DNA from: Micromonospora chokoriensis
GTDB lineage: Bacteria; Actinomycetota; Actinomycetes; Mycobacteriales; Micromonosporaceae
Direction: 5' to 3'
Length of the DNA: 64,000 bases
NCBI RefSeq assembly: GCF_000718555.1
Contig: NZ_JOAN01000026.1
Span: forward strand, 19,210-83,209
Numbering within the stretch: position 1 is the stretch's first letter; every line of letters starts with the position of its first letter. The position numbers were made by a program, and so were the translations under genes. The notes below the pieces were generated by a model. It was given only the letters and a program-made list of their open reading frames with translations, searched no databases and was not told the DNA's origin. Positions 1 to 64,000 of this stretch are shown piece after piece.

Positions 1-2
1 TG

Positions 3-69
3 CCTGTTGATCATGAGGTTGACGAGCCAGTGGATCACTAGATGGCCCGCCAACTTCATGATCAACAGG
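3..69. repeat. Dispersed palindromic element, TTGATCATGA family
   Basis: Arms at 3-21 and 51-69 are inverted copies (18 of 19 positions match), separated by 29 bases. The arm core TTGATCATGAAGTT recurs as a perfect 20-bp inverted repeat near 21.9 kb. The position just upstream of purD and the long loop argue against a simple terminator. It is probably one copy of a dispersed palindromic repeat family. Confidence 0.6.
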
Positions 70-99
70 GGGATACGGGGGGGACAGTAGGATCTGGGT

Positions 100-1350
100 G
101 TGCGGGTTCTTTTGGTGGGTGGTGGCGGGCGGGAGCATGCGCTTGCGCTTGGGCTGGCGGGCGACTCGGGGGTTTCGGCGCTTGTCGCCGCGCCGGGCAA
201 CCCGGGGATCGCCTCGGTGGCTGAGTTGCGGGCCGTTAGCGCGTCCGATCCGGCCTCGGTGGCGGCGTTGGCTGTGGAGACTGCGGCTGACCTGGTGGTG
301 ATCGGGCCGGAGGCGCCGCTGGTCGCCGGGGTCGCCGACGCGGTACGCGCCAAGGGCATCGCCGTCTTCGGTCCATCCGGCGCGGCCGCGCAGCTGGAGG
401 GTTCCAAGGCGTTCGCCAAGGACGTGATGACCGCCGCCGGCGTGCCGACCGCTCGGGCGTACGTCTGCACGGACGAGGAGAGCACCGCTCGGGCGCTGGA
501 CGAGTTCGGCGCACCGTACGTGGTGAAGGACGACGGCCTCGCCGCCGGCAAGGGCGTGGTGGTGACCGACGACCGGTCCGCCGCGTTGGCGCACGCCGCT
601 GAATGTGGACGGGTCGTGGTCGAGGAGTTCCTCGACGGCCCGGAGGTCAGCCTCTTCGTGGTGACCGACGGCGAGGCGGCGCTGCCGCTGTTGCCGGCAC
701 AGGACTTCAAGCGGCTCGGCGACGGCGACACCGGGCCGAACACCGGCGGCATGGGGGCGTACGCGCCGCTGGACTGGGCGCCATCCGGCCTGGTCGACGA
801 CGTCATGCGTGATGTTGTCCACCCGACGCTCGCGGAGATGCGTCGCCGGGGCACTCCGTTCGCCGGTCTGCTCTACGTGGGGCTCGCGATCACCGCTGCC
901 GGCCCTCGGGTGATCGAGTTCAACGCGCGCTTCGGTGACCCGGAGACCCAGGTGGTGCTCGCGTTGCTGGAGACTCCGCTGGGTGGGCTGCTGCACGCGG
1001 CGGCCACCGGCACGTTGGCCGAGCACCCGCCGCTGCGGTGGCGGGACGGCAGCGCCGTGACCGTGGTGCTCGCCGCGCAGGGCTACCCGGTCGCGCCGCG
1101 CACCGACGACGTGATCACCGGCGCGGACCGTCCGGGCATCATCCACGCGGGCACCGCCCGCCGGGCCAGCGACGGCGCGTTGCTCTCCGCCGGCGGCCGG
1201 GTCCTCTGCGGTACGGCCACCGGCTCCGACCTTGCGGCTGCGCGGGATGCCGCGTACGCGCTGGTGGGCGGGGTGGAGTTGGCCGGTTCGCAGCACCGCA
1301 CCGACATCGCCGCCGCCGCGATCGACGGCCGGATCACGATCCCGGGCTGA
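100..1350 (+). CDS. purD: Phosphoribosylamine-glycine ligase
   Basis: GAR synthetase, the second step of de novo purine synthesis: it joins glycine to phosphoribosylamine using ATP, in the cytoplasm. The 416-residue protein has the family's full length. It opens with the nucleotide-binding strand [16 protein letters not shown], carries the ATP-grasp body with [12 protein letters not shown], the glycine-rich [12 protein letters not shown] segment, and the family signature [11 protein letters not shown] near residue 285. The GTG start at 100 gives exactly this N-terminus. The gene stands apart from the other pur genes of the window (purB, purSQL, purF and purM at 20-33 kb). Identification is secure. 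Confidence 0.97.
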
Positions 1351-1385
1351 GCGTTGCCGGGCCGAGCGTTGCCCGGCTGAACGCT
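1350..1385. terminator. Bidirectional hairpin between convergent genes
   Basis: Nested inverted repeat: outer arms AGCGTT/AACGCT and inner arms GCCGGG/CCCGGC between the stop codons of purD and the convergent acyl-CoA ligase. No clear T tract, so termination strength is uncertain. Confidence 0.4.
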
Positions 1386-1392
1386 GGGCCGG

Positions 1393-3009
1393 TCAGCCGT
1401 AGTAGCGGCGCAGTTCGCGGGTTAGCACCTTGCCGGTGGCGTTGCGGGGCAGGTACTTCACGAAGATCACGTCTCGGGGGACGCTGAATCGGGCCAGGTA
1501 GTGCCGGACGAATTCGCGTACTGCCTCGGGGTCGAGTGTCTCGTCGGGGTGCAGGGCGAGGAACGCGGACAGGCGTTGACCCCACTCGGCGTCGGGCACG
1601 CCGATCACTGCTGCTTCGCGGACCTGTGGCAGCTGCGCGAGTAGATCCTCTACCTCGGAGGGGAAGACGTTCTCGCCGCCAGAGACGATCATGTCGTCGG
1701 CCCGGCCGTCGACGAAGAGCAGCCCGTCGGCGTTGAGCCGGCCGAGGTCACCGGTGTCGAGCAGGCCGTCGCGAGTTTCCCGGCTGGCGCCGGAGGTGTA
1801 GCCCTCGAAGAGCATCTCGTTGCCGACGAAGATCCGCCCGACCCGCCCTTCCGAGACCGGCTGGCCGTCGTCGTCGAGCATCTCCAGGCGGGTGCCGTGC
1901 GGCGGACGACCAGCGGTGGTGGGTGCCTGACGCAGGTCCTGCGGGCTGGCGATGGAGGCCCAGGAGACCTCGGTGGACCCGTAGAGGTTGTAGAGGACGT
2001 CCCCGTAGGCGTCCATGAATGCCGGCGCCAGCCCGCCGGGCAGGGCCGAACCACTCACCGCGACGACCTTGAGCGGGGGACGCGGGTCTGGTGGGGGCAC
2101 CTCCAGTAGCCGCTGCACCATTACCGGTACGGCGAAGAGCGCGTCGCAGCGGTGCGCCGTCAGGGCGGCGAGCGTGGCGGCCGGGTCGAAGCGGCGCTGC
2201 AGCACGATGGTGGCCCGCAGTGCCAGGCAGACCTGGAGGGCGGCGAATCCCCAGGTGTGGAAGATCGGCGCGGCGATCATCACCCGGTCCCGGGCGTGCA
2301 GGGGGATGCGGTCGATGATGGACACCAACGGGCCGAAGCCGCTGGGCGTCGGCCGGCGGGCACCCTTGGGCGTACCGGTGGTGCCGGAGGTGAGCACGAT
2401 GATCCGGCCGTCGCGCTCCGGCGGGTGCAGGTCGCCTGGCAGCGCCCCGGCCACCAACTCTTCGCGAGAGCGCTCGTCGAGCCGGGTCAGCTCGGCAGGA
2501 AGGCTGAGGACCCGGTCGGCGAACTCGTCGTCGTGTACGAGTAGCCGTAGCCGCTGCTCATCGGCGACGGTGCCCAGTTGGGCGGCGGAGAGCCCGGTGT
2601 TGACCAGGACCGCGTCGACGCCGAGCAGGGTGGCGGCGACGATCGTCTCGACCAGCCCGTGGTGGTTGCGGCAGAGCACGCCGATCCGGTCGCCGGCCTG
2701 GACGCCGAGCTTGGCACGCATCGATCGGGCCATCCGTTCGGCCCGGTCGAGCAGCTCGCCGTAGGTCAGCTCGACGCCGTTCTCATCGATGACGGCTGGG
2801 CGGCCGGGATCCCGGGCGGCTGCTTGGCGTAGCTCGCCTGCCAAGCTCCATCCCCACGTCCGCAACGCGTTGAGCTGCGAGGCGACCCGGACCGGGCTGC
2901 CGGGGGTGAGTAGCCCGCGACGGGTCAGCGTGGTGACGATGAACGGCAGGTCCATGCCGCAGACCTCCTCGGGGTGGTGCGCGGACGGGGCGACCGGCTC
3001 CCCGTCCAT
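1393..3009 (-). CDS. AMP-dependent acyl-CoA synthetase (FadD-like)
   Basis: Activates a carboxylic acid, probably a fatty acid, to its CoA thioester through an acyl-adenylate. The 538-residue protein has the ANL-superfamily order: ATP-binding P-loop TSGTTGTPKG near residue 207, YGSTEVSW, the LDTGDLGRL hinge segment, and the C-terminal RNATGKVLTREL containing the catalytic lysine. No signal peptide. The ATG at 3009 was taken; a second in-frame Met about 18 codons in (GMDLPF) could also serve. It lies 144 bases after the acyl-CoA dehydrogenase on the same strand with a hairpin in between, so it may be separately transcribed. Substrate chain length cannot be read from the sequence. Confidence 0.88.
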   Translation of the reverse strand: MDGEPVAPSAHHPEEVCGMDLPFIVTTLTRRGLLTPGSPVRVASQLNALRTWGWSLAGELRQAAARDPGRPAVIDENGVELTYGELLDRAERMARSMRAKLGVQAGDRIGVLCRNHHGLVETIVAATLLGVDAVLVNTGLSAAQLGTVADEQRLRLLVHDDEFADRVLSLPAELTRLDERSREELVAGALPGDLHPPERDGRIIVLTSGTTGTPKGARRPTPSGFGPLVSIIDRIPLHARDRVMIAAPIFHTWGFAALQVCLALRATIVLQRRFDPAATLAALTAHRCDALFAVPVMVQRLLEVPPPDPRPPLKVVAVSGSALPGGLAPAFMDAYGDVLYNLYGSTEVSWASIASPQDLRQAPTTAGRPPHGTRLEMLDDDGQPVSEGRVGRIFVGNEMLFEGYTSGASRETRDGLLDTGDLGRLNADGLLFVDGRADDMIVSGGENVFPSEVEDLLAQLPQVREAAVIGVPDAEWGQRLSAFLALHPDETLDPEAVREFVRHYLARFSVPRDVIFVKYLPRNATGKVLTRELRRYYG

Positions 3010-3112
3010 CAGGGCGTCTTCCCTTGATCATGCACTGGGTGCGGCTGGTGGCCCAGTCGGCGTCGGCGCGGGGTGACAAAGACGGCACGGATCGTGGAAT
3101 TCGGCGGACCCG

Positions 3113-3143
3113 TGGCCCGGCTCCGCCGAGGCGGGCCGGGCCA
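3113..3143 (-). terminator. Hairpin after the SCP2-acyl-CoA dehydrogenase operon
   Basis: Strong GC stem (left arm TGGCCCGGCTCCGCC, right arm its complement with a one-base gap, 3-base loop) ten bases past the acyl-CoA dehydrogenase stop. No T tract, as is common in high-GC genomes. Confidence 0.55.
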
Positions 3144-3153
3144 GACCGAAGAG

Positions 3154-4368
3154 TCAGCGGATCTGCATCCCGGAGATCGCCCGGGAGATGACCAGCCGCT
3201 GGATCTCGGAGGTGCCCTCGAAGATGGTGTAGATCTTGGCGTCCCGGTACCAGCGCTCGACCGGGTGGTCACGTAGGAAGCCGGCCCCGCCGAGCAGTTG
3301 CACCGCCTTCTCGGTGACCGACACCGCCACCTCGCCGGCCTTGAGCTTGGACATCGACCCCTCGCCTGCGGTGAACGGTCGGTTGTTGCGGCCCATCCAG
3401 GAGGCTCGCCAGACGAGTAACCGAGCGGCGTCGATCTCCATCCGCATGTCGGCAAGCGCGAACGCGACAGCCTGGTTCTCGATGATCGGCCGTCCGAACT
3501 GGACTCGGTCCTTCGCGTAGTCAAGGGCGTACTCGTAGGCGGCCCGGGCCACACCGAGCGCCTGGGCGCCGACCGTGGGCCGGGACAGCTCGAAGGTGCG
3601 CATCGCGGCCTGCCCGGTGGCCCGCTGGCCGGAGCGGGCCCGGTCGAGGCGTGCCAGCAGAGCGTCCCGGCCGCCGAGTAGGCAGCGGCCGGGTACGCGT
3701 ACCCCGTCGAGGAAGACGTCGGCGGTGTGGGACGCGCGGAGGCCAAGTTTGCGCAGCTTGCGGGTGGCGGCCAGGCCGGGGGTGCCCGGGGGTACGACGA
3801 ACGCCGCCTGGCCTCGGGAGCCGAGCGCGGGGTCGACGGAGGCGGTGACCACGTGCACTCCGGCGATCCCGCCGTTGGTGGCGTACGCCTTCTGGCCGGT
3901 GAGCACCCATTCGTCGGTGGCCTCGTCGTAGACGGCCCGGGTGCGCATCGCGCTGACGTCGGAGCCGGCCTCCGGCTCGCTGCTGCAGAAGGCGGCGACG
4001 GCCGGCGAATCGGCGTCGCCGAAGCACTGCGGCACCCACTCGACCAGCTGGTCGGGGGTGCCAGCGCCGTAGATGGCGGCGACGGCGAGCGAGGTGCCGA
4101 AGATGCTCAGGCCGATGCCGGCGTCACCCCAGAAGAGTTCTTCGCTGGCGATCGGCAGGGAGAGCCCGGTGGGGTCGGCCCAGCAGGTGGCGAGGAACTC
4201 GAAGCCGTAGAGGCCGACCTTGGCTGCTTCCTGGATCACCGGCCACGGGGTGTCTTCGCGCTCGTCCCACTCGGCCGCGGCTGGGCGCACGACCTCGGCG
4301 GCGAAGCCGTGCACCCAGTCGCGTAGGTCCCGCTGTTCCTCGTTCAGGTCGAGCGAGAACTCAGCCAT
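3154..4368 (-). CDS. Acyl-CoA dehydrogenase
   Basis: FAD-dependent alpha,beta-dehydrogenation of acyl-CoA thioesters, the first step of beta-oxidation. The 404-residue protein shows the normal three-part fold: helical N-terminal domain, the middle beta domain (AAFCSSEPEAGSDVSAM, then LTGQKAYATNGG), and the C-terminal helical domain with RVQFGRPIIENQ. The family's active-site segment IFEGTSEIQR lies near the C terminus and supplies the catalytic Glu. The start codon lies one base past the stop of the upstream SCP2 gene, so the two are translationally coupled. Full family length; the exact substrate is unknown. Confidence 0.92.
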   Translation of the reverse strand: MAEFSLDLNEEQRDLRDWVHGFAAEVVRPAAAEWDEREDTPWPVIQEAAKVGLYGFEFLATCWADPTGLSLPIASEELFWGDAGIGLSIFGTSLAVAAIYGAGTPDQLVEWVPQCFGDADSPAVAAFCSSEPEAGSDVSAMRTRAVYDEATDEWVLTGQKAYATNGGIAGVHVVTASVDPALGSRGQAAFVVPPGTPGLAATRKLRKLGLRASHTADVFLDGVRVPGRCLLGGRDALLARLDRARSGQRATGQAAMRTFELSRPTVGAQALGVARAAYEYALDYAKDRVQFGRPIIENQAVAFALADMRMEIDAARLLVWRASWMGRNNRPFTAGEGSMSKLKAGEVAVSVTEKAVQLLGGAGFLRDHPVERWYRDAKIYTIFEGTSEIQRLVISRAISGMQIR

Positions 4369-4369
4369 G

Positions 4370-4822
4370 TCAGGCCTTGGGGATGTCGAACAGGTTGGCG
4401 ATGTTGGCGGCGAGGCCGAGGTCGCCCTTCGCCTTCAGCTTGCCGGTCATGAACATCATCACCGGGTTGGCGCCACCGGAGACGATCTTCAGGAACTCGA
4501 CCGGGCCCATGGTCAGGCTCAGCTTCGGGTCGTGCTGCGAGGGCTCGTTCACCACGCACGCGCCGTCGGCGATGACCACCTCGTAGGTGTCGCTGCCGCC
4601 GTCGGGGCGACCGGTGATGACCCAGTGGATGACCGCGTTGGTGGCGCCGGCCCGGTCTGCGCGGAACAGCGACGGCATCCGGCCGAACACCTCGCCCAGG
4701 ACCTTGTCGCGCGCGTCACCGGACATCACCTGGGCGATCTTGTCGTCCGGGGTGGACTTGACCAGCTGGGCGAACTCCTTGGGGCCCACGTTGGCGAAGG
4801 TGGCCGGGTCGAAGTCAGTCAT
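4370..4822 (-). CDS. SCP2 sterol-carrier domain protein
   Basis: Small 150-residue protein with the SCP2 lipid-binding fold: it opens near a conserved AxVGPKEFAQLV helix and ends with SLTMGPVEFLKIVSGGANPVMMFMTGKLKAKGDLGLAANIANLFDIPKA-type features (the GxLKxxGD segment is typical of SCP2). These proteins bind fatty acyl chains or sterols in the cytoplasm. It is the first gene of an operon with the acyl-CoA dehydrogenase and is divergent from a TetR regulator, with a palindromic operator in the 67-base gap. Role in delivering or sequestering acyl-CoA is inferred from this context. Confidence 0.85.
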   Translation of the reverse strand: MTDFDPATFANVGPKEFAQLVKSTPDDKIAQVMSGDARDKVLGEVFGRMPSLFRADRAGATNAVIHWVITGRPDGGSDTYEVVIADGACVVNEPSQHDPKLSLTMGPVEFLKIVSGGANPVMMFMTGKLKAKGDLGLAANIANLFDIPKA

Positions 4823-4846
4823 CAGGTGCGCCTTCCGGAAGATTGG

Positions 4847-4876
4847 CTACTCGCGCGTAACCCTACGCACGAGTAG
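4847..4876. promoter_or_regulatory. Palindromic operator between SCP2 operon and TetR gene
   Basis: Arms CTACTCGCGCGTA (4847-4859) and TACGCACGAGTAG (4864-4876) are inverted copies with 12 of 13 matches around a 4-base centre. It sits in the short divergent gap between the SCP2 gene (start 4822) and the TetR gene (start 4890), where a TetR repressor would control both promoters. The half-site CGAGTAG recurs in the palindrome at 15110-15125. Confidence 0.65.
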
Positions 4877-4889
4877 GTATGCTCGCAAG

Positions 4890-5528
4890 GTGTCAAGTGT
4901 CCCCGCCTTCAAGCGCCTGCCGCGCGCCGTTCGCGAGCAGCAGATGCTCGACGCGGCCGTCAAGGTCTTCTCCCGACGTGGCTTCCACGCCGCCAGCATG
5001 GACGAGATCGCCGAGGACGCCGGCATCTCCAAACCCATGGTGTACGCGTACCTCGGCACCAAGGAGGAGCTCTTCGTCGCCTGCCTGCACCGGGAGGGCA
5101 CCCGGATGATGCAGGCCATCGCCGGGGCGGCGGCCCCCGACCTGCCGGCCGACGAGCGGCTCTGGCGCGGGTTGAAGGCGTTCTTCGGCTTCGTGGGCGC
5201 GCACCGGGATGGCTGGGCGGTGCTCTACCGGCAGGCCCGGGGCGAGCAGCCGTTCGCCGGCGAGTTGGCCACCATGCGGGCCCGGCTGGTCGAGGTGGTC
5301 GCCGGGATGCTCGACCACGCGCTGCGCGCCGAGGGTCGCGAGATCGCCGCCGTCGACCTGGAGGTCGTCGCGTACGCCCTGGTCGGCGCGACCGAGTCGC
5401 TGGCGGACTGGCTCGCGGACCACCCGGAGGCCGAGCCGGAGAAGACGGCCACCCGGATGATGAACGTGGCCTGGCTCGGTGCCGCCCAGCTCCTGCACGG
5501 CGTCACCTGGCGCCCCCCGGCCGACTGA
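4890..5528 (+). CDS. TetR-family regulator, probable fatty-acid regulon repressor
   Basis: A 212-residue TetR-type dimeric repressor. The N-terminal helix-turn-helix runs through REQQMLDAAVKVFSRRGF and SMDEIAEDAGISKPMVYAYLGTKEEL, followed by an alpha-helical ligand domain. The GTG at 4890 (VSSVPAFKRLP) is preferred: the longer upstream reading crosses the operator and gives non-conserved sequence. It is divergent from the SCP2-acyl-CoA dehydrogenase operon with a near-perfect palindrome between, so autoregulation plus repression of that operon is likely. An acyl-CoA ligand is inferred from context only. Its 3' end overlaps the convergent DedA gene by 26 bases. Confidence 0.88.
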   Translation: MSSVPAFKRLPRAVREQQMLDAAVKVFSRRGFHAASMDEIAEDAGISKPMVYAYLGTKEELFVACLHREGTRMMQAIAGAAAPDLPADERLWRGLKAFFGFVGAHRDGWAVLYRQARGEQPFAGELATMRARLVEVVAGMLDHALRAEGREIAAVDLEVVAYALVGATESLADWLADHPEAEPEKTATRMMNVAWLGAAQLLHGVTWRPPAD

Positions 5529-6207
5529 CGGCCCCGGCGGAGACAGCGTCGGCGCCCGGTTCGCCGGCCCGCGCCGCACGGCGCTGGTGCCCACGCAGCC
5601 AGCGGACCACCTCGACGATCAACGTCACCGTCAGGGCGAGGCCCAGACCCAGCAGGAGACCACGTAGCGGGTCCTGCTCGAAGGCCAACCCGCCGACGTA
5701 GCCGACCAGCGCGGAGTAGAGCCCCCACGAGCCGGCGGCGAGCGCGTCGAAGGCCAGGAACCGTCGCCGGGGATAGTGCACCGCGCCCATGGTGAGGGTG
5801 ACCGCGGTCCGACCGCCCGGCACGTAACGGGCCACGGTGAGGATCAGGCCGCCGCGCGTCGCGATCCCCCGGCGGGCCCAGTCGGCGGCGGCCCGACGCC
5901 GACCGTCGGGCGGCAGCCGGTCGAGCAGTCGCGCTCCACCGGCCCGCCCGATGGCGTACGAGATGTGGTCGCCGACCAGTGCCCCGGCGGCGGCTACCAG
6001 GATCACCCCGGGCAGGTACGGCGCGCCGGAGGCCGCGAACACCCCTGCGGTGATCACCGCCGTCTCGCTCGGCACCACGGGAAAGAAGCCGTCGAGCACC
6101 GCGATCGCGAAGATCGCCAGGTACACCCAGGGCGAGGACATCGTGTCGTGCAGCAGGTCGAGTAGATCCATGATCCCGATGCTGGTGTGGACGGCGGCTC
6201 CTGCCAT
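5503..6207 (-). CDS. DedA-family membrane protein (first copy)
   Basis: A 234-residue polytopic inner-membrane protein of the DedA/SNARE-associated (VTT) family, which includes undecaprenyl-phosphate and phospholipid flippases. Family marks are the re-entrant FFPVVPSETAVITAG and GDHISYAIGR, then the second re-entrant ARYVPGGRTAVTLTMGAVHYPRRRF, and C-terminal transmembrane helices followed by a basic Ala/Arg-rich tail. The first residues before MDLLDLLHD may not be translated. A paralogue of similar length lies at 8144-8773, on the other side of a two-component system. Transport substrate cannot be read from sequence. Confidence 0.88.
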   Translation of the reverse strand: MAGAAVHTSIGIMDLLDLLHDTMSSPWVYLAIFAIAVLDGFFPVVPSETAVITAGVFAASGAPYLPGVILVAAAGALVGDHISYAIGRAGGARLLDRLPPDGRRRAAADWARRGIATRGGLILTVARYVPGGRTAVTLTMGAVHYPRRRFLAFDALAAGSWGLYSALVGYVGGLAFEQDPLRGLLLGLGLALTVTLIVEVVRWLRGHQRRAARAGEPGADAVSAGAVSRPGGAR

Positions 6208-6329
6208 CGGCCAGTGGTCAGGCGGGCACCACTACTTAGGTATCGGCCAGCCCGGACGGCGGGTAGGGGTCTTCCCCCAGCTCACCCGGGTCCGGCCGGG
6301 TGGGGCGGACCGATTCGTCCGGGGAGCCC

Positions 6330-6335
6330 TACGCT
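6330..6335 (+). promoter_or_regulatory. Candidate -10 box for a leaderless histidine kinase mRNA
   Basis: TACGCT ends six bases before the GTG at 6342 and no ribosome-binding site sits between them, the pattern of a leaderless actinobacterial transcript. No convincing -35. Confidence 0.35.
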
Positions 6336-6341
6336 CGCTGC

Positions 6342-7493
6342 GTGGCCTCCAGCGCCGCCGCCCTGCGGCGGGTCGTCCAGCGGTACGGCCCGCTGCTGCT
6401 CGCCGTGACGGTCGCGACGGCGGTCTGGGCCAGCGCGAGCGGTGACATCGGGGTCCGCTCACCGCTGCCGGGTGTCGTCCCGCTGGTGCTCGCGGTGCTC
6501 TCCGGTTGGGCTGCCGCCACGTTCCGGACCCGCCGGTGGCCGTTGTTCCTGGCCGCGGCGGTCGGCTGGTTGGTGCTCGCCGCCGGGGCGGCCGGGGTGG
6601 TCGCCTCGTACCAGGCTGGTCTGCGGCTGCGTGGTCGGCGGCTCGCCGGGTTCCTCGCCGGTGCGGCCGGGGTGCTGGCCGGCGGGGTGCTGATCGGGCT
6701 GGCGGTGGGCGGCGTACGCCGGATGACCACCGCAGCCACCGGCAACGTGCTGATGCTCGCCGTCTGTCTGGTCGGACTTCCGCTGGTCTTCGGCCTCTGG
6801 GTGCGGGCACGTCGGGACACGCTCGCGGCTCTGCGGGACCGGGCCGAGCGGCTGGAACGCGAGCAGGAGGCCCGCGCTGACCGGGTCCGTGCCGAGGAAC
6901 GGACCCGGATCGCCCGGGAGATGCACGACGTGGTGGCGCACCGGGTCTCGTTGATGGTGGTGCACGCCGGGGCGCTGGAGGTGACCGCCAAGGACTCGGC
7001 GACCGTCGAGGCCGCCGCGCTGATCCGTACTACCGGGCGGCAGGCGCTCACCGACCTGCGCGAGGTGCTGGGCGTGTTGCGACAGGCCGGTCCGAGTGTG
7101 GTGCCGGAGCGCGGGCTCGGCGCGCTGGACGAGTTGATCGGGGAGTCCCGCGCCGCCGGGCTGCGGGTGGCCCGGCGGGATGAGGGCGTTGCGCCGGCTA
7201 TACCGGCGACCGTGGGGCGCACCGCGTACCGGGTGGTCCGGGAGGCGCTGACCAACGTGCGCAAACACGCCGCCGACGCCGAGACGGTGGTCTGCCTGCG
7301 CTACCTGCCCGACGGGTTGGAGGTGCTGGTGCGTAACGGGCCGTCGGAGGGCGGGGCGGCGCTGCCCGGTGCCGGGCAGGGGCTGCTCGGGTTGCGCGAG
7401 CGGGTGGAGCTGCTCGGCGGCCGACTGGAGGCGTTGCCCGTGGGCGGCGGTTTCCTGGTCCGGGCCCTGATCCCGCTGGCGGGTGCGGCGTGA
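6342..7493 (+). CDS. Two-component sensor histidine kinase, NarL/DesK type
   Basis: A 383-residue membrane sensor kinase. Four to five hydrophobic segments fill the first ~145 residues with almost no extracytoplasmic loop, followed by a coiled stretch (RERLEREQEARADRVRAEERTR-like) and the HisKA_3 box AREMHDVVAHR with phosphoacceptor His195. The C-terminal ATPase domain has the N box (EALTNVRKHA) and the G box (GQGLLGLRERVELLGG). GTG 6342 is preferred over an in-frame GTG at 6300 because a TACGCT -10-like box lies between them. Its stop overlaps the response regulator start by 4 bases (GTGA). The signal sensed is unknown; membrane state is a guess from the lack of a sensor loop and the flanking DedA genes. 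Confidence 0.9.
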   Translation: MASSAAALRRVVQRYGPLLLAVTVATAVWASASGDIGVRSPLPGVVPLVLAVLSGWAAATFRTRRWPLFLAAAVGWLVLAAGAAGVVASYQAGLRLRGRRLAGFLAGAAGVLAGGVLIGLAVGGVRRMTTAATGNVLMLAVCLVGLPLVFGLWVRARRDTLAALRDRAERLEREQEARADRVRAEERTRIAREMHDVVAHRVSLMVVHAGALEVTAKDSATVEAAALIRTTGRQALTDLREVLGVLRQAGPSVVPERGLGALDELIGESRAAGLRVARRDEGVAPAIPATVGRTAYRVVREALTNVRKHAADAETVVCLRYLPDGLEVLVRNGPSEGGAALPGAGQGLLGLRERVELLGGRLEALPVGGGFLVRALIPLAGAA

Positions 7494-8131
7494 TTCGCGT
7501 GGTGGTGGTCGACGACGAGCAACTGGTCCGCGCCGGATTGCGGCTGATCTTGGAGGCGGCGGAGGACATCACTGTCGTCGGTGAGGCAGCGGACGGCGTC
7601 GGCGCGCTGGAACAGACCCACCGGTTACGCCCCGACGTGGTGCTGCTCGACGTGCGGATGCCGGGCGTCGACGGGCTGACCGCCGCGCCGGAGGTGGTCG
7701 CCGCCGGCGCGAAGGTGATCATGTTGACCACCTTCGACCTCGACGATTACGTGCACCGGGCGCTGCGGGTCGGCGCGGTCGGCTTCCTGCTCAAGGACAC
7801 CCCGCCCCGCGACTTGGCCGCCGCCGTTCGTACGGTGGCCGCCGGGAACGCCATGCTCGCCCCGACGGTGACCCGGCGCTTGCTCGATTCCTTCGCCGAG
7901 CGTGGTCCAGCCCGCCGGGACGCTGCTCGTGAGCGGCTCGCCCTGCTCACCGCACGGGAGCTGGAGATCGTCCGGGAGGTGGCGCGCGGGCATGGCAACG
8001 CGGAGATCGCCCGACGGCTGACCATGAGCGAAGCCACCGTGAAGGCACACGTCAGCCGAGCGCTGGCGAAACTCCAGGTGGGTAACCGGGTGCAGCTGGC
8101 CATCCTGGTGCACGACGCCGACCTGCTGTGA
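7490..8131 (+). CDS. NarL/FixJ-family response regulator
   Basis: A 213-residue DNA-binding response regulator paired with the upstream kinase. The receiver domain has acidic residues D8/D9, phosphoacceptor D54 in PDVVLLDVRMPG, and the conserved Lys in FLLKDTPP. The C-terminal LuxR-type helix-turn-helix reads LTARELEIVREVARGHGNAEIARRLTMSEATVKAHVSR. The start GTG overlaps the kinase stop by four bases. Target genes are not evident; it faces a convergent DedA gene 13 bases away. Confidence 0.93.
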   Translation: MIRVVVVDDEQLVRAGLRLILEAAEDITVVGEAADGVGALEQTHRLRPDVVLLDVRMPGVDGLTAAPEVVAAGAKVIMLTTFDLDDYVHRALRVGAVGFLLKDTPPRDLAAAVRTVAAGNAMLAPTVTRRLLDSFAERGPARRDAARERLALLTARELEIVREVARGHGNAEIARRLTMSEATVKAHVSRALAKLQVGNRVQLAILVHDADLL

Positions 8132-8143
8132 CGTGCCTGCCGG

Positions 8144-8773
8144 TCAGTGGCGGGAGGCGGCCCGGCGGTGCGCCCGACGGCGTAGCCACCGGATCCCCTC
8201 CAGCCCGAACGTGACGATCAGCGAGAGCCCCACGCCGACCAGCACGCCCTTCACCGGGTCACGTTCGAAGGCCAGCCCGCCGAAGTAGCCGAGCAGCCCG
8301 CAGTACAGCGCCCAGGTGACCGCTCCGACGCTGTCGTACAGCAGGAACGCCCGGCGGGGATAGCGCACCGCACCCATGGTCAGGGTGACGGCGGTCCGGC
8401 CGCCCGGCACGTACCGGGCGGTGGTCAGGATGATCCCGCCGCGCCGGTCCACCGCGCGCCGGGCCCACTCGGAGCTGGCCCGTCGGCGGCTGCCGTCGGG
8501 CAGTCGGGCCAGCCGGCGGGCGCCCCCGCCCTGCCCGATGGCGTAGGAGATGTGGTCGCCGACCAGCGCGCCGATGGCGGCGCTCACGATCACCAGGACC
8601 AGATTGGGATGCCCGCCGCTCGCCGAGAGCACGCCGGCGGTGATCACCGCTGCCTCGCCCGGCACCGCGGGGAAGAACGCGTCGACCGCGGTGAGCCCGA
8701 AGATCACCAGGTACACCCACGGCGACGTGACCGTCCCACGGAGGAGGTCGAGCAGGGCTTCCACACCCCCCAT
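8144..8773 (-). CDS. DedA-family membrane protein (second copy)
   Basis: A 209-residue paralogue of the protein at 5503-6207, sharing the FFPAVPGEAAVITAG re-entrant loop, GDHISYAIGQG, and ARYVPGGRTAVTLTMGAVRYPRR blocks. Probable membrane lipid transporter of the DedA/VTT superfamily. Two DedA genes bracketing one two-component system in inverted orientation suggest a local duplication around the regulatory pair, and a shared envelope theme. Stop and the response regulator stop are 12 bases apart, convergent. Confidence 0.88.
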   Translation of the reverse strand: MGGVEALLDLLRGTVTSPWVYLVIFGLTAVDAFFPAVPGEAAVITAGVLSASGGHPNLVLVIVSAAIGALVGDHISYAIGQGGGARRLARLPDGSRRRASSEWARRAVDRRGGIILTTARYVPGGRTAVTLTMGAVRYPRRAFLLYDSVGAVTWALYCGLLGYFGGLAFERDPVKGVLVGVGLSLIVTFGLEGIRWLRRRAHRRAASRH

Positions 8774-8826
8774 GCTCGCCGGGTGCGACCCGCCCGGTGG
8801 CCGAGTCGCTGGATCACCCGTAGTTG

Positions 8827-10089
8827 TCAGCCGGCGCGGGCCAGGGCCGCTGCGGCGAGCAGCGGGCCGTGCGTCCTCTTGTCGTCGGCGGTGGGGCCGT
8901 GTGAGGTAAGCACCACAGGTGTGTCCAGCTCCGCGCTCACCGCCTCGGCCCAGTCCGTCGGCGGGTCGTCATAGAGCGGCCGGGAGCGCAGCAGGCGGGC
9001 GGTGAGCGCGGCCTGCCGGTCCAGGTCGCCGGGCGGGCCCGGGGTGAGCCGGTCGCCTGTGTCGTAGCGGCGGCAGATCCGCAGGTCGGGACCGGCCAGG
9101 TCGAGATGGGTCAGCGCCAGGCCGTCGACGCCGCCAGCCGCGGCGAGGGCGTACCGGTGGGCGACCGCGTCGAAGTGGCCGAACCGGAAACGACCCTGCC
9201 ACGGGTTCGTGGCGTTGTGATGGTCGGTGAACGGCAGGCTCGGGTCCTCGGTCACCAACGGACCGTGCCCGTGCCGGGTGGTGACCGTGCGGAGCACCCC
9301 GATCCGGGTCACGTCGCCGGGTCGGCCAGCCTCGGCGAGCAGGCTGTCGACGTTGGCGAACGTGGTGGTGCTCCAGGTCGTGTACGGGTGGAAGCCGTGC
9401 CACTCGTCGAGCAGCACCCCCTGGGCGCCCTCGAAGACACAGGTCCCGGTGCGCAGTGCGCCGGCGAGCCAGCTGCCGTCGACGATGGCGACCCGCTCGG
9501 CGAACCCGGCGAACGCGGGCAGGCAGTCGTCGATCGGTGGTGCGTCCAGCGGGCCCAGCTCGGCGGTCAGCCGGTCCCGCAGGACGGTCAGCCGGCGGCG
9601 CAGCACCGCTGGGCGGTGACAGTCGGCGACCCGGGGTGCGTCGTCCGGGTGGGCGAGACCGTACGCGACGGCCTCACCCACCCCCAGCCCGCAGGAGCCG
9701 TGCCGGTCGGCTCCCCGGGCGATTTCCCGGGCCCGGTTGGCGGCCCGGTGGTACGGGGTGGCGAGTAGCGCGTCGGAGTCGACGGTCAGTCGGTCGAGGG
9801 CGTCGGGCACCCCGACGGTGGCGAGATGGTCGGCCTCGGCAGCCAGCGCCAGCGGGTCCACCACCACGTGCCGGGCCAGGTGCGTACGGACACCGGGATG
9901 GAACGTGCCGGCGCCGAACTGCGCGAACGTGTGGTGCCGCCCGTCGCGCAGCACGACGTTGTGTGCCGCCTGCGCGCCCCCGTTGAAGCGGACCACCGTG
10001 TGAACGGGACGGGTGGCGCAGAGCCAGTCCACCACCGTGCCCTTGCCCGCGTCGCCGTAGCCGAGGTCGACCACCGCCAGATGACTCAC
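8827..10089 (-). CDS. PurA-like adenylosuccinate synthetase paralogue
   Basis: A 420-residue member of the adenylosuccinate synthetase fold (GTP-dependent ligases that join an amino acid to a 6-oxopurine). The P-loop GYGDAGKG (residues 10-17) keeps the catalytic Asp13 and Lys16 but has Ala for the usual Glu14. The second catalytic His is kept (GGAQAAHN, His43), as are GSCGLGVGEA and FEGAQGVLLDEWHG. The aspartate/IMP-recognition loop, TTGRRRRTGW-like in PurA, reads NATNPWQGRFRFGH here. So the enzyme looks active but with changed substrate. It is the last gene of a four-gene operon: its GTG start overlaps the VWA stop by four bases. It is probably not the housekeeping PurA. Reaction product is unknown. 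Confidence 0.8.
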   Translation of the reverse strand: MSHLAVVDLGYGDAGKGTVVDWLCATRPVHTVVRFNGGAQAAHNVVLRDGRHHTFAQFGAGTFHPGVRTHLARHVVVDPLALAAEADHLATVGVPDALDRLTVDSDALLATPYHRAANRAREIARGADRHGSCGLGVGEAVAYGLAHPDDAPRVADCHRPAVLRRRLTVLRDRLTAELGPLDAPPIDDCLPAFAGFAERVAIVDGSWLAGALRTGTCVFEGAQGVLLDEWHGFHPYTTWSTTTFANVDSLLAEAGRPGDVTRIGVLRTVTTRHGHGPLVTEDPSLPFTDHHNATNPWQGRFRFGHFDAVAHRYALAAAGGVDGLALTHLDLAGPDLRICRRYDTGDRLTPGPPGDLDRQAALTARLLRSRPLYDDPPTDWAEAVSAELDTPVVLTSHGPTADDKRTHGPLLAAAALARAG

Positions 10090-11045
10090 AGTCGGGTCAC
10101 CCCGCCAGTGGTGTCGTGGAACGCCGGCAGCGTCGACACCTCGGCCCGCCGGTCCCGGCCGAGGCGGGCCAGCGCCTTCGACACGGTGCCGGTGGCGGCG
10201 GAGCCGGCGCGGTCCAGGTCGCGCAGGCCCTCGTCCAGGTCGATGGCCTGTTCGCCGAGGCCGATGGTGAGCGCGATGGTCTCGCAGACCGCGTCGAGGT
10301 CGTCGAGCACGACGGTGTTCTGCCCGAGCAGGTCCCGCCAGAAGTCGAGCACCTTGGCGTTGCCGGCGTAGTGGCTGCCGGCGGGGAGCAGATAGTAGGT
10401 GTCCCAGCGGCGGGTCACCTCGTCGACGACCTGCCGCAGCGGCACGTCCTCGGTCAGGTCGTCGCCGATCAGGCCGGCCACCTCCCGGGCCTTCACCCGC
10501 TGGTACGCCAGCTCGTCGCCGATGATGAACAGGTAGCCGCGCCGGCCGCGCTTCTCCCAGCTGTCGGTGACGGTGTGCCGGGCCATGAAGTACATGGCCA
10601 GCTCGTACGACTCGCTCATCTGCCCGCCGCCACCGCCCTCCAGCACGATCCGGCCGAGGTCGTCGTCCATCCGGTTGTCCGACTCGAACTGGCCCACCTG
10701 CAAGGGCACCCGGTCGCAGGTGGCATCACCGATGGCGCCGAACATGATCTGCGGGTCGCTGGCGTACCCCTGCCGTTGCAGCAACCCGAGCAGTTGCGGC
10801 AGCTTGGTCTGCAGGACGCGCGGCACGTTGCGCATCGAGCCGGTCACGTCGAAGAGCACCGCGACGGGGGTCGAGCGCGGGTGCTCGTCGGAGTCGCGGC
10901 TCTCGCGCATCGCGTCGCGGGGGTCGAGGTCGGGGTGCACGGTGCGTGCCCCGCTGTCGCTGTAGGAGAAGGCGCTCTTGCCGGTGGACCGGCGGTAGCG
11001 GTCGGCGGCGTCGTACACGTCGGTGGACCAGATTCCACTGCCCAT
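10086..11045 (-). CDS. VWA-domain protein of the NrtR operon
   Basis: A 319-residue cytoplasmic protein (no signal peptide or membrane segment) with a von Willebrand factor A fold. The metal-site motif is FDVTGSM (residues 65-71), a DxTGS variant of the usual DxSxS, at the end of a beta strand as expected. Further on, FIIGDELAYQRV gives the third metal-site aspartate. The N-terminal ~60 residues are polar. Such proteins normally act as metal-dependent interaction modules, often with ATPases or kinases. Start lies nine bases after the pseudokinase stop; stop overlaps the PurA-like gene. Function is not known. Confidence 0.8.
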   Translation of the reverse strand: MGSGIWSTDVYDAADRYRRSTGKSAFSYSDSGARTVHPDLDPRDAMRESRDSDEHPRSTPVAVLFDVTGSMRNVPRVLQTKLPQLLGLLQRQGYASDPQIMFGAIGDATCDRVPLQVGQFESDNRMDDDLGRIVLEGGGGGQMSESYELAMYFMARHTVTDSWEKRGRRGYLFIIGDELAYQRVKAREVAGLIGDDLTEDVPLRQVVDEVTRRWDTYYLLPAGSHYAGNAKVLDFWRDLLGQNTVVLDDLDAVCETIALTIGLGEQAIDLDEGLRDLDRAGSAATGTVSKALARLGRDRRAEVSTLPAFHDTTGGVTRL

Positions 11046-11054
11046 GACAGCTCC

Positions 11055-12023
11055 TTAGGGGGTGAGGGTGAAGGGTCGGAAGGTGCGTGGCCCGTAGAGC
11101 CGGTCCAGCACCTGGTCTAGTTCGCGCAGCAGCAGCCAGGCGTCGTCGGGCCGCTTGGCCAGGGACCGCTGCCGGCAGCCACGCGCGAAGGCGTCCAGCT
11201 CGCGGGGCGCCCGCGGCCCCATCAGCCAGCTCATGCAGTGGCTGGCCATCGCGATATCGGTGCCCGGGCCGCAGGGCCGCTTCTCGACGACCTCCTCCGG
11301 ATCCCAGCCGTGACCGGGCACGAGCGCCGGGATCGTGCTCCCGATGGCTGCGGAGAAGCACCAGTCGATCAGCACCACGCCGTGGGCGTCCGGCTCGATC
11401 AGCACGTGTCGCGGCAGGACCGCGCCGTGCACCACGCCCGCCCGGTGGGCCAGGCCGAGCACCACCAGCAGCCGCCGCCACATCCAGGCCACGTCCCGGG
11501 CGTCCAACCCGTCGGGGTACGCGCGCCGCACCTCGTCGAGGTCGTGCAGGCCGGGTGCGGTGGCGAGCACGTTGATCCGCCGTTCCGCGCCGGTCGCGGT
11601 GTCCCGATGCCGGAAGGCGTCGACGAGCCGGGGCACGTACGGCAGGTAGCGCGGGTCGCCGCGCTCGGCGATGGTGCGCAGGGCGTGCGCCTCGCGGGCC
11701 ATCAGGTCGTTGTCGCCGGGCCGGCGGGGGAGCTTGAGTAGCCGGTCGTCGCCGACGTCGTAGAGGTCGGCCAGGTCGCCGGAGTGGGCCAGCGCACCGA
11801 GGCGGTAGTCCCCGACGACGGTGACCTGCCGGGCCTTCCACCGGGTGGTGACGTTGATGAACGCTTCGGTCGCTTCGGCGCGTACCGCCGGGTCGGTCGG
11901 CAGGCGATCGGGGTGCAGGGCCGCGACCAGCTCGCGGTAGCGGTGGGCCGGCTGGTCGACGCCGAACAGGTCGGCGTCGGTGCGGGCGGCCGCGACCAGG
12001 CGGATGGCCTCCGTGGTCCTCAC
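11055..12023 (-). CDS. J-domain fused to a protein-kinase-like domain (probable pseudokinase)
   Basis: A 322-residue fusion. Residues ~5-65 form a J-domain-like helical hairpin with the HPD motif at 37-39 (ALHPDR), the Hsp70-stimulating signature. From ~70 a kinase-like fold follows: Lys97 (LLKLP) and Glu111 fit the ATP-binding salt bridge. The catalytic loop reads VVHGAVLPRHVLI, so the HRD-type aspartate is Ala201, and the metal-binding Asn is His. The DFG position is DWC with Asp220 kept. It may bind nucleotide yet lack phosphotransfer. GTG start overlaps the NrtR stop by four bases. It is probably an adaptor or chaperone-recruiting regulator in this operon; that role is inference. Confidence 0.75.
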   Translation of the reverse strand: MRTTEAIRLVAAARTDADLFGVDQPAHRYRELVAALHPDRLPTDPAVRAEATEAFINVTTRWKARQVTVVGDYRLGALAHSGDLADLYDVGDDRLLKLPRRPGDNDLMAREAHALRTIAERGDPRYLPYVPRLVDAFRHRDTATGAERRINVLATAPGLHDLDEVRRAYPDGLDARDVAWMWRRLLVVLGLAHRAGVVHGAVLPRHVLIEPDAHGVVLIDWCFSAAIGSTIPALVPGHGWDPEEVVEKRPCGPGTDIAMASHCMSWLMGPRAPRELDAFARGCRQRSLAKRPDDAWLLLRELDQVLDRLYGPRTFRPFTLTP

Positions 12024-12772
12024 CGCACCGTCTCCTCGCGGGCGGGGCGCAGCAGCGCCGGGTGCAGCAGGCGGGCGTCGCCGGCCCGGTAGAGCCGGGC
12101 GCGGGGGCCGCCTCGGGCACCACCGCGCTCGGTGCTGGCGCCCGTGCTCTCCACGAAGCCCGGCACGGAGAGCACCTTGCGGTGGAAGTTGCCGGCGTGC
12201 AGCGGATGCCCCCAGACCGTCTCGTAGACGGCGCGCAGCTCGCTGATCGTGAACTCGGCGGCGAGGAAGCGCGTGGCGAGCGGGGTGTACTCCAGCTTGG
12301 AGCGGGCTCGTTCCAGCGCGTCGTCGATGACGCGGCCGTGGTCGAAGGCGAGCTGTCGGCTGGTCAACGCGGTCACCGGCAGCCAGATCGCCTCGTCGGC
12401 GTCGCTGCCGGCGGCCGGATCCGGCAGGTCGGGGGCGAACGCGAGGTGCGCGATCGAGACGACCCGCATTCGCGGGTCACGGTCGGGGGCGCCATAGCTG
12501 CCCAACTGCTCCAGGTGTACGCGCAGCAGCGTCTCGCCGCCGAGCCCGGTCTCCTCGGCAAGCTCCCGGCGGGCGCCAGCGGTCAGGTCCTCGTCGGGGC
12601 GGACGAAACCACCGGGCAGCGCCCAGTGCCCCGCGAAGGGTGCCTCGCCACGCCGGATCAGCAGCAGGTGCAGTGCGCCGTCGCGGATGGTCAGCGCCAC
12701 CACGTCGACTGTCACCGCGACCGACGGGTAGGCCCGGGGGTCGTACGCGGCCAGGAACTCCTGCTCGTTCAT
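12020..12772 (-). CDS. NrtR-type Nudix-winged-helix transcription regulator
   Basis: A 250-residue protein in the NrtR arrangement: an N-terminal Nudix domain (~15-160) and a C-terminal winged helix (TISELRAVYETVWGHPLHAGNFHRKV). NrtR proteins sense ADP-ribose or related NAD metabolites and repress NAD-linked genes. The Nudix box here is complete (GGFVRPDEDLTAG then ARRELAEETGL), so hydrolysis is possible. It is the first gene of the operon; a 16-bp tandem repeat lies directly upstream of the ATG and is a natural operator. The C-terminal ~45 residues are a Gly/Arg-rich tail. Unusually, the operon holds no NAD biosynthesis gene. Confidence 0.85.
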   Translation of the reverse strand: MNEQEFLAAYDPRAYPSVAVTVDVVALTIRDGALHLLLIRRGEAPFAGHWALPGGFVRPDEDLTAGARRELAEETGLGGETLLRVHLEQLGSYGAPDRDPRMRVVSIAHLAFAPDLPDPAAGSDADEAIWLPVTALTSRQLAFDHGRVIDDALERARSKLEYTPLATRFLAAEFTISELRAVYETVWGHPLHAGNFHRKVLSVPGFVESTGASTERGGARGGPRARLYRAGDARLLHPALLRPAREETVR

Positions 12773-12780
12773 CGCATCTC

Positions 12781-12812
12781 TCTCACTCTGAGAACATCTC
12801 GCTCTGAGAACA
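12781..12812 (-). promoter_or_regulatory. Tandem 16-bp direct repeat upstream of the NrtR operon
   Basis: On the coding strand two head-to-tail copies, TGTTCTCAGAGCGAGA and TGTTCTCAGAGTGAGA, differ at one base and abut exactly. They end nine bases before the ATG at 12772. A possible -10 (TAGGTT) lies just upstream, so a bound protein would block transcription. Best read as the regulator's own operator. Confidence 0.65.
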
Positions 12813-12843
12813 ACCTAGCGTAGAAGTGCGCGCCTGCCAAGGG

Positions 12844-12886
12844 GTGCGCTCAGCGCAGGTGACCCGTTAGGTGCGCTCAGCGCACG
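12844..12886. repeat. Two copies of a short palindrome at the end of the MaoC gene
   Basis: GGTGCGCTCAGCGCA occurs twice, 27 bases apart; each copy contains the palindrome TGCGCTCAGCGCA. The second copy includes the MaoC stop codon. It could help terminate the MaoC-FabG4 transcript, but the stems are only six base pairs. Confidence 0.4.
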
Positions 12887-13743
12887 AGACCAGCCAGATG
12901 CGGTCGGCCGTGCGAGTCGTGCAGGGCGAACCCGCCGTCCGGCAGGAGCGCGAAGCTCACCGTGCTCGGCAGCGGTATGGGCAGTTTGAAGGCGACCTCG
13001 ACGGTGTAGGCGTCCGGCAGTCGGGCCTCCAGCGCGGCCAGGCAGCGCGCCTTGCTCCACATGCCGTGCGCGATCGGCCGGCGGAAGCCGAACAGCCGTG
13101 CCCCGAGCCGGGACGTGTGGATCGGGTTGTGGTCACCGGAGACCCGCGCGTACTCCGTGCCGACCTGGGGTTCCACCCGCCACCGGGCGGTGGCCGTCGG
13201 CGTCGCGGGACGTTCGCTCCGGTCGCGCCCGCCCGGCTTGCGCTCCCGACCGAGGTACGTCGAGACGCCGCGCCACACCTCCACTCCGTCGACCGAACCG
13301 ACAAGCACCACGTCCACCTGCCGCCCCCGGTCGTGTGGGCGCAGGTTCTCCGCGTACGTGGTGAAGTGGAGGGTCTCGTCGGCGGTGATCGGGCGGTGGG
13401 TGGTGATCCGGTTGCCGACGTGCACCAGGCCGATCAGTGGGATGGGAAAGTTCGGCGCGGTCATCAGTCGCAGGGTCAGCGGGAAGCCCATGACGTGCGG
13501 AAACGTCGCGGGCAGCCGGTCGCTGAGGCGGAACCCGCAGACCCGGTCGTAGGCGGCCAGCTGTGCCCGGTCGACGGTCACCCCGCCCACTGTCACCTCG
13601 ACCGCCGGCAGGTCGGGCCCGCGCCGCCCGCCGCCGACGCCCGGTAGCGCGCCGAGCAACGCCCGCCGGTACAGCGCCCCGGCCGCCGGCATCCGGGGCA
13701 GTTCGACAGGGGTGCGGCTGCCCGACTCCGACCGCGCTTCCAT
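12877..13743 (-). CDS. MaoC-like (R)-3-hydroxyacyl dehydratase
   Basis: A 288-residue double-hotdog protein resembling mycobacterial HtdX. The C-terminal MaoC domain carries the hydratase motif YARVSGDHNPIHTSRLGARLFGF followed by IAHGMWSKA, supplying the Asp/His active site. The N-terminal half is a degenerate hotdog (VTVDRAQLAAYDRVCGFR). It would interconvert 3-hydroxyacyl and enoyl thioesters. The ATG at 13743 shares one base with the fabG4 stop (TGATG), so the longer open reading upstream is not real. The order maoC-fabG4 divergent from a thiolase matches the Mycobacterium tuberculosis Rv0241c-Rv0243 region. Confidence 0.87.
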   Translation of the reverse strand: MEARSESGSRTPVELPRMPAAGALYRRALLGALPGVGGGRRGPDLPAVEVTVGGVTVDRAQLAAYDRVCGFRLSDRLPATFPHVMGFPLTLRLMTAPNFPIPLIGLVHVGNRITTHRPITADETLHFTTYAENLRPHDRGRQVDVVLVGSVDGVEVWRGVSTYLGRERKPGGRDRSERPATPTATARWRVEPQVGTEYARVSGDHNPIHTSRLGARLFGFRRPIAHGMWSKARCLAALEARLPDAYTVEVAFKLPIPLPSTVSFALLPDGGFALHDSHGRPHLAGLVR

Positions 13744-15101
13744 CACGCCCCCAGCAGGCTCTGGCCGCAGACCCGGACCACGTTTCCGCTGACCGCGCCG
13801 CTGGCCGGCCAGGCCAACCAGCCGATCGTCTCCGCCACGTCCACCGGCAACCCGCCCTGGGCCAGGCTGTTCATCCGTCGGCCCGCCTCGCGGACCACAA
13901 GTGGAATGCGTGCGGTCAGCCGGGTCTCGATGAAGCCGGGGGCCACCGCGTTGACGCTGATCCCCCGCTCGCGCAGGGCCGGGGCGAGCGAGTCGACAAG
14001 CCCGATCACGCCAGCCTTGCTGGTGGCGTAGTTGGTCTGCCCCCGGTTGCCGGCGATCCCGGCGATCGAGGAGACCGACACGACCCGCCCGCCGGTCGGG
14101 ATCAGCCCGCGTTCCAGCAGCACGTCGTTGATCCGCTCCTGGCTGGACAGGTTGACGTCGATGACCTGGTCCCACCGGTCGGCGTCCATCCGGCCGAGCG
14201 TCTTGTCCCGGGTGATGCCGGCGTTGTGCACCACCACGTCGACCCGACCGTGCCGGCTGGCCAGGTGCTCGGCGAGCCGGGTCGGCGCGTCCGGCGCGGT
14301 CAGGTCGAGCTGGACGGCCGTACCGCCGATGTCGTTCGCCACCGCGGCGAGGGCGTCACCGGCCGCCGGGATGTCCAGGGCCACCACCTGCGCGCCGTCG
14401 CGGGCGAGCACCTTGGCCAGCGCAGCGCCGATGCCCCGGGCCGCCCCGGTGACGAGGACGACCTGCCCGTCCAACGGGCGGTCCCAGTCGGCCGGCGCGC
14501 TCGCCGCGCCGTCGCCGACCCGGATGACCTGCCCCGACACGTACGCCGACCGGCCGGACAGCAGGAACCGGAGGGTCGACTCCAGGCTGGTGAGTGTGCC
14601 GGCGTTGCCGCCGTTGCGGGTCACCTGGACGAGTTGTGCTGTGGTGCCCCGACCGAACTCCTTGCCGATGCTGCGGACCAGCCCTTCGAGGGCACGCTGG
14701 GCGGTCGCCTCGCGGGGGGCCGCGCACTCCTGCGGCGGGGTGCCCAGCACGATCACCCGGCCGCTGGGCAGCACAGATCGCGCCTGCGGGTGGAAGAAGT
14801 CGTAGAGCTGGCGCAGCTCGGTGGAGTCGGTGATGCCGCTGGCGTCGTACACCAGGGCTCCGAAGCGGTCCTGCGGCCCGGCGGTGCCGGTGTCACGCAG
14901 CTCGACCCCGGCGGCGATCAGGATCTTGGTGATCGGCTCGGCGAGCCGGCCGCCGGTGGCCGTGCCGAGCAGGGCCGGCCCGGGCAGCAGCGGGTCGCCG
15001 GGGTGGTGCCGGCGCAGCCGGGGCGGGTCGGGCAGCCCGAGGCGCTTGACCAGCGCGCGGCCGGCGGCCGATTGGACGAAGCTCGCGTACCTGTCGGTCA
15101 T
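13743..15101 (-). CDS. fabG4: High-molecular-weight 3-ketoacyl reductase (FabG4-like)
   Basis: A 452-residue two-domain SDR enzyme. The C-terminal half (from ~220) is a standard NAD(P)-binding SDR: GAARGIGAALAKVLARDGAQVVALD for the cofactor, NAG in VVHNAGI, and the catalytic Ser-Tyr-Lys set in VVSVSSIAGIAGNRGQTNYATSKAG. The N-terminal ~210 residues are a degenerate flavodoxin/SDR-like domain, the mark of HMwFabG proteins. It reduces 3-ketoacyl-CoA/ACP. It is the first gene of an operon with the MaoC dehydratase and is divergent from a thiolase across a 56-base gap that contains a TetR-type palindrome. Symbol by similarity in length, domains and neighbourhood. Confidence 0.88.
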   Translation of the reverse strand: MTDRYASFVQSAAGRALVKRLGLPDPPRLRRHHPGDPLLPGPALLGTATGGRLAEPITKILIAAGVELRDTGTAGPQDRFGALVYDASGITDSTELRQLYDFFHPQARSVLPSGRVIVLGTPPQECAAPREATAQRALEGLVRSIGKEFGRGTTAQLVQVTRNGGNAGTLTSLESTLRFLLSGRSAYVSGQVIRVGDGAASAPADWDRPLDGQVVLVTGAARGIGAALAKVLARDGAQVVALDIPAAGDALAAVANDIGGTAVQLDLTAPDAPTRLAEHLASRHGRVDVVVHNAGITRDKTLGRMDADRWDQVIDVNLSSQERINDVLLERGLIPTGGRVVSVSSIAGIAGNRGQTNYATSKAGVIGLVDSLAPALRERGISVNAVAPGFIETRLTARIPLVVREAGRRMNSLAQGGLPVDVAETIGWLAWPASGAVSGNVVRVCGQSLLGA

Positions 15102-15109
15102 GGGCGTAG

Positions 15110-15125
15110 CCTACTGGCGAGTAGG
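15110..15125. promoter_or_regulatory. Palindromic operator between fabG4 and thiolase
   Basis: CCTACTGGCGAGTAGG: six-base arms CCTACT/AGTAGG around GGCG. It lies in the 56-base divergent gap. It shares CGAGTAG with the operator at 4847-4876, so both may be sites of the TetR regulator at 4890-5528. Confidence 0.55.
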
Positions 15126-15157
15126 GTTCGAGCAACACATGTCGAGGAGGCGGATCG

Positions 15158-16450
15158 GTGCAGAGCATCCGGCGGGTCGCGGTCATCGGGGGCAACCGCA
15201 TCCCCTTCGCCCGTTCCAACTCCCGCTACGCGGACGCGTCCAACGCGGACCTGCTCGGCGCGGCGCTCGACGGGTTGATCGCCCGCTACGGGCTGGCTGG
15301 GCAGCGGGTCGGCGAGGTGGTGACCGGGGCGGTGCTCAAGCACTCCCGCGACTTCAACCTCACCCGCGAGGTGGTCCTCGGCTCCCGGCTCGACCCACAC
15401 ACCCCGGCGTACGACATCCAGCAGGCCTGCGGCACCGGCCTGGAGGCGGCGATCCTGGTCGCCAACAAGATCGCCCTCGGTCAGCTCGACGTTGGCATCG
15501 CCGGCGGTGTCGACACCACCTCCGACGCCCCGCTCGCCGTCAACGAGGAGATGCGCCGCACCCTGCTCAAGCTCAACTCGGCCCGGACGCTTGGCGAACG
15601 GCTCAAGATCGCGGCGAAGCTGCGCCCACTCCAGCCGTTCAAGCCGGAGATTCCGCGCAACGCCGAGCCGCGTACCGGCCTGTCCATGGGTGACCACGCC
15701 GCCCGCACCGCAGTGGGCTGGCAGATCGACAGGCGATCCCAGGACGAGCTGGCGCTGCGCTCACACAAGCGGCTCGCCGCCGCGTACGACAGGGGTTTCT
15801 TCGACGACCTGATGACGCCCTACCTGGGGCTCACCCGGGATCAGAACCTCCGCCCGGACAGCACCCTGGAGAAGCTCGCCTCGCTGAAGCCGGTCTTCGG
15901 CACCCGCGGCCCGGACGCCGAGCAGGCCACCATGACCGCCGGCAACTCGTCGCCCCTCACCGACGGCGCGTCCACGGTGCTGCTGGCCAGCGAGGAGTGG
16001 GCGGCGGCGCACCACCTGCCCGTGCTGGCCTGGTTCAGCTGGTCGGAGACGGCGGCGGTGGACTTCGTGCACGGCGACGAGGGTCTACTGATGGCACCCG
16101 CGTACGCGGTGCCCCGGATGTTGGCCCGGGCCGGGCTGACGTTGCAGGACTTCGACTACTACGAGATCCACGAGGCGTTCGCGTCGCAGGTGCTTGCCAC
16201 CCTCGCGGCCTGGGAGTCGCCAGAGTTCTGCAAGGACCGGCTCGGCCTGGACGCCCCGCTGGGGGCGATCGACACCGACCGGCTCAACGTCAACGGATCG
16301 TCGCTGGCCGCCGGGCATCCGTTCGCCGCCACCGGCGGGCGGATCGTGGCGACCCTGGCCAAGCTGCTCGCCGAGCGGGGCAGCGGACGCGGACTGATCT
16401 CGATCTGCGCCGCCGGTGGCCAGGGCGTGACCGCCATCCTGGAACGCTGA
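15158..16450 (+). CDS. Acetyl-CoA acyltransferase (thiolase, FadA/FadI-like)
   Basis: A 430-residue thiolase that cleaves 3-ketoacyl-CoA with CoA, or condenses acetyl-CoA units. Active-site residues are present: nucleophile Cys91 in QQACGTGLE, His in EIHEAF near residue 348, GHPFAATG, and the C-terminal Cys417 in CAAGGQG. The GTG start at 15158 follows a GAGGAGG ribosome site at a proper distance. With the divergent FabG4 and MaoC proteins it completes a beta-oxidation/chain-elongation set, as in the Mycobacterium fabG4-fadA2 locus. Likely repressed together with them through the shared palindrome. Confidence 0.92.
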   Translation: MQSIRRVAVIGGNRIPFARSNSRYADASNADLLGAALDGLIARYGLAGQRVGEVVTGAVLKHSRDFNLTREVVLGSRLDPHTPAYDIQQACGTGLEAAILVANKIALGQLDVGIAGGVDTTSDAPLAVNEEMRRTLLKLNSARTLGERLKIAAKLRPLQPFKPEIPRNAEPRTGLSMGDHAARTAVGWQIDRRSQDELALRSHKRLAAAYDRGFFDDLMTPYLGLTRDQNLRPDSTLEKLASLKPVFGTRGPDAEQATMTAGNSSPLTDGASTVLLASEEWAAAHHLPVLAWFSWSETAAVDFVHGDEGLLMAPAYAVPRMLARAGLTLQDFDYYEIHEAFASQVLATLAAWESPEFCKDRLGLDAPLGAIDTDRLNVNGSSLAAGHPFAATGGRIVATLAKLLAERGSGRGLISICAAGGQGVTAILER

Positions 16451-16466
16451 CCCTGACCCTTCTCCG

Positions 16467-16565
<99 letters not shown>

Positions 16566-16594
16566 AGGCGGAGGCTGTTCGTCAACCCGCACTG

Positions 16595-16678
16595 CCTCGT
16601 CGATCAAGGAGTTGTGGTGGGTGACAAAAGTGCCTGAATCACACCAATTCAGGCACCATAACTCCATGATCGACGAGG
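16595..16678. repeat. 84-bp near-perfect palindromic element with nested hairpin
   Basis: Outer 24-base arms (16595-16618 and 16655-16678) are inverted copies with two mismatches. A second perfect 10-bp hairpin (GTGCCTGAAT/ATTCAGGCAC, 16630-16639 and 16647-16656) sits at the centre. The arm core GATCAAGGAGTTGTGG resembles the TTGATCATGAAGTT element. The stretch 16451-16997 contains no supported gene, only these elements and the promoter of the glycosyltransferase. Confidence 0.7.
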
Positions 16679-16997
16679 CCGGATCGGCGGGGGTGGGGCG
16701 TTTCCAGAGTGCACCGTGTCTCTTGGCCCAGCAGCGATCGCTGAACGCAACGTTGTTGACGTCCGCACCCGGGCTCGGTCCGGCCCGTGGGCGGGTAGCG
16801 AGAGTGCGGACAGCCCAGGGGTCACGCTGCGCCTGGTTTGTGGGTCGGGCGGAGATATCGAGGCATCCGCCAACGGGCGTTAACGATCCGTTCAGGAGTC
16901 GGCCCGCTGGTGGAGGGTTTACCGCGCGATCGTGATCGTTGCCGCGCCCTCGGTGCGGATCGATCACTCCTGCGTGCGGAACGGGGCCGTTGTCACC

Positions 16998-18008
16998 ATG
17001 GAGTCCGCCCTTCCACGGACGACCACCCTCTCGGTGGTTATCCCCATGTTCAACGAGACCGCGGTCATCCCAGCCCTGGTCGCCCGGCTGCGGCCGGTGC
17101 TCGACGCGCTCGCCGTCGACTACGAGGTGGTCGCCGTCGACGACGGCAGCCGGGACGACACCGTGTCGGTGCTCTTCGACCACGGGCGGGACTGGCCGCA
17201 GCTGCGGGTGCTCCGGCTGCGGCGCAACAGCGGCCACCAGGCGGCGTTGACCGCCGGCCTGCACCGGGCCGTCGGCCAGTGGGTGGTCAGCCTGGACGCC
17301 GATCTGCAGGATCCGCCGGAGACCATCGCCGAGATGCTCCGGGTGGCCCGCGAGGACGGGGTGGATGTCGTCTACGGCGTGCGCGCCGACCGCAGCACCG
17401 ACACGGTCTTCAAGCGCAACACCGCCCGTGGCTACTACTGGGCGATGCGTCGGCTCGTCGGTGTCGACCTACCCGCGCAGGCTGGCGACTTTCGGCTGCT
17501 CAGCCGGGACGTGATCGAGGTCCTGCGCCAACTGCCCGAACGTGCCCCGGTCTACCGGCTGCTGGTGCCGTCGCTCGGTTTCCCCAGCGCCGAGGTGCGC
17601 TACGACCGCGAGGCCCGCGTTGCCGGGGAGACGAAGTACCCGCTGCGCCGGATGGTGGCCCTGGCCTGGGAGAGCACGGCGAACTTCTCGGCCGCGCCAC
17701 TGCGCCTGGCCACCTGGATGGGGATGTCGAGCTTCCTGCTCTGCCTCGCCCTGATCGTGTTCGGCATGGTCGTCCACGTCTCCGGTGCCACCATCCCCGG
17801 CTGGACCTCGATGTTCGTCGCGGTGCTGCTGCTCAGTGGGGTGCAGTTGGTCTGCCTCGGCCTGCTGGGCGAGTACGTCGGCCGGATCTACGCCACCGTG
17901 CAGAACCGGCCCGCCTTCCACATCGGGTTCGACTCCCTCGACGAGTTGCCGGGCGCCGAGACGGCAGCGCGGGGCCGGGTCGACTCCGTGGTTGGCCTCC
18001 GTGGCTGA
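16998..18008 (+). CDS. Polyprenyl-phosphate glycosyltransferase (GT2, DPM1/GtrB-like)
   Basis: A 336-residue membrane glycosyltransferase that should load a sugar onto polyprenyl phosphate. The N-terminal GT2 domain shows VVIPMFNETAVIPAL, VAVDDGSRDDT, and the metal site SLDADLQDPPE. Two C-terminal transmembrane helices (ATWMGMSSFLLCLALIVFGMVV and FVAVLLLSGVQLVCLGLLG, positions ~240-310) are typical of GtrB/ArnC relatives. ATG 16998 is preferred over an upstream ATG at 16932, which adds non-conserved residues. It overlaps the next gene by eight bases. The product would be the lipid-linked donor for a GT-C transferase, the likely role of the downstream protein. Confidence 0.88.
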   Translation: MESALPRTTTLSVVIPMFNETAVIPALVARLRPVLDALAVDYEVVAVDDGSRDDTVSVLFDHGRDWPQLRVLRLRRNSGHQAALTAGLHRAVGQWVVSLDADLQDPPETIAEMLRVAREDGVDVVYGVRADRSTDTVFKRNTARGYYWAMRRLVGVDLPAQAGDFRLLSRDVIEVLRQLPERAPVYRLLVPSLGFPSAEVRYDREARVAGETKYPLRRMVALAWESTANFSAAPLRLATWMGMSSFLLCLALIVFGMVVHVSGATIPGWTSMFVAVLLLSGVQLVCLGLLGEYVGRIYATVQNRPAFHIGFDSLDELPGAETAARGRVDSVVGLRG

Positions 18009-20407
18009 CACCCTGCTGGCCGAGCGGGTCGACACCCCGGCCCCAGCCCCGGCCTCGCGTCGGCATGCTCTCGTGCCGATCCTCAGCGCGCTCCCGTGGG
18101 TGCTCGTGATCGGCGCACTGCTGGTGGTCTGGTCACGCGGCAGCGTGCCGGTCCCCGACCTCGCACGGTTCTCCGCGTACTGGGTCCTCGCGCTGGTTCT
18201 CCCCGGGACCCTGGTGCACCGCGCGCTGCGCGGCAGCAGGGGCAACCTTCCCGAGGACCTCGGCTACGGCGCGGCCACCGGCCTGCTCCTGGAGATCGCC
18301 GCCTGGGCGTTGGCCGCGGCGACCGGTCAGCAGTCCCTGCTGCGGTGGTGGCCGCTGCCCGTCCTCGTCGCGTTCGCCGCCGTCCCCGGGCTGCGCCGGC
18401 ACTGGCGGGTCGGCGAGCGCCGTCGGCTGCCGATCGCCTGGCACTGGGGGATGGGCGCTGCGCTGCTGGTGGTGCTCGCCTGGGGGTACACCCAGTGGCG
18501 GATGGTCGCGCTGCCTCCGGTCTACGGCGGCTACTACCAGGACGTGCTCTACCACCTGGGTCTGGTGCAGGAGCTGACCCGGGCGATGCCGTTCGAGTTG
18601 CCGCACGTCGCCGGCGAGGCCCTGCGCTACCACTACCTGTCCGACGCGCACATCGCCAGCGGCAGCATGATCACGGGCATCGCACCGACGATGGTGCTGA
18701 TGCGACTCTGGCTGGTGCCGGTGGTCGGTACTGCGGTGATCCTCGCGGCCGGTCTCGCCCGGGACCTGAGTGGGGCCGTCTGGGCCGGCCCGGTGGCCGC
18801 CCTCACCGCCTTCACCGGAGCGGCGGTCACGCTCGGCTCGCCGGTGGGCGTGTCCGGCGAGATGCCGCTGTCGTACGCCAGCCCCTCCCAGACGTACGTG
18901 CTGGTGCCGTTGTTGCTGCTGGCCGGGCTCATCATCGACGCGGCCCGGGGGCGTGCCCTCGGGCCGGCCTGGCCGCTGGTTCCAGCGCTCGGGCTGGTCT
19001 GTGCGGGGGCGAAGTCCAGCGCGTTGCCGCCGCTGATCGCCGGCCTGGGCCTCACCGCCGTCGTGTTCTGGTGGCGCAAGCGGCAGGTTCCACGACCCGC
19101 TCTGGTGGCGCTTGCCTGCCTGGTGGCGGCGATGGCGCTCGGCTTCCGGCTGCGGGGCCTCCACGCTGCGCGTGCAGGCGTTGGCGTTGCTGCACTTCGT
19201 CGCCCCGTACGCCGAGACCCTCGGGCCGGGTGACGGAATCTGGCCGAGTGCCCCGCTACCACCGGGCATCAACGACGGTGGCGTCCTCGGGTGGCTGCTG
19301 GCGTTCGCCGTGGTCGGCTGGTGGGTGCTGGGTCAGTCGCCCCGGTGGGTGGGCATGAGCCTGCTCGTCGACCGTGGGCACCGGGCCGATCCGGCCGTCT
19401 GGCTGCTCGCCGGCACGGTCCTAGCCGGGGCTGCCACCACCTGGGTGTTCCAGCACCCGTCGATCAGTCAGATCTACTTCTGGATGGGTGTCATCCCGAT
19501 CGGCGTCGTGCTGACCACCTGGTCCCTCGCCGAGGCCCGGGCGCCCTGGCCGGTGCTGGTGGTGCCCGCCGTGGCCGGCGCGCTGGCGGGGCTCGCCACG
19601 GCCGGCACGGTGGTGGGCTTCGCCGTGCCGAGGATCAGCCGCCCCGGCACCCCCACCACCTCGACGATCGAGGGGTGGCTGCGGGTACTGGGTCTCTCGG
19701 CCGCACGGTACGTGCTGTTCGTGGCGGTGGCCGCCGCGCTCGCCGTCGGGGTGGCCGCCCTGTGGCGGCGTCGCGTCCCGGCGCCGGTTTCGGTGCCGCC
19801 GGCTTCGGGGGCGGGCTCGGGAGCTCGTCGGCGGACGGCGACGATCGCCCTGGCCGGGGTCGCCGCGGCGATGCTCGGTGCCAGCGCCGCCGTCGTCGTG
19901 GGCGGGACCGTCCGCTCGGTGCTGACCGAGCCGGGGCCGCCGGCCACCGGGCCGCAGCCGTACGCGCTGACCGCCGACGAGATGCGCGCCGCGCTGTGGC
20001 TGGACGACAACGCCGCCGACGACGACGTGGTCGCCACAAACGTGCACTGCCGGCCGGTGCAGACCACCCCGCACTGCGATGCCCGTGCGTTCTGGGTGAC
20101 CGGCCTGGGCGGGCACCGCACGGTGGTGGAGAGCTGGGGCTACACCGACGCGGTAGTGGCCGCGCACGGCGTGCAGAACCTCGGGTACGCCCGACAGAGC
20201 TTCCCCGACCCGGCGCTGCTCGCGCTCAACGACGGGGTGTTCAGCGCGCCGACCCTGGCCGACCTGGACCGGCTCCGGACCGAGCACGGGGTCCGGTGGC
20301 TGTTCGCCGACAGCAGGGCCGGTGCGGTGTCGGCGGAGTTGGCCCGGCTGGCCCAGGTTCGGCTGGTCGCCGGCCCGGTCACCGTCTACGAGCTGAACCG
20401 CCCCTGA
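18001..20407 (+). pseudogene. Polytopic membrane protein, probable GT-C-type glycosyltransferase, split by a frameshift
   Basis: Two adjoining readings form one ~800-residue membrane protein. The first (GTG 18001 onward) gives about ten hydrophobic segments and a soluble-facing YYQDVLYHLGLVQEL...GEALRYHYLSDAHIASG region of the type seen in polyprenyl-sugar-dependent membrane transferases. It leaves frame at a GGGG run (19154-19157); dropping one G fuses it smoothly to the second reading (STLRVQALALLHFVAPYAETL onward), which supplies further helices and a C-terminal extracytoplasmic domain (ADEMRAALWLDDNAADDDVV) ending at 20407. The upstream GT2 gene fits as donor maker. This could be a real inactivation, a phase-variable tract or a sequencing error. 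The family itself is not recognised with confidence. Confidence 0.7.
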
Positions 20408-20459
20408 CGGTCTCGACAAACCCGGCCCGGTCCCGGCCTCTACCAGCGGATGCGAAACA

Positions 20460-21893
20460 ATGAGGTACGTGACGACGATCCCCAACGTGCTGGCCAACCG
20501 GTACGCCTCGCCCGAACTGGTCGCCCTCTGGTCCCCGGAGGAGAAGGTCCGGATGGAGCGGCGACTCTGGCTCGCCGTGCTCCGCGCTCAACGCGACCTT
20601 GGCGTGCCGGTGCCGGACGGTGTGGTCGAGGCGTACGAGCGGGTGCTCGACCAGGTCGACCTCGCCTCGATCGCGGAGCGGGAGCGAGTCACCCGGCACG
20701 ACGTGAAGGCCCGGATCGAGGAGTTCAGCGCGCTCGCTGGGCACGAGCACGTGCACAAGGGGATGACCTCTCGGGACCTCACCGAGAACGTCGAGCAGCT
20801 CCAGGTGCGCGCCTCGCTGGAGCTGATCCGCGATCGGGTGGTGGCCACCCTCGCCCGGCTTGCCTTCCTGGCGTACGAGCACTCTGAGCTGGTCATGACC
20901 GGCCGGTCGCACAACGTGGCGGCGCAGGCCACCACGCTGGGCAAGCGCTTCGCGTCGGCGGCGGAGGAGCTGCTGATCGCGTACGAGCGGTTGGAGGAGC
21001 TGATCGCCCGCTACCCGCTGCGGGGGATCAAGGGCCCGGTCGGCACGGCCGCCGACCAACTGGACCTCTTCGACGGCGACGCCGACAAGGTGGCCGAGCT
21101 GGAGCGGCGGGTCGCCGAGCACCTCGGCTTCTCCCGGGTGCTGGACAGCGTCGGGCAGGTCTACCCGCGCTCGCTCGACTTCGACGTGCTGGCCGCGCTT
21201 GCCCAGACCGCTGCCGCGCCGTCGTCGCTGGCCACCACGATCCGGTTGATGGTCGGCCAGGAGCTGGCGACCGAGGGCTTCAAGCCGGGTCAGGTCGGCT
21301 CCAGCGCCATGCCGCACAAGATGAACACCCGCTCGTCGGAGCGGGTGAATGGCTTCGCCGTGATCATCCGGGGCTACCTGTCGATGGTCGGTGAGTTGGC
21401 CGGTGACCAGTGGAACGAGGGGGACGTGTCCTGCTCGGTGGTCCGTCGGGTGGCGCTGCCGGACGCGTTCTTCGCCGCCGACGGGCTGTTCCAGACGTTC
21501 CTCACCGTGCTCGACGAGTTCGGCGCGTACCCGGCGGTGATCAACCGGGAGTTGGAGCGCTTCCTGCCGTTCCTGGCCACCACGAAGATCCTGGTCGCGG
21601 CGGTCCGTCGGGGCGTCGGCCGGGAGGTCGCCCACGAGGTGATCAAGGAGCACGCGGTCGCGGTGGCACTGGGGATGCGCGAGAAGGGCTCGCCGGAGAA
21701 CGACCTCTTCGACCGGTTGGCGGCGGACGGCCGACTCGGCCTGTCCCGCGCCGACATCGACACCCTGGTCGCCGACCGCAGCGCCTTCGTCGGCGCAGCG
21801 CAGGCGCAGGTGGCGGCGGTGACCCGCCGCATCACGGAGGTGGTAACGGCCCACCCGGAAGCCGCCACCTACAGCCCGCCCCCGATCCTCTAA
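20460..21893 (+). CDS. purB: Adenylosuccinate lyase
   Basis: Cleaves SAICAR to AICAR and adenylosuccinate to AMP, so it acts twice in purine synthesis. The 477-residue protein has the fumarase/aspartase-superfamily signature GSSAMPHKMNTRSSE near residue 283, the catalytic-histidine block TGRSHNVAAQATTLGKR, and HEHVHKGMTSRDLTEN. Length matches the longer PurB subtype. It starts at ATG 20460 after a 52-base gap from the membrane-protein gene. Its immediate neighbours are not purine genes; purSQL begin about 1 kb downstream. Confidence 0.95.
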   Translation: MRYVTTIPNVLANRYASPELVALWSPEEKVRMERRLWLAVLRAQRDLGVPVPDGVVEAYERVLDQVDLASIAERERVTRHDVKARIEEFSALAGHEHVHKGMTSRDLTENVEQLQVRASLELIRDRVVATLARLAFLAYEHSELVMTGRSHNVAAQATTLGKRFASAAEELLIAYERLEELIARYPLRGIKGPVGTAADQLDLFDGDADKVAELERRVAEHLGFSRVLDSVGQVYPRSLDFDVLAALAQTAAAPSSLATTIRLMVGQELATEGFKPGQVGSSAMPHKMNTRSSERVNGFAVIIRGYLSMVGELAGDQWNEGDVSCSVVRRVALPDAFFAADGLFQTFLTVLDEFGAYPAVINRELERFLPFLATTKILVAAVRRGVGREVAHEVIKEHAVAVALGMREKGSPENDLFDRLAADGRLGLSRADIDTLVADRSAFVGAAQAQVAAVTRRITEVVTAHPEAATYSPPPIL

Positions 21894-21922
21894 CCCCCAC
21901 CCCCGCCCCGGGCTGCCCCCGA

Positions 21923-21981
21923 TTGATCATGAAGTTATTGCCGTGACACGCCGATCCGGTGGGCAATAACTTCATGATCAA
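21923..21981. repeat. Dispersed palindromic element, perfect 20-bp arms
   Basis: TTGATCATGAAGTTATTGCC (21923-21942) and its exact reverse complement (21962-21981) flank a 19-base loop. It lies between the convergent stops of purB and the YbjQ-like gene, and has the same arm core as the element at 3-69. It could also terminate both transcripts. Confidence 0.75.
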
Positions 21982-21997
21982 CGGACATGGGGTGGGG

Positions 21998-22453
21998 TTA
22001 GGGGTTTGGGGTCTCGGCGGCGGAGCTTAGGTTGGGGGCGCTGGCCGGTTCGGCGATGCCGCCGAGAGACTCGGCGAAGGCCGGATCGGTGGCGGTCTGC
22101 GCGGCGACCGCCGGCTGGTCGGCCGGCATGGTCTCAGGCATCGTGGGTACGGCGACAACCGCCGTTCCGTACGCGCAGATCTCCATCCACATCTCGCCGC
22201 AGTCCCGGCTGTCGAACCGCATGCCGATCACCGCGTTCGCGCCGAGCCGCAGGGCCTCCTCGCCGAGTCGGGTCACCGAGTCGGTACGCCACCGGGTCAG
22301 GTTGTCCGGGGCCATCGGGTCGTACGCGCCACCGCGCAGGTTCTTGACACCCTCGCGGTACGGGTTGCGCGTCCGTGCCATCGATGACACCACCTCACCG
22401 AGAATCTGGCGGATCTCGTAGCCGGGCAGTTGCTCTGTCGTCACGACCAGCAC
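21998..22453 (-). CDS. YbjQ/UPF0145-family heavy-metal-binding-domain protein
   Basis: A 151-residue cytoplasmic protein. The first ~105 residues match the pentameric YbjQ (DUF74) fold: TTEQLPGYEIRQILGEVVSSMARTRN, then GANAVIGMRFDSRD and ICAYGTAVVAV. The remaining ~45 residues are a Pro/Ala-rich disordered tail. The GTG at 22453 (VLVVTTEQLPG) matches family N-termini; the longer reading upstream does not. Function of the family is poorly defined. Confidence 0.85.
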   Translation of the reverse strand: MLVVTTEQLPGYEIRQILGEVVSSMARTRNPYREGVKNLRGGAYDPMAPDNLTRWRTDSVTRLGEEALRLGANAVIGMRFDSRDCGEMWMEICAYGTAVVAVPTMPETMPADQPAVAAQTATDPAFAESLGGIAEPASAPNLSSAAETPNP

Positions 22454-22582
22454 GTTTCCGATGCTGTCAGGAGTGGCGCGACCCGATCGGGTGCATTGTT
22501 CACCTGATCGGATGCTGCAAAACGGCGCGGCGCGGACGGCCGGCACGTGCCCGACCATCCGCGTCGCGCCGGGCGCTAACCG

Positions 22583-22687
22583 TCAGACACCGGCCACCGA
22601 GGTGATCCAGGCCCGGTTGTACGCAACACTGCCGTAGTTGTGGATGTTCGACCCGTCGGCGGTGGAGGCGGGTGCGGCGAATCCGAA
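22583..22687 (-). pseudogene. 34-residue C-terminal remnant of a secreted protein
   Basis: Reading the minus strand, an in-frame stretch ends GSNIHNYGSVAYNRAWITSVAGV and a stop; upstream it is cut by a TGA at 22688-22690 and no start or signal sequence remains. The composition resembles the end of actinomycete secreted hydrolases, loosely like trypsin-type proteases. I read it as a decayed gene end. The closest family is not certain. Confidence 0.35.
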
Positions 22688-22690
22688 TCA

Positions 22691-22953
22691 ATCGACTTCC
22701 ATCGATGCGCGGAAGGGCTTCCGGCGGCCGTTGTCAAGAATTTGATCGAGGTTGCCCAATGTAACGATTTGGCTACCCGCTACGCCGTATATGCCCTGCT
22801 GAGGGCACCTTTCCCGCCCGGCGGGGCACCCTGAGCGTCGGCGGTGCCGAGCACCGCCTGGAGTGCACCCGGCCGGTGCGTCCGCAGCGATATCTGCCAG
22901 GTAGGCTGGCTGCGCTCGCCCGTTGTGGGTCGGCACCCAACTGCGTACACAGT
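22691..22953. other. Gene-free stretch before purS
   Basis: No supported coding sequence. The centre (about 22730-22800) is AT-richer than its surroundings, with TTGTCA and TTGATC hexamers. A TAGGCT -10-like box is present near 22911, about 55 bases before the purS start. Short open readings on both strands lack conserved features or ribosome sites. Confidence 0.4.
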
Positions 22954-22965
22954 CAGGAGTGCCCA

Positions 22966-23229
22966 GTGCCTCGCGTCGTCGTCGACGTCATGCTCAAGCC
23001 CGAGATCCTCGATCCTCAGGGCCAGGCCGTCGCAAACGCGCTGCCCCGGCTCGGCGTCGGTGATGTCGCCTCGGTTCGGATCGGCAGGCGCATCGAGATC
23101 GAGTTCACCGGTGAACCGGATCTGGACCGCGCTCGGGAGATCGCCGACAAACTGCTCGCCAACCCGGTCATCGAGGACTTCACCGTCCGCCTGGTCGAGG
23201 CCGACGAGACCGCGGACGCCCGCTCGTGA
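22966..23229 (+). CDS. purS: FGAM synthetase subunit PurS
   Basis: The 87-residue small subunit of the PurSQL form of formylglycinamidine synthase, bridging PurQ and PurL. The sequence [28 protein letters not shown] and [12 protein letters not shown] fits the PurS fold. The GTG at 22966 follows AGGAG with good spacing, so the longer upstream reading is not used. PurQ begins at an overlapping GTGA. The presence of separate PurS, PurQ and PurL is the Gram-positive arrangement. Confidence 0.95.
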
Positions 23230-23909
23230 CCGCCAGGGTAGGTGTGGTCACCTTCCCCGGCTCGCTCGACGACGGGGACGCGGCCCGCGCCGTCCGGATC
23301 GCCGGCGCTGAGCCGGTCCGGCTCTGGCACGGCGACCCGGATCTGCACGGTGTCGACGCGGTCGTCCTGCCCGGCGGGTTCTCCTACGGTGACTACCTGC
23401 GCTGTGGTGCCATCGCCCGGTTCGCCCCGGTGATGGAGACGATCGTGGACGCCGCCCAGGGTGGTCTGCCGGTGCTCGGCATCTGCAACGGCTTCCAGAT
23501 CCTCTGCGAGGCGCACCTGCTGCCCGGCGCGCTCACCCGCAACCAGCACCTGCACTTCCGCAACCGGGACCAGGTCCTGCGCATCGAGTCGGCCGGGACC
23601 GCGTGGACCAACGCGTTCCAGCCCGGCCAGGAGGTGCTCATCCCGGTCAAGAACGGCGAGGGCTGCTACGTCGCGGACACCGCGACGCTGGACCAGCTCG
23701 AAGCCGAGGGCCGGGTGGTCGCCCGCTACGTCGGCGGCAACCCCAACGGATCCCAGCGCGACATCGCCGCGATCGCCAACGCCGCCGGCAACGTGGTCGG
23801 CATCATGCCGCACCCCGAGCACGCGGTGGAGGCGCTCACCGGCCCGTCGCTGGACGGCCTCGGCTTCTTCACGTCGGTCCTCAAGCACCTGGTCGGGGCG
23901 CCAGCGTGA
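23226..23909 (+). CDS. purQ: FGAM synthetase glutaminase subunit PurQ
   Basis: A 227-residue class-I glutamine amidotransferase that supplies ammonia to PurL. Catalytic triad residues are visible: nucleophile Cys87 in GICNGFQIL, and the His/Glu pair in PHPEHAVE near residues 198-202. The oxyanion region [13 protein letters not shown] is conserved. GTG start overlaps the purS stop by four bases, so the operon is translationally coupled. purL follows after 46 bases. Confidence 0.96.
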
Positions 23910-23955
23910 GCGCGAGGAGCGAGTCTGGCGGGCACCTGCGCAGCGAGGAGAGGTC

Positions 23956-26625
23956 ATGACCACCCATCCGGACCCGGTACGGGACACTCCGGAGGCGTAC
24001 TCCGCCCCGGCGCAGCCGGCCGAGCCGAGCGCGGCGCAGCCGGTCGCACCGGCGACCGCTCCCGCTCAGCCGGCCCCCGCCGCCTGGACCGACGGCCCGG
24101 ACACTGTGCCGCGCGCCGCTGGCACCCCGGGCGAGCTTCAGCCGTACACCGAGCTGGGTCTGCGCGACGACGAGTACGACCGGATCCGGCAGATTCTCGG
24201 CCGCCGTCCCACGCAGTCCGAGCTGGCGATGTACTCGATCATGTGGAGCGAGCACTGCTCCTACAAGTCGAGCAAGGTGCACCTGCGCCAGTTCAGTGAG
24301 AAGGCCCCGCCCAGCGACCGGATGCTCGCCGGCATCGGTGAGAACGCCGGTGTCGTGCAGATCTCCGACGAGCTGGCGGTGACCTTCAAGGTCGAGTCGC
24401 ACAACCACCCGAGCTTCGTCGAGCCGTACCAGGGTGCGGCGACCGGTGTCGGTGGCATCGTCCGGGACATTCTCGCCATGGGTGCCCGCCCGGTCGCGGT
24501 GATGGATCCGCTGCGCTTCGGTGCCGCAGATCACCCGGACACCGCCCGGGTGCTCACCGGCGTGGTCGCCGGCGTTGGCGGCTACGGCAACTGCCTGGGC
24601 CTGCCCAACATCGGTGGCGAGCTGGTCTTCGACCCCTCCTACCAGGGCAACCCGCTGCTCAACGCGCTCTGCCTGGGCGTGCTGCCGGTCAGCCGGCTGC
24701 AGAACAAGGCCGCCGCTGGCCCGGGCAACGTTGTCGTGCTGATGGGCGCCAAGACCGGCCGCGACGGCATCGGCGGCGTCTCGGTGCTGGCCAGCGCCAC
24801 CTTCGACGAGGGCAGCGAGGGCCGCCGCCCCGCCGTGCAGGTCGGCGACCCGTTCACCGAGAAGCTGCTGATCGAGGCGTGCCTCGAGCTGTACGACGGC
24901 CAGCTGGTCGTCGGCATCCAGGACCTCGGCGGCGCCGGTCTGACCTGCGCGCTGACCGAGACCGCCGCAGCGGCCAGCACCGGCATGCGGGTCTGGCTGG
25001 AGCGGGTTCCGCTGCGCGAGCCCTCGATGGACCCGCACGAGATCCTGGCGAGCGAGTCGCAGGAGCGGATGCTGCTGGTCGTCGAGCCGGACAAGCTCGA
25101 CGCGGTGCTCAAGACCTGCGAGAAGTGGGGCGTCCTCGCCACCGCGATCGGTGAGGTCACCGCACCGGAGCCGGACGGCAGCCCGGGTCGACTGGCGATC
25201 ACCTGGCAGGACCACCTTGTCGTCGACGTGCCGCCGGGTTCGCTCGTCGACGACGGCCCGGTCTACGCCCGGCCGATGCGCGAGCCGGCCGACCTGATCC
25301 TGCTGCAGGCCGACCGGGCCGAGACCCTGCCCCGGCCGGCCGACCCGGAGGCGCTGCGGGAGACCGTACTGCGCATGATCGCGTCGCCGAATCTGGCCGA
25401 CAAGACCTGGGTCACCGAGCAGTACGACCGCTACGTGCTGGGCAACACCGTGCTCGCCCAGCCGGAGGACGGCGGCGTGATCCGGATCGACGAGCGCACC
25501 GGTCTCGGCGTGGCGCTGTCGTTGGACGGCAACGGCCGGTACGCCCGACTGGACCCGTACAACGGCACCAAGCTGGCCCTGGCTGAGGCGTACCGGAACG
25601 TGGCGGTGACCGGCGCGAAGCCGATCGCCGTGACCAACTGCCTCAACTTCGGCTCGCCGGAGGACCCGGGCGTGATGTGGCAGTTCGCCGAGGCCGTGCG
25701 CGGCCTGGCGGACGGCTGCCTGGAGCTGGGCATCCCGGTGACCGGCGGCAACGTCAGCTTCTACAACCAGACCGGCGCGGCGGCCATCCACCCGACGCCG
25801 GTGGTCGGTGTGCTGGGCGTGCTGGACAACGTCGCCGACCGGGTGCCGATGGGCTTCGTGCCGCGCGCCGGTGGCGACCACGACCAGCTCTACCTGCTCG
25901 GCGAGACGAACGTGGAGCTGTCCGGCTCGGAGTGGGCCTGGGTGACGCACGAGCACCTCGGCGGTATTCCGCCGCACGTGGACCTCGCCCGGGAGAAGGC
26001 GCTCGCCGAGTTGCTGGCCGAGGCGGCCCGCGTCGGTCACCTCAGCTCGGCACACGACCTCTCCGACGGGGGCCTCGCCCAGAGCCTGGTCGAGTCCTGC
26101 CTGCGTCGCGGCGTCGGTGCCCGAGTGGCGGTGCCGGAGCAGTTCGCCGAGGGCTCGATGCCGTTCGTCTACCTGTTCAGCGAGTCCGCCACGCGGGCGC
26201 TGGTCTCGGTGCCGCGCGGCCACGACAAGGCGTTCGCGGCGCTCTGCGCCGAGCGGGGCGTGCCGTTCGAGCTGATCGGCGTCACCGACCCGTCCGGCGG
26301 TGCGCTTGAGGTGCACGGTCAGTTCCGGATCGGCCTGGACGAGCTGCGCACCGCGCACACCGAGACGTTGCCGCGCCTCTTCGGGGGCTCGGCGGTCGTC
26401 GAGGTGCCCGCGCCGGCCGCCGGTGTGGCGGGTGCGGTCGAGGCTGTTCCGCTGCCGGTCGCGCAGGCTGAGCCGGTCGACGCGGCGGCGGTGGTCTCCG
26501 AGCCGATCGCCTCCTCGGGTCCTTCTCCGCAGACCGGCGCGGTCGAGCCGGTCGAGGCAGAGCAGCCCGGTGGGGCGTCCGAGTCTGACTCCGGTGTCAC
26601 CGAGCCGTCGCCTGACGAGCGCTGA
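23956..26625 (+). CDS. purL: FGAM synthetase large subunit PurL with unusual terminal extensions
   Basis: ATP-dependent amidation of FGAR to FGAM. The catalytic core shows [44 protein letters not shown], and the later [11 protein letters not shown] and [14 protein letters not shown] blocks. At 889 residues it is about 130 longer than usual small PurL. A ~50-residue Pro/Ala-rich segment precedes the core and a ~75-residue Ala/Pro/Val/Glu tail follows the last conserved block. The ATG at 23956 after GAGGAGAGG is the clear start. Both extensions look disordered and may be lineage-specific linkers. Confidence 0.95.
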
Positions 26626-27385
26626 GGCGTTGACGGCCGCTGTCTACGGCCAACCCGGTTCCGGTGCCCGGTTCGACTGGGGGCTGACCGGGGCGGCCGA
26701 GCTCGGTCGGGTCTGCGCGGCGCTGGTGGTGGTGGACGTCCTGTCGTTCACCACCGCCGTCGAGGTGGCGGTTGCCCGGGGGATGCGGGTGCACCCGTTC
26801 CCCTGGGGTGAGCAGGCCGCCGAGTACGCCGTGCGGGTCGGCGCAATCGCTGCGGTCGGTCGTCGGCAGACGACCGCGGAGCATCCGTGGTCGCTCTCGC
26901 CAGCGGCGCTGAGCAGCGCACCCGCGGTGGCGGACCTGGTGCTGCCCTCCCCGAACGGCTCCGCCATCAGCGCCGCCGCCAGTGCCACCGGCCTGCCGGT
27001 GGTCGCTGCGTGCCTGCGCAACGCGCGCGCCGTCGGGCGTTGGCTGCGCCGCCAGGGGTACGGCACGGTGGATGCCCCGATCGGCGTGATCGCCTCGGGC
27101 GAGCGGTGGCCGGACGGGTCGCTGCGTCCGTCGGTAGAGGATCAGCTCGGTGCCGCGTCCGTGCTGGATGCCCTCTCTGGTGTGCCGGGTGGGCTCTCGG
27201 TGGAGGCGGCCATGGCGCTCGCCGCGCTGGCGAGCACCCCGGATGTGCCCGCCGCCGTGCGTGGCAGCGTCTCCGGTCGGGAGTTGACCGAGAACGGCTT
27301 CGCCGGGGACGTGGATGTCGCCGTTCGAATCGGCGTGTCGGACGTCGTGCCGATGCTCCGCCAGGGCGTCTTCTCCGCCGCCTGA
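26594..27385 (+). CDS. ComB-like 2-phosphosulfolactate phosphatase family protein
   Basis: About 250-263 residues with the ComB fold: [47 protein letters not shown] and [25 protein letters not shown]. The archetype releases phosphate from 2-phosphosulfolactate in coenzyme M synthesis, which is not expected in this organism, so the true substrate is probably another phosphorylated hydroxyacid. The start is uncertain: GTG 26594 overlaps purL by 32 bases, while TTG 26630 lies four bases after the purL stop. Immediate linkage to purSQL suggests co-transcription. A strong terminator follows at 27453. Confidence 0.8.
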
Positions 27386-27452
27386 CCGCGCCGACCGCCC
27401 GCACTCCGCACTCCAGGAACGCGAGATCGGCGCGGTTGGGTTGGTCTTCGAC

Positions 27453-27492
27453 AGCGAAACGGCCACCCGGATCTCCGGGTGGCCGTTTCGCT
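27453..27492. terminator. Strong bidirectional terminator hairpin
   Basis: An 18-bp perfect stem (AGCGAAACGGCCACCCGG and its complement) around ATCT, between the convergent ComB-like and YGQ-tail genes. The A-run and T-run in the stem serve both directions. Confidence 0.8.
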
Positions 27493-27505
27493 GCGCTGTC
27501 GTGGG

Positions 27506-29443
27506 TTAGTCGTCCAGCCAGTCGAGGCGGCGACCGCCGCGCTCGGTCGGCGGCGGGGCGTCCGGCCGGTTGCGCCCGGCGGGCTGGTCGTAGCCGCCCT
27601 GGTCGTACCCGCGGTCGTCGTATCCGCCGCCGCGTTGCTGCGGGGGCTCTTGGCCGTAGCCGCCGCCCTGGTCGTACCCGCCGGCGGGCTGGCCGTAGCC
27701 GCCCTGGTCGTACCCGGTGGCGGGCTGGCCGTAGCCGCCGCGTTGCTGCGAGGGCTCCTGGCCGTAGCTGCCGCCCTGGTCGTACCCGCCGGCCGGTTGG
27801 CCGTAGCCACCCTGGTCATAGCCGCCGGCCTCCGAGCCGCCGTACCCGGCGGTCGGCTCGGCAGCGCGCCCGCCGTACGGGGCGGTGGGTTCGGGTTGGC
27901 CGTACCCCTGCCCCTGCTCTGGCTGGTAGACGCCGGTGGCGTACGGGTCGGCCGGGGCCGGGTACTGGGTGTTGTCGCCGCTGTACCGGCCGGTCGGCTC
28001 GTCGAACCGCTCACCGTAGGCCGCTGGGCCAGCGGGAGCCGGCGGGTAGGCGGCGGTGCCGCCCGCGGCGTTGTAGTCACGACTGTCGTAGCCGCCACCG
28101 GAGGCCTGAGCGGCACCGTAGCCAGCACCGGAATCGGGCGCGAGAGCGTAACCCGCACTGCTGGGACCTGAGCCGTAGTGGCCAGCAGGGCTGGCCGGCT
28201 CGTCGGCGTAGGCGGAGCCGCCCCAGCCCTGCTGGGCCGCGCCACCGTACGCCGAGGCAGGCGCGCCGTACGGGTCCGGCGGGACGTCGTCGACCACCGG
28301 GCGGTGCATCATCGTCGGTGCCTCGCTCAGCGCCGCGCCGCCGACCATGGTCGGGTCGGCTCCGCCGGGACGACCGCCGACCACCCGGGTCTGGTCGTCG
28401 GGGCCACGGAACCCGCCCCGCGACGGCGGCACCACACCGCCGCCACCAGCGGCAGCCGGAGCGTCGTCGTCGTCGCCGTTCTCCTTGCGCCGCATCCAGA
28501 GCAGCACGATCGTGCCGACACCGGCGGCGACCAGAAGACCACCGAGCAGGATGATCAAGTACGAGCCGATGCCGCCGCTGTCTTCGTCGTTGTTCGAAGC
28601 GTTCGCCGGAGCACCATCGCTGGCCTCGGTGGTGGGCTCCTCCTCGGTGCCCTCCTCGTCGGTCACCTCGTCGGTGGGAGTGGCGGACGGGGTGGCGGAC
28701 GGGGTCGCGCTGGGCGTCACCTCGACCTTGATCGCGAGGCTGATCCGTTGTCCGGTGATGGACTGACCTGCGGCGGCGTTCAAGGACTTGAATGCCTGAA
28801 TGTTGTCGAACGAGGCGCCCAGGTTGATCCGTCCGGGCGTGATCGGGCTCTGGGTGCTGCCGGTGAACCGGAAGTTGCCGCTGCCGTCGCTCGTGGCGTC
28901 GTAGCGGTGACCGGCGCTGTCCTGCAGAATCACGAAAGCGTTCGGCACGGCCTTGTCGTCGGCCTGCGCGACCACCTTGCCGGAGATCGACCGCACGGTC
29001 TGATTCTGCTGCGGCGGCGGCGAAGCGGCCTTGCCGACCAACGTGACGTTGGTCGAGGCGCTTCTGCTCTGCTTGATCGCGCCTTCGGAGTCCGTGGCCT
29101 TCACGGTGATCGTGGCGCTGCCGTTGGCTGCATCATCCGCGAGCTTGAAGGTGGCCTTGTAGGTGCCACCCGACTTCACCGCGCCGCGGGAGCACCCATC
29201 AATGTAGGCCAGCTTCGGGTTGCTCGAGCTAACGCTGATGTCAGCCGGCTCCGCACCCTGGAAGTCGAGCGAATAGCTGATCTCCGTGGTCTTGCCGGCC
29301 TCAACGCTGCCTGGCGAGGCCGAGACATCTGAGACGTTTGGTGCAGCCATTGCTGGTGTGGCGGGGACGGCGAGCAGAGCGCCGGCAACCAACGCTGCGA
29401 CCACACCGGCCCGCTGCTTCCAGGCACGTCGGTGTGTTGACAC
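27506..29443 (-). CDS. Secreted/membrane-anchored protein with C-terminal YGQ-rich low-complexity tail
   Basis: A 645-residue protein of unknown function. The N terminus is a signal peptide (AGVVAALVAGALLAVPATPAMA). Next come an Ig-like repeat region (VSDVSASPGSVEAGKTTEISYSL) and a carboxypeptidase-regulatory-like domain (VRSISGKVVAQADDKAVPNAFVILQDSAG). An acidic, Thr/Glu-rich linker follows, then one transmembrane helix (SYLIILLGGLLVAAGVGTIVLLW, ~residue 315) and a ~300-residue tail ending in tandem GGYDQGGYGQPA-like repeats. The tail should be cytoplasmic and prion-like. GTG 29443 with upstream GGAAGG is preferred over 29527. No enzyme signature is seen. Confidence 0.8.
   Translation of the reverse strand: MSTHRRAWKQRAGVVAALVAGALLAVPATPAMAAPNVSDVSASPGSVEAGKTTEISYSLDFQGAEPADISVSSSNPKLAYIDGCSRGAVKSGGTYKATFKLADDAANGSATITVKATDSEGAIKQSRSASTNVTLVGKAASPPPQQNQTVRSISGKVVAQADDKAVPNAFVILQDSAGHRYDATSDGSGNFRFTGSTQSPITPGRINLGASFDNIQAFKSLNAAAGQSITGQRISLAIKVEVTPSATPSATPSATPTDEVTDEEGTEEEPTTEASDGAPANASNNDEDSGGIGSYLIILLGGLLVAAGVGTIVLLWMRRKENGDDDDAPAAAGGGGVVPPSRGGFRGPDDQTRVVGGRPGGADPTMVGGAALSEAPTMMHRPVVDDVPPDPYGAPASAYGGAAQQGWGGSAYADEPASPAGHYGSGPSSAGYALAPDSGAGYGAAQASGGGYDSRDYNAAGGTAAYPPAPAGPAAYGERFDEPTGRYSGDNTQYPAPADPYATGVYQPEQGQGYGQPEPTAPYGGRAAEPTAGYGGSEAGGYDQGGYGQPAGGYDQGGSYGQEPSQQRGGYGQPATGYDQGGYGQPAGGYDQGGGYGQEPPQQRGGGYDDRGYDQGGYDQPAGRNRPDAPPPTERGGRRLDWLDD
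27570..27830. repeat. Tandem repeat region coding the YGQ-rich tail
   Basis: Imperfect repeats of about 36 and 90 bases encode units like GGYDQGGYGQPA and GGYGQEPSQQR on the minus strand. Such repeats are prone to expansion and contraction. Confidence 0.65.
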
Positions 29444-29604
29444 GTCCACCGCCTTCCGGGCTGACTTCCCTCTGACCGGCGGGGCGCCGGGCCGGGGATC
29501 ATCACGGTTCGAATACGCCGTCGGCAACTATGCCTTGTCCGACTGCATGAGCGCGACCCAGGGCCAGCGTCGCGTGTCTGACCTCGGGGTCGTATCGTCC
29601 CGTC

Positions 29605-29958
29605 GTGTCCTCTCCGCACAGTAAGTCCGCTGCCGTGACGGCCGCGATGTCGGCGCTCGACGAGGGGCGTACACCCGAACGGCCGGTGTTCCGGGAGGCG
29701 GTACGGTCGTTATTGGCCGACCTCGCGGAGCGCGCCCCCGGCCGATCGGTGGAGGTGCGCGTCCCACCATACGGGGCGATCCAGTGCGTACCGGGGCCTC
29801 GACACACCAGAGGAAACCCACCAAACGTGGTCGAGATGGCACCGAATACCTGGTTGGAGCTGGCAACCGGCAGGGTTGGCTGGGCGGAGGCGGTCACCGA
29901 GGGTCGCGTCCAGGTGAGTGGCAACCGCGCGGACCTCTCGGCGTATCTGCCCCTCTAG
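29605..29958 (+). CDS. Sterol-carrier-family protein next to purF
   Basis: A 117-residue protein with the small sterol-carrier-like fold found beside purF in many actinobacteria. Conserved blocks are VEVRVPPYGAIQCVPGPRHTRGNPPNVVEMAP and VGWAEAVTEGRVQVSGNRADLSAYLPL. The GTG at 29605 has no ribosome site, but a TATCGT -10-like hexamer ends six bases upstream, so the mRNA is probably leaderless. Ligand and function are unknown; the gene order is conserved but the link to purines is not explained. Confidence 0.8.
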   Translation: MSSPHSKSAAVTAAMSALDEGRTPERPVFREAVRSLLADLAERAPGRSVEVRVPPYGAIQCVPGPRHTRGNPPNVVEMAPNTWLELATGRVGWAEAVTEGRVQVSGNRADLSAYLPL

Positions 29959-30006
29959 TCGACCCGATGTCCACTTGGCGTGACGCTGAGCAGGGAGATC
30001 GTGACG

Positions 30007-30052
30007 TTCTGTACTGACGGCGATTCGCGTACACTGTCAGGCGATGACAGTG
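30007..30052 (+). promoter_or_regulatory. purF promoter with overlapping palindromic operator
   Basis: TTCTGT (30007-30012) and TACACT (30030-30035) are separated by 17 bases, a plausible -35/-10 pair. A perfect palindrome CACTGTCA/TGACAGTG (30032-30039 and 30045-30052) overlaps the -10 and start region, where a repressor would act. No known purine repressor gene is in the window. Confidence 0.55.
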
Positions 30053-30125
30053 GTCCCGGCAGAGGACTGTGGATCCGCCCGTGATCCCCGCCCAGCCGGT
30101 CCAGACCAGCATGAGGGAGCGGTAG

Positions 30126-31664
<1,539 letters not shown>

Positions 31665-31721
31665 CACCAACCGGCGCGGCCCGGCTACCGCCGGCGGCAC
31701 CGAGAACCAAAGGGGAGAACC

Positions 31722-32876
31722 GTGACGCACGTGTCCGAGCGCAGCGGCGCAGGAAGCAGCCCGACCGGCGCTGGCGGCGACCGCCAGCCCTGGACGGCCG
31801 GCGCTGGCCGTCAGCCGCGCAAACGCTCGGTTTCGTACGCCGACGCCGGCGTCTCCATCGACGCGGGCGACCGCGCGGTGGAGCTGCTCAAGTCGAAGGT
31901 GCGCCAGACCCGCCGCCCTGAGGTGATGGGTGACCTCGGTGGCTTCGCCGGTCTGTTCCGGCTGGACACGAAGAAGTACAAGAGCCCGATCCTGGCGTCC
32001 TCCACCGACGGGGTGGGCACCAAGCTGGTGATCGCCCAGCAGATGGACATTCACGACACGGTCGGCATCGACCTGGTCGCCATGGTCGTCGACGACCTGG
32101 TGGCCTGCGGCGCCGAGCCGCTGTTCCTGCTCGACTACATCGCCACCGGTGAGGTCGTTCCGGACAAGGTCGCCGAGATCGGCGCGGGCATCGCCGACGG
32201 CTGCCGGTACGCGGGCTGCGCGCTGCTGGGCGGGGAGACCGCCGAGCACCCCGGCGTCCTGCGTCCGGACGAGTACGACATCTCCGCGACCGGCGTCGGC
32301 GTGGTCGAGGAAGCCGACATCCTCAGCCCCGAGCGGGTCGAGGTGGGCGACGTGGTGATCGCCATGCGCTCGTCCGGCCTGCACTCCAACGGCTACTCGC
32401 TGGTCCGGCACGTGCTGCTTGGCGCGGCCCGGATGCGACTGGACATCGTGATCGACGACTTCGGTCGGCAGCGGACCCTCGGTGAGGAGCTGCTCACCCC
32501 GACCAAGATCTACGCCAAGGACTGCCTCAAGCTGATCGCCGAGGCCGAGGTGCGGGCGCTGTCCCACATCACCGGCGGCGGCATCCCCGGCAACCTGGTC
32601 CGGGTGCTGCCCGAGCACGTCGACGCGGTGGTCAACCGCTCCACCTGGAAGCCGCAGCCGATCTTCGACCTGATCCAGACGAAGGGTCGGATCGACGACC
32701 ACGACATGGAGTCGACCTTCAACATGGGCGTCGGCATGTTCGCGATCGTGTCGGCCGAGGACGCCGACCGGGCGCTGGCCACCCTGACCGGCCGTGGGGT
32801 CGAGGCGTGGCAGGCCGGCGAGATCATCGAGGGCACCGGCAACGTGCAGATGGTCGGTCAGCACACCCGAGGATGA
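31722..32876 (+). CDS. purM: FGAM cyclase (AIR synthetase)
   Basis: Closes the imidazole ring to give AIR, step five of the pathway. The 384-residue protein has a ~35-residue basic, Gly-rich N-terminal extension before SVSYADAGVSIDAGDRAVELLK, then ASSTDGVGTKLVIAQQ, GIDLVAMVVDDLVACGAEPLF, LLGGETAEHPG and HITGGGIPGNLVRVLP. GTG 31722 has AGGGGAGAA at a good distance. It forms a unit with purF. A short inverted repeat directly after the stop is the probable end of the transcript. Confidence 0.96.
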   Translation: MTHVSERSGAGSSPTGAGGDRQPWTAGAGRQPRKRSVSYADAGVSIDAGDRAVELLKSKVRQTRRPEVMGDLGGFAGLFRLDTKKYKSPILASSTDGVGTKLVIAQQMDIHDTVGIDLVAMVVDDLVACGAEPLFLLDYIATGEVVPDKVAEIGAGIADGCRYAGCALLGGETAEHPGVLRPDEYDISATGVGVVEEADILSPERVEVGDVVIAMRSSGLHSNGYSLVRHVLLGAARMRLDIVIDDFGRQRTLGEELLTPTKIYAKDCLKLIAEAEVRALSHITGGGIPGNLVRVLPEHVDAVVNRSTWKPQPIFDLIQTKGRIDDHDMESTFNMGVGMFAIVSAEDADRALATLTGRGVEAWQAGEIIEGTGNVQMVGQHTRG

Positions 32877-32892
32877 TCACCCTCCGGTGATC
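32875..32892 (+). terminator. Small hairpin at the purM stop
   Basis: GATCACC CTCC GGTGATC, a perfect 7-bp stem that begins in the purM stop codon. Modest strength. Confidence 0.45.
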
Positions 32893-32933
32893 GTACGGGC
32901 ACCTGATCAGGGCTTCACCCGAGTGGCCAACGC

Positions 32934-32962
32934 CGCCTAGCCTGAAGGGCTCAGGCTAGGCG
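32934..32962 (+). promoter_or_regulatory. 12-bp palindrome just upstream of the radical SAM gene's ribosome site
   Basis: Perfect arms CGCCTAGCCTGA/TCAGGCTAGGCG with a 5-base loop end directly before GGAGGAGGG and the ATG at 32973. It could be an operator, or an mRNA stem that gates translation of the maturase. Confidence 0.6.
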
Positions 32963-32972
32963 GAGGAGGGCA

Positions 32973-34106
32973 ATGGCTGCTCGGGGACGCTCGTTCAGCG
33001 GTATGCGCGGTCTGGCCGCCGTTCCGTCGTACGTCGTCATGCAGCCCACGACTCTCTGCAATCTCGACTGCGCGTACTGCTACCTGCCGTTTCGGGCTGC
33101 CGACCGCCGGATGCCGGTGGCGGTGGCCGAGGCGGTCGCGGCCTCGGTCAATCCCTGGGCGACGGCCGGCCGGTTCTCCGTGGTGTGGCATGGCGGCGAG
33201 CCGTTGGCGGCGGGCCGGGAGCACCTGGCCGACCTGATCGCGCCATTCGGGCCCGAGGTCGAGCACCACGTGCAGACCAACGCCACCCTCATCGACGACG
33301 ACTGGTGTGATTTCTTCGTCCGGCACGAGATGCGGGTGAGCGTCAGCGTCGACGGGCCCCGGGCGCGCAACGGCGACCGGGTCAACCGGGGCGGTCAGCC
33401 AGCGTACGACCGGATCCTGCGCGGCGTCGCGGCGCTGCGCCGTCGTGCGTTGCCTTTCTCCGCGCTGGCCGTGGTGTCCCGGCCGGAGCCGGGGCTCGCC
33501 ACCGAGCTGTACGACTACTTCCTCGACCTGGGCTGCGACGTGTTGGGCATCAACATCGAGGAGACCGAGGGAGTCAACACCCGCGACAACCGCCACGACG
33601 CTTCGGCGGTGACGGCGTTCTGGGCGGAGTTGGTCGCGGCGTGGCGCCGGGAGCCCCGGATCCACCTCCGCGAGATCGAGTGGTCGTTGCGCTACGCCGC
33701 GGCGGTGCTCGACAACTCGGCGGACGGGGTGCTGCCCCGCCAACTGGACCCGATCCCGACGATCGGTCACGACGGCTCGGTGACCGTGCTCTCCCCGGAG
33801 TTGGCCGGTTTCACCGACCCCCGCTACGGCGACTTCAGCAGCGGCAACGTGCTGACGACCCCGCTGGCGCAGATCCTCGGCGGTGCGGCGGAGACGCCGT
33901 GGGTGAGGGAGTTCCTGGCCGGGGTGGAGGCGTGTCGGCTGTCCTGCCCGTACTTCGGCTTCTGCGGCGGTGGCCATGCCGCCAACCGTTACTTCGAGCT
34001 GGGGCGTTTTGACGGTACGGAGACCGAGCACTGCCGCAACAGCAAGATCCGCCTATTGGAGGGAGTGTTGGAGCATGCCCGAGATCACCAGTCACCGGCG
34101 GCCTGA
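32973..34106 (+). CDS. Radical SAM/SPASM peptide maturase (cyclophane-forming type)
   Basis: A 377-residue radical SAM enzyme with the cluster motif CNLDCAYC near residue 28 and a C-terminal SPASM region (CRLSCPYFGFCGGGHAANRYFE...HCRNSKIRLLE). The family members beside tiny Asn/aromatic-rich peptides cross-link aromatic side chains to neighbouring residues, giving three-residue cyclophanes. The substrate is very likely the peptide encoded by the next gene, which overlaps this one by 32 bases. I recall the AmcB family name for this type, but did not compare sequences. The maturase lies before its precursor and no exporter or protease gene is next to them. A 12-bp palindrome precedes its ribosome site. 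Confidence 0.82.
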   Translation: MAARGRSFSGMRGLAAVPSYVVMQPTTLCNLDCAYCYLPFRAADRRMPVAVAEAVAASVNPWATAGRFSVVWHGGEPLAAGREHLADLIAPFGPEVEHHVQTNATLIDDDWCDFFVRHEMRVSVSVDGPRARNGDRVNRGGQPAYDRILRGVAALRRRALPFSALAVVSRPEPGLATELYDYFLDLGCDVLGINIEETEGVNTRDNRHDASAVTAFWAELVAAWRREPRIHLREIEWSLRYAAAVLDNSADGVLPRQLDPIPTIGHDGSVTVLSPELAGFTDPRYGDFSSGNVLTTPLAQILGGAAETPWVREFLAGVEACRLSCPYFGFCGGGHAANRYFELGRFDGTETEHCRNSKIRLLEGVLEHARDHQSPAA

Positions 34107-34302
34107 GCGCGAAGCGGACGACGGGATCACCGAACGGGTGCGGGACGCGGCTCCTGCGCTCGTCGCGCTGCTTCAGGAGGCCGAGGACGCACGGCGGTTG
34201 CGTTCGGAGGTGTCGGGCGGGGACGGCTCCAGCGCGGTCTGCGCCTGGAACCACTTCGAGAACATCCCGACGTTCTACAACTGGAACAACCGCCCACGCT
34301 GA
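34075..34302 (+). CDS. RiPP precursor peptide, multiple-cyclophane type (AmcA-like)
   Basis: A 75-residue peptide: a polar, charged leader (residues 1-~50, with the helix ERVRDAAPALVALLQEAEDARRL) and a core CAWNHFENIPTFYNWNNRPR. The core contains overlapping aromatic-X-Asn/His units (WNH, FEN, FYN, YNW, WNN), matching the aromatic-X-X pattern of three-residue cyclophanes. The ATG at 34075 has GGAG five bases upstream and lies inside the end of the maturase gene, so the two are translationally linked. Cleavage site and product bioactivity cannot be read from sequence. Confidence 0.78.
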   Translation: MPEITSHRRPEREADDGITERVRDAAPALVALLQEAEDARRLRSEVSGGDGSSAVCAWNHFENIPTFYNWNNRPR

Positions 34303-34314
34303 GGGGAGCCATTG

Positions 34315-34365
34315 TCAGGGGCCTGTCGAGCGACCGGATTGACTCCGGTCGGGCCAGGCCCCTGA
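34315..34365 (+). terminator. Terminator after the RiPP precursor
   Basis: Outer arms TCAGGGGCCTG/CAGGCCCCTGA (perfect 11 bp) enclose an inner GACCGGA/CCGGTC hairpin. It closes the maturase-precursor unit. Confidence 0.75.
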
Positions 34366-34397
34366 TCGTTGGCGACTGCACCTGCACGGGACGTGCG

Positions 34398-34425
34398 TGA
34401 GCACGCGGGGGTTACCGCGTGCTCA
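34398..34425. terminator. Second hairpin, facing the DUF3073 gene
   Basis: TGAGCACGCGG/CCGCGTGCTCA, 11-bp perfect stem, 14 bases beyond the DUF3073 stop. Probably ends the minus-strand transcript. Confidence 0.65.
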
Positions 34426-34438
34426 GCTGCATCGGAGA

Positions 34439-34654
34439 TCAGCGGGTCGGACGGACCCAGGGATCCGGATCGTCGTCCGCGTGATCCTCATCATCGTCGT
34501 CGACGAACTCTTTAGAGTTGTCGTCGAAGTGGTGCTCAGACTTACCAGCACCCGCCAGTTCGCGCTGCAAGGCGGTGAGGTCGGTGTTCGGGGAGTGGTA
34601 CTTCAACTCCCGCGCCACCTTAGTCTGCTTGGCCTTAGCACGGCCGCGCCCCAT
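34439..34654 (-). CDS. DUF3073 small actinobacterial protein
   Basis: A 71-residue protein with the family hallmark MGRGRAKAKQTKVARELKYHSPNTDLTALQREL and an acidic C-terminal stretch of Asp residues. It is widespread in Actinobacteria and of unknown function; the basic N terminus suggests nucleic-acid contact. ATG 34654 with a GAGGGGG ribosome site is preferred over the longer 34717 reading. The charge asymmetry (basic head, acidic tail) is typical. A TACACT -10-like box lies on the minus strand near 34818. Confidence 0.88.
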   Translation of the reverse strand: MGRGRAKAKQTKVARELKYHSPNTDLTALQRELAGAGKSEHHFDDNSKEFVDDDDEDHADDDPDPWVRPTR

Positions 34655-34916
34655 GGCTCGACCCCCTCGCACAGAATGCGGGGCAGCCCGAAGGCGGGCC
34701 CCGATGACGTCAGGCATCTCTCGTGGCTCTTACGGTACATGGGGATGCCACCGTTCGGCACCTCGGGTTACCGTCAGCCGGCTCTGCGCGTCGCGTCGAT
34801 CCGGCCGTCACCCAGTGTACCGGGTAAGGAGCGGATCGGTTAGCACCCGTGACACCGGACAAACCGCATCAAAATTGACCCGGCCTCAGCTTAGCGACAG
34901 ACGTCGCCGTAGGGGG

Positions 34917-34949
34917 CCCGGAGGCGGATCTCGTCGATCCGCCTCCGGG
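34917..34949 (-). terminator. Terminator of the valine dehydrogenase gene
   Basis: CCCGGAGGCGGATC/GATCCGCCTCCGGG, 14-bp perfect stem with loop TCGTC, six bases past the dehydrogenase stop. The rest of the 300-base gap up to DUF3073 holds only that gene's promoter region. Confidence 0.8.
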
Positions 34950-34954
34950 AACGC

Positions 34955-36037
34955 TCAGCGAAGGTGGATCGCGCGCAGCCGGCCGACGTCCGCCATCCGC
35001 CGCTCCGCCAGCCGGTCGGCGGCCACGGCCGGCGGCACGCCCTCCGCGTCAGCCAGGTGCAGGATCTCGCGGGTGGTCTCGAAGATCCGGGTCGCCCGCA
35101 GCTTCGCCCGGTCGAAGTTGAAGCCCTCGATCTCGTCGGCCACCTGGATGACGCCGCCCGCGTTGACCACGTAGTCCGGGGTGTAGAGGATGCCCCGGTC
35201 GGCCAGCAGCTTCTCGATGCCCGGGTGGGCGAGCTGGTTGTTCGCCGCCCCGGTGACCACCTTGGCGCGCAGCGCCGACACGGTGTCGTCGTTCAGGGCG
35301 CCGCCCAGCGCGCACGGCGCGTACACGTCGATGTCCGCGGCGACCAGCGCGCTGGCGTCGTCGACGAGGGTGACCTGCGGGTGGTTGGTGCGCACCCACG
35401 CCAGCGCCTTCGTGTTGACGTCGGTGGCGACCACCTCGGCGCCATCCTCCAGCAGGTGCCCGGTGAGGTACTTGCCGACCTTGCCCAGGCCGGCCACGCC
35501 GACCCGCCGGCCCCGCAGGCTCGGAGTGCCCCACACGTGCTCGGCGGCGGCCCGCATGCCCTGGAAGACACCCCAGGCGGTGAGGATCGACGAGTCGCCA
35601 GCACCGCCGTGCTCGACGCTGCGGCCGGTCACGTAGCGGGTCTCCCGGGCCACGACGTCCATGTCCGCCACGTACGTGCCGACGTCGCAGGCGGTGTAGT
35701 AACGGCCGCCCAGCGACTCCACGAAGCGACCGTACGCGCGCAGCAGCGCCTCGCTCTTGATCTGCTCCGGGTCGCCCCAGATGACGGCCTTGCCGCCGCC
35801 CAGGTCCAGCCCGGCGAGCGCGTTCTTGTAGGCCATCCCGCGGGACAGGTCCAGCGCGTCGGCGAGGGCGTCGTCCTCGCTGGCGTACGGGTAGAAGCGG
35901 GTGCCGCCGAGCGCCGGGCCCAGCGCGGTGGAGTAGATCCCGATGATCGCCTTCAGGCCGCTCTGCTTGTCCTGGCAGAACACGACCTGCTCGTGACCGG
36001 TCGATACCGGGTCGTCGGTGCTCGCGAATACGCCCAT
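34955..36037 (-). CDS. vdh: Valine/leucine dehydrogenase
   Basis: A 360-residue NAD-dependent oxidative deaminase of branched-chain amino acids, giving the 2-keto acids that prime branched fatty acids and polyketides. It has the Glu/Leu/Phe/Val dehydrogenase N-terminal domain with [14 protein letters not shown] and the catalytic-lysine region [20 protein letters not shown]. The Rossmann domain follows: [31 protein letters not shown]. Length and motifs match Streptomyces Vdh. ATG 36037 follows TAGGAG. A close leucine-specific enzyme cannot be excluded. Confidence 0.9.
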
Positions 36038-36134
36038 GGTTGGCTCCTACGATGGTGTGCGTCCTTGTGGGACGCGGACCTGGTGGACCCCGGCGGGGAT
36101 GCTGCCGGTGTGATCGAGCCTAGTATCGGCCGCC

Positions 36135-37070
36135 GTGCGGGCGCTCGACGCGCCACCGCCGTCCCACGTTGCGGCGCGCGTGCTCTGGCCACTGACCGCG
36201 TACGGGGGCGGTTCGTGGGAGGATCGCGCGGTGCCGTCGCTCTTCGCTTCTTACCTGCGCGTGTACGAACCGTTGGCCGCCTTCGATCGAGACCGGCAGA
36301 GCTACTGGCGCCGCTATGTCTCCGAAGGTCGCGCAGTCGCCCCGGTCGAGGGGCCCGGTCGGCAGCGGACGGCGGTGATCGAGGCGCTGGGTGCTGGCTG
36401 GACCCGGCTGCCCGACCTGCCGGATGAGGCGTACGTCCTGGAGACGGACGACAGCCTGCTGGTCTGCCCCTGGAACCTGCGGATCCGGGTCGCTGAGGCG
36501 GCGCTCAGCGCCCGGGACGGGGTGCCCCCGGTGCTCGCCGACGCCTTCGTGCCGCCGGTGCTCGCCGGGCAGGCCAGGGCGGTGGTGGACGACTGGCGCA
36601 GTGGCGCCCGGGTGCTGGAGCACGGGGTGCCCCGGGTGCACGAGCAGATCGCCACCTGGGGCGTACCGCTGCGGTGGTTCGTGCTCTTCGATCCGGAAGA
36701 GCGGGACCTGGTCACCCAGCCGGGCCGGCGGGCGATGCGCTACCGCACCGAGATCGCCAAGGCTCGACGCCGCTCGTCGCGGGCGCTGTCGGTGCTGCGC
36801 AAGTCGGTGGGTGAGGCGCCGATCACCGAGGCGGTGGAGGAAGCGGCGCGCTGGTTGGAGGAGTTCCATCCGCGGTCCGTGGTCGAGCTGGACTACGGCG
36901 GTCTGGTCGACCTGCTCTCCGACGAGACCCTCGCGGCGGACGACTCGCCAGAGTTGGTCGCCGGCGGCCTCGCGGGGCTGTCGCGCGGCGAGGCCGAGGA
37001 GGCATCTGCCGCGTACGACAAGTTGGTGGCACGGTGGCGCGCGGTGCAGCTGTTGGAGCGGTGCAACTAG
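36135..37070 (+). CDS. Conserved hypothetical protein upstream of bldC
   Basis: A 311-residue soluble protein with no recognised catalytic motif. It is rich in Arg, Glu and aromatic residues (SYLRVYEPLAAFDRDRQSYWRRYV; VPLRWFVLFDPEERDL; YRTEIAKARRRSSRALSVLRKSVGEAPI), with a helical C-terminal half. GTG 36135 lies eight bases after TAGTAT, a good -10, so the message is probably leaderless. The position before bldC is, as I recall, conserved in filamentous actinomycetes. I do not know its function. Confidence 0.8.
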   Translation: MRALDAPPPSHVAARVLWPLTAYGGGSWEDRAVPSLFASYLRVYEPLAAFDRDRQSYWRRYVSEGRAVAPVEGPGRQRTAVIEALGAGWTRLPDLPDEAYVLETDDSLLVCPWNLRIRVAEAALSARDGVPPVLADAFVPPVLAGQARAVVDDWRSGARVLEHGVPRVHEQIATWGVPLRWFVLFDPEERDLVTQPGRRAMRYRTEIAKARRRSSRALSVLRKSVGEAPITEAVEEAARWLEEFHPRSVVELDYGGLVDLLSDETLAADDSPELVAGGLAGLSRGEAEEASAAYDKLVARWRAVQLLERCN

Positions 37071-37116
37071 GGGCAAATCGCCCTTGGAGCGCTCCCAAAA
37101 TGAGGTGTGCTCGTAG

Positions 37117-37155
37117 TTGACGCATCACGAACCGTGATCATGAGTCCGAATAAGG
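37117..37155 (+). promoter_or_regulatory. Promoter region of bldC
   Basis: TTGACG (37117-37122) is a good -35. A small palindrome ATCACG AAC CGTGAT follows directly (37123-37137). The area is AT-richer than its surroundings, which fits a regulated start. The exact -10 is not clear. Confidence 0.4.
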
Positions 37156-37321
37156 TACTTTCTGCTATGTAAAAGTCGTAAAAATCGGGCATGGTTCATC
37201 CGTCCGTCTAGGGACCTTCATCCGTTCGGCCCATGTCGGACATCGGGGACTAGCCGGACCATGGGAGACGCGTCGGCCGGCGGGACCCCGGCCGATGTCT
37301 ATACATGTGGAGGAGTGACCG

Positions 37322-37531
37322 ATGGCATCGCGAACGCACGAACCAGAGCCGCTACTCACGCCGGCCGAGGTGGCGTCGATGTTCCGGGTCGACCCGAAGA
37401 CGGTGACCCGGTGGGCCAAGGCTGGCAAGCTCAGTGCCATCCGCACCCTGGGTGGCCACCGTCGGTACCGTGAGTCGGAGGTCAGGGCGCTGTTGCAGGG
37501 CCAGATCCCGCAGCAGCGGCAGGGCGACTGA
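37322..37531 (+). CDS. bldC: Developmental regulator BldC
   Basis: A 69-residue MerR-like DNA-binding protein that controls the switch from vegetative growth to sporulation in Streptomyces and relatives. It is a single winged helix: LLTPAEVASMFRVDPKTVTRWAKAGKLSAIRTLGGHRRYRESEVRALLQG, and nothing else. It binds asymmetrically to direct repeats. A strong GGAGGAG precedes ATG 37322, and a leader of at least 150 bases is likely. It is closed by a hairpin terminator. The sequence is highly typical, so the assignment is safe; its presence supports a differentiating actinomycete. Confidence 0.95.
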   Translation: MASRTHEPEPLLTPAEVASMFRVDPKTVTRWAKAGKLSAIRTLGGHRRYRESEVRALLQGQIPQQRQGD

Positions 37532-37551
37532 GCCGGCATAGTTTTTTCGTC

Positions 37552-37583
37552 AGGGGCGGTGGATCTCGATCCGCCGCCCCTTT
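37552..37583 (+). terminator. Terminator of bldC
   Basis: GGGGCGGTGGAT/ATCCGCCGCCCC (one G-T pair, 12 bp) with a CTCG loop and a short T run. Lies 20 bases past the stop. Confidence 0.75.
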
Positions 37584-37615
37584 CCATGCCCACCGAGCCC
37601 GACGCCAGCGGTGGG

Positions 37616-38005
37616 TCAGCGCTGCGGTTCGGCCAGCGTCACCCGGATGCCGACCGTGCCGCCCTCACCGCGACGCAACCGGCTGCCCAGCAGGCTCAGT
37701 CGGCCGATCAGGCGGTACTTGTGCTTGAGCAGGTCGCGGACCCGGCCGGTGTCGGTGCCCCCGTAGATCGTCGCGTGAGCTGACACCTCCGCCCCGTGCG
37801 GCCGACCCCGCACGTCGCACGGCGCTACGGTCACCTCGCCGTTGCGGCGGATCCGCTTCACCTTGCCCGAGTCGGCCCGGGTCCAGACCGCCAACGCCTC
37901 GCCGTCGCGCACCGCCCAGACCGGGGTCGGCACCGCCCGACCGTCCTTGCGGAAGGTCGTGAGCAGGATGTATTTCTCAGCCGACAGCCGGTCTAGCGTG
38001 GTCAC
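37616..38005 (-). CDS. PPOX-class F420-dependent oxidoreductase
   Basis: A 129-residue split-barrel flavin/F420-binding protein: YILLTTFRKDGRAVPTPVWAVRDGEALAVWTRADSGKVKRIRRNGEVTVAPCDVRGRP is the family pattern. These enzymes reduce diverse substrates with F420H2 in actinobacteria. Standalone gene; its stop faces the bldC terminator. The substrate is unknown. Confidence 0.85.
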   Translation of the reverse strand: MTTLDRLSAEKYILLTTFRKDGRAVPTPVWAVRDGEALAVWTRADSGKVKRIRRNGEVTVAPCDVRGRPHGAEVSAHATIYGGTDTGRVRDLLKHKYRLIGRLSLLGSRLRRGEGGTVGIRVTLAEPQR

Positions 38006-38050
38006 GCCGCCAGGATACGGCCGCTGCGGGCCACTGAGTGGCCGGATAGC

Positions 38051-38839
38051 GTGAACGCCGTGACGGTTGAGCCTCTAATCGGTGACGTGATCGGCGAACT
38101 GCTGCGGGACACGCTCGCCGTGGCGACCGGAGTGGGCCCCCGCCCGCTGGTCGGCGGTCGACTACCGCGACCCGTCATCGAGATCATCGAACGGGACGAC
38201 GGTCTGATCAACGGCGCCCCGGCCGCGCACTACCTGGACGGGCCGGCGGACTGGCAGCCGTACGACCACCGCGCGGTGGACCAGGCCCACGGCGAGACGC
38301 TGGACATCGGCACCGGAGCCGGCCGGATCGCGCTGCAGCTCCAGGAGCGCGGCGTACCGGTCACCGGGCTGGACACCTCCGCGGGTGCGCTGGCGGTGAG
38401 CCGGCGTCGCGGGGTCGAACGGCTGGTGCACGGTACCGTCGACTCGCACATCGCCGACGGTTCGCGGTACGACACATTCCTGCTGCTCGGCAACAACCTC
38501 GGGCTGTTCGAGGGGCGGGAGCGTGCCCCCGGGTTCCTGGCCGCGCTCGCCGCGCTGGCCCGACCGGGAGCGCAGATCATCGCGCAGGGCACCGACCCGT
38601 ACGGCACCCGCGACCCGCTGCACACCGGCTACCACGAGCGCAACCGTCGGCGCGGCCGGCTCGGTGGCCAGCTACGGCTGCGGCTGCGCTACCGCGAGTT
38701 GAGCACCGAGTGGTTCGACTACCTGGTCTGCTCGGCCGACGAGTTCGCCAGCCTGGTGCACGGCAGCGGCTGGCGGCTGACCGATGTGGACGACCGCGAC
38801 GCCCCCTACTACCTGGCCACCCTGCGCCTGGTCGGCTGA
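38051..38839 (+). CDS. Class I SAM-dependent methyltransferase
   Basis: A 262-residue soluble methyltransferase. The SAM motif is GETLDIGTGAGRIALQLQERG (residues ~78-98), with acidic residue in TGLDTSAGALAV and LLGNNLGLFEG at motif IV. Substrate is unknown. It is divergent from the F420-type enzyme by a 45-base gap and ends in a strong hairpin. GTG 38051 was chosen as the start; a second in-frame GTG four codons later is possible. Confidence 0.82.
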   Translation: MNAVTVEPLIGDVIGELLRDTLAVATGVGPRPLVGGRLPRPVIEIIERDDGLINGAPAAHYLDGPADWQPYDHRAVDQAHGETLDIGTGAGRIALQLQERGVPVTGLDTSAGALAVSRRRGVERLVHGTVDSHIADGSRYDTFLLLGNNLGLFEGRERAPGFLAALAALARPGAQIIAQGTDPYGTRDPLHTGYHERNRRRGRLGGQLRLRLRYRELSTEWFDYLVCSADEFASLVHGSGWRLTDVDDRDAPYYLATLRLVG

Positions 38840-38840
38840 G

Positions 38841-38882
38841 CGACGGCCCCGGCCTCCGCAATGGCGCAGGCCGGGGCCGTCG
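38841..38882. terminator. Bidirectional terminator
   Basis: CGACGGCCCCGGCCT/AGGCCGGGGCCGTCG, 15-bp perfect outer stem, between the convergent methyltransferase and EF-hand-like genes. Confidence 0.8.
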
Positions 38883-38888
38883 GACGAC

Positions 38889-39176
38889 TCAGACCTGGAC
38901 GGTCGGGGGGAGCTGCTCGGGCGGGAGACCGCCGTCGCCGTCGACCACCTCGTCCGGCTGGCCGTCCTCGTCGATGTCGACCATGGTGATGTCCACCTTG
39001 CCGTCACCGTCGGTGTCGAACTGGAACAGGTCGGCCTTGCCGTCGCCGTCGGTGTCCACCACCCACACATCGGTCTTGCCGTCGTTGTTGGTGTCGGCGC
39101 GCAGCAGCTCGACCCGCTCGTCGCCTCGGGTCTCCACGATTTCGGAGTCGGTGACGCTCTCCGGTGCCTGGCTCAT
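38889..39176 (-). CDS. Small acidic protein with tandem DxDGDGxxD calcium-binding loops
   Basis: A 95-residue, strongly acidic protein with four to five tandem loops: DTNNDGKTD, DTDGDGKAD, DTDGDGKVD, DIDEDGQPD and DGDGG. Each resembles an EF-hand or dockerin calcium loop and they are spaced by only 11-13 residues, with no helices between, giving a repeated VWVVDTDGDG-like beta pattern. There is no signal peptide, so it appears to be cytoplasmic. Known loops of this kind bind Ca2+; that it does so here is inference. Function unknown. Confidence 0.75.
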   Translation of the reverse strand: MSQAPESVTDSEIVETRGDERVELLRADTNNDGKTDVWVVDTDGDGKADLFQFDTDGDGKVDITMVDIDEDGQPDEVVDGDGGLPPEQLPPTVQV

Positions 39177-39353
39177 GTCGATGCGGTCCTTCCCTTGGTT
39201 GACGGGCCGTCATTACCCGATCCGGCGCTCCCCCACGCATGGGCCGGGTCGTCGCGCTGTCTAGGGTCGCACCATGAGCGAGCGGATCGGGCGGGACACC
39301 CGGCTTGGTGCGGCGGCGACCCCGCGCGCCGGCGGGCGGGACAGGGAGGCGTG

Positions 39354-40211
39354 ATGAGCGAACGTTTCGTGGTCGTCGGTGCCGGCACGATGGGGCTTGG
39401 CATCGCGTACGTGGCGGCCGACGCCGGGCACGCCGTCGAGTTGGTCGAGGTGGACCCCGAGCGGGGCGCTGCCGCGCTGAACCGGCTCGCCGAGCTGTGG
39501 GAGCGGGCGGTGCAGCGCGGGAAGTTGAGCGCCGACGAGGCCGCCGCGAACCGGCAGCGGGTGACGCTGCGCCCCACCCTCGCCGAGGTCGCACCCGCCC
39601 CCGAGGTGATCGTGGAGGCGGTACCGGAGCGCCTCGACCTGAAGCGCGCGGTGCTGCGCGACGCCGCCGCGCTGCGCCCGGCCCTGCTGGGCAGCAACAC
39701 CTCCAGCATCGCCATCGGTGCTCTGGCCGCCGAGCTGGACGCCCCCGAACGCTTCGTCGGCCTGCACTTCTTCAACCCGGTCTGGGCGATGGCGCTGCTG
39801 GAGATCGTGGTCGGCCCGGCCACCGCCGAGGAGACCACCGCCGCGGCAGTCGCGCTCGCCGGCCGGCTGGGCAAGGACCCCGTCGTCGTACGCGACATGC
39901 CCGGCTTCGCCACCTCCCGGCTCGGGGTCACCCTGGGGTTGGAGGCGATCCGGATGGTCGCCGACGGGGTGGCCAGTCCGGCGGACATCGACAAGGCCAT
40001 GGTGCTGGGCTACCGGCACCCGATCGGGCCGTTGGAGCTCACCGACCTGGTCGGCCTCGACGTGCGGCTGGACATCGCCCGCACTCTTCAGGCCGCGTAC
40101 GGGGACCGCTTCGCGCCGCCGCCGCTGCTGCAGGAGTTGGTGGCCGCAGGGCGGCTGGGCAAGAAGTCCGGGCACGGTTTCTACCGGTGGGAAGGCGGTG
40201 TGAAGCAGTGA
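39354..40211 (+). CDS. 3-hydroxyacyl-CoA dehydrogenase (3-hydroxybutyryl type)
   Basis: A 285-residue NAD-dependent dehydrogenase. N-terminal Rossmann motif VVVGAGTMGLGIAYVAADAGHAVELVEVD, then catalytic-region SNTSSIAIGALA and GLHFFNPVWAMALLEIV, and C-terminal GYRHPIGPLELTDLVGLDVRL. It oxidises 3-hydroxyacyl-CoA, or reduces acetoacetyl-CoA. GGGAGG precedes ATG 39354. The stop overlaps the start of an enoyl-CoA hydratase (GTGA), so the two steps of beta-oxidation are co-translated. The usual family length is 280-290. Confidence 0.92.
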   Translation: MSERFVVVGAGTMGLGIAYVAADAGHAVELVEVDPERGAAALNRLAELWERAVQRGKLSADEAAANRQRVTLRPTLAEVAPAPEVIVEAVPERLDLKRAVLRDAAALRPALLGSNTSSIAIGALAAELDAPERFVGLHFFNPVWAMALLEIVVGPATAEETTAAAVALAGRLGKDPVVVRDMPGFATSRLGVTLGLEAIRMVADGVASPADIDKAMVLGYRHPIGPLELTDLVGLDVRLDIARTLQAAYGDRFAPPPLLQELVAAGRLGKKSGHGFYRWEGGVKQ

Positions 40212-40951
40212 GCGGGCTGCGGATCGAGGAGCGGTCGGACCGGCTGGTGGTCACCCTGGACCGTCCGGAGAAGCGCAACGCCATCGACGCCGACCTGATC
40301 GCCGAGCTGCACCAGGTCTGCGCCGAGTTGGAGGCACGTCCGCGCCTCCTGCTGCTGACCGGTGGCGCGGCGGGCATCTTCGCCGGTGGCGCCGACATCG
40401 GTCAGCTCCGGGAGCGCGGTCGCACGGACGCCCTCGCCGCGATCAACTCTGCCGCCTTCGCGCGCATCCGGGCGCTGCCGATGCCGACAGTGGCCGCCGT
40501 CGACGGCCCGGCGTTGGGCGGTGGCGCGGAGCTGGCGTACGCCTGCGATCTGCGGGTGTGCACGGCGCGGGCGGTCTTCGGCCAGCCGGAGGTGCGGTTG
40601 GGCATCCTGGCCGGCGCTGGCGCGACCCACCGGCTGCCCGCCTTGATCGGCGAGGGCCGGGCCAAGGAGCTGCTCTTCACCGGCCGGCGGGTGGACGCCG
40701 CGGAGGCGCTGCGGATCGGCCTGGTGAACCGGGTGGTGGACGAGCCCGACGAGCTGCTGCCGGTGGCCCACGCGCTGCTGGACGAGATCGCCCTGGGCTC
40801 GCCGCTGGCGGTGCGGCTGACCAAGCTGGCGGTGGACGCCCCCGCCGCCGCACACCCGCACCTCGACCTGGTCAGCCAGGCGGTGCTCTTCGAGGACGAC
40901 GAGAAACAGCGGCGGATGACCGAGTTCCTGGAGCGCCGCCGGGCGCGGTGA
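40208..40951 (+). CDS. Enoyl-CoA hydratase/isomerase
   Basis: A 247-residue crotonase-fold enzyme that hydrates 2-enoyl-CoA. It shows VTLDRPEKRNAIDADLI, the oxyanion loop AGGADIGQL and the second GALGGGAELAYACDLRV-type turn (VDGPALGGGAELAYACDLR), with the catalytic-Glu region PEVRLGILAGAGATHRLP. GTG 40208 overlaps the dehydrogenase stop. With that enzyme it forms the middle of beta-oxidation. A strong hairpin follows. Confidence 0.9.
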   Translation: MSGLRIEERSDRLVVTLDRPEKRNAIDADLIAELHQVCAELEARPRLLLLTGGAAGIFAGGADIGQLRERGRTDALAAINSAAFARIRALPMPTVAAVDGPALGGGAELAYACDLRVCTARAVFGQPEVRLGILAGAGATHRLPALIGEGRAKELLFTGRRVDAAEALRIGLVNRVVDEPDELLPVAHALLDEIALGSPLAVRLTKLAVDAPAAAHPHLDLVSQAVLFEDDEKQRRMTEFLERRRAR

Positions 40952-40965
40952 CATCCGTGGAAGCG

Positions 40966-41002
40966 AAACGGCCGCACCGGCGGGATGCCGGTGCGGCCGT
41001 TT
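40966..41002. terminator. Bidirectional terminator
   Basis: AAACGGCCGCACCGGC/GCCGGTGCGGCCGTTT, 16-bp perfect stem with A/T ends, between two convergent transcripts. Confidence 0.85.
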
Positions 41003-41019
41003 GAGGTCTGCGGTCATGC

Positions 41020-42363
41020 TCAGTTCCGGAACTGCACCCCGGAGTCGGCCATCCCGCGGATCACCTGTGCGGACTCGCTGAAGCCGATGATCAGCACAGC
41101 GTCGGCGCCGAACTCCTTGATCTCCTTCGCGCCGCCGGTGAAGTCGACCGGGGGTGCCTTGGCGTCGGCCGGCGGCTCGTAGGTCATCAGCTTGAGGCGC
41201 TCGCCGGGGATGCCGGCCTTCTCCAGCTCGTCGCGGACGGTGGCCTGGAGGCCCTCACCGTAGGAGTCCTTGCGGGCGACGATGACGATCTTCTGTGATC
41301 CGTCGCGGAGGATCACGTCGGCCAGCGCCCGGCCCTGGAGGCTGTCCGGCGGGGCGGTGCGGAAGTAGAGGCCGCCGTCCTCCACGTCGGTCAGGCCGGC
41401 GTCGGTGTTGGACGGCGAGAAGAGGATCTTCCCGGCCTGCACCACGTCCGGCAGCACCGCCCGCGAGATGCCCGAGCCGCCGGCACCGATGATCACGCTG
41501 ACGTCGTCCGTCACGTGCCTGGCCACGGTCGCCTTGGCCACCGCCGGGTTGGTGCCGTCGTCGCCATCCAGCCAGGTCACCGGCTTGCCCAGCGCACCGC
41601 CAGCGGCGTTCACCTCCCTGATGCCCAGCGCGGCACCGGCCGCCATCGACGGGTAGGCGATCGACAGGTCACCGGTCTTCGGCAGTAGGCCGCCAAGGAT
41701 CAGCGGCTTCTGGTTGGTGCTCCCACCCGGGCGCTGCTTCTTCGGCTTCGGCGGAGTCTTGGTGCTCGCCGCCGACTCGATGCCAGCCCCGACGAACTCG
41801 GTCTTGCCATCGTTGATCTGCTGCCCGTCGAAGGTCAGCGTGGCGTAGCTCGCGGTGGCCGGCTCACCCTTGTCCGTGAAACCCGCCCGGGTCAGCGACA
41901 CACTGCGGTACTCGATGTCCTGCCCGTTGCGGGCCAACGTGAGACAGCTGGCCGGGTCCTCACAGCGCTGCCCACCGTTTGTCACACCGACGATCTGCTT
42001 CGCGATGTCGGCAGGGTTGGTGCTCCCGGCCAACTGGGCGGCGAGCGCGGCGATCACCACCGCGTCGTAGGACTCGGCGGCATAGAGATAATCCGTCAGC
42101 GCCGGATTGACGGCCCGTAGCCGGCCCTTGAAGTCGTCTGGCAGCGGAACGAGGGGCGTGGTGCCCTTCATCCCGTCGACGAGACTCGCCCGTTCCTTCA
42201 ACTCCGCAGGATAGGAGTTGAGCATGTTGCCGTCCGTGCCGTAGAGGCGCACCTGTTGGGCGCTTGCCTCATCGGGCTTGTCATCCCCGCAGGCGCTTGT
42301 GGCGAGCAGGATCGTCGCGCAGGCAGCCAGTGAGGCCACCCGCGAGCGGCGTGATAAGAGCAT
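41020..42363 (-). CDS. Branched-chain-amino-acid-type ABC substrate-binding lipoprotein
   Basis: A 447-residue lipoprotein. Signal peptide ends in a lipobox, ATSACGDD, so the mature protein is anchored by Cys. The body is a periplasmic-binding-protein type I (LivJ-like) fold: LILGGLLPKTGDLSIAYPSMAAGAALGIREVNAAGG, DDVSVIIGAGGSGISRAV, and VIVARKDSYGEG. Pairwise internal similarity is not clear, but a long N-terminal part (about 210 residues before the LIGGLLPKTG block) duplicates the PBP fold incompletely. No permease genes adjoin, so it may be an orphan binding protein or sensor. A TAATGT -10 box lies about 30 bases before the start, preceding GGAGGAAGG. Confidence 0.82.
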   Translation of the reverse strand: MLLSRRSRVASLAACATILLATSACGDDKPDEASAQQVRLYGTDGNMLNSYPAELKERASLVDGMKGTTPLVPLPDDFKGRLRAVNPALTDYLYAAESYDAVVIAALAAQLAGSTNPADIAKQIVGVTNGGQRCEDPASCLTLARNGQDIEYRSVSLTRAGFTDKGEPATASYATLTFDGQQINDGKTEFVGAGIESAASTKTPPKPKKQRPGGSTNQKPLILGGLLPKTGDLSIAYPSMAAGAALGIREVNAAGGALGKPVTWLDGDDGTNPAVAKATVARHVTDDVSVIIGAGGSGISRAVLPDVVQAGKILFSPSNTDAGLTDVEDGGLYFRTAPPDSLQGRALADVILRDGSQKIVIVARKDSYGEGLQATVRDELEKAGIPGERLKLMTYEPPADAKAPPVDFTGGAKEIKEFGADAVLIIGFSESAQVIRGMADSGVQFRN

Positions 42364-42519
42364 GGTCGTCCTTCCTCCGGCGAAGGTCCGCTGCGCACAT
42401 TAGCGTGCCGGAGCCGCTGGCGGGACCGTGGAGGTGGCGCAATGCGCAGGTAGCTCGCGTTGAACACGGACAGTGATGGTTGTCGAGGGGTCTTGACCGT
42501 CCCTCCTACTGTGCGCTGC

Positions 42520-42909
42520 GTGACGGACCTACCACAGCAGACGTTCGACGACGCCGCCGCCGTGCTCAGCTCGGCGCTCAACGGGGATGGAGACGCGGTG
42601 GTGGGAGCATTCGACGCGGTCGTCGACCGGGCCGGCCTGAGCGGCGCGTACGGGGTGGCCTGGTGCCTCGCCGCGACGATGCTCGGGGACGCGCCAGCGG
42701 CCAGCGGGGCGGCGCTCGACTTCCCGGGGATCGATCAGGCCGGGTACGACACCCGCTGGGTGGCCCGCTTCGTCAGCGCGTACGCCAATCGTGACAATCC
42801 GACCGGTGAGGCGTTGTTCGGCGCCGCGGCGGCCGATGGGCAGCTCCCCGAGTGCCTGCTCACGCTCGCTGGTTCGACGATCGCCACCCTGCGCAGCCGC
42901 GCCGGGTGA
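42520..42909 (+). CDS. Small conserved hypothetical protein
   Basis: A 129-residue soluble, alanine-rich helical protein (AAAVLSSALNGDGDAVVGAFDAVVDRAG; VAWCLAATMLG). No known domain recognised. GTG 42520 lies six bases after TACTGT, a -10-like box, so it is probably leaderless. It precedes the DUF2786 gene on the same strand by 57 bases. I cannot name a function. Confidence 0.65.
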   Translation: MTDLPQQTFDDAAAVLSSALNGDGDAVVGAFDAVVDRAGLSGAYGVAWCLAATMLGDAPAASGAALDFPGIDQAGYDTRWVARFVSAYANRDNPTGEALFGAAAADGQLPECLLTLAGSTIATLRSRAG

Positions 42910-42966
42910 GGTGCCACACGGGCCGGTCAGGCGTTCTTGTCCGGCCGGTGTGATAGCTCTGTAGGC

Positions 42967-43674
42967 ATGTCCGAGGCCATGCTCAGCAAGGTGCGCAAGC
43001 TGCTGGCTCAGGCCGAGGATCCGGCCTGCACGCCGGCCGAGTCGGCCGCCTTCACCGCCAAGGCGACCGAGTTGATCGCCCGCTACGGCGTGGACCGGGC
43101 GCTGCTCGCCGCCCGGGATCCGACCACCGACCCGGTCGGCGATCGAGTGCTGGACGTCGTCGCCCCGTACGCCCGCGACAAGGTCGGCCTGCTCGCCGCC
43201 GTGGCCGAGCCGCTGCGCTGCCGCTGCGTACGCCGTCGGCAGGGCAACGGCTTCGCCCTGCACCTATTCGGGTTCGCCAGTGACCTGGAACGGGTCGACC
43301 TGCTCTTCACCTCGCTGCTCGTGCAGGCGGCGCACGGCCTGGCCGCCACCGAGGTCCCCTCGGACGACCACCCCGCCGCCTTCCGCCGCTCCTGGTTGGC
43401 GGGCTTCGCTGAGGTGATCGGAGGCCGGCTCTGGGCGGCCGAGGCGGCGGCGGCCAGCGAGCCGGGGACGCCGTCGATGGCGCTGGTGCTTGCCGACCGG
43501 TCCGACCGGGTGCAGCGACGGCTCACCGAGGAGTACCCGCGGCTGCGCACCGCACCGCCCCGCCGACTGGGCGGCACCGGCTTCGGCTCGGGGGCGGAGG
43601 CCGGCCAACGCGCCGACCTGGGTGGTCGGGGGGACCTCAGCGGGGCGGCTGCCAATCGGCGGCTCGGCCGGTGA
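42967..43674 (+). CDS. DUF2786-domain protein
   Basis: A 235-residue protein whose first ~45 residues match DUF2786 (MLSKVRKLLAQAEDPACTPAESAAFTAKATELIARYGVD), a short helical domain found in phage- and bacterial proteins of unknown role. The remaining part contains FGFASDLERVDLLFTSLLVQAAHGL and WLAGFAEVIGGRL, common to longer DUF2786 proteins. The C-terminal 45 residues are Gly/Arg-rich and probably disordered. ATG 42967 follows a GATAGCT-like box. Confidence 0.75.
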   Translation: MSEAMLSKVRKLLAQAEDPACTPAESAAFTAKATELIARYGVDRALLAARDPTTDPVGDRVLDVVAPYARDKVGLLAAVAEPLRCRCVRRRQGNGFALHLFGFASDLERVDLLFTSLLVQAAHGLAATEVPSDDHPAAFRRSWLAGFAEVIGGRLWAAEAAAASEPGTPSMALVLADRSDRVQRRLTEEYPRLRTAPPRRLGGTGFGSGAEAGQRADLGGRGDLSGAAANRRLGR

Positions 43675-43686
43675 CCGGGTGGGGAG

Positions 43687-44214
43687 TCAGGCCGCGGTGG
43701 TGGGGCGGTGGCGCGACACCGTGGCGACGTAGCGGGTGAGCAGCTCGTGCCAACCAGCGGTGAGCGCCTTGCGGTAACCCTCGGCAGCCTCGCCATGTCG
43801 GTCGAAGTGCCGGTGCTCCAGCTCGACCCGGGTGCGTTCCGGCCCCTCGGAGTGGAACAGCACCTCGACCTCGCTCGCGCGAGCCGGGTCCGGCACCGGC
43901 GCCCGGTCGGGGCCGATCTGCCAGACGAAGACGAGCCGGCGGGGCGGATCCCAGGTGAGCACCCGGCCCCAGTCGGCGCGGAAGCCGTACGGGCCCAGTT
44001 CGTAGAGCATGCCGCCGGCTCGCGGCTCCATGCCCAGCTCGGCCAGGGCATCCGGGCCGGACCAGGTGTATTCGGTGACCCACCACTCGGTCAGCTGATC
44101 GGTGAAGACCGCGAAGGCCTGCTCGGCGGAGCCCGGGACGAGGAGGCTGCACCGGAGAGAGAACTGGTCGACGTCCTGCCGGATGTCGGCCGGATCAGTC
44201 AATTCCTGTCCCAT
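43687..44214 (-). CDS. SRPBCC/AHSA1-family protein
   Basis: A 175-residue START-like beta-grip protein with the AHSA1 pattern: VPGSAEQAFAVFTDQLTEWW, EPRAGGMLYELGP, GRVLTWDPPRRLVFVWQI, and a C-terminal helix with GWHELLTRYVA. Such proteins bind hydrophobic ligands or act in stress and toxin-responsive roles. It is convergent with DUF2786 and separated by 12 bases. The specific function is unknown. Confidence 0.8.
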   Translation of the reverse strand: MGQELTDPADIRQDVDQFSLRCSLLVPGSAEQAFAVFTDQLTEWWVTEYTWSGPDALAELGMEPRAGGMLYELGPYGFRADWGRVLTWDPPRRLVFVWQIGPDRAPVPDPARASEVEVLFHSEGPERTRVELEHRHFDRHGEAAEGYRKALTAGWHELLTRYVATVSRHRPTTAA

Positions 44215-44278
44215 AGGCCCGGACCATACCGGCTGATGCCCGGGTGTGCAGCTTCGCGCGGTGCCCGGTTCCGGACAG

Positions 44279-44310
44279 AGGGTCGCCGATTCGTCACGGA
44301 CGGGCGACCC
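44279..44310. other. Inverted repeat before the tRNA group
   Basis: GGGTCGCC (44279-44286) and GGCGACCC (44303-44310) form an 8-bp stem with a 16-base loop. Role is unclear. Confidence 0.3.
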
Positions 44311-44315
44311 TTCTC

Positions 44316-44359
44316 GGATCTTGGGGGTGCCGGTGCGAAGGCCGGAAACAGCAAGATCC
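44316..44359. repeat. Degenerate copy of the CGATCTTGCA palindromic family
   Basis: GGATCTTG (44316-44323) pairs with CAAGATCC (44352-44359); the right arm read backwards, GGATCTTGCTGTTTCCGGCC, resembles the arm at 16467-16486. It runs into the tRNA terminator. Confidence 0.4.
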
Positions 44360-44384
44360 CCACCTGCGTTTCCGCTGGTGGGGA
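44357..44384 (-). terminator. Terminator of the tRNA group
   Basis: On the minus strand the stem TCCCCACC/GGTGGGGA with a 12-base loop is followed by ATCTTGCTGTTT, a moderately T-rich tail. Confidence 0.6.
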
Positions 44385-44410
44385 CCTCTGTAGCCCGGCG
44401 AAAGGCTATG

Positions 44411-44484
44411 TGGCCAGGGGCGGGGTCGAACCGCCGACCTTCCGATTTTCAGTCGGACGCTCGTACCAACTGAGCTACCTGGCC
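44411..44484 (-). tRNA. tRNA-Phe (GAA)
   Basis: 74 bases; acceptor GGCCAGG pairs with CCTGGCC, D-loop AGCTCAGTTGGTA, anticodon loop CTGAAAA (GAA, Phe), and T-arm GGTTCGACC. The CCA end is not encoded. Confidence 0.92.
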
Positions 44485-44583
44485 GTGTCGCTCGGCTCAT
44501 GCTACCCGGCAACCGGACGAACCGGCGGCAGGGTGACCTGCTCCGATACGCAGAACGCCGCGCGATGCGCGGCGTCAGCGCTG

Positions 44584-44657
44584 CGGTCCTGACGGGACTT
44601 GAACCCGCGACCTCCGCCTTGACAGGGCGGCGAGCACTCCAACTGCTCCACAGGACC
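44584..44657 (-). tRNA. tRNA-Asp (GTC)
   Basis: 74 bases; acceptor GGTCCTG pairs with CAGGACC, anticodon loop CTGTCAA (GTC, Asp) on a perfect CCGCC/GGCGG stem, and T-arm GGGTTCAAGTCCC. CCA not encoded. Confidence 0.93.
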
Positions 44658-44667
44658 TAGCTTGTGT

Positions 44668-44731
44668 TGCTCCGGCTTGCGCCGGTAGTGCCTCCGGCGT
44701 GAGCCGGCCGTGCTCCGGCTTGCGCCGGTCG
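44668..44731. repeat. Short direct repeats between tRNA genes
   Basis: GCTCCGGCTTGCGCCGG occurs at about 44669 and again at about 44712, with a related TCCGGCGTGAGCCGGC between them. Each copy can form a small hairpin, possibly a processing spacer. Confidence 0.5.
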
Positions 44732-44804
44732 TGCCCCCAACGGGATTCGAACCCGTGCTACCGCCTTGAAAGGGCGGCGTCCTGGGCCGCTAGACGATGA
44801 GGGC
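44732..44804 (-). tRNA. tRNA-Glu (TTC)
   Basis: 73 bases; acceptor GCCCTCA pairs with TGGGGGC (with G-T pairs), D-arm TCTAGCGGCC, anticodon loop CTTTCAA (TTC, Glu) on a CCGCC/GGCGG stem, and T-arm GGGTTCGAATCCC. Confidence 0.92.
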
Positions 44805-44947
44805 GGCCCCGCCATCATTGCACACTCGCAACTTCAAGCGGACTTGCTCCCATCCGGCCCCGCCGGAGGCTTCGAAAGCATACGTGATGCTCGGGCGGTC
44901 GACAAAATCGGTATCGGATCAGGGTTAAGCCGCAGGTCAGAGCGGGT

Positions 44948-45727
44948 CTACTGGAGTCGGGTGATGCCGAAGCGCCGCTTCAGGTCGGAGATCACCTGGG
45001 GGCATGCGGCGAGCGTCGCGGCCCGATTTCCGCCCCCGTCGTGCAGGAGGACGATGGCACCGGGGCGGGTGGCGGTGTGGATTCGCTTGCCGATCGTGGC
45101 CGCGCTCGGCTTGTCCCAGTCCTGTGGGTCGACCGACCAGTGCAGCGGGCGCATGCCGAGGTCCTTCGCCACCGCGATCACCTCCGGCGTCCACCGGCCG
45201 CCCGGCTGCCGGTAGAACGACACCTTCGTGCCGGGAGCCGCCTTACGGATGGCCTTGTTGGTGCGGTCCAGGTCGGCCCGGATCTCGGCGACCGGTCGGC
45301 GGGCCAGATCGAGGTCGTGCCGCCAGCTGTGGTTGCAGAGCTGGTGTCCCTCCCGGACGATCCGTCGGATCAACTCCGGGTGGCGCTGCGCCTCGCGACC
45401 GACGACGCAGAAGGTTGCGGTCACCTTGGCGGCCCGTAGTTGGTCGAGCACCTTGGGTGTCCAGGCCGGGTTGGGTCCGTCGTCGAACGTCAGGGCCACC
45501 GGGCGTACGCCGGTGTTGCGCCCGAGGCCGGCGGGGAGCTTGGCCGGCAGCGGCCGCAGTGGCGGCTTGGCCGGCTTGGTGCTGGGGTGCGGTGACGGGG
45601 TGGGGGGTGTGGTCGATTGCACCGGCTTGACAGCGCCGGCGGGTGCGATGGTGCGGTCCGGTTGGGCACAACCGGACAAGACCAGCGCCATGGCGAGGAC
45701 GGGCGCCAGGACAGCGCGGGCTTGCAT
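44948..45727 (-). CDS. Polysaccharide deacetylase lipoprotein (NodB domain)
   Basis: A 259-residue cell-surface lipoprotein with lipobox LSGCAQPD. A Pro/Lys-rich linker follows, then a NodB/CE4 domain with VALTFDDGPNPAWTP (motif 1), HQLCNHSWRHDLDL (motif 2 zinc histidines), VSFYRQPGGRWTPEV (motif 3), MRPLHWSVDPQDWDKP and IVLLHDGGGNRAATL (catalytic His). It probably deacetylates peptidoglycan or another cell-wall glycan. Transcribed from its own start. Confidence 0.9.
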   Translation of the reverse strand: MQARAVLAPVLAMALVLSGCAQPDRTIAPAGAVKPVQSTTPPTPSPHPSTKPAKPPLRPLPAKLPAGLGRNTGVRPVALTFDDGPNPAWTPKVLDQLRAAKVTATFCVVGREAQRHPELIRRIVREGHQLCNHSWRHDLDLARRPVAEIRADLDRTNKAIRKAAPGTKVSFYRQPGGRWTPEVIAVAKDLGMRPLHWSVDPQDWDKPSAATIGKRIHTATRPGAIVLLHDGGGNRAATLAACPQVISDLKRRFGITRLQ

Positions 45728-45802
45728 GTGCTCGCTCCCGGAGGGTCGGGGTCGGCGGACCCGCCCGACGGTAGTTCACGCTGCCGACCGGCGACAGTGC
45801 GA

Positions 45803-46771
45803 TCAATCACGACTCGACTGGTCCAGAGAGTCGCGGACGGCGGCGGAGAGCGAGACCGCCTCGGCCAGGTCGACCGGCCGCACCACCCCGGCGGGCAGCG
45901 TGTCCGCGCGCCAGCCGGGGCCGGCGGCGAGCACCAGCAACGGGCGGCGGGGCGCTGCGAGCAGCGCGCTGAGCTGGGCCGGGTCGGCGGTGGCCCGGGT
46001 GTGCGACCAGAGCACCACGGCGGCCGGGCCGGTCCGGTTCACCGCCTCGACGAGAGCGGGCACCGGCATCCGAGCGCCGAGCATCCGGTAGCTGACACCG
46101 GCCTCCGCGAGCGCTGCGGCCAACGCCTCCAGCGGCAGGGTGTGCTGCTCCTCGTCGGCGCAGGAGAGCAGGATCCGGGCCGGCCCGGTAGGGACCTTGG
46201 CCCGACTGGCCGCCGCGAGAGCCTCCGAGACGCAGCGGGACACCAGGTGTTCCACCTCGATCAGACCGGCGGTGGCGGCGTGCCGTTCGCCGATTCCGGC
46301 GAGCACCGGCCGCAGCAGGCCATCCCAGGTGGCGACGACCCCGCCAGCGGCCAGGGCGTGCGCGATCGTCTCGCTGATCGCCGCCGCGTCCAGGCGCATG
46401 GCGGCGCGGGCCAACCCGCGGGCTGCTGGGCCGGCACGGCCGACCGGGATGGTGCCGCCGCCGCCGTCCCTGCCGGTCGGGTGGATCCGGGCCGGGGCGA
46501 GGGTGCCGTTGGGCACTGGATCCGGTGCCTGGCGGGCCCAGCGGGCCGCCTCGGCGGGGCTCACCCCCTCGGCGGTGAGCCGTCGCATGATCTCCAGACG
46601 GGCCAGATCGGTCGGTGTGTACCGGCGGTGGTGACCGGGGACGTGTTCACTGGGCCCGAGCCCGTAGCGCTGGTGCCAGGTGCGCAGGGTCGTCACCGCG
46701 ACTCCCAACCGCCGTGCGACCGCGCCCGCGCTCAGCGCCTCATCGACCACCCGACCGCTCCGCCGTGTCAT
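45803..46771 (-). CDS. MerR-type regulator with cobalamin-binding domain (CarH/LitR-like)
   Basis: A 322-residue regulator: an N-terminal MerR winged helix (SAGAVARRLGVAVTTLRTWHQRYGLGPSEHVPGHHRRY), a four-helix region and a C-terminal Rossmann-like B12 domain. In CarH the cobalamin contacts are W-x9-EH in the helices and an axial His in DxHxxG. Here the first motif reads H-AATAGLIEV-EH, so the Trp is replaced by His; the second is DEEQHTL, which keeps the His. Its gene lies downstream of carotenoid genes, the usual target of light-controlled CarH. It overlaps idi by 32 bases. Light sensing is likely but not proven. Confidence 0.85.
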   Translation of the reverse strand: MTRRSGRVVDEALSAGAVARRLGVAVTTLRTWHQRYGLGPSEHVPGHHRRYTPTDLARLEIMRRLTAEGVSPAEAARWARQAPDPVPNGTLAPARIHPTGRDGGGGTIPVGRAGPAARGLARAAMRLDAAAISETIAHALAAGGVVATWDGLLRPVLAGIGERHAATAGLIEVEHLVSRCVSEALAAASRAKVPTGPARILLSCADEEQHTLPLEALAAALAEAGVSYRMLGARMPVPALVEAVNRTGPAAVVLWSHTRATADPAQLSALLAAPRRPLLVLAAGPGWRADTLPAGVVRPVDLAEAVSLSAAVRDSLDQSSRD

Positions 46772-47360
46772 CCGCCGACGATTCGGGCGGTGTCATGGCC
46801 GGGCCGGTTGTGCCCGACCCGGACCCCGAGGGGTGCAGCAGCCGGTTCACCACCCCACCCAGCCAGGGCGCGTACGACCGGGGGTCGCGGTCCAACTCGG
46901 CCTCCAACGCGGTGGGATCGGCCCACCGCAGCTCGGCCACCTCGTCCGGGTCCGGTAGTAGCGGTGCGCTGGGCCGGAATTCGCCCCGCAGCACGTGGTC
47001 GTACTCGAATTCGACCCGACCGGTCGCCGGGTCCTCGGCGTAGTAGACGTAGACGCCGACCTCGGTCAGCTCGACCGGGCCCGCCCCCAACTCCTCGCCC
47101 AGCCGGCGGTTGGCCGCCTCGGCGAGCGACTCTCCCGGTCGGGGGTGGCCGCAGCAGGAGTTGGCCCAGCGCAGCGGGAATCGGGTCTTGACGGCGGCTC
47201 GACGTTGGAGCAGCACCTGGCCGTCCGGGTCCACCAGCAACACCGAGAAGGCCCGATGCAGCTGCCCCGGGGGTTGGTGTGCGGCCGCGACGGTCGTCTC
47301 ACCGTGCGCCTTGCCGGTCTCGTCGACGAGTTCGACGAGGTGTACCTCACGGGTGCTCAT
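46740..47360 (-). CDS. idi: Isopentenyl-diphosphate delta-isomerase, type I
   Basis: Interconverts IPP and DMAPP, feeding the carotenoid pathway. The 206-residue Nudix-fold protein has HRAFSVLLVDPDGQVLLQRRAAVKTRFPLRWANSCCGHPRPGESLAEAANRRLGEELG, with the catalytic Cys in NSCCGHP. The ATG is at 47360; the ATGA shares four bases with the crtI stop. The longer upstream reading lies inside crtI and is a shadow. The C-terminal ~30 residues are Ser/Gly/Thr-rich. Confidence 0.93.
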   Translation of the reverse strand: MSTREVHLVELVDETGKAHGETTVAAAHQPPGQLHRAFSVLLVDPDGQVLLQRRAAVKTRFPLRWANSCCGHPRPGESLAEAANRRLGEELGAGPVELTEVGVYVYYAEDPATGRVEFEYDHVLRGEFRPSAPLLPDPDEVAELRWADPTALEAELDRDPRSYAPWLGGVVNRLLHPSGSGSGTTGPAMTPPESSADDTAERSGGR

Positions 47361-48838
47361 CGGCCTTCCCCGGTGATTCGGCCGGCGGCGAGCTTGCCGG
47401 AGATGAGCACCATCGGTACGCCGACCCCGGGTTGGGTTCCGGAGCCGACGAACACCACGTTCGACAGGTTGCGGTGCAGGTTCGACGGGCGGAACGGGCC
47501 GGTCTGGAAGAGGGTGTGCGCGGCGGCGAACGGGGTGCCGGCGGCCATCCCCTGCTCCTCCCACTCGGCGGGGGTGATCGCCCGGAGCACCTCGACCCCG
47601 GCGCCGAAGCCGACGTAACCGCGCTCCTCCAGGGTGCCGATCAGTCGGTCGGTGTAGCGCTGGGTCAGGTCTCCGCGCCACTCGAAGGGCGCCCGGTGCA
47701 GGTTGGGCACCGGGGCGAGCACGTAGTAGGTGTGCCGGTCCGGTGGGGCCACCGTCGGGTCGGTCCGGCTCGGGTTGGTCACCAGCAGCGACGGATCGGT
47801 CATCAGCTCACCCCGCCGGATGACCTCATCGAAGGTGCCCTTCCACGCGCGTCCGAAATGGATGTTGTGATGGGCGATCTTCGCATAGCCCTGTCGGGAG
47901 CCGACGTGCAGAACGACGCAGGACGGCGAGTAGGTGAGCCGGCGCTGCGGCGCGGCGGGGAGCAGGTCCCGGTAGGCGACCGGCAGGTCGGGGTTGAGCA
48001 CCACCACGTCCGCCGGCACCAGTTCGCCGTCGGCGGTGAGCACGCCGGTGGCGCGGCCGTTCGCGGTCTCCACCCGGGTCACCGTGGTGTCGTACCGGAT
48101 CTGCACGCCGTGCTTCTCAGCCGCGCCGGCCATCGCCTTGGAGACCGCGTGGATGCCGCCGCGCGGGAAGTAGACCCCGGCCACCGAGTCGAGGTACGCG
48201 ATGACCGCGTAGATGGCCAGCGCGTCGTGCGGCGCGAGGCCGGCGTACATCGCCTGGAAGGAGAAGATCCGCTGGGTACGCGGGTCGCGGAAGAACTGGT
48301 TGATCTTCGTCTGGAGGCGTCGGAAGGCCCCGCCGGTGAGCAGCTTGAGCAGGTTGCCGGTGATCAGGTCGGTCGGCGCGTCCAGGTTGCGCTCGATGAA
48401 GTCGGTCCGCTCCAGACGCCACAACTCCCGCGCGTACTCGACGAAACGCAGATAGCCGTCCGCCTCGCGGGGCCCGCAGACCCGGGAGATCTCGGCCGCC
48501 ATCCGGGTGGTGTCGGTGAGCACGTCGAGGGTCGAGCCGTCCGGGTAGTACGCCCGGTAGGCAGGGTCGAGCGGGGTCAGGTCCAGCCAGTCGTGCAGCT
48601 CCTCACCGACCGCGCCGAGCGCCTCGGCGATCAGGTCGGGCATGGTGAGCACGGTCGGGCCGGTGTCGAACTCGTAGCCGTCCACGCCGAGCCGTCCGGC
48701 CCGACCGCCGGGCACCGGCTCACGCTCCAGTACGGTCACCTGCCGGCCACTGCCCGCCAGGTGCAGCGCGCAGGCGAGCCCGCCCAGCCCGGCCCCGACG
48801 ACCACCACCCGGTCCGTCCGTCCCGTCACCGTCCGCAC
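47357..48838 (-). CDS. crtI: Phytoene desaturase
   Basis: A 493-residue FAD-dependent desaturase that converts phytoene to lycopene-type products. The N-terminal dinucleotide motif is VVVVGAGLGGLACALHLAGSGRQVTVLEREPVPGGRAG, and the C-terminal CrtI signature appears in NLSNVVFVGSGTQPGVGVPMVLISGKLAAGRI. GTG 48838 directly precedes the dinucleotide motif. It is flanked by crtE (upstream, 28 bases away) and idi. The number of desaturation steps cannot be told from sequence. Confidence 0.95.
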   Translation of the reverse strand: MRTVTGRTDRVVVVGAGLGGLACALHLAGSGRQVTVLEREPVPGGRAGRLGVDGYEFDTGPTVLTMPDLIAEALGAVGEELHDWLDLTPLDPAYRAYYPDGSTLDVLTDTTRMAAEISRVCGPREADGYLRFVEYARELWRLERTDFIERNLDAPTDLITGNLLKLLTGGAFRRLQTKINQFFRDPRTQRIFSFQAMYAGLAPHDALAIYAVIAYLDSVAGVYFPRGGIHAVSKAMAGAAEKHGVQIRYDTTVTRVETANGRATGVLTADGELVPADVVVLNPDLPVAYRDLLPAAPQRRLTYSPSCVVLHVGSRQGYAKIAHHNIHFGRAWKGTFDEVIRRGELMTDPSLLVTNPSRTDPTVAPPDRHTYYVLAPVPNLHRAPFEWRGDLTQRYTDRLIGTLEERGYVGFGAGVEVLRAITPAEWEEQGMAAGTPFAAAHTLFQTGPFRPSNLHRNLSNVVFVGSGTQPGVGVPMVLISGKLAAGRITGEGR

Positions 48839-48866
48839 GTGACCACCTCCTCGCTTGAGTCGCTCA

Positions 48867-50009
48867 TCAGGCCCGCCGGTTGGCAGCGGCGGTGGCCAGC
48901 CCGGTCAGCGCGGTACGCGCCGTCTCGTTGACGGGCGCCGCGTCGAGCGCGGTCAACGCGTCGCTCACCCGCTCGGCGATCATCTCCTCCAACCGGGTCA
49001 CCGCGCCGGTCTCGGCGACCAGCCCGGCGAGTTCGTCGACCGGGCCGTCGGCGGCCCGGTCCAACGCCGCGAGCTGGGCCGGCGTGGCAAGCTCACGGGC
49101 CAGCATGAGCAGCGTGGTCGGCTTGCCGGTGCGGAGGTCGTCACCGGCCGGCTTGCCGGTGGCCGCCGGGTCGCCGTAGACCCCGAGCAGGTCGTCGCGG
49201 AGCTGGAACGCTTCGCCGACCGCCAGGCCATAGCGGGTGTACGCGGGAATGAGCGCATCGTCGGCGGGCACCCCGGCGAGGCGGGCCCCGAAGAGGAGTG
49301 GTCGCTGGACGGTGTAGCTGGCGGTCTTGTAGCGGGCCACCCGCAGCGCCCGGTCGACCGACCAGCTGGCCGGGTCGTTCTCGCCGAGCACGTCGAGGTA
49401 TTGCCCGGCGACCGTCTCCACCCGCATCTGGTCGTAGCAGCGCCGAACCTCGAAGAGTCGATCCGACGGCACCGTTGCGTGGGCCAGCAGCTGATCGGCC
49501 CAGACCATGCAGAGGTCGCCGATGAGCACGGCGGCGGCCTCGCCGAACCGGCCGGGATCACCTCGGTGGTTCGCGGCGATGTGCTGTTCGGCGAGGGCGA
49601 CGTGTGCGGTGGGTCGGCCACGGCGGGTGGTGGACGCGTCCATCACGTCGTCGTGCACAAGCGCGAAGGTGTGCAGCAACTCCAGCGCGGCCAGCGCGGG
49701 CAGGACGGGTGGCAGCGCTGCGGTGGCGCCCACCGCCCCGCGCCAACCCCAGTAGGCGAACGTGGACCGGATCCGCTTGCCGCCGGTGAGGACGACCTCC
49801 CGCGCGGTGGCGGCGAAGGCGCCCATCGATGGGTCGATCTCGTTGAGGGAGTCGACCTCGGCGCTGAGGAAGGTGGTCAGGGTCTCGTCGACCGCCGTGA
49901 CCAGGTCGTGGGTGTATGCGGCCAGAACGGCGCGGACCGGATCGTCCCCGTCCCCCGGCCCTGCCGGCGCCACGCGGGTCACGTTGCCCGCAACTGCGTC
50001 GTTGGCCAT
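48867..50009 (-). CDS. crtE: Geranylgeranyl diphosphate synthase
   Basis: Head-to-tail prenyl transferase of 380 residues giving GGPP. It has the first Asp-rich motif LVHDDVMDASTTRRG and the second FQLRDDLLGVYGD, plus GGKRIRS. The N terminus includes an Asp/Thr-rich ~55-residue stretch. It is the first gene of a minus-strand operon (crtE, crtI, idi, MerR-B12). The divergent gap to crtB is only 64 bases. Confidence 0.93.
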   Translation of the reverse strand: MANDAVAGNVTRVAPAGPGDGDDPVRAVLAAYTHDLVTAVDETLTTFLSAEVDSLNEIDPSMGAFAATAREVVLTGGKRIRSTFAYWGWRGAVGATAALPPVLPALAALELLHTFALVHDDVMDASTTRRGRPTAHVALAEQHIAANHRGDPGRFGEAAAVLIGDLCMVWADQLLAHATVPSDRLFEVRRCYDQMRVETVAGQYLDVLGENDPASWSVDRALRVARYKTASYTVQRPLLFGARLAGVPADDALIPAYTRYGLAVGEAFQLRDDLLGVYGDPAATGKPAGDDLRTGKPTTLLMLARELATPAQLAALDRAADGPVDELAGLVAETGAVTRLEEMIAERVSDALTALDAAPVNETARTALTGLATAAANRRA

Positions 50010-50020
50010 GCGGCTGAGCG

Positions 50021-50060
50021 TACCCTAGGCTACGAGTTGCGTCGATTGGTGCGTCGATAA
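50021..50060. promoter_or_regulatory. Divergent crt promoter with direct repeat operator
   Basis: Two copies of TGCGTCGAT lie 12 bases apart (50038-50046 and 50050-50058), the spacing expected for a MerR/CarH protein on tandem repeats. A TAGGGT -10-like box for crtE is found on the minus strand (near 50024), and a GATAAT box toward crtB (50056-50061). The MerR-B12 regulator is a natural candidate binder. Confidence 0.6.
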
Positions 50061-50073
50061 TGGAGGAGGGCCG

Positions 50074-50997
50074 GTGGAAACTGATCTCACCGCTGCCTAT
50101 GACCGGTGCCGTGAGCTGCACAAACGTCACGGCCGCACCTACTATCTCGCTACCCGCCTGCTCCCCGCTTGGAAACGACGACATGTGCACGCCCTCTACG
50201 GGTTCACCCGGTACGCGGACGAGATCGTCGACCGCACTGAGGACCTGCCGCCGGCCGAGCGGGCCGCTCGGCTGGACCACTGGGCCAGCCAGTTCGTGGC
50301 CGGTCTGCACGGTGCGCCAGTCGACGACCCACTGTTGCCGGCCGTGCTGCACACGATCGCCGTCTTCGATCTCGACCGGGACGACTTTGCGTCGTTTTTG
50401 AAGAGCATGGCGATGGACCTGACCGTCACCGCGTACCCGACCTACGACCACCTGCTCGACTACATGGAGGGCTCGGCGGCGGTCATCGGCACCATGATGC
50501 TGCCGATCCTGGGCAGCTCCGACCCGGCGGCGGCACGGGAGCCGGCCCGGCAACTCGGCTTCGCCTTCCAGCTCACCAACTTCATCCGGGACGTCGCCGA
50601 GGATCTCGACCGGGGCCGCACCTACCTGCCGGACGAGGACATGGCGAAGTTCGGGGTCACCCGCGAGGAGTTGGCCGAGGCGCGTGCCCGGGGCCGCGGT
50701 ACGCCCCGGATCCGCGAGCTGATCGAGTACGAGGTGACCCGCGCCCAGGCGCACTACGCCGCCGCCGCACCGGGTGTCACGATGCTGGCGCCCGCCTCGC
50801 AGGCCTGCATGCGCACCGCGTACGCGCTCTACGGCGGCATCCTCGACGAGGTGGCCGCGCAGGACTACGACGTCTTCGTTCGGCGGGCCCTGGTGCCACA
50901 GCGGCGACGGATGGCGGTGGCCGCGCGTGCCCTGCTCAGCTCGACCGGTACGCCGGTCGTCATCCCCGGGCCGACCACCCACCCGGAGGGCCGGTGA
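50074..50997 (+). CDS. crtB: Phytoene synthase
   Basis: Condenses two GGPP molecules to phytoene. The 307-residue protein has both Asp-rich motifs: GFTRYADEIVDRTED and NFIRDVAEDLDRGRTYLP. GTG 50074 follows a GGAGGAGGG ribosome site. Its stop overlaps the photolyase start (GTGA), so pigment synthesis and photorepair are co-expressed. Divergent from crtE across a shared regulatory gap. Confidence 0.95.
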   Translation: METDLTAAYDRCRELHKRHGRTYYLATRLLPAWKRRHVHALYGFTRYADEIVDRTEDLPPAERAARLDHWASQFVAGLHGAPVDDPLLPAVLHTIAVFDLDRDDFASFLKSMAMDLTVTAYPTYDHLLDYMEGSAAVIGTMMLPILGSSDPAAAREPARQLGFAFQLTNFIRDVAEDLDRGRTYLPDEDMAKFGVTREELAEARARGRGTPRIRELIEYEVTRAQAHYAAAAPGVTMLAPASQACMRTAYALYGGILDEVAAQDYDVFVRRALVPQRRRMAVAARALLSSTGTPVVIPGPTTHPEGR

Positions 50998-52319
50998 CCG
51001 CGAGCACGGCGATCGTGCTTCTCACCCGCGACCTGCGGGTGCACGACCACCCGGCGCTGGCCACCACCTGTGCGGCCTTCGACCGGGTGGTGCCGTTGTT
51101 CGTGCTCGACCCGGCGCTGGCCGACCTGTCCGCCAACCGCACCCGCTTTCTGCACCAGGCCCTCGCCGACCTGCGCACTCAGCTCCGCGAACGCGGCGGT
51201 GACCTGGTGGTGCGACACGGCGACCCGGTGGCCGAGACGATCCGGCTGGCCGCCGAGGTCGGCGCGACCGCCGTCGCGCTCTCCGCCGACGTCAGTCACC
51301 ACGCCAGCCGCCGGGAGCGGCGACTGCGCGCCGAGTGCGAGCGGCACCGACTGCACCTGCGCCTGTTTCCCGGGCTGACCGTGGTCGAGCCGGGTGCGCT
51401 GCGACCCGGCGGCGGCGGTGACCACTACCGGGTGTTCAGCCCGTACCACCGGGCCTGGGCGGCCAACCGGTGGCGCGAGGAGTTGGCCGCGCCGCGCCGG
51501 ATCGCCCTGCCCGACGGGGTACGCGTGGGCCGGCTGCCGGCGCTGCCCGCCGGAGACTCGCCCGACGCGGCAAGCGGCGGTGAGCGGCTCGCCCGGCAGC
51601 GGCTCACCGCCTGGCTGCCCGACCTGACCCGGTACGGCGATCAGCACGACGACATGGCCGGCGACGACACCTCCCGGCTCAGCCCGTACCTGCGCTTCGG
51701 CTGTGTGTCACCGCTGGCGGTGGCGAACCGCGCCGGGGACCGGTCCGGCCCGTTCGTCCGGCAGCTCTGCTGGCGGGACTTCTACTACCAGGTCACCGCC
51801 GCCTTCCCGGACATCTCGACCAGGGCGTACCGGCGGGGTGCCACCGAGCAGTGGCGCTACGACGACGACGCGTTGGCGGCCTGGACCGAGGGACAGACCG
51901 GGATGCCGATCGTCGACGCCGGGATGCGGCAGCTGCGGGCGCAGGGCTGGATGCACAACCGGGCCCGGCTGATCACCGCCGGCTACCTGACCAAGCACCT
52001 CGGGCAGGACTGGCGGTCCGGGGTGCCGGTCTTCTTCCACTGGCTGCTCGACGGGGACGTGGCGAACAACTCCGGCAACTGGCAGTGGGTCGCCGGCACC
52101 GGCAACGACACGAAGCCCTACCGGGGGTTCAACCCGGTCCGGCAGGCCGAGCGGTACGACCCGGCCGGCGACTACGTGCGCCGGTGGGTGCCGGAGCTGG
52201 CCGGGGTGCACGGCAAGGCGGTGCACCAGCCGTGGCGACTGCCGGACCAGCTCCGCCGCACCCTGGACTACCCGCCACCGCTCTCGGTGCCCGGCACCGA
52301 CCCGGTCTGGCTGCGCTGA
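50994..52319 (+). CDS. phr: Deoxyribodipyrimidine photolyase (class I, CPD)
   Basis: A 441-residue photolyase that repairs UV dimers with light. The N-terminal antenna-binding Rossmann domain is followed by an FAD domain with WRDFYYQVTAAFPD, GQTGMPIVDAGMRQLRAQGWMHNRARLITA, HWLLDGDVANNSGNWQWVAGTGNDTKPYRGFNP. These are the family's FAD and DNA-lesion contacts. It is translationally coupled to crtB. A second role as cryptochrome cannot be ruled out but the full catalytic set is present. Confidence 0.93.
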   Translation: MTASTAIVLLTRDLRVHDHPALATTCAAFDRVVPLFVLDPALADLSANRTRFLHQALADLRTQLRERGGDLVVRHGDPVAETIRLAAEVGATAVALSADVSHHASRRERRLRAECERHRLHLRLFPGLTVVEPGALRPGGGGDHYRVFSPYHRAWAANRWREELAAPRRIALPDGVRVGRLPALPAGDSPDAASGGERLARQRLTAWLPDLTRYGDQHDDMAGDDTSRLSPYLRFGCVSPLAVANRAGDRSGPFVRQLCWRDFYYQVTAAFPDISTRAYRRGATEQWRYDDDALAAWTEGQTGMPIVDAGMRQLRAQGWMHNRARLITAGYLTKHLGQDWRSGVPVFFHWLLDGDVANNSGNWQWVAGTGNDTKPYRGFNPVRQAERYDPAGDYVRRWVPELAGVHGKAVHQPWRLPDQLRRTLDYPPPLSVPGTDPVWLR

Positions 52320-52324
52320 CCCGC

Positions 52325-53401
52325 TCAGAGCACCGAGTGCAACGCCTCGACCAGCTCGTCCACCCGGTCGTGCTCGGCGAGGTGCGCCGTGGCGTACGCG
52401 AAGGTGTAACCGCGCTCGGGGTCGGCCCACGCGCTGCTGCCGCCGAGCCCGCCCATGCCCCAGCTGCCGTCCGGCTCCCACAGCATGCCCAGCGTCCACT
52501 GGGTGTCGCGTTCCAACACCAGGTCCGGCCCGTCGTACTGAACCCGGGTCGCCTCCGCGATCAGCTCGGGGCTGACCAGTCGGACGCCGTCCAGGACACC
52601 ACCGGCCAACAGCCCGGCGTAGAGCCGGGCCAGGCTGGACGCGGTGGCGTGCAAATTGACCGCGGGCACCTCGGAGCCTCGCCACAGCGGGCTGTTCAGC
52701 ACGGCCAGGTCCTGCCCACCGGCCGGGTTGCCCATTGAGCGGGCCCGCAGCGAGCCCGGCTCACCGAGCACCCGGGTCGGCCACCCCGGGTCGCCGTACC
52801 GCAGGTCCGCGCAGCGCCGCTGGTCCGCCTCGGCCAGCCCGAAGCCGAGGTCGAGGTGCCACCGGTCGGCGATCTCCTCGGCCAGGAACCGGCCCACCGA
52901 CCGTCCGTCGACCCGGCGGACCAGCTCGCCCACCAGGTGCCCGTACGTCCAGGCGTGTTCTCCGGCGACCGAGCCCGGCGACCACTCGGGGTCGGCGGCG
53001 GCCAGGTCGCCGGTGAGCAGCGCCCAGTCGGCGACCGCGGTGGCCGGTCGGGGCACCGGGAAGGCCGGCAGCCCGGCGGTGTGCGACAACACCTGACGCA
53101 CGGTGGCGGAAGTGCGGAACTCCGGCCAGTACCGGTCCACGGCAGCGTCGAGATCGACCTTCTCCCGGTCGACGAGCAGCAACAGGCAGAGCGCGGCCAC
53201 CGGCTTGCCGACCGAGTAGACGTTCACAAGCGTGTCCGGCCGCCACGGCTCGCCGCCCGGCCCGTCGCCGCTGCGCGAGCCGCCGATCAGGTCCACGACT
53301 GGCTGCCCGTCGTACCAGATGGTCAGGCTGGCGCCGGTCTCCCGGCCGGCGGCGAGCAGGTCGTGGAAGCAGTCCCGGACCGGAGCGAAGCGTGCGTGCA
53401 T
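52325..53401 (-). CDS. Beta-lactamase-family serine hydrolase
   Basis: A 358-residue protein of the class C/EstB family, with nucleophile Ser63 in YSVGKP (SxxK), a Tyr in TYGHLVGELV (YxN replaced by YGH), and the conserved HTAGLPAFPV. No signal peptide is seen at the ATG 53401, so it acts in the cytoplasm; the extended reading to 53560 overlaps the divergent gene. This family contains esterases and peptidases. Substrate unknown. Confidence 0.83.
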   Translation of the reverse strand: MHARFAPVRDCFHDLLAAGRETGASLTIWYDGQPVVDLIGGSRSGDGPGGEPWRPDTLVNVYSVGKPVAALCLLLLVDREKVDLDAAVDRYWPEFRTSATVRQVLSHTAGLPAFPVPRPATAVADWALLTGDLAAADPEWSPGSVAGEHAWTYGHLVGELVRRVDGRSVGRFLAEEIADRWHLDLGFGLAEADQRRCADLRYGDPGWPTRVLGEPGSLRARSMGNPAGGQDLAVLNSPLWRGSEVPAVNLHATASSLARLYAGLLAGGVLDGVRLVSPELIAEATRVQYDGPDLVLERDTQWTLGMLWEPDGSWGMGGLGGSSAWADPERGYTFAYATAHLAEHDRVDELVEALHSVL

Positions 53402-53492
53402 CCGGCCACGGTAAGCGTCCGAGCCGGTGAGCGGGTCGGCTTTTCCGCCGACCCCGGTGGCCGGGGTGGTGTCGCTGGGGGATGCTGTTTCA

Positions 53493-54968
53493 GTGGCGGA
53501 GCCGGAGCTGGTGGATGTGGTCGTGGTCGGGCTCGGGGTCGGCGGCGAGGAGGTGGCCAAACGCCTCGCCGAGGCCGGCCTCAGCGTCGTCGGCGTCGAA
53601 CGGGATCTCGTCGGCGGGGAGTGCCCCTACTGGGGCTGCATCCCGAGCAAGATGATGATCAGAGCGGCCAACGCCCTCGCCGAGGCTCGCCGGGTCGACG
53701 GGCTCGCCGGGACGGCGCAGGTCCAGCCGGACTGGGCGCCGGTGGCCAAGCGGATCCGCGAGGAAGCCACCGACACCTGGGACGACGCGGTCGCGGCGGA
53801 CCGATTCATCGGCAAGGGTGGGCGGCTCGTGCGGGGCAGCGGCCGGCTCGACGGTCCGCGCCGGGTCCGCGTCGGTGACCAGGTGTTCGAGGCCCGACAC
53901 GGGGTCGTGCTGGGCACCGGCACCCGCCCGTCGGTGCCGCCGATCGACGGTCTGGCCGACACGCCGTACTGGACCAACCACCAGGCGATCGAGGTCGAGG
54001 AGCTGCCGGAGTCGCTGCTCGTGCTCGGCGGCGGCGCGATCGGCCTGGAGTTGGCGCAGGTCTTCGCCCGCTTCGGGGTCCGGGTCACCGTGGTCGAGGC
54101 GCTCGACCGGGTGCTGGCCGTGGAGGAGCCCGAGGCGTCCGAGGTCGCCGCGGCGGCGCTGCGCGCCGACGGCGTCCAGATCCACACCGGGGTACGCGCC
54201 GAACGGGTCGAGCACGACGGGACCAGGTTCACCCTGCGTGGTGGCGGCGGTGCCGAGTTCACCGCCGATCGGCTGCTGGTGGTGACCGGGCGCAAGGCCC
54301 ACCTGACCGAGTTGGGGCTGGACACGATCGGTCTGGACGCCAGTCAGCGCTACCTGCCGGTCGACGACCGTCTGCGCGTCACCGACCACGTCTGGGCGGT
54401 CGGTGACCTGACCGGCGAGGGCGCCTTCACGCACATCGCCATGTACCAGGCGGGGATCGTGATCGCCGACATCCTGGCCCGCGCTCGGAAGGCGAAGGCG
54501 GGGGCGGACGCCAGCGGGACCTCCAGCGTGGTCGGCGGGGCGATGGGCGCGTCCAGTTCGCTGGCGACCAGCGGATCGAGCGGGTCGGCCGGCACCGTTC
54601 CGCGAGCCGACTACCGCGCGCTGCCCCGGGTGACCTTCACCGATCCCGAGGTCGGCGCGGTCGGGCTCACCGAGCAGCAGGCCCGCGAGCGCGGCATCAA
54701 CGTGCAGGTCGGTTTCACCAAACTCGGCAGCTCCACCCGGGGCTGGATCCACCAGGTCGGCGACGACGGTTTCATCAAGCTCGTCGCGGACGCCGACCAG
54801 GGTGTGCTGATCGGTGCGACCTCGGTCGGCCCGGCTGGCGGCGAGGTGCTCTCCGCACTGGTGGTGGCGGTGCACGCGGCGGTTCCGCTGAGTCAGCTCC
54901 GGCACATGATCTACGCGTACCCGACCTTCCACCGGGCCATCGAAGACGCCCTACGCAACCTGTCCTGA
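53493..54968 (+). CDS. Flavin-dependent disulfide oxidoreductase (dihydrolipoamide dehydrogenase-like) with a Ser/Gly/Ala-rich insert
   Basis: A 491-residue pyridine-nucleotide-disulfide reductase. FAD motif VVVGLGVGGEEVAKRLAEAGLSVVGVER, redox-active cysteines 44 and 49 in GECPYWGCIPSK (a CPYWGC variant of the common CxxxxC), NAD motif LLVLGGGAIGLELAQVFARFG, and C-terminal dimer domain HxxxHxx-like AYPTFHRAIEDAL. A ~38-residue Ser/Gly/Ala insert (SGTSSVVGGAMGASSSLATSGSSGSAG) sits between the FAD helix and the dimer domain, which is not canonical. The GTG at 53493 follows GGGGGA; an earlier GTG at 53469 is possible. Substrate unknown. Confidence 0.83.
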   Translation: MAEPELVDVVVVGLGVGGEEVAKRLAEAGLSVVGVERDLVGGECPYWGCIPSKMMIRAANALAEARRVDGLAGTAQVQPDWAPVAKRIREEATDTWDDAVAADRFIGKGGRLVRGSGRLDGPRRVRVGDQVFEARHGVVLGTGTRPSVPPIDGLADTPYWTNHQAIEVEELPESLLVLGGGAIGLELAQVFARFGVRVTVVEALDRVLAVEEPEASEVAAAALRADGVQIHTGVRAERVEHDGTRFTLRGGGGAEFTADRLLVVTGRKAHLTELGLDTIGLDASQRYLPVDDRLRVTDHVWAVGDLTGEGAFTHIAMYQAGIVIADILARARKAKAGADASGTSSVVGGAMGASSSLATSGSSGSAGTVPRADYRALPRVTFTDPEVGAVGLTEQQARERGINVQVGFTKLGSSTRGWIHQVGDDGFIKLVADADQGVLIGATSVGPAGGEVLSALVVAVHAAVPLSQLRHMIYAYPTFHRAIEDALRNLS

Positions 54969-54991
54969 CCTGGGCCACCCGAGGCCACCAC

Positions 54992-55023
54992 GTCCCGCGC
55001 GTGGCGGTGTCCCGCGCGTGGCG
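54992..55023. repeat. Tandem repeat GTCCCGCGCGTGGCG
   Basis: Two exact 15-base copies at a 17-base period, directly before the next palindromic element. Non-coding. Confidence 0.6.
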
Positions 55024-55024
55024 G

Positions 55025-55105
55025 CTTGATCCACTCGTGTTTCAGGAAGTCGCGGTATCCGGGGCGCTGGGACACCGCGATATCACTGAAACCGAGTCGA
55101 TCATG
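55025..55105. repeat. Dispersed palindromic element, CACTCG-GTTTCA family
   Basis: Left arm CTTGATCCACTCGTGTTTCAGG... (55025-55056) and the right arm, read in reverse as CATGATCGACTCGGTTTCAGTGATATCGCGGT (55074-55105), match with a one-base gap and a few mismatches. It lies in the intergenic stretch 54969-55487 and extends the window's set of long palindromes with GATC near the arm ends. Confidence 0.6.
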
Positions 55106-55423
55106 CCCGCCTGGATCGGGTCGGCCGAGCCGGGTCGCCAGATATCGGGCAAATCGTGCCGCCGGCTGGGCCTCGCGGGGTAGGGGAGAGCTTGGTGCGG
55201 CTGGCCGTCGTTGGCGCGCGGACTTCGGTGCGCGGGGTGACCGGACGCCTGCGCTCGGGTGCGGGACTTCAGGGTTCGGGTGGTCGGACGCCAGCGCTTG
55301 CCTGGTCGAACGCTCGCGCTCGTGTGGCCGGACGCCGACAAGAGTGGACTTCGGCGTTCGGTGTTGCGGGTCGTCGCGGTCGGAGGGGGCGGAATGGTCG
55401 GCGGTGGGAAGAATGCAGTGGCC
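55106..55423. other. GC-rich intergenic stretch with degenerate repeats
   Basis: No supported coding sequence on either strand. Three loosely similar blocks around GGACTTC-GG and CGGACGCC-GCGCT are visible, suggesting decayed tandem DNA. Nothing else is recognised. Confidence 0.35.
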
Positions 55424-55480
55424 GAACAGCAAACGGCAAGCAATTTGCTGTTCATTTCTTTCATTCAGGTGACGTACGAT
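55424..55480 (+). promoter_or_regulatory. lacI promoter region with palindromic operator
   Basis: GAACAGCAAA (55424-55433) and TTTGCTGTTC (55444-55453) are perfect 10-bp inverted arms around a 10-base core. TACGAT (55475-55480) sits seven bases before the GTG at 55488, consistent with a leaderless message. The palindrome is probably the regulator's own operator. Confidence 0.55.
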
Positions 55481-55487
55481 TGCGACC

Positions 55488-56492
55488 GTGACCAAGCGGT
55501 TGACTGAAGTTGCCAAGAAGGCGGGCGTCAGCGAGGCCACCGTCAGCCGGGTGCTCAACGGCCGCGACGGTGTCTCCGAGGCGACCCGGACGGCCGTGCT
55601 GACGGCGCTGGACGTGCTCGGTTACGAGCGGCCCACCAAGCTGCGTGGCGAACGCGCCCGGCTGGTCGGGCTGGTGTTGCCCGAGTTGCAGAACCCGATC
55701 TTCCCGGCGCTGGCCGAGGTGGTCACCGGGACTCTCGCCCAGCGCGGCTACACCCCGGCGCTCTGTGCCCGGACCATTGGCGGCGTCTCCGAAATGGACT
55801 ACGTGGAGATGCTCCTCGACCACCAGGTCTCCGGGGTGATCTTCGCCGGTGGCTCGTACGCGCTCGCCGACGCTCGACACGACCACTACCGTCGGCTGAC
55901 CGATCGGGGGCTTCCGGTCGTGCTTGTCAACGCGGGTGTGGACGAGTTGGGGTTTCCCCGGGTCTCCACCGACGACGCGGTGGCGGTGGAGCAGGCGTAC
56001 GGGCACCTGCGCTCGCTCGGGCACGAACGGATCGGGATGGTGCTCGGGCCGGAGGGGCATGTGCCGTCGCGGCGCAAGCTCGACGCGATGATCCAGGCGG
56101 CGGGCTGGGGCGAGGCCGACGCCGAGTGCGTCGAGCGGTCCAGCTTCTCGATGGAGGGGGCACGGGTCGCCGCCACGAAGTTGGTCGAGCGGGGCGTCAC
56201 CGGCATCATCTGCGCCAGCGACGTCCTGGCGCTGGGCACGATCCGCGCGGCCCGGCGGTTGGGTCGTTCGGTGCCGGCGGACGTGTCGGTGGTGGGTTTC
56301 GACGACTCCGCGTTCATGACGTGCACCGATCCGCCGTTGACCACGGTGCGGCAGCCGATCGAGACGATGGGGCAGGCCGCCGTGGATCTGTTGGTCACCC
56401 AGATCGAGGGTGCCGGCGTACTCCAGGACGAGCTGCTGTTCGAGCCGGAGTTGGTGGTGCGGGGCTCGACCGCCCCCGCCCCTCGCCGTTAG
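55488..56492 (+). CDS. LacI-family sugar regulator
   Basis: A 334-residue repressor: N-terminal helix-turn-helix TKRLTEVAKKAGVSEATVSRVLNGRDGVSEATRTAVLTAL, then a periplasmic-binding-like ligand domain (LVGLVLPELQNPIFPALAEVVTGTL; RVSTDDAVAVEQAYGHL; ICASDVLALGTIRAARRLGRSVPADVSVVGFDDSAF). It is followed by the ABC transporter and glycoside hydrolase genes in the same direction, so it likely controls them; a malto-oligosaccharide or alpha-glucan product would be the inducer. Strong terminator after it. Confidence 0.92.
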   Translation: MTKRLTEVAKKAGVSEATVSRVLNGRDGVSEATRTAVLTALDVLGYERPTKLRGERARLVGLVLPELQNPIFPALAEVVTGTLAQRGYTPALCARTIGGVSEMDYVEMLLDHQVSGVIFAGGSYALADARHDHYRRLTDRGLPVVLVNAGVDELGFPRVSTDDAVAVEQAYGHLRSLGHERIGMVLGPEGHVPSRRKLDAMIQAAGWGEADAECVERSSFSMEGARVAATKLVERGVTGIICASDVLALGTIRAARRLGRSVPADVSVVGFDDSAFMTCTDPPLTTVRQPIETMGQAAVDLLVTQIEGAGVLQDELLFEPELVVRGSTAPAPRR

Positions 56493-56512
56493 GCACGTAC
56501 CGAACGACGCTT

Positions 56513-56545
56513 CGGCCGTCGACCGCTTCTCGCGGTCGGCGGCCG
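56513..56545 (+). terminator. Terminator of the LacI gene
   Basis: CGGCCGTCGACCGC/GCGGTCGGCGGCCG, near-perfect 14-bp stem, loop TTCT-like, followed by TTTTCGTCGTT. It lies 20 bases past the stop. Confidence 0.8.
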
Positions 56546-56670
56546 TTTTCGTCGTTGCTGGAAACGATCAACATCGACCGGGCCGAATGACCGGCCATAA
56601 GGGACCAATAGCTGGCAAACCGGGCTGCTTTCACAGGCTTGCCAACATCTGTCGTCATCACGTCGTGTCC

Positions 56671-56720
56671 TTTCGGAACGAGGTCGATACCTTGCCGAAA
56701 TGAGTCGGCCTCGTTACAGT
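56671..56720 (+). promoter_or_regulatory. Promoter of the ABC sugar operon with palindromic operator
   Basis: TTGCCG (56692-56697) and TACAGT (56715-56720) are separated by 17 bases, a good promoter. A 30-base near-palindrome (56671-56700, ends TTTCGG/CCGAAA, centre AGGTCGATACCT) overlaps the -35. A second small inverted repeat TGGCAA/TTGCCA (56613-56644) lies upstream. Likely LacI operator sites. Confidence 0.65.
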
Positions 56721-56824
56721 GACTCCACTCACACCTGGCTCCGACGCAGCTACTGGGCGTCAGGTCGTATCACCGCAGATCAGCGAAGGTCATTGGAGAC
56801 ACCCGTTCCCGAAGGGATGGACAG

Positions 56825-58204
56825 ATGTCCGTACCGCAATACCGAAAGGCTGCGGCGGTTGCGCTCGTGGCCGGCCTGGGGCTCAGCCTCACGGCGTGCT
56901 CCACGAAGAGCGACGACAAGGGCTCGACCGCAGGCGGCAAGGTCACCATCACTGTCGACTGCCAGCCGGTCGGCGCTCAGAAAGAGCTGCTGAAGAACTG
57001 GAACGACGACGTCGCCGAGTTCCAGAAGCAGAACCCGGACATCACCATCAAGAGCGTCAGCGTCGGCGAGCAGTGCAACAACCCGCCGGACTTCACCGCC
57101 CGCCTCGCCGGCGGCACCGTGACGGACGTGTTCTACGGGTACATGACCGATCTGGCGCAGGTGCTCGACTCCGGTCAGGCGATGGACATCAGCCAGCACG
57201 TCAACAAGGACGCGATCTCGACCTGGGACAGCGTCGACCCGGCGCTCAAGGAGGTCTTCACCGACGGCGGCAAGCTCTACGCCGTGCCGGTGAAGAACTA
57301 CTCGATGGGCCTGGTCTACAACAAGGTCCTGTTCCAGCAGGCCGGGCTTGACGTCAACAACCCGCCCAAGACCTGGGCCGAGGTCCGGGCCGCGGCCAAG
57401 AAGATCTCCGCGCTCGGCAACGGCATCGCCGGCTACTCGGAGTACAGCGCCGGCAACACCGGCGGCTGGCACTTCACCTCCCTGCTCTACTCGCAGGGCG
57501 GCCAGGTGCTCACGGCCGACGGCAAGAAGGCCGACTTCAACAACGCCATGGGCAAGCAGGTCCTGCAGAACCTCAAGGACATGCGGTACGGCGACAACAG
57601 CATGGGTGCCCGTCAGCTGCTCCAGTGGGGCGACCTGCTGACCAACGCCGGCGCGGGCAAGGTCGGCATGTTCATCGGCGCCCCGGACGCCACCCAGGCG
57701 ATCGTCAGCCAGTTCCAGGGCAAGTTCCAGGACTGGGCGATGGCTCCGCTGCCCGGCCAGGATGGTGCGGCGAAGGGGACGCTCGGTGGCGGCGAGGGCT
57801 ACTTCTTCAAGAAGGACCTCACTCCCGAGCAGGTCAAGGCCGGTCTCAAGTGGATCGCGTACCAGAAGCTGACCCCGGGCAAGGGCCAGTTCGACTACGT
57901 CCGGGCCAAGCCGCAGAACTACCCGGTGGGTCTGCCCCAGCCGCTGCTCTTCGCCAACGGCAGTGACGCGCAGAAGCAGGAGCTGGAGCTGCGCAAGGCG
58001 AACGCGAACGTCGACACCGCGAACTTCGCGCTCTTCGAGGCGACCCCGGTGCCGATCAAGGGTGAGCCGCGCAACGCACAGGCCATCTACGCGGTGCTCG
58101 ACGCCGCGATGTCCGGTGTGCTGACCAACCCGAACTCGAACATCGACGCGCTGCTCAAGACCGCTGAGGAGAAGGTCAACCAGCTCCTCGCCGCCGAGAG
58201 CTGA
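56825..58204 (+). CDS. Sugar ABC transporter substrate-binding lipoprotein
   Basis: A 459-residue extracellular solute-binding protein, family 1 (MalE-like). Signal peptide ends in lipobox LTACSTKS. The mature protein shows ITVDCQPVGAQKELLKNWNDDVAEFQKQNPDITIKSVSVGE and KLYAVPVKNYSMGLVYNKVLFQQAGLD. Start ATG 56825 follows GAAGGGATGG. First gene of the operon binding protein-permease-permease-GH13; a 13-bp hairpin after it probably raises its level relative to the permeases. The ATPase is not encoded here, so a shared MsiK-type ATPase is likely. Confidence 0.93.
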   Translation: MSVPQYRKAAAVALVAGLGLSLTACSTKSDDKGSTAGGKVTITVDCQPVGAQKELLKNWNDDVAEFQKQNPDITIKSVSVGEQCNNPPDFTARLAGGTVTDVFYGYMTDLAQVLDSGQAMDISQHVNKDAISTWDSVDPALKEVFTDGGKLYAVPVKNYSMGLVYNKVLFQQAGLDVNNPPKTWAEVRAAAKKISALGNGIAGYSEYSAGNTGGWHFTSLLYSQGGQVLTADGKKADFNNAMGKQVLQNLKDMRYGDNSMGARQLLQWGDLLTNAGAGKVGMFIGAPDATQAIVSQFQGKFQDWAMAPLPGQDGAAKGTLGGGEGYFFKKDLTPEQVKAGLKWIAYQKLTPGKGQFDYVRAKPQNYPVGLPQPLLFANGSDAQKQELELRKANANVDTANFALFEATPVPIKGEPRNAQAIYAVLDAAMSGVLTNPNSNIDALLKTAEEKVNQLLAAES

Positions 58205-58212
58205 GGAGATCG

Positions 58213-58245
58213 TGTGGGGGCCGGGACGCCGACCCGGCCCCCACA
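58213..58245 (+). other. Intra-operon hairpin after the binding-protein gene
   Basis: TGTGGGGGCCGGG/CCCGGCCCCCACA, perfect 13-bp stem with a 7-base loop. Such stems between binding-protein and permease genes often cause differential expression. Confidence 0.65.
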
Positions 58246-58289
58246 TCCGCACCGCATCGTCGACGTCACTGACTCACCCAGGAGTTGCC

Positions 58290-59246
58290 TTGACGATCAC
58301 CACTGTCCCGGAGACCCCCAGGAAGCCGGGCCGCCCGCCGTCGCCGTACTCGGCGAGGCCGCAGCGCACCAGCCTCGGCCGTAAGGTACGGGACAACCTC
58401 ACCGGTCACGCGTTCCTGATCGGGGCGGTGCTCTGCTTCGTCGTCTTCTCCTGGTACCCGATGATCCGCGGCATCGTGATGAGCTTCCAGCGCACCCGGC
58501 GCGGCGAGACCACCTGGGTTGGCTGGGACAACTACTCCCGGATCATCGCCGACCCCAGCTTCTGGACGGCCTGGCAGAACACGTTCTACTTCACGGTGCT
58601 CGCGCTCGCCCTCGGTTACGTGGTGCCGTTCTTCGTGGCGGTGCTGCTCAACGAGTTCCGCCACGCCAAGGGGTACCTGCGGATCCTGGTCTACCTGCCG
58701 GTGATGCTGCCGCCGGCCTCCGCGCTGTTCCTCTTCAAGTTCTACGCGTACGACCCCAGCGAGGCGGGGCTCTTCAACGCGATCCTCAAGGCGCTGCACC
58801 TGCCCACCTCGCAGTGGATGCAGTCGCCCGAGATGACGATGCCGGCGATGGTGGTCGCGTCCACCTGGATGAACATGGGCGGCGCGGTGCTCATCTACCT
58901 GGCGTCGTTGCAGAATATCCCGGGCGAGCTGTACGAGGCCGCCGAGCTGGACGGGGCTGGGATCTGGCGGCGGATCGTGCACGTGACGATCCCGCAGACC
59001 CGGCTGATCCTGGCGCTCATGGCGATGCTGCAGATCGTCGCCACGATGCAGCTCTTCATCGAGCCGCTGATCCTCGCCAACGGCGCCGGCGCGGAGGACT
59101 CCGCGACCTCGGTGGCGTACCTCATCTATCAGCACGGGTTCTTCCAGAACGACCTCAACGGCGCCGCCGCCCTGGGCGTGATCATGCTCGTGGTGCTGGC
59201 CGGCTTCTCCGCCGTGTACGTGCGGCTGACTGCGAAACAGGACTAG
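58290..59246 (+). CDS. Sugar ABC transporter permease, MalF type
   Basis: A 318-residue membrane permease with six predicted helices and the cytoplasmic EAA loop, here EAAELDGAGIWRRIVHVTIPQTR, that docks the ATPase. TTG 58290 after CCAGGAG is the best start (LTITTVPETPRKPG); a Met is not available in this frame. A Pro/Arg-rich N-terminal 40 residues precede helix one. It works with the next permease and the binding lipoprotein to import oligosaccharides. Confidence 0.9.
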   Translation: MTITTVPETPRKPGRPPSPYSARPQRTSLGRKVRDNLTGHAFLIGAVLCFVVFSWYPMIRGIVMSFQRTRRGETTWVGWDNYSRIIADPSFWTAWQNTFYFTVLALALGYVVPFFVAVLLNEFRHAKGYLRILVYLPVMLPPASALFLFKFYAYDPSEAGLFNAILKALHLPTSQWMQSPEMTMPAMVVASTWMNMGGAVLIYLASLQNIPGELYEAAELDGAGIWRRIVHVTIPQTRLILALMAMLQIVATMQLFIEPLILANGAGAEDSATSVAYLIYQHGFFQNDLNGAAALGVIMLVVLAGFSAVYVRLTAKQD

Positions 59247-59257
59247 GACGGCGAGGA

Positions 59258-60145
59258 ATGGCACAGGACTCCGGAACCCGGACCCTCATCTCCCATGCCC
59301 AGCTCAGTCGGGGGCGCGGCCGGGTCATCTACTGGACGCTGCTGATCGTCGTGGTGGCGGGCTTCACGCTTGTCTTCCTCGGGCCGCTCTACTGGATGGT
59401 CACCGGCGCGCTCAAGTCCGGCCAGGAGATCGCGCAGACCCCGCCGTCGCTGTTCCCGAAGGATCCGCAGCCGCAGAACTACATCGACGCGTGGAACAAC
59501 CTGGCCCTCGCCAAGCTGCTGTTCAACACCTTCTACTACGCGATCGGCGCGGTGCTGTTCCAACTGGTCTTCGACACCGCGGCCGCGTACTCGTTGTCCA
59601 AGCTTCGGCCGATCTTCGGCAACGCGATCCTCGCCCTGATGCTGGGGACGCTGATGATCCCGGCGATGGTCCTCATCGTGCCGCAGTACGTGACCGTGAT
59701 CGACCTGCCGATCGTGCACATCAACCTGCTGGACTCACCGTTCGCCATCTGGCTGCCCCTGGTCGCCAACGCGTTCAACATCTTCCTGTTGAAGCGGTTC
59801 TTCGACTCGATCCCCGAGGAGCTGATGGCCGCCGCCCTCATGGACGGGGCGACGTCGCTGCGTACGCTCTGGTCGATCATCCTGCCGCTGTCGCGTCCCA
59901 TCCTCGGCGTCGTCTCGATCTTCGCCGTGACGGCGGTGTGGAAGGACTTCCTCTGGCCGAAGCTGGTCATGCCCTCGCCCGAGACCCGGACGGTAAGCGT
60001 CGGCATCTACGCCTTCGCCGGTGGCACCCCGATGAACGTGGTGATCGCCGCGTCGGTCATCGCCGCGATCCCAACCGTCATCATCTTCCTGATCTTCCAA
60101 CGCAACATCATGTCCGGTCTGACCACGGGCAGCATCAAGGGATAG
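59258..60145 (+). CDS. Sugar ABC transporter permease, MalG type
   Basis: A 295-residue six-helix permease with the second EAA loop IPEELMAAALMDGATSLRTLWSIILPLSRPIL. ATG 59258 follows GAGG. Partner of the preceding permease; the ATP-binding subunit is absent from the locus. Confidence 0.92.
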   Translation: MAQDSGTRTLISHAQLSRGRGRVIYWTLLIVVVAGFTLVFLGPLYWMVTGALKSGQEIAQTPPSLFPKDPQPQNYIDAWNNLALAKLLFNTFYYAIGAVLFQLVFDTAAAYSLSKLRPIFGNAILALMLGTLMIPAMVLIVPQYVTVIDLPIVHINLLDSPFAIWLPLVANAFNIFLLKRFFDSIPEELMAAALMDGATSLRTLWSIILPLSRPILGVVSIFAVTAVWKDFLWPKLVMPSPETRTVSVGIYAFAGGTPMNVVIAASVIAAIPTVIIFLIFQRNIMSGLTTGSIKG

Positions 60146-60246
60146 CCACCACCGCATCCCGACCCGCGGCGAACAACGACCGTTCGCCCGACACATAACC
60201 AGGTCCGGCGAACCCGCCGACGTACTGACGCAGAAAGCAGGTGCTC

Positions 60247-61893
60247 GTGTCCACAGCTGACAGAAGTCCGTGGTGGCGGGGAGCGGTGATCTACCAGGTG
60301 TATCCCCGGAGCTTCGCCGACGGCAACGGCGACGGCATCGGCGACATCGCTGGCATCCGGTCCCGGCTGAACCACCTGTCCGCGCTCGGCGTCGACGCGA
60401 TCTGGTTCAGCCCTTGGTATCCCTCGCCGATGGCGGACGCCGGCTACGACGTCTCCGACTACCGCGACATCGACCCGGTCTTCGGCACGCTGGCCGAGGC
60501 CGAGGCGCTGATCGCCGAGGCGCACGAGCTGGGCATCCGGACGATCGTCGACGTGGTGCCGAACCACTGCTCCGACGCGCACCCCTGGTTCCAGGCCGCG
60601 CTCGCCGGCGGGCCCGGGGCGCCCGAACGCGACCTGTTCTGGTTCCGGCCCGGCCGAGGCCCGAACGGCGATGAGCGACCCACCGACTGGATCGGCGAGT
60701 TCGGCGGCGAGACCTGGACCCGCACCACAAACCCGGACGGCACCCCCGGCGACTGGTACCTGCACCTGTTCGCCCCGCAGCAGCCGGACTTCAACTGGGA
60801 CCACCCCCGGGTGCGGGAAGAGTTCGAGGCCATCCTGCGGTTCTGGTTCGACCGGGGCGTGGACGGCATCCGGATCGACTCGGCCGGGCTCCTGGTCAAG
60901 GACGGCACGCTGCCCGAGGTCCAGCCCGATCGGCCGCACCCGTTCCACGACCTCGACGGGGTGCACGACATCTACCGGGGCTGGCGTCGGGTCGCCGACG
61001 AGTACGCCGACCGCGCGCTGATCGGTGAGGTGTGGCTGCCGGACCGGCAGCGGTTCGCCAACTACCTGCGCCCGGACGAGCTGCACGCCGCGTTCAACTT
61101 CGACTTCCTCGGCTGCGCGTGGGACGCCGCAGCGCTGCGCGAGAGCATCGACGGCACGCTGAGCGCGCACGCGCCGGTCAACGCGCCGGCCACCTGGGTG
61201 CTCTCGAACCACGACGTCACCCGACACGTCACCCGCTACGGTCGGGCCGACACCAGGTTCAGCTTCGCCGCCAAGCGCGAGGGCACCCCCACCGACCTGG
61301 AGCTGGGCACCCGCCGGGCCCGCGCCGCCGCGCTGCTCTCGCTGTCGCTGCCCGGCGCGGCCTACGTCTACCAGGGCGAGGAGCTGGGCCTCTACGAGGT
61401 CGAGGACATCCCGTACGCGCTGCGGCAGGACCCGATGTGGGAGCGGTCCGGTCGGATCGACCCCGGCCGGGACGGCTGCCGCGTACCGCTGCCGTGGGCC
61501 GGCGACGAGCCGCCCTTCGAGTTCAGCCCCGAGGGTGCCGCCGCGCCGTGGCTGCCGCAGCCGGCCGACTGGAAGGACCGGACGGCCACCGCTCAGACCG
61601 GCGACTCGGCCTCGATGCTGGAGCTGTACCGGGCCGCGATCCAGGCCCGAAAGGCCGACCCGGCGCTCGGCGACGGCGAGCTGACCTGGCTGCCCGCCCC
61701 GGACGGGGTGCTCGCGTTCAGCCGTGGCGGCGGCTTCACCTGCCTGGTAAACCTCTCCGCCGCACCGGTGCCGATGCCAGCTCAGGGGGAGTTGCTGCTG
61801 GCCAGCGGGCCACTCGACGACGGGTTGCTGCCGTCCGACACCGCCGTCTGGCTGCGTACCCCCGAATTGGCGGACGGGCCCGGCCTGACCTGA
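60247..61893 (+). CDS. GH13 alpha-glucosidase-type enzyme
   Basis: A 548-residue cytoplasmic alpha-glycosidase that should cleave imported malto- or isomalto-type oligosaccharides. (beta/alpha)8 barrel motifs are present: VVPNHCS (region I), GIRIDSAG with nucleophile Asp211 (II), GEVWLPD with acid/base Glu261 (III) and SNHDVT with Asp322 (IV). The absence of a signal peptide fits intracellular action. GTG 60247 after AAAGCAGG is preferred over GTG 60241. It lies in the ABC operon; alpha-1,4 versus alpha-1,6 preference cannot be told. Confidence 0.92.
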   Translation: MSTADRSPWWRGAVIYQVYPRSFADGNGDGIGDIAGIRSRLNHLSALGVDAIWFSPWYPSPMADAGYDVSDYRDIDPVFGTLAEAEALIAEAHELGIRTIVDVVPNHCSDAHPWFQAALAGGPGAPERDLFWFRPGRGPNGDERPTDWIGEFGGETWTRTTNPDGTPGDWYLHLFAPQQPDFNWDHPRVREEFEAILRFWFDRGVDGIRIDSAGLLVKDGTLPEVQPDRPHPFHDLDGVHDIYRGWRRVADEYADRALIGEVWLPDRQRFANYLRPDELHAAFNFDFLGCAWDAAALRESIDGTLSAHAPVNAPATWVLSNHDVTRHVTRYGRADTRFSFAAKREGTPTDLELGTRRARAAALLSLSLPGAAYVYQGEELGLYEVEDIPYALRQDPMWERSGRIDPGRDGCRVPLPWAGDEPPFEFSPEGAAAPWLPQPADWKDRTATAQTGDSASMLELYRAAIQARKADPALGDGELTWLPAPDGVLAFSRGGGFTCLVNLSAAPVPMPAQGELLLASGPLDDGLLPSDTAVWLRTPELADGPGLT

Positions 61894-61904
61894 CTCTGCT
61901 CGCC

Positions 61905-61940
61905 GTGGTGCCGGCGGCCCGTCCCGGCCGCCGGCACCAC
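61905..61940 (+). terminator. Terminator after the GH13 gene
   Basis: GTGGTGCCGGCGGCC/GGCCGCCGGCACCAC, perfect 15-bp stem with a 6-base loop, 11 bases past the stop. The following gene is probably its own unit. Confidence 0.75.
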
Positions 61941-62029
61941 ACCACCAAGAAGGGAGAACGAGGGGGACGCGCCACACCGCACCGACACGGGGGGACCTGG
62001 CCTGCCTGACGAAAGGGAGAGCGCAGCTC

Positions 62030-64000
62030 ATGGCCAACCACACCACCGGCACCCCGCACCACCTTCGACACCCGACCCGGGCAGGGTTGGCCGCCATCGC
62101 CGCCACCCTGCTCGCCGCCACCTCGGTGACCGCCCTCGCGGTCACCGGCACCGCGACCCCGGCCTCGGCGGCGGGGCTGTCCCCCTTCGACATCCCCAAT
62201 CGGGGCGCCACCGTTCCGTTCGTCGAGCAGGAGGCGGAGGAGACCGCCCACAACGGCACGAAGATCGGCCCGGACCGGCGCTACGGCACGTTGCCGTCCG
62301 AGGCGTCCGGTCGGGAGGCGGTCACCCTCGACGCCGTCGGCGAGTACGTCGAGTTCACCCTCACCGCTCCGGCCAACGCGGTGACCTTCCGCTACAGCCT
62401 GCCGGACAACTCGGCCGGCACCGGCCGGGACGCCGCCATCGACCTGCGGGCCAACGGGTCGCTGCTGAAGTCGGTCCCGGTGACGTCGAAGTACGGCTGG
62501 TACTACGGCGGATACCCGTTCAACAACAACCCGGGTGACACCAACCCGCACCACTTCTACGACGAGACCCGGGCCATGTTCGGCAGCACCCAGCCGGCCG
62601 GTACCAAGATCCGGTTCCAGGTCTCCTCGACCGCCCAGTCACCCTCGTTCACCATCGACCTGGCCGACTTCGAGCTGGTCGCCCCGGCGATCACGAAGCC
62701 CTCCGGTGTGCTCGACGTGGTCACGGACTTCGGGGCCGACCCGAGCGGCGCGACCGACTCGACCGCGAAGTTCCAGGCGGCGGTCGACGCCGGAAAGGCC
62801 CAGGGTCGGGCGGTCTGGATCCCGACCGGCACCTTCACCCTCTGGGATCACGTGGTGGTCGACGGGGTGACCCTGCGCGGCGCAGGTCCCTGGTATTCGG
62901 TGCTCGGCGGCCGGCACCCCACCGAGCGGCACCGGTCCGTCGGCATCTACGGCAAGTACGTCCCCGGTGGCGGCTACACCGGCCCGGTGCGCGCGCACGA
63001 GGCGAACGGGCCGAGCCGCAACGTCACCCTGCGGGACTTCGCCATCATCGGCGACATCCGCGAGCGGATCGACGACGACCAGGTCAATGCCCTGGGCGGG
63101 GCGATGACCAACTCGGTGGTCGACAACCTCTGGCTGGAGAACACAAAGGTCGGGGCGTGGATGGACGGCCCGATGGACAACTTCACCATCCGCAACAGCC
63201 GGATCCTGGACCAGACCGCGGACGGGGTGAACTTCCACACCGGCGTGACCAATTCGACGGTGACGAACACCTTCGTCCGCAACACCGGCGACGACGCGTT
63301 GGCGATGTGGGCGCAGAGCGTGCCGAACGTCAACAACTCCTTCACCCACAACACCATCGGGGTGACCCTGCTGGCGAACCACCTGGTCAGCTACGGCGGT
63401 CGGGACATCAAGATCACCGACAACGTGACGGCCGATTCGCTGTCCAACGGCGGCGGCATCCACGTCGCGAACCGCTACCCCGGCGTGCAGGGCGCCACCG
63501 GAGTCCAGGGCACCTGGACGATCGCCCGGAACACGTTGATCCGCAACGGCAACTCGGACTACAACTGGAACTTCGGTGTCGGGGCGATCTGGTTCTCCGC
63601 GCTCAACGAGGCGTTCCAGAACCCCACCATCAACATCACCGACACCGACATCCTGGACAGCTCCTACGCGGCGCTGCACTGGATCGAAGGCCAGACCAAC
63701 GGGATCAACCTCACCAACGTACGCATCGATGGCGCTGGCACTTATGCGCTCCAGGTGCAGGCGAACAGTCAGGTGTCCTTCACCAACGTACGGGCCACCA
63801 ACATCGCGCAGAGCAACCCGATCCACAACTGCGTCGGTGCCGGCTTCCAGATCACCCAGGGCTCCGGCAACTCCGGCTGGTACACCCCGACCCCGTACTG
63901 CGGCCCGTGGCCGAACCCGCAGTGGGGCGGCGGACCCACCAGCCCACCGCCGACCACCCCGCCCCCCACCACCCCGCCCCCGACCACCCCGCCTCCCACC
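62030..64000 (+). CDS. Secreted beta-helix glycanase with carbohydrate-binding domain (GH87-like), cut by the window end
   Basis: Open from ATG 62030 (after GAAAGGGAG) with no stop before the window ends, at least 657 residues. Signal peptide: positively charged N terminus, a hydrophobic run, then TATPASAAG. Next, residues ~55-210 look like a beta-sandwich carbohydrate-binding domain (VEQEAEE; GEYVEFTLTAP; YSLPDNSAGTGRDAAIDL). From ~215 a right-handed beta-helix follows, starting VTDFGADPSGATDSTAKFQAAVDAG and passing DQTADGVNFHTG and NTGDDALAMW, acidic pairs in the position of the GH87 catalytic residues. A TTPPP linker closes it, so a further domain lies outside. Candidate alpha-1,3-glucanase or mycodextranase feeding the adjoining transporter. 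Confidence 0.75.
   Translation, partial: MANHTTGTPHHLRHPTRAGLAAIAATLLAATSVTALAVTGTATPASAAGLSPFDIPNRGATVPFVEQEAEETAHNGTKIGPDRRYGTLPSEASGREAVTLDAVGEYVEFTLTAPANAVTFRYSLPDNSAGTGRDAAIDLRANGSLLKSVPVTSKYGWYYGGYPFNNNPGDTNPHHFYDETRAMFGSTQPAGTKIRFQVSSTAQSPSFTIDLADFELVAPAITKPSGVLDVVTDFGADPSGATDSTAKFQAAVDAGKAQGRAVWIPTGTFTLWDHVVVDGVTLRGAGPWYSVLGGRHPTERHRSVGIYGKYVPGGGYTGPVRAHEANGPSRNVTLRDFAIIGDIRERIDDDQVNALGGAMTNSVVDNLWLENTKVGAWMDGPMDNFTIRNSRILDQTADGVNFHTGVTNSTVTNTFVRNTGDDALAMWAQSVPNVNNSFTHNTIGVTLLANHLVSYGGRDIKITDNVTADSLSNGGGIHVANRYPGVQGATGVQGTWTIARNTLIRNGNSDYNWNFGVGAIWFSALNEAFQNPTINITDTDILDSSYAALHWIEGQTNGINLTNVRIDGAGTYALQVQANSQVSFTNVRATNIAQSNPIHNCVGAGFQITQGSGNSGWYTPTPYCGPWPNPQWGGGPTSPPPTTPPPTTPPPTTPPPT

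Follow-up and report, generated by a model that had tools for sequence, protein, structure and literature searches.

What is the function of a four-gene operon in which a relative of adenylosuccinate synthetase (PurA) is encoded together with a Nudix-type regulator, a J-domain protein and a VWA protein? The operon is found in the soil actinomycete Micromonospora chokoriensis (RefSeq assembly GCF_000718555.1, contig NZ_JOAN01000026.1), in a stretch of 64,000 nucleotides that was analysed as a whole and is called the window here. A sequence-only reading of this DNA had proposed that the four genes form a system that could make, sense and act on a modified nucleotide under stress or phage attack. 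The operon is real, and four ORFs are found on the minus strand:

12020..12772, minus strand: regulator gene, Nudix-winged-helix protein (NrtR/AraR-like; PF00293 and PF21906)
11055..12023, minus strand: gene for a J-domain protein fused to a kinase-fold pseudokinase (phrog_3043 "kinase", 3.9e-46)
10086..11045, minus strand: VWA gene (phrog_2971, 1.1e-77; predicted model with pLDDT 84.5 and an integrin-like VWA fold)
8827..10089, minus strand: gene for the PurA-like protein with rebuilt substrate sites (PF00709, 1.1e-58; phrog_1211, 1e-74; predicted model with pLDDT 94.3)

The GTGA overlaps (12020-12023 and 10086-10089) and the 9-base gap (11046-11054) are as had been claimed. The module, the divergent enzyme, the dead catalytic loop and the Nudix box of that earlier interpretation held up, and the genes co-occur widely; the role against phage did not find support. 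A description of the four-gene combination was not found in the open-access literature.

The genes form one conserved system and not a local curiosity. A co-occurrence search found all four in 77 of the 80 best-scoring actinobacterial loci out of at least 561, well beyond close relatives. Confirmed totals were at least 561 for genomes and at least 349 for viral contigs; actinobacterial loci were chosen by their VWA protein, and the sets of 80 are the best-scoring loci, not random ones. VWA and PurA-like genes are a nearly inseparable pair (79/80 viral and 80/80 actinobacterial loci, the best 80 of each set; in viral loci the PurA-like and pseudokinase genes were sought within fetched flanks of up to 8 kb of the VWA gene). 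Among the same best 80 of each, the J-domain pseudokinase joins the pair in 65 viral and 78 actinobacterial loci, and the regulator is present in 79 of the 80 actinobacterial loci (best 80 of at least 561). Actinomycetota, plasmids of proteobacteria and mycobacteriophages all carry the core, and at least 189 Mycobacterium phage records carry module genes. Rhizobium and Vibrio phages carry the VWA and PurA-like genes with no kinase detected: a pseudokinase profile search gave no match in one phage of each kind. Of the 15 viral records in which BLAST had found no pseudokinase, several of them fragments, 14 again showed none. The module is present in 189 of 300 Micromonosporaceae genomes, unevenly within the family, and in two of 396 genomes drawn across the phylum, both from the window's genus. 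Two protein searches with VWA genes as queries each found more than 7,000 relatives among 8,000 candidates scored.

In 62 viral loci the distances of the VWA, PurA-like and pseudokinase proteins co-vary (r 0.86-0.92; 999 permutations, p 0.001), which can stem from common phage ancestry and is no proof of contact. A crude survey of ORFs of at least 80 aa, taken by length so that small genes can escape, found no further family that recurs beyond 4 of the 65 dereplicated groups, one antisense cluster excepted. Among the matches listed, each phage gene carries an annotation of its own, in most cases "PurA-like adenylosuccinate synthetase", "serine/threonine kinase" or "hypothetical protein". An NMN-adenylyltransferase/Nudix gene is found near phage copies in 4 of the 65 groups and near the copy of Rhizobium phage RHph_Y65; a link to NAD resting on this neighbor was considered too weak and was dropped.

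The earlier statement that this PurA copy is not the housekeeping enzyme was confirmed: a separate purA (610 bits) is present on the same contig and ends about 1.1 kb before the window starts. The PurA-like protein scores at best 149.8 bits against NCBIfam PurA (cut-off 402 bits) and falls under every PurA cut-off listed. The top Foldseek match of its predicted model is E. coli PurA (1cg3, TM about 0.8). An alignment of 188 cassette rows was made from proteins longer than 300 aa; 166 rows including the window were counted, the rest being twice-fetched loci or congeners. Four segments of the window protein are of interest:

10039..10056, minus strand: phosphate loop GDAGKG with D13 and K16 retained (row alignment)
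9673..9699, minus strand: GSCGLGVGE in place of GTTGRGIGP, T129 to Cys (row alignment)
9268..9279, minus strand: TRHG in place of TRVG, V273 to His (row alignment)
9178..9201, minus strand: WQGRFRFG in place of the aspartate loop TTGRxRRxG (row alignment and comparison with phiVC8 PurZ)

In PurA, D13, H41 and Q224 serve purine phosphorylation, beyond NTP binding alone. These residues for 6-oxopurine phosphorylation are retained in 164 (two gaps), 166 and 166 of the 166 rows, respectively, and D333 in 164. The fold, the NTP loop and T239 are also shared with PurA. The differences from PurA lie in N38, T129, R143 and the aspartate loop, as well as in the NCBIfam scores. N38 is replaced by Gln in 164 rows, T129 by Cys in 137, V273 by His in all 166 and T301 by Gln in 162. 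Cys at the T129 position is found in 80/80 actinobacterial, 52/81 viral (26 others have Val and three Thr) and 5/5 plasmid rows, while no residue predominates at position 143, Arg being found in one of 80 actinobacterial rows. The IMP 5'-phosphate contacts N38, T129 and R143 are absent from the window protein, which has Gln at 38 and Cys at 129. Its aspartate loop reads WQGRFR instead of TTGRxR. Counted free of the alignment, QGxxR is found in 155 of 166 proteins (80/80 actinobacterial, 70/81 viral, 5/5 plasmid), and an Arg directly follows the rebuilt loop in 165/166 rows. Since the loop could be shifted by one residue in the alignment, one aspartate-site arginine may be kept; since T239 is retained, the phosphate site partly survives. 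For comparison, PMC11571797 describes H. pylori PurA, in which the equivalents N37, T121, T230 and R135 grip the IMP phosphate, D13 contacts N1, R294 contacts the ribose, and R294/R296 contact a sulphate. In our own reading, the sulphate position probably marks the aspartate site. Judged from the residues, the PurA-like protein is not a spare purA, with most IMP-phosphate contacts and the aspartate loop rebuilt in nearly all 166 rows.

PurZ of phages phiVC8 and S-2L is likewise a phage PurA relative, and the R303 position is altered in both families. PurZ of phiVC8 has Ser13, Asn38 and a TTVT loop (read by eye), whereas the PurA-like proteins have Asp13, Gln38 and mostly WQG. With Asp instead of Ser at position 13 and a score of 38.7 bits against the NCBIfam PurZ cut-off of 300 bits, membership in PurZ was rejected. 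The name "2-aminooxy adenylosuccinate synthetase" given to phage copies in GenBank and PHROG is doubtful because of these differences.

The VWA protein, the partner of the PurA-like protein, gave no convincing match in a Pfam search. Its predicted model resembles integrin I-like domains, and both marks of a VWA domain, a MIDAS of the DxT/SxS type and a Rossmann-like VWA fold (in the model), are found. The DxTGS metal site noticed earlier is present as DVTGS:

11013..11045, minus strand: conserved N-terminus MGSGIWSTDVY (Gly2 in 167 of 169 rows)
10836..10850, minus strand: MIDAS motif DVTGS (D66, T68, G69 and S70 invariant in 34 aligned relatives)
10089..10106, minus strand: C-terminal tail with final Arg-Leu (counts of rows ending in RL)

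The protein starts with Met-Gly in 167/169 rows; in the other three proteins position 2 is not conserved in this way. In the model, residues 1-7 are without secondary structure (pLDDT 66 for residues 1-10), and residues 296-319 have pLDDT below 50. The sequence ends in RL in 77/81 actinobacterial, 31/84 viral and 0/5 plasmid rows, and the last residue is L, F, V or I in 78/81, 70/84 and 1/5, respectively.

The J-domain pseudokinase carries three diagnostic sites:

11907..11915, minus strand: J-domain HPD triad (complete in most rows)
11421..11429, minus strand: HGA in place of HRD/HGD, catalytic Asp absent (row counts)
11358..11366, minus strand: DWC in place of DFG (row counts)

The J and kinase domains of the window protein score under the Pfam cut-offs (DnaJ included). 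The HPD triad is present in the window and complete in 76/78 actinobacterial, 59/66 viral and 4/5 plasmid rows. Kinase sequences were counted only if longer than 240 aa (171/174 rows kept), and the final viral counts exclude twice-fetched loci. The catalytic loop is dead, as had been noticed: HGA lacks the Asp of HRD that marks an active Ser/Thr kinase. At this position Ala is found in 78/78 actinobacterial rows; the 66 viral rows have Ala (38), Gly (21), Ser (4), Asn (2) and, in a single row, Asp; and the five plasmid rows have Gly (3) and Ala (2). The Asp of the DFG position is found in 77/78 actinobacterial, 30/66 viral and 0/5 plasmid rows.

The regulator matches the Nudix (PF00293, 1.4e-21) and NrtR winged-helix (PF21906, 1.2e-11) families. 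It scores 139 bits against NCBIfam NtrR (cut-off 400 bits), and its closest solved structures are AraR (5bs6, 118 bits) and NrtR (3gz5, 108 bits). It shares their domain layout and is about equally near the arabinose regulator AraR and NrtR. ADP-ribose sensing, which the sequence-only reading had proposed, is a candidate function of this regulator. The Nudix box is intact, in agreement with the sequence-only reading, by a strict pattern that we took to be GX5EX7REUXEEXGU. This pattern is found in 66 of 79 full-length regulators, window included; of the other 13, some have a longer loop and some have lost the last Gly. Sites in and upstream of the gene are:

12542..12610, minus strand: intact Nudix box (strict pattern)
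12835..12840, minus strand: -35-like hexamer TTGGCA (sequence and pattern across upstream regions)
12812..12817, minus strand: -10-like hexamer TAGGTT (TAAGTT, TAGGTT or TACGTT in 29 regions)
12797..12810, minus strand: operator-like copy 1, TTCTCAGAGCGAGA
12781..12794, minus strand: operator-like copy 2, TTCTCAGAGTGAGA, 16 bp from copy 1

A scan for standard consensus promoters and terminators detected nothing. With promoter and operator patterns that were composed after viewing the sequences, TTGnnn, 17 bp and TA[ACG]GTT with the operator 1 bp further on are found in 29 of 32 upstream regions from Micromonospora and near kin (spacer 17 bp in 28 of the 29 and 18 bp in one). At least one TTCTYRNNNNGAG is present in 64/79 upstream regions compared to 38/7,900 random stretches; 15/79 lack the operator pattern. 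Within the window by itself the number of operator matches is unremarkable, as 10 of 100 shuffles reach it. TTCTCANNNNGAG has nine matches in the genome (six for the reversed control). The operon differs from NrtR and AraR systems in its tandem pair of sites spaced by 16 bp, the sole such pair in its genome; the pair is read as local for this reason, and on the matches in this one genome a wider regulon is considered unlikely. The regulator is probably an autorepressor.

The genomic context was examined with 95 neighbor proteins (96 picked, one locus-edge protein left out) from 12 chosen actinobacterial loci. PADLOC matches are scattered and mostly generic (52 families at 1e-10); in the 25 families listed, mad3 has four proteins, mad2 and AriA two each and the others one each, mostly kinase models. 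The 25 listed of 110 Pfam families are mostly transporters, dehydrogenases, methyltransferases and regulators. AAA_21, a family that takes in AbiEii-type proteins, is found in 4/95 neighbors. A gene of AbiEii type also lies close to the plasmid copy from Acetobacter. Among 33 loci of Micromonospora and its very close relatives, 32 have flanking genes of the operon in common, many of fatty-acid type. In PADLOC the four genes themselves matched little: the Nudix protein weakly, the pseudokinase through kinase-fold models, and the VWA and PurA-like proteins not at all. A defence island is thus unsupported, though not disproved.

From these observations we infer partners, substrates, product and role as follows. 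The reading we favor, with slightly less than even confidence, is a self-regulated ligase-plus-chaperone module in which an amine that is not aspartate would be joined to a purine that is not IMP. Bound to the repeated sites that directly follow the promoter, the Nudix-winged-helix protein would repress its own operon, and a nucleotide ligand would release it. The chemistry class of the PurA-like enzyme is well supported: as in adenylosuccinate synthetase, an NTP, probably GTP, would phosphorylate the 6-oxygen of a hypoxanthine-type purine, and an amine would then displace the 6-phosphate. The substrates would be new, namely a purine compound that does not rely on the 5'-phosphate contacts normally made to IMP, and an amine different from aspartate. 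As the near-obligate partner, the VWA protein may present one substrate, or be one, by means of its conserved ends and its Mg site. The J-domain pseudokinase may be a docking adaptor that recruits the host Hsp70 (DnaK); since it is undetected in some phages, such docking would not always be required.

How do other explanations compare? A free modified purine nucleotide, perhaps a PurZ-like deoxynucleotide for DNA, with the VWA and J-domain proteins only stabilising or regulating, is rather doubtful. The core is common in large phages, and PMC8342488 describes PurZ as converting dGMP to dSMP, with a residue at the R303 position too distant from C2' to stabilise a ribonucleotide; R303 is also missing from the PurA-like family in the alignment. 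The differences at positions 13 and 38 stand against it, as does the failure to notice DatZ, MazZ or DpoZ genes among families recurring in at least four groups of the ORF survey, and presence in 189/300 Micromonosporaceae genomes argues against phage DNA modification. It is unlikely that the operon encodes a VWA-type protein assembly or remodelling machine, with the PurA-like protein as an NTPase switch that has lost ligation. According to PMC7824862, a MoxR-vWA pair is reportedly needed for tail assembly of an archaeal virus and may help to assemble the virions of some jumbo phages, and a J-domain adaptor is present here; but D13, H41 and Q224 are almost invariant in 166 rows and no AAA ATPase was noticed among recurring neighbors in the ORF survey.

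The stress or anti-phage system of the earlier note, making and sensing a nucleotide signal, appears improbable. The uneven presence in Micromonosporaceae and single conflict-gene hints (the AbiEii-type gene near the Acetobacter plasmid copy and AAA_21) fit such a role, and predicted conflict systems described in PMC9503650 include the theme of a Nudix regulator paired with a vWA protein. These ADP-ribosylglycohydrolase systems have a Nudix-HTH regulator and a vWA chaperone in one operon; our operon differs in having a PurA-like protein and J-pseudokinase and in lacking an ADP-ribosylglycohydrolase, phosphatase, Macro or NADAR protein. The vWA-based NTP-dependent conflict systems of PMC7159879 also combine actinobacterial vWA proteins with kinase or chaperone partners. 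The terms "adenylosuccinate" and "PurA" are absent from the main text of both papers. Against the anti-phage role, the core is itself phage-borne, the neighbors hold no consistent defence genes, and domain searches recognised no nuclease, membrane or toxin domain in the four genes. An ordinary spare adenylosuccinate synthetase is extremely improbable: the fold and Pfam family are shared, but the score, the rebuilt substrate residues, the true purA on the same contig and conservation of the core in phages contradict it.

Returning to the favored ligase-plus-chaperone reading, a bolder and quite improbable version holds that the amine substrate is the VWA protein itself, whose N-terminal glycine amine the PurA-like enzyme would join to C6 of the activated purine. 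Gly2 should permit Met removal, and the glycine at the N-terminus would then be free and carried on a flexible arm. This version is considered because of the conserved Met-Gly start, the flexible N-terminus and the rebuilt aspartate site. If true, a protein N-terminus would bear a purine nucleotide through an N6 bond, with Hsp70 assistance, as a protein modification or carrier system; we know of none elsewhere.

PurA is a textbook enzyme, and PurZ is the sole other PurA offshoot with a different job met in the present analysis. In the family described here the key reaction residues are retained, the substrate grips are exchanged and a VWA companion is almost always present, in bacteria and large phages alike. 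The product, once found, would reveal a novel modification, either of a nucleotide or of a protein, and it would also assign a function to a gene set carried by many laboratory phages.

The minus-strand layout of four genes proposed in the sequence-only reading was borne out in its coordinates, its two 4-base overlaps and its one 9-base gap. The operon and its family matches are as follows.

12020-12772, minus strand: Nudix-winged-helix regulator (Pfam Nudix and NrtR_WHD; PHROGs Nudix, 1.1e-24)
11055-12023, minus strand: J-domain/kinase-like protein (no Pfam family above cut-off; PHROGs kinase, 3.9e-46)
10086-11045, minus strand: VWA protein (no Pfam family above cut-off; PHROGs family 2971, function unassigned, 1.1e-77)
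8827-10089, minus strand: PurA-like protein (Pfam Adenylsucc_synt; PHROGs '2-aminooxy adenylosuccinate synthetase', 1e-74)

PHROGs is a phage library, and the match of all four proteins in it gave the first hint of a related set in phages. The VWA protein matched 208 phage records by tblastn, of which 189 are from Mycobacterium phages, 10 from Rhizobium phages, 6 from Vibrio phages and 3 from others. The PurA-like protein matched 225 records and the kinase-like protein 191, a set without Rhizobium or Vibrio phages. Among the 225 PurA-like records are a few from phages of Listeria, Staphylococcus, Salmonella and Acinetobacter, groups in which VWA matches numbered zero. The module genes are adjacent in Mycobacterium phage Sebata, where a single small gene separates VWA and PurA-like.

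The four genes had been taken to form one system, and a co-occurrence search found them together in 77 of the 80 best genome loci (kinase missing in 2, regulator in 1); the titles of all 80 place them in Actinomycetota. In the best 80 viral loci the PurA-like gene occurs with the VWA gene in 79, the kinase gene in 65 and a Nudix gene in 4. When the 15 viral records lacking the kinase were searched with a profile, one turned out to have it. These counts show that VWA and PurA-like are the constant pair, the pseudokinase is the usual third member, and the regulator is an addition, mostly in bacteria. Locus L124 (5595-11396 of a 512-kb viral contig) and viral loci L125 and L126 have the rearranged order Nudix, VWA, PurA-like, kinase; the Nudix gene is thus virus-borne there.

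The order kinase, VWA, PurA-like is also found on plasmids of Rhodococcus, Tsukamurella, Variovorax, Acetobacter and Agrobacterium, with a Nudix gene near the triad on four of the five. The triad is present on a Rhizobium leguminosarum plasmid too, and on a Methylorubrum megaplasmid the kinase match lies ~35 kb away from the VWA-PurA pair. On Rhodovulum plasmid pRSMBA a Nudix gene accompanies the kinase-like and VWA genes, and an IS3 transposase is close by; no PurA-like gene was found anywhere on this plasmid. Its VWA protein is annotated as a 'TonB-dependent receptor'. Within Micromonosporaceae the VWA gene was detected in 189 of 300 genomes, spread over 20 of 44 genera, and in a phylum-wide draw in 2 of 396 genomes, both from the genus of the window.

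Thirty-three loci come from Micromonospora and very near kin (L022-L053 and L055); 32 of these, all except L053, share flanking genes with the window. Three Asanoa loci share the flanks in part; in the remaining genera the window-type flank is absent, bar one weak response-regulator match. After dereplication of 88 loci into 65 groups, no fourth gene family occurred in more than four groups except an antisense ORF cluster (11 groups) reflecting conserved coding. In the window, a paired histidine kinase and response regulator (6300-8131) are flanked by two VTT/DedA-type membrane protein paralogues (5503-6207 and 8144-8773); the pair was not found in the fetched flank of some Micromonospora loci. 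NMN-adenylyltransferase/Nudix genes lie near some phage copies (14882-16045 of locus L173, 5673-6245 of L020), a possible NAD link.

TTCTCAGAGYGAGA occurs twice, 16 bp apart, in the stretch from a TAGGTT -10-like box to the regulator start. At least one operator-type site is found upstream in 64 of 79 loci, and two or more in 30; among 7,900 stretches drawn at random from these loci, 38 contain one. Of 32 upstream regions from Micromonospora and near kin, 28 have a TTG box ahead of the -10-like box at a spacing of exactly 17 bp and one has it at 18 bp, a pattern written after inspection. The own genome has nine operator-pattern matches and the tandem pair is unique to this operon; the window's match count by itself is not unusual. 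The simplest reading is a repressor that would act on its own operon; ADP-ribose is a possible ligand of it.

Residues in the PurA-like alignment (E. coli PurA numbering; 166 rows: 80 actinobacterial, the window among them, 81 viral and 5 plasmid)
D13, K16: each kept in 79 actinobacterial, 80 viral, 5 plasmid (both D13 misses are gaps)
H41, Q224: kept in 166/166
T239: kept in 80 actinobacterial, 78 viral, 5 plasmid
R272: kept in all rows
D333: kept in 80 actinobacterial, 79 viral, 5 plasmid
N38: Gln in 80 actinobacterial, 79 viral, 5 plasmid
T129: Cys in 80 actinobacterial, 52 viral, 5 plasmid (other viral: 26 Val, 3 Thr)
V273: His in all rows
T300: Trp in 80 actinobacterial, 39 viral (Phe in 25 viral)
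T301: Gln in 80 actinobacterial, 77 viral, 5 plasmid
K331: His or Cys in most rows

Position 143 lacks a consensus residue (a single one of the 80 actinobacterial rows has Arg) and R303 is opposite a gap in every row. One Arg remains in 165 of 166 rows; it may correspond to R305 or R306, since the loop is one residue shorter. According to PMC11571797, H. pylori PurA holds the IMP phosphate by N37, T121, T230 and the neighbouring subunit's R135; D12 contacts N1, R294 contacts the ribose 2'-OH, and a bound sulphate is gripped by R294 together with R296. We equate N37, T121, T230, R135, D12, R294 and R296 with E. coli N38, T129, T239, R143, D13, R303 and R305. Taken with these contacts, the conserved residues suggest that the PurA-like enzyme keeps the activation chemistry, and both substrate grips are altered. 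Membership of PurZ was ruled out because Ser13, Asn38 and a TTVT loop (loop by eye) belong to phiVC8 PurZ, from which the family differs. Nor is this copy the housekeeping enzyme, as the sequence-only reading had maintained: a full-strength purA lies on the same contig of this genome (C26:16844-18094), stopping ~1.1 kb short of the first window position. It is ~10 kb away from the PurA-like gene.

The VWA metal site and the dead catalytic loop, both noticed from the sequence alone, held up in the alignments. DxTGS is invariant in 34 aligned VWA relatives. The predicted model has an integrin-type VWA fold, in which residues 1-7 are without secondary structure and the final 24 residues have pLDDT <50. 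A Met-Gly start is present in 167 of 169 rows, and in 117/120 and 115/120 proteins of two hit lists; the second residue varies in the other three module proteins. The C-terminal end is less conserved than the start, Arg-Leu being found in 77/81 actinobacterial, 31/84 viral and 0/5 plasmid rows. In the kinase-like protein, the J-domain HPD is present in 76/78 actinobacterial, 59/66 viral and 4/5 plasmid rows, and the catalytic-loop Asp is missing from all of these 78, 66 and 5 rows save one viral row. All 78 actinobacterial rows retain Lys97 and Glu111 (viral, 38/66 and 40/66), while Asp220 is present in 77/78 actinobacterial and 30/66 viral rows.

In the 62 viral loci with all three core genes, protein distances correlate (r = 0.86 VWA-PurA, 0.91 VWA-kinase, 0.92 PurA-kinase) at low median identities (39, 34 and 23%), correlations that shared phage ancestry alone could explain.

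Searches of an open-access library on the module, its phages, PurZ and the PurA active site yielded no paper uniting these components. The phrase 'PurA-like adenylosuccinate synthetase' occurs in two phage genome announcements (PMC9476963, PMC11468179), and the nearest published themes are in PMC9503650 (section 3.8), PMC7159879 and PMC7824862. The set is regarded as new because no description of it turned up in that library and the membership tests were negative; it is undescribed within that library.

That the product is a free modified nucleotide seems unlikely to us. An assembly machine is given a rather small chance, and so is a defence or stress signal, the direction favoured by the sequence-only reading. 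The boldest reading, that the N-terminal glycine of the VWA protein is itself the amine substrate, we regard as quite improbable. Judged most likely, and held tentatively at a little under an even chance, is a module built around a purine-amine ligase: the PurA-like enzyme would ligate an amine to a purine, the VWA protein would act as partner of this ligase, and the pseudokinase would dock Hsp70.
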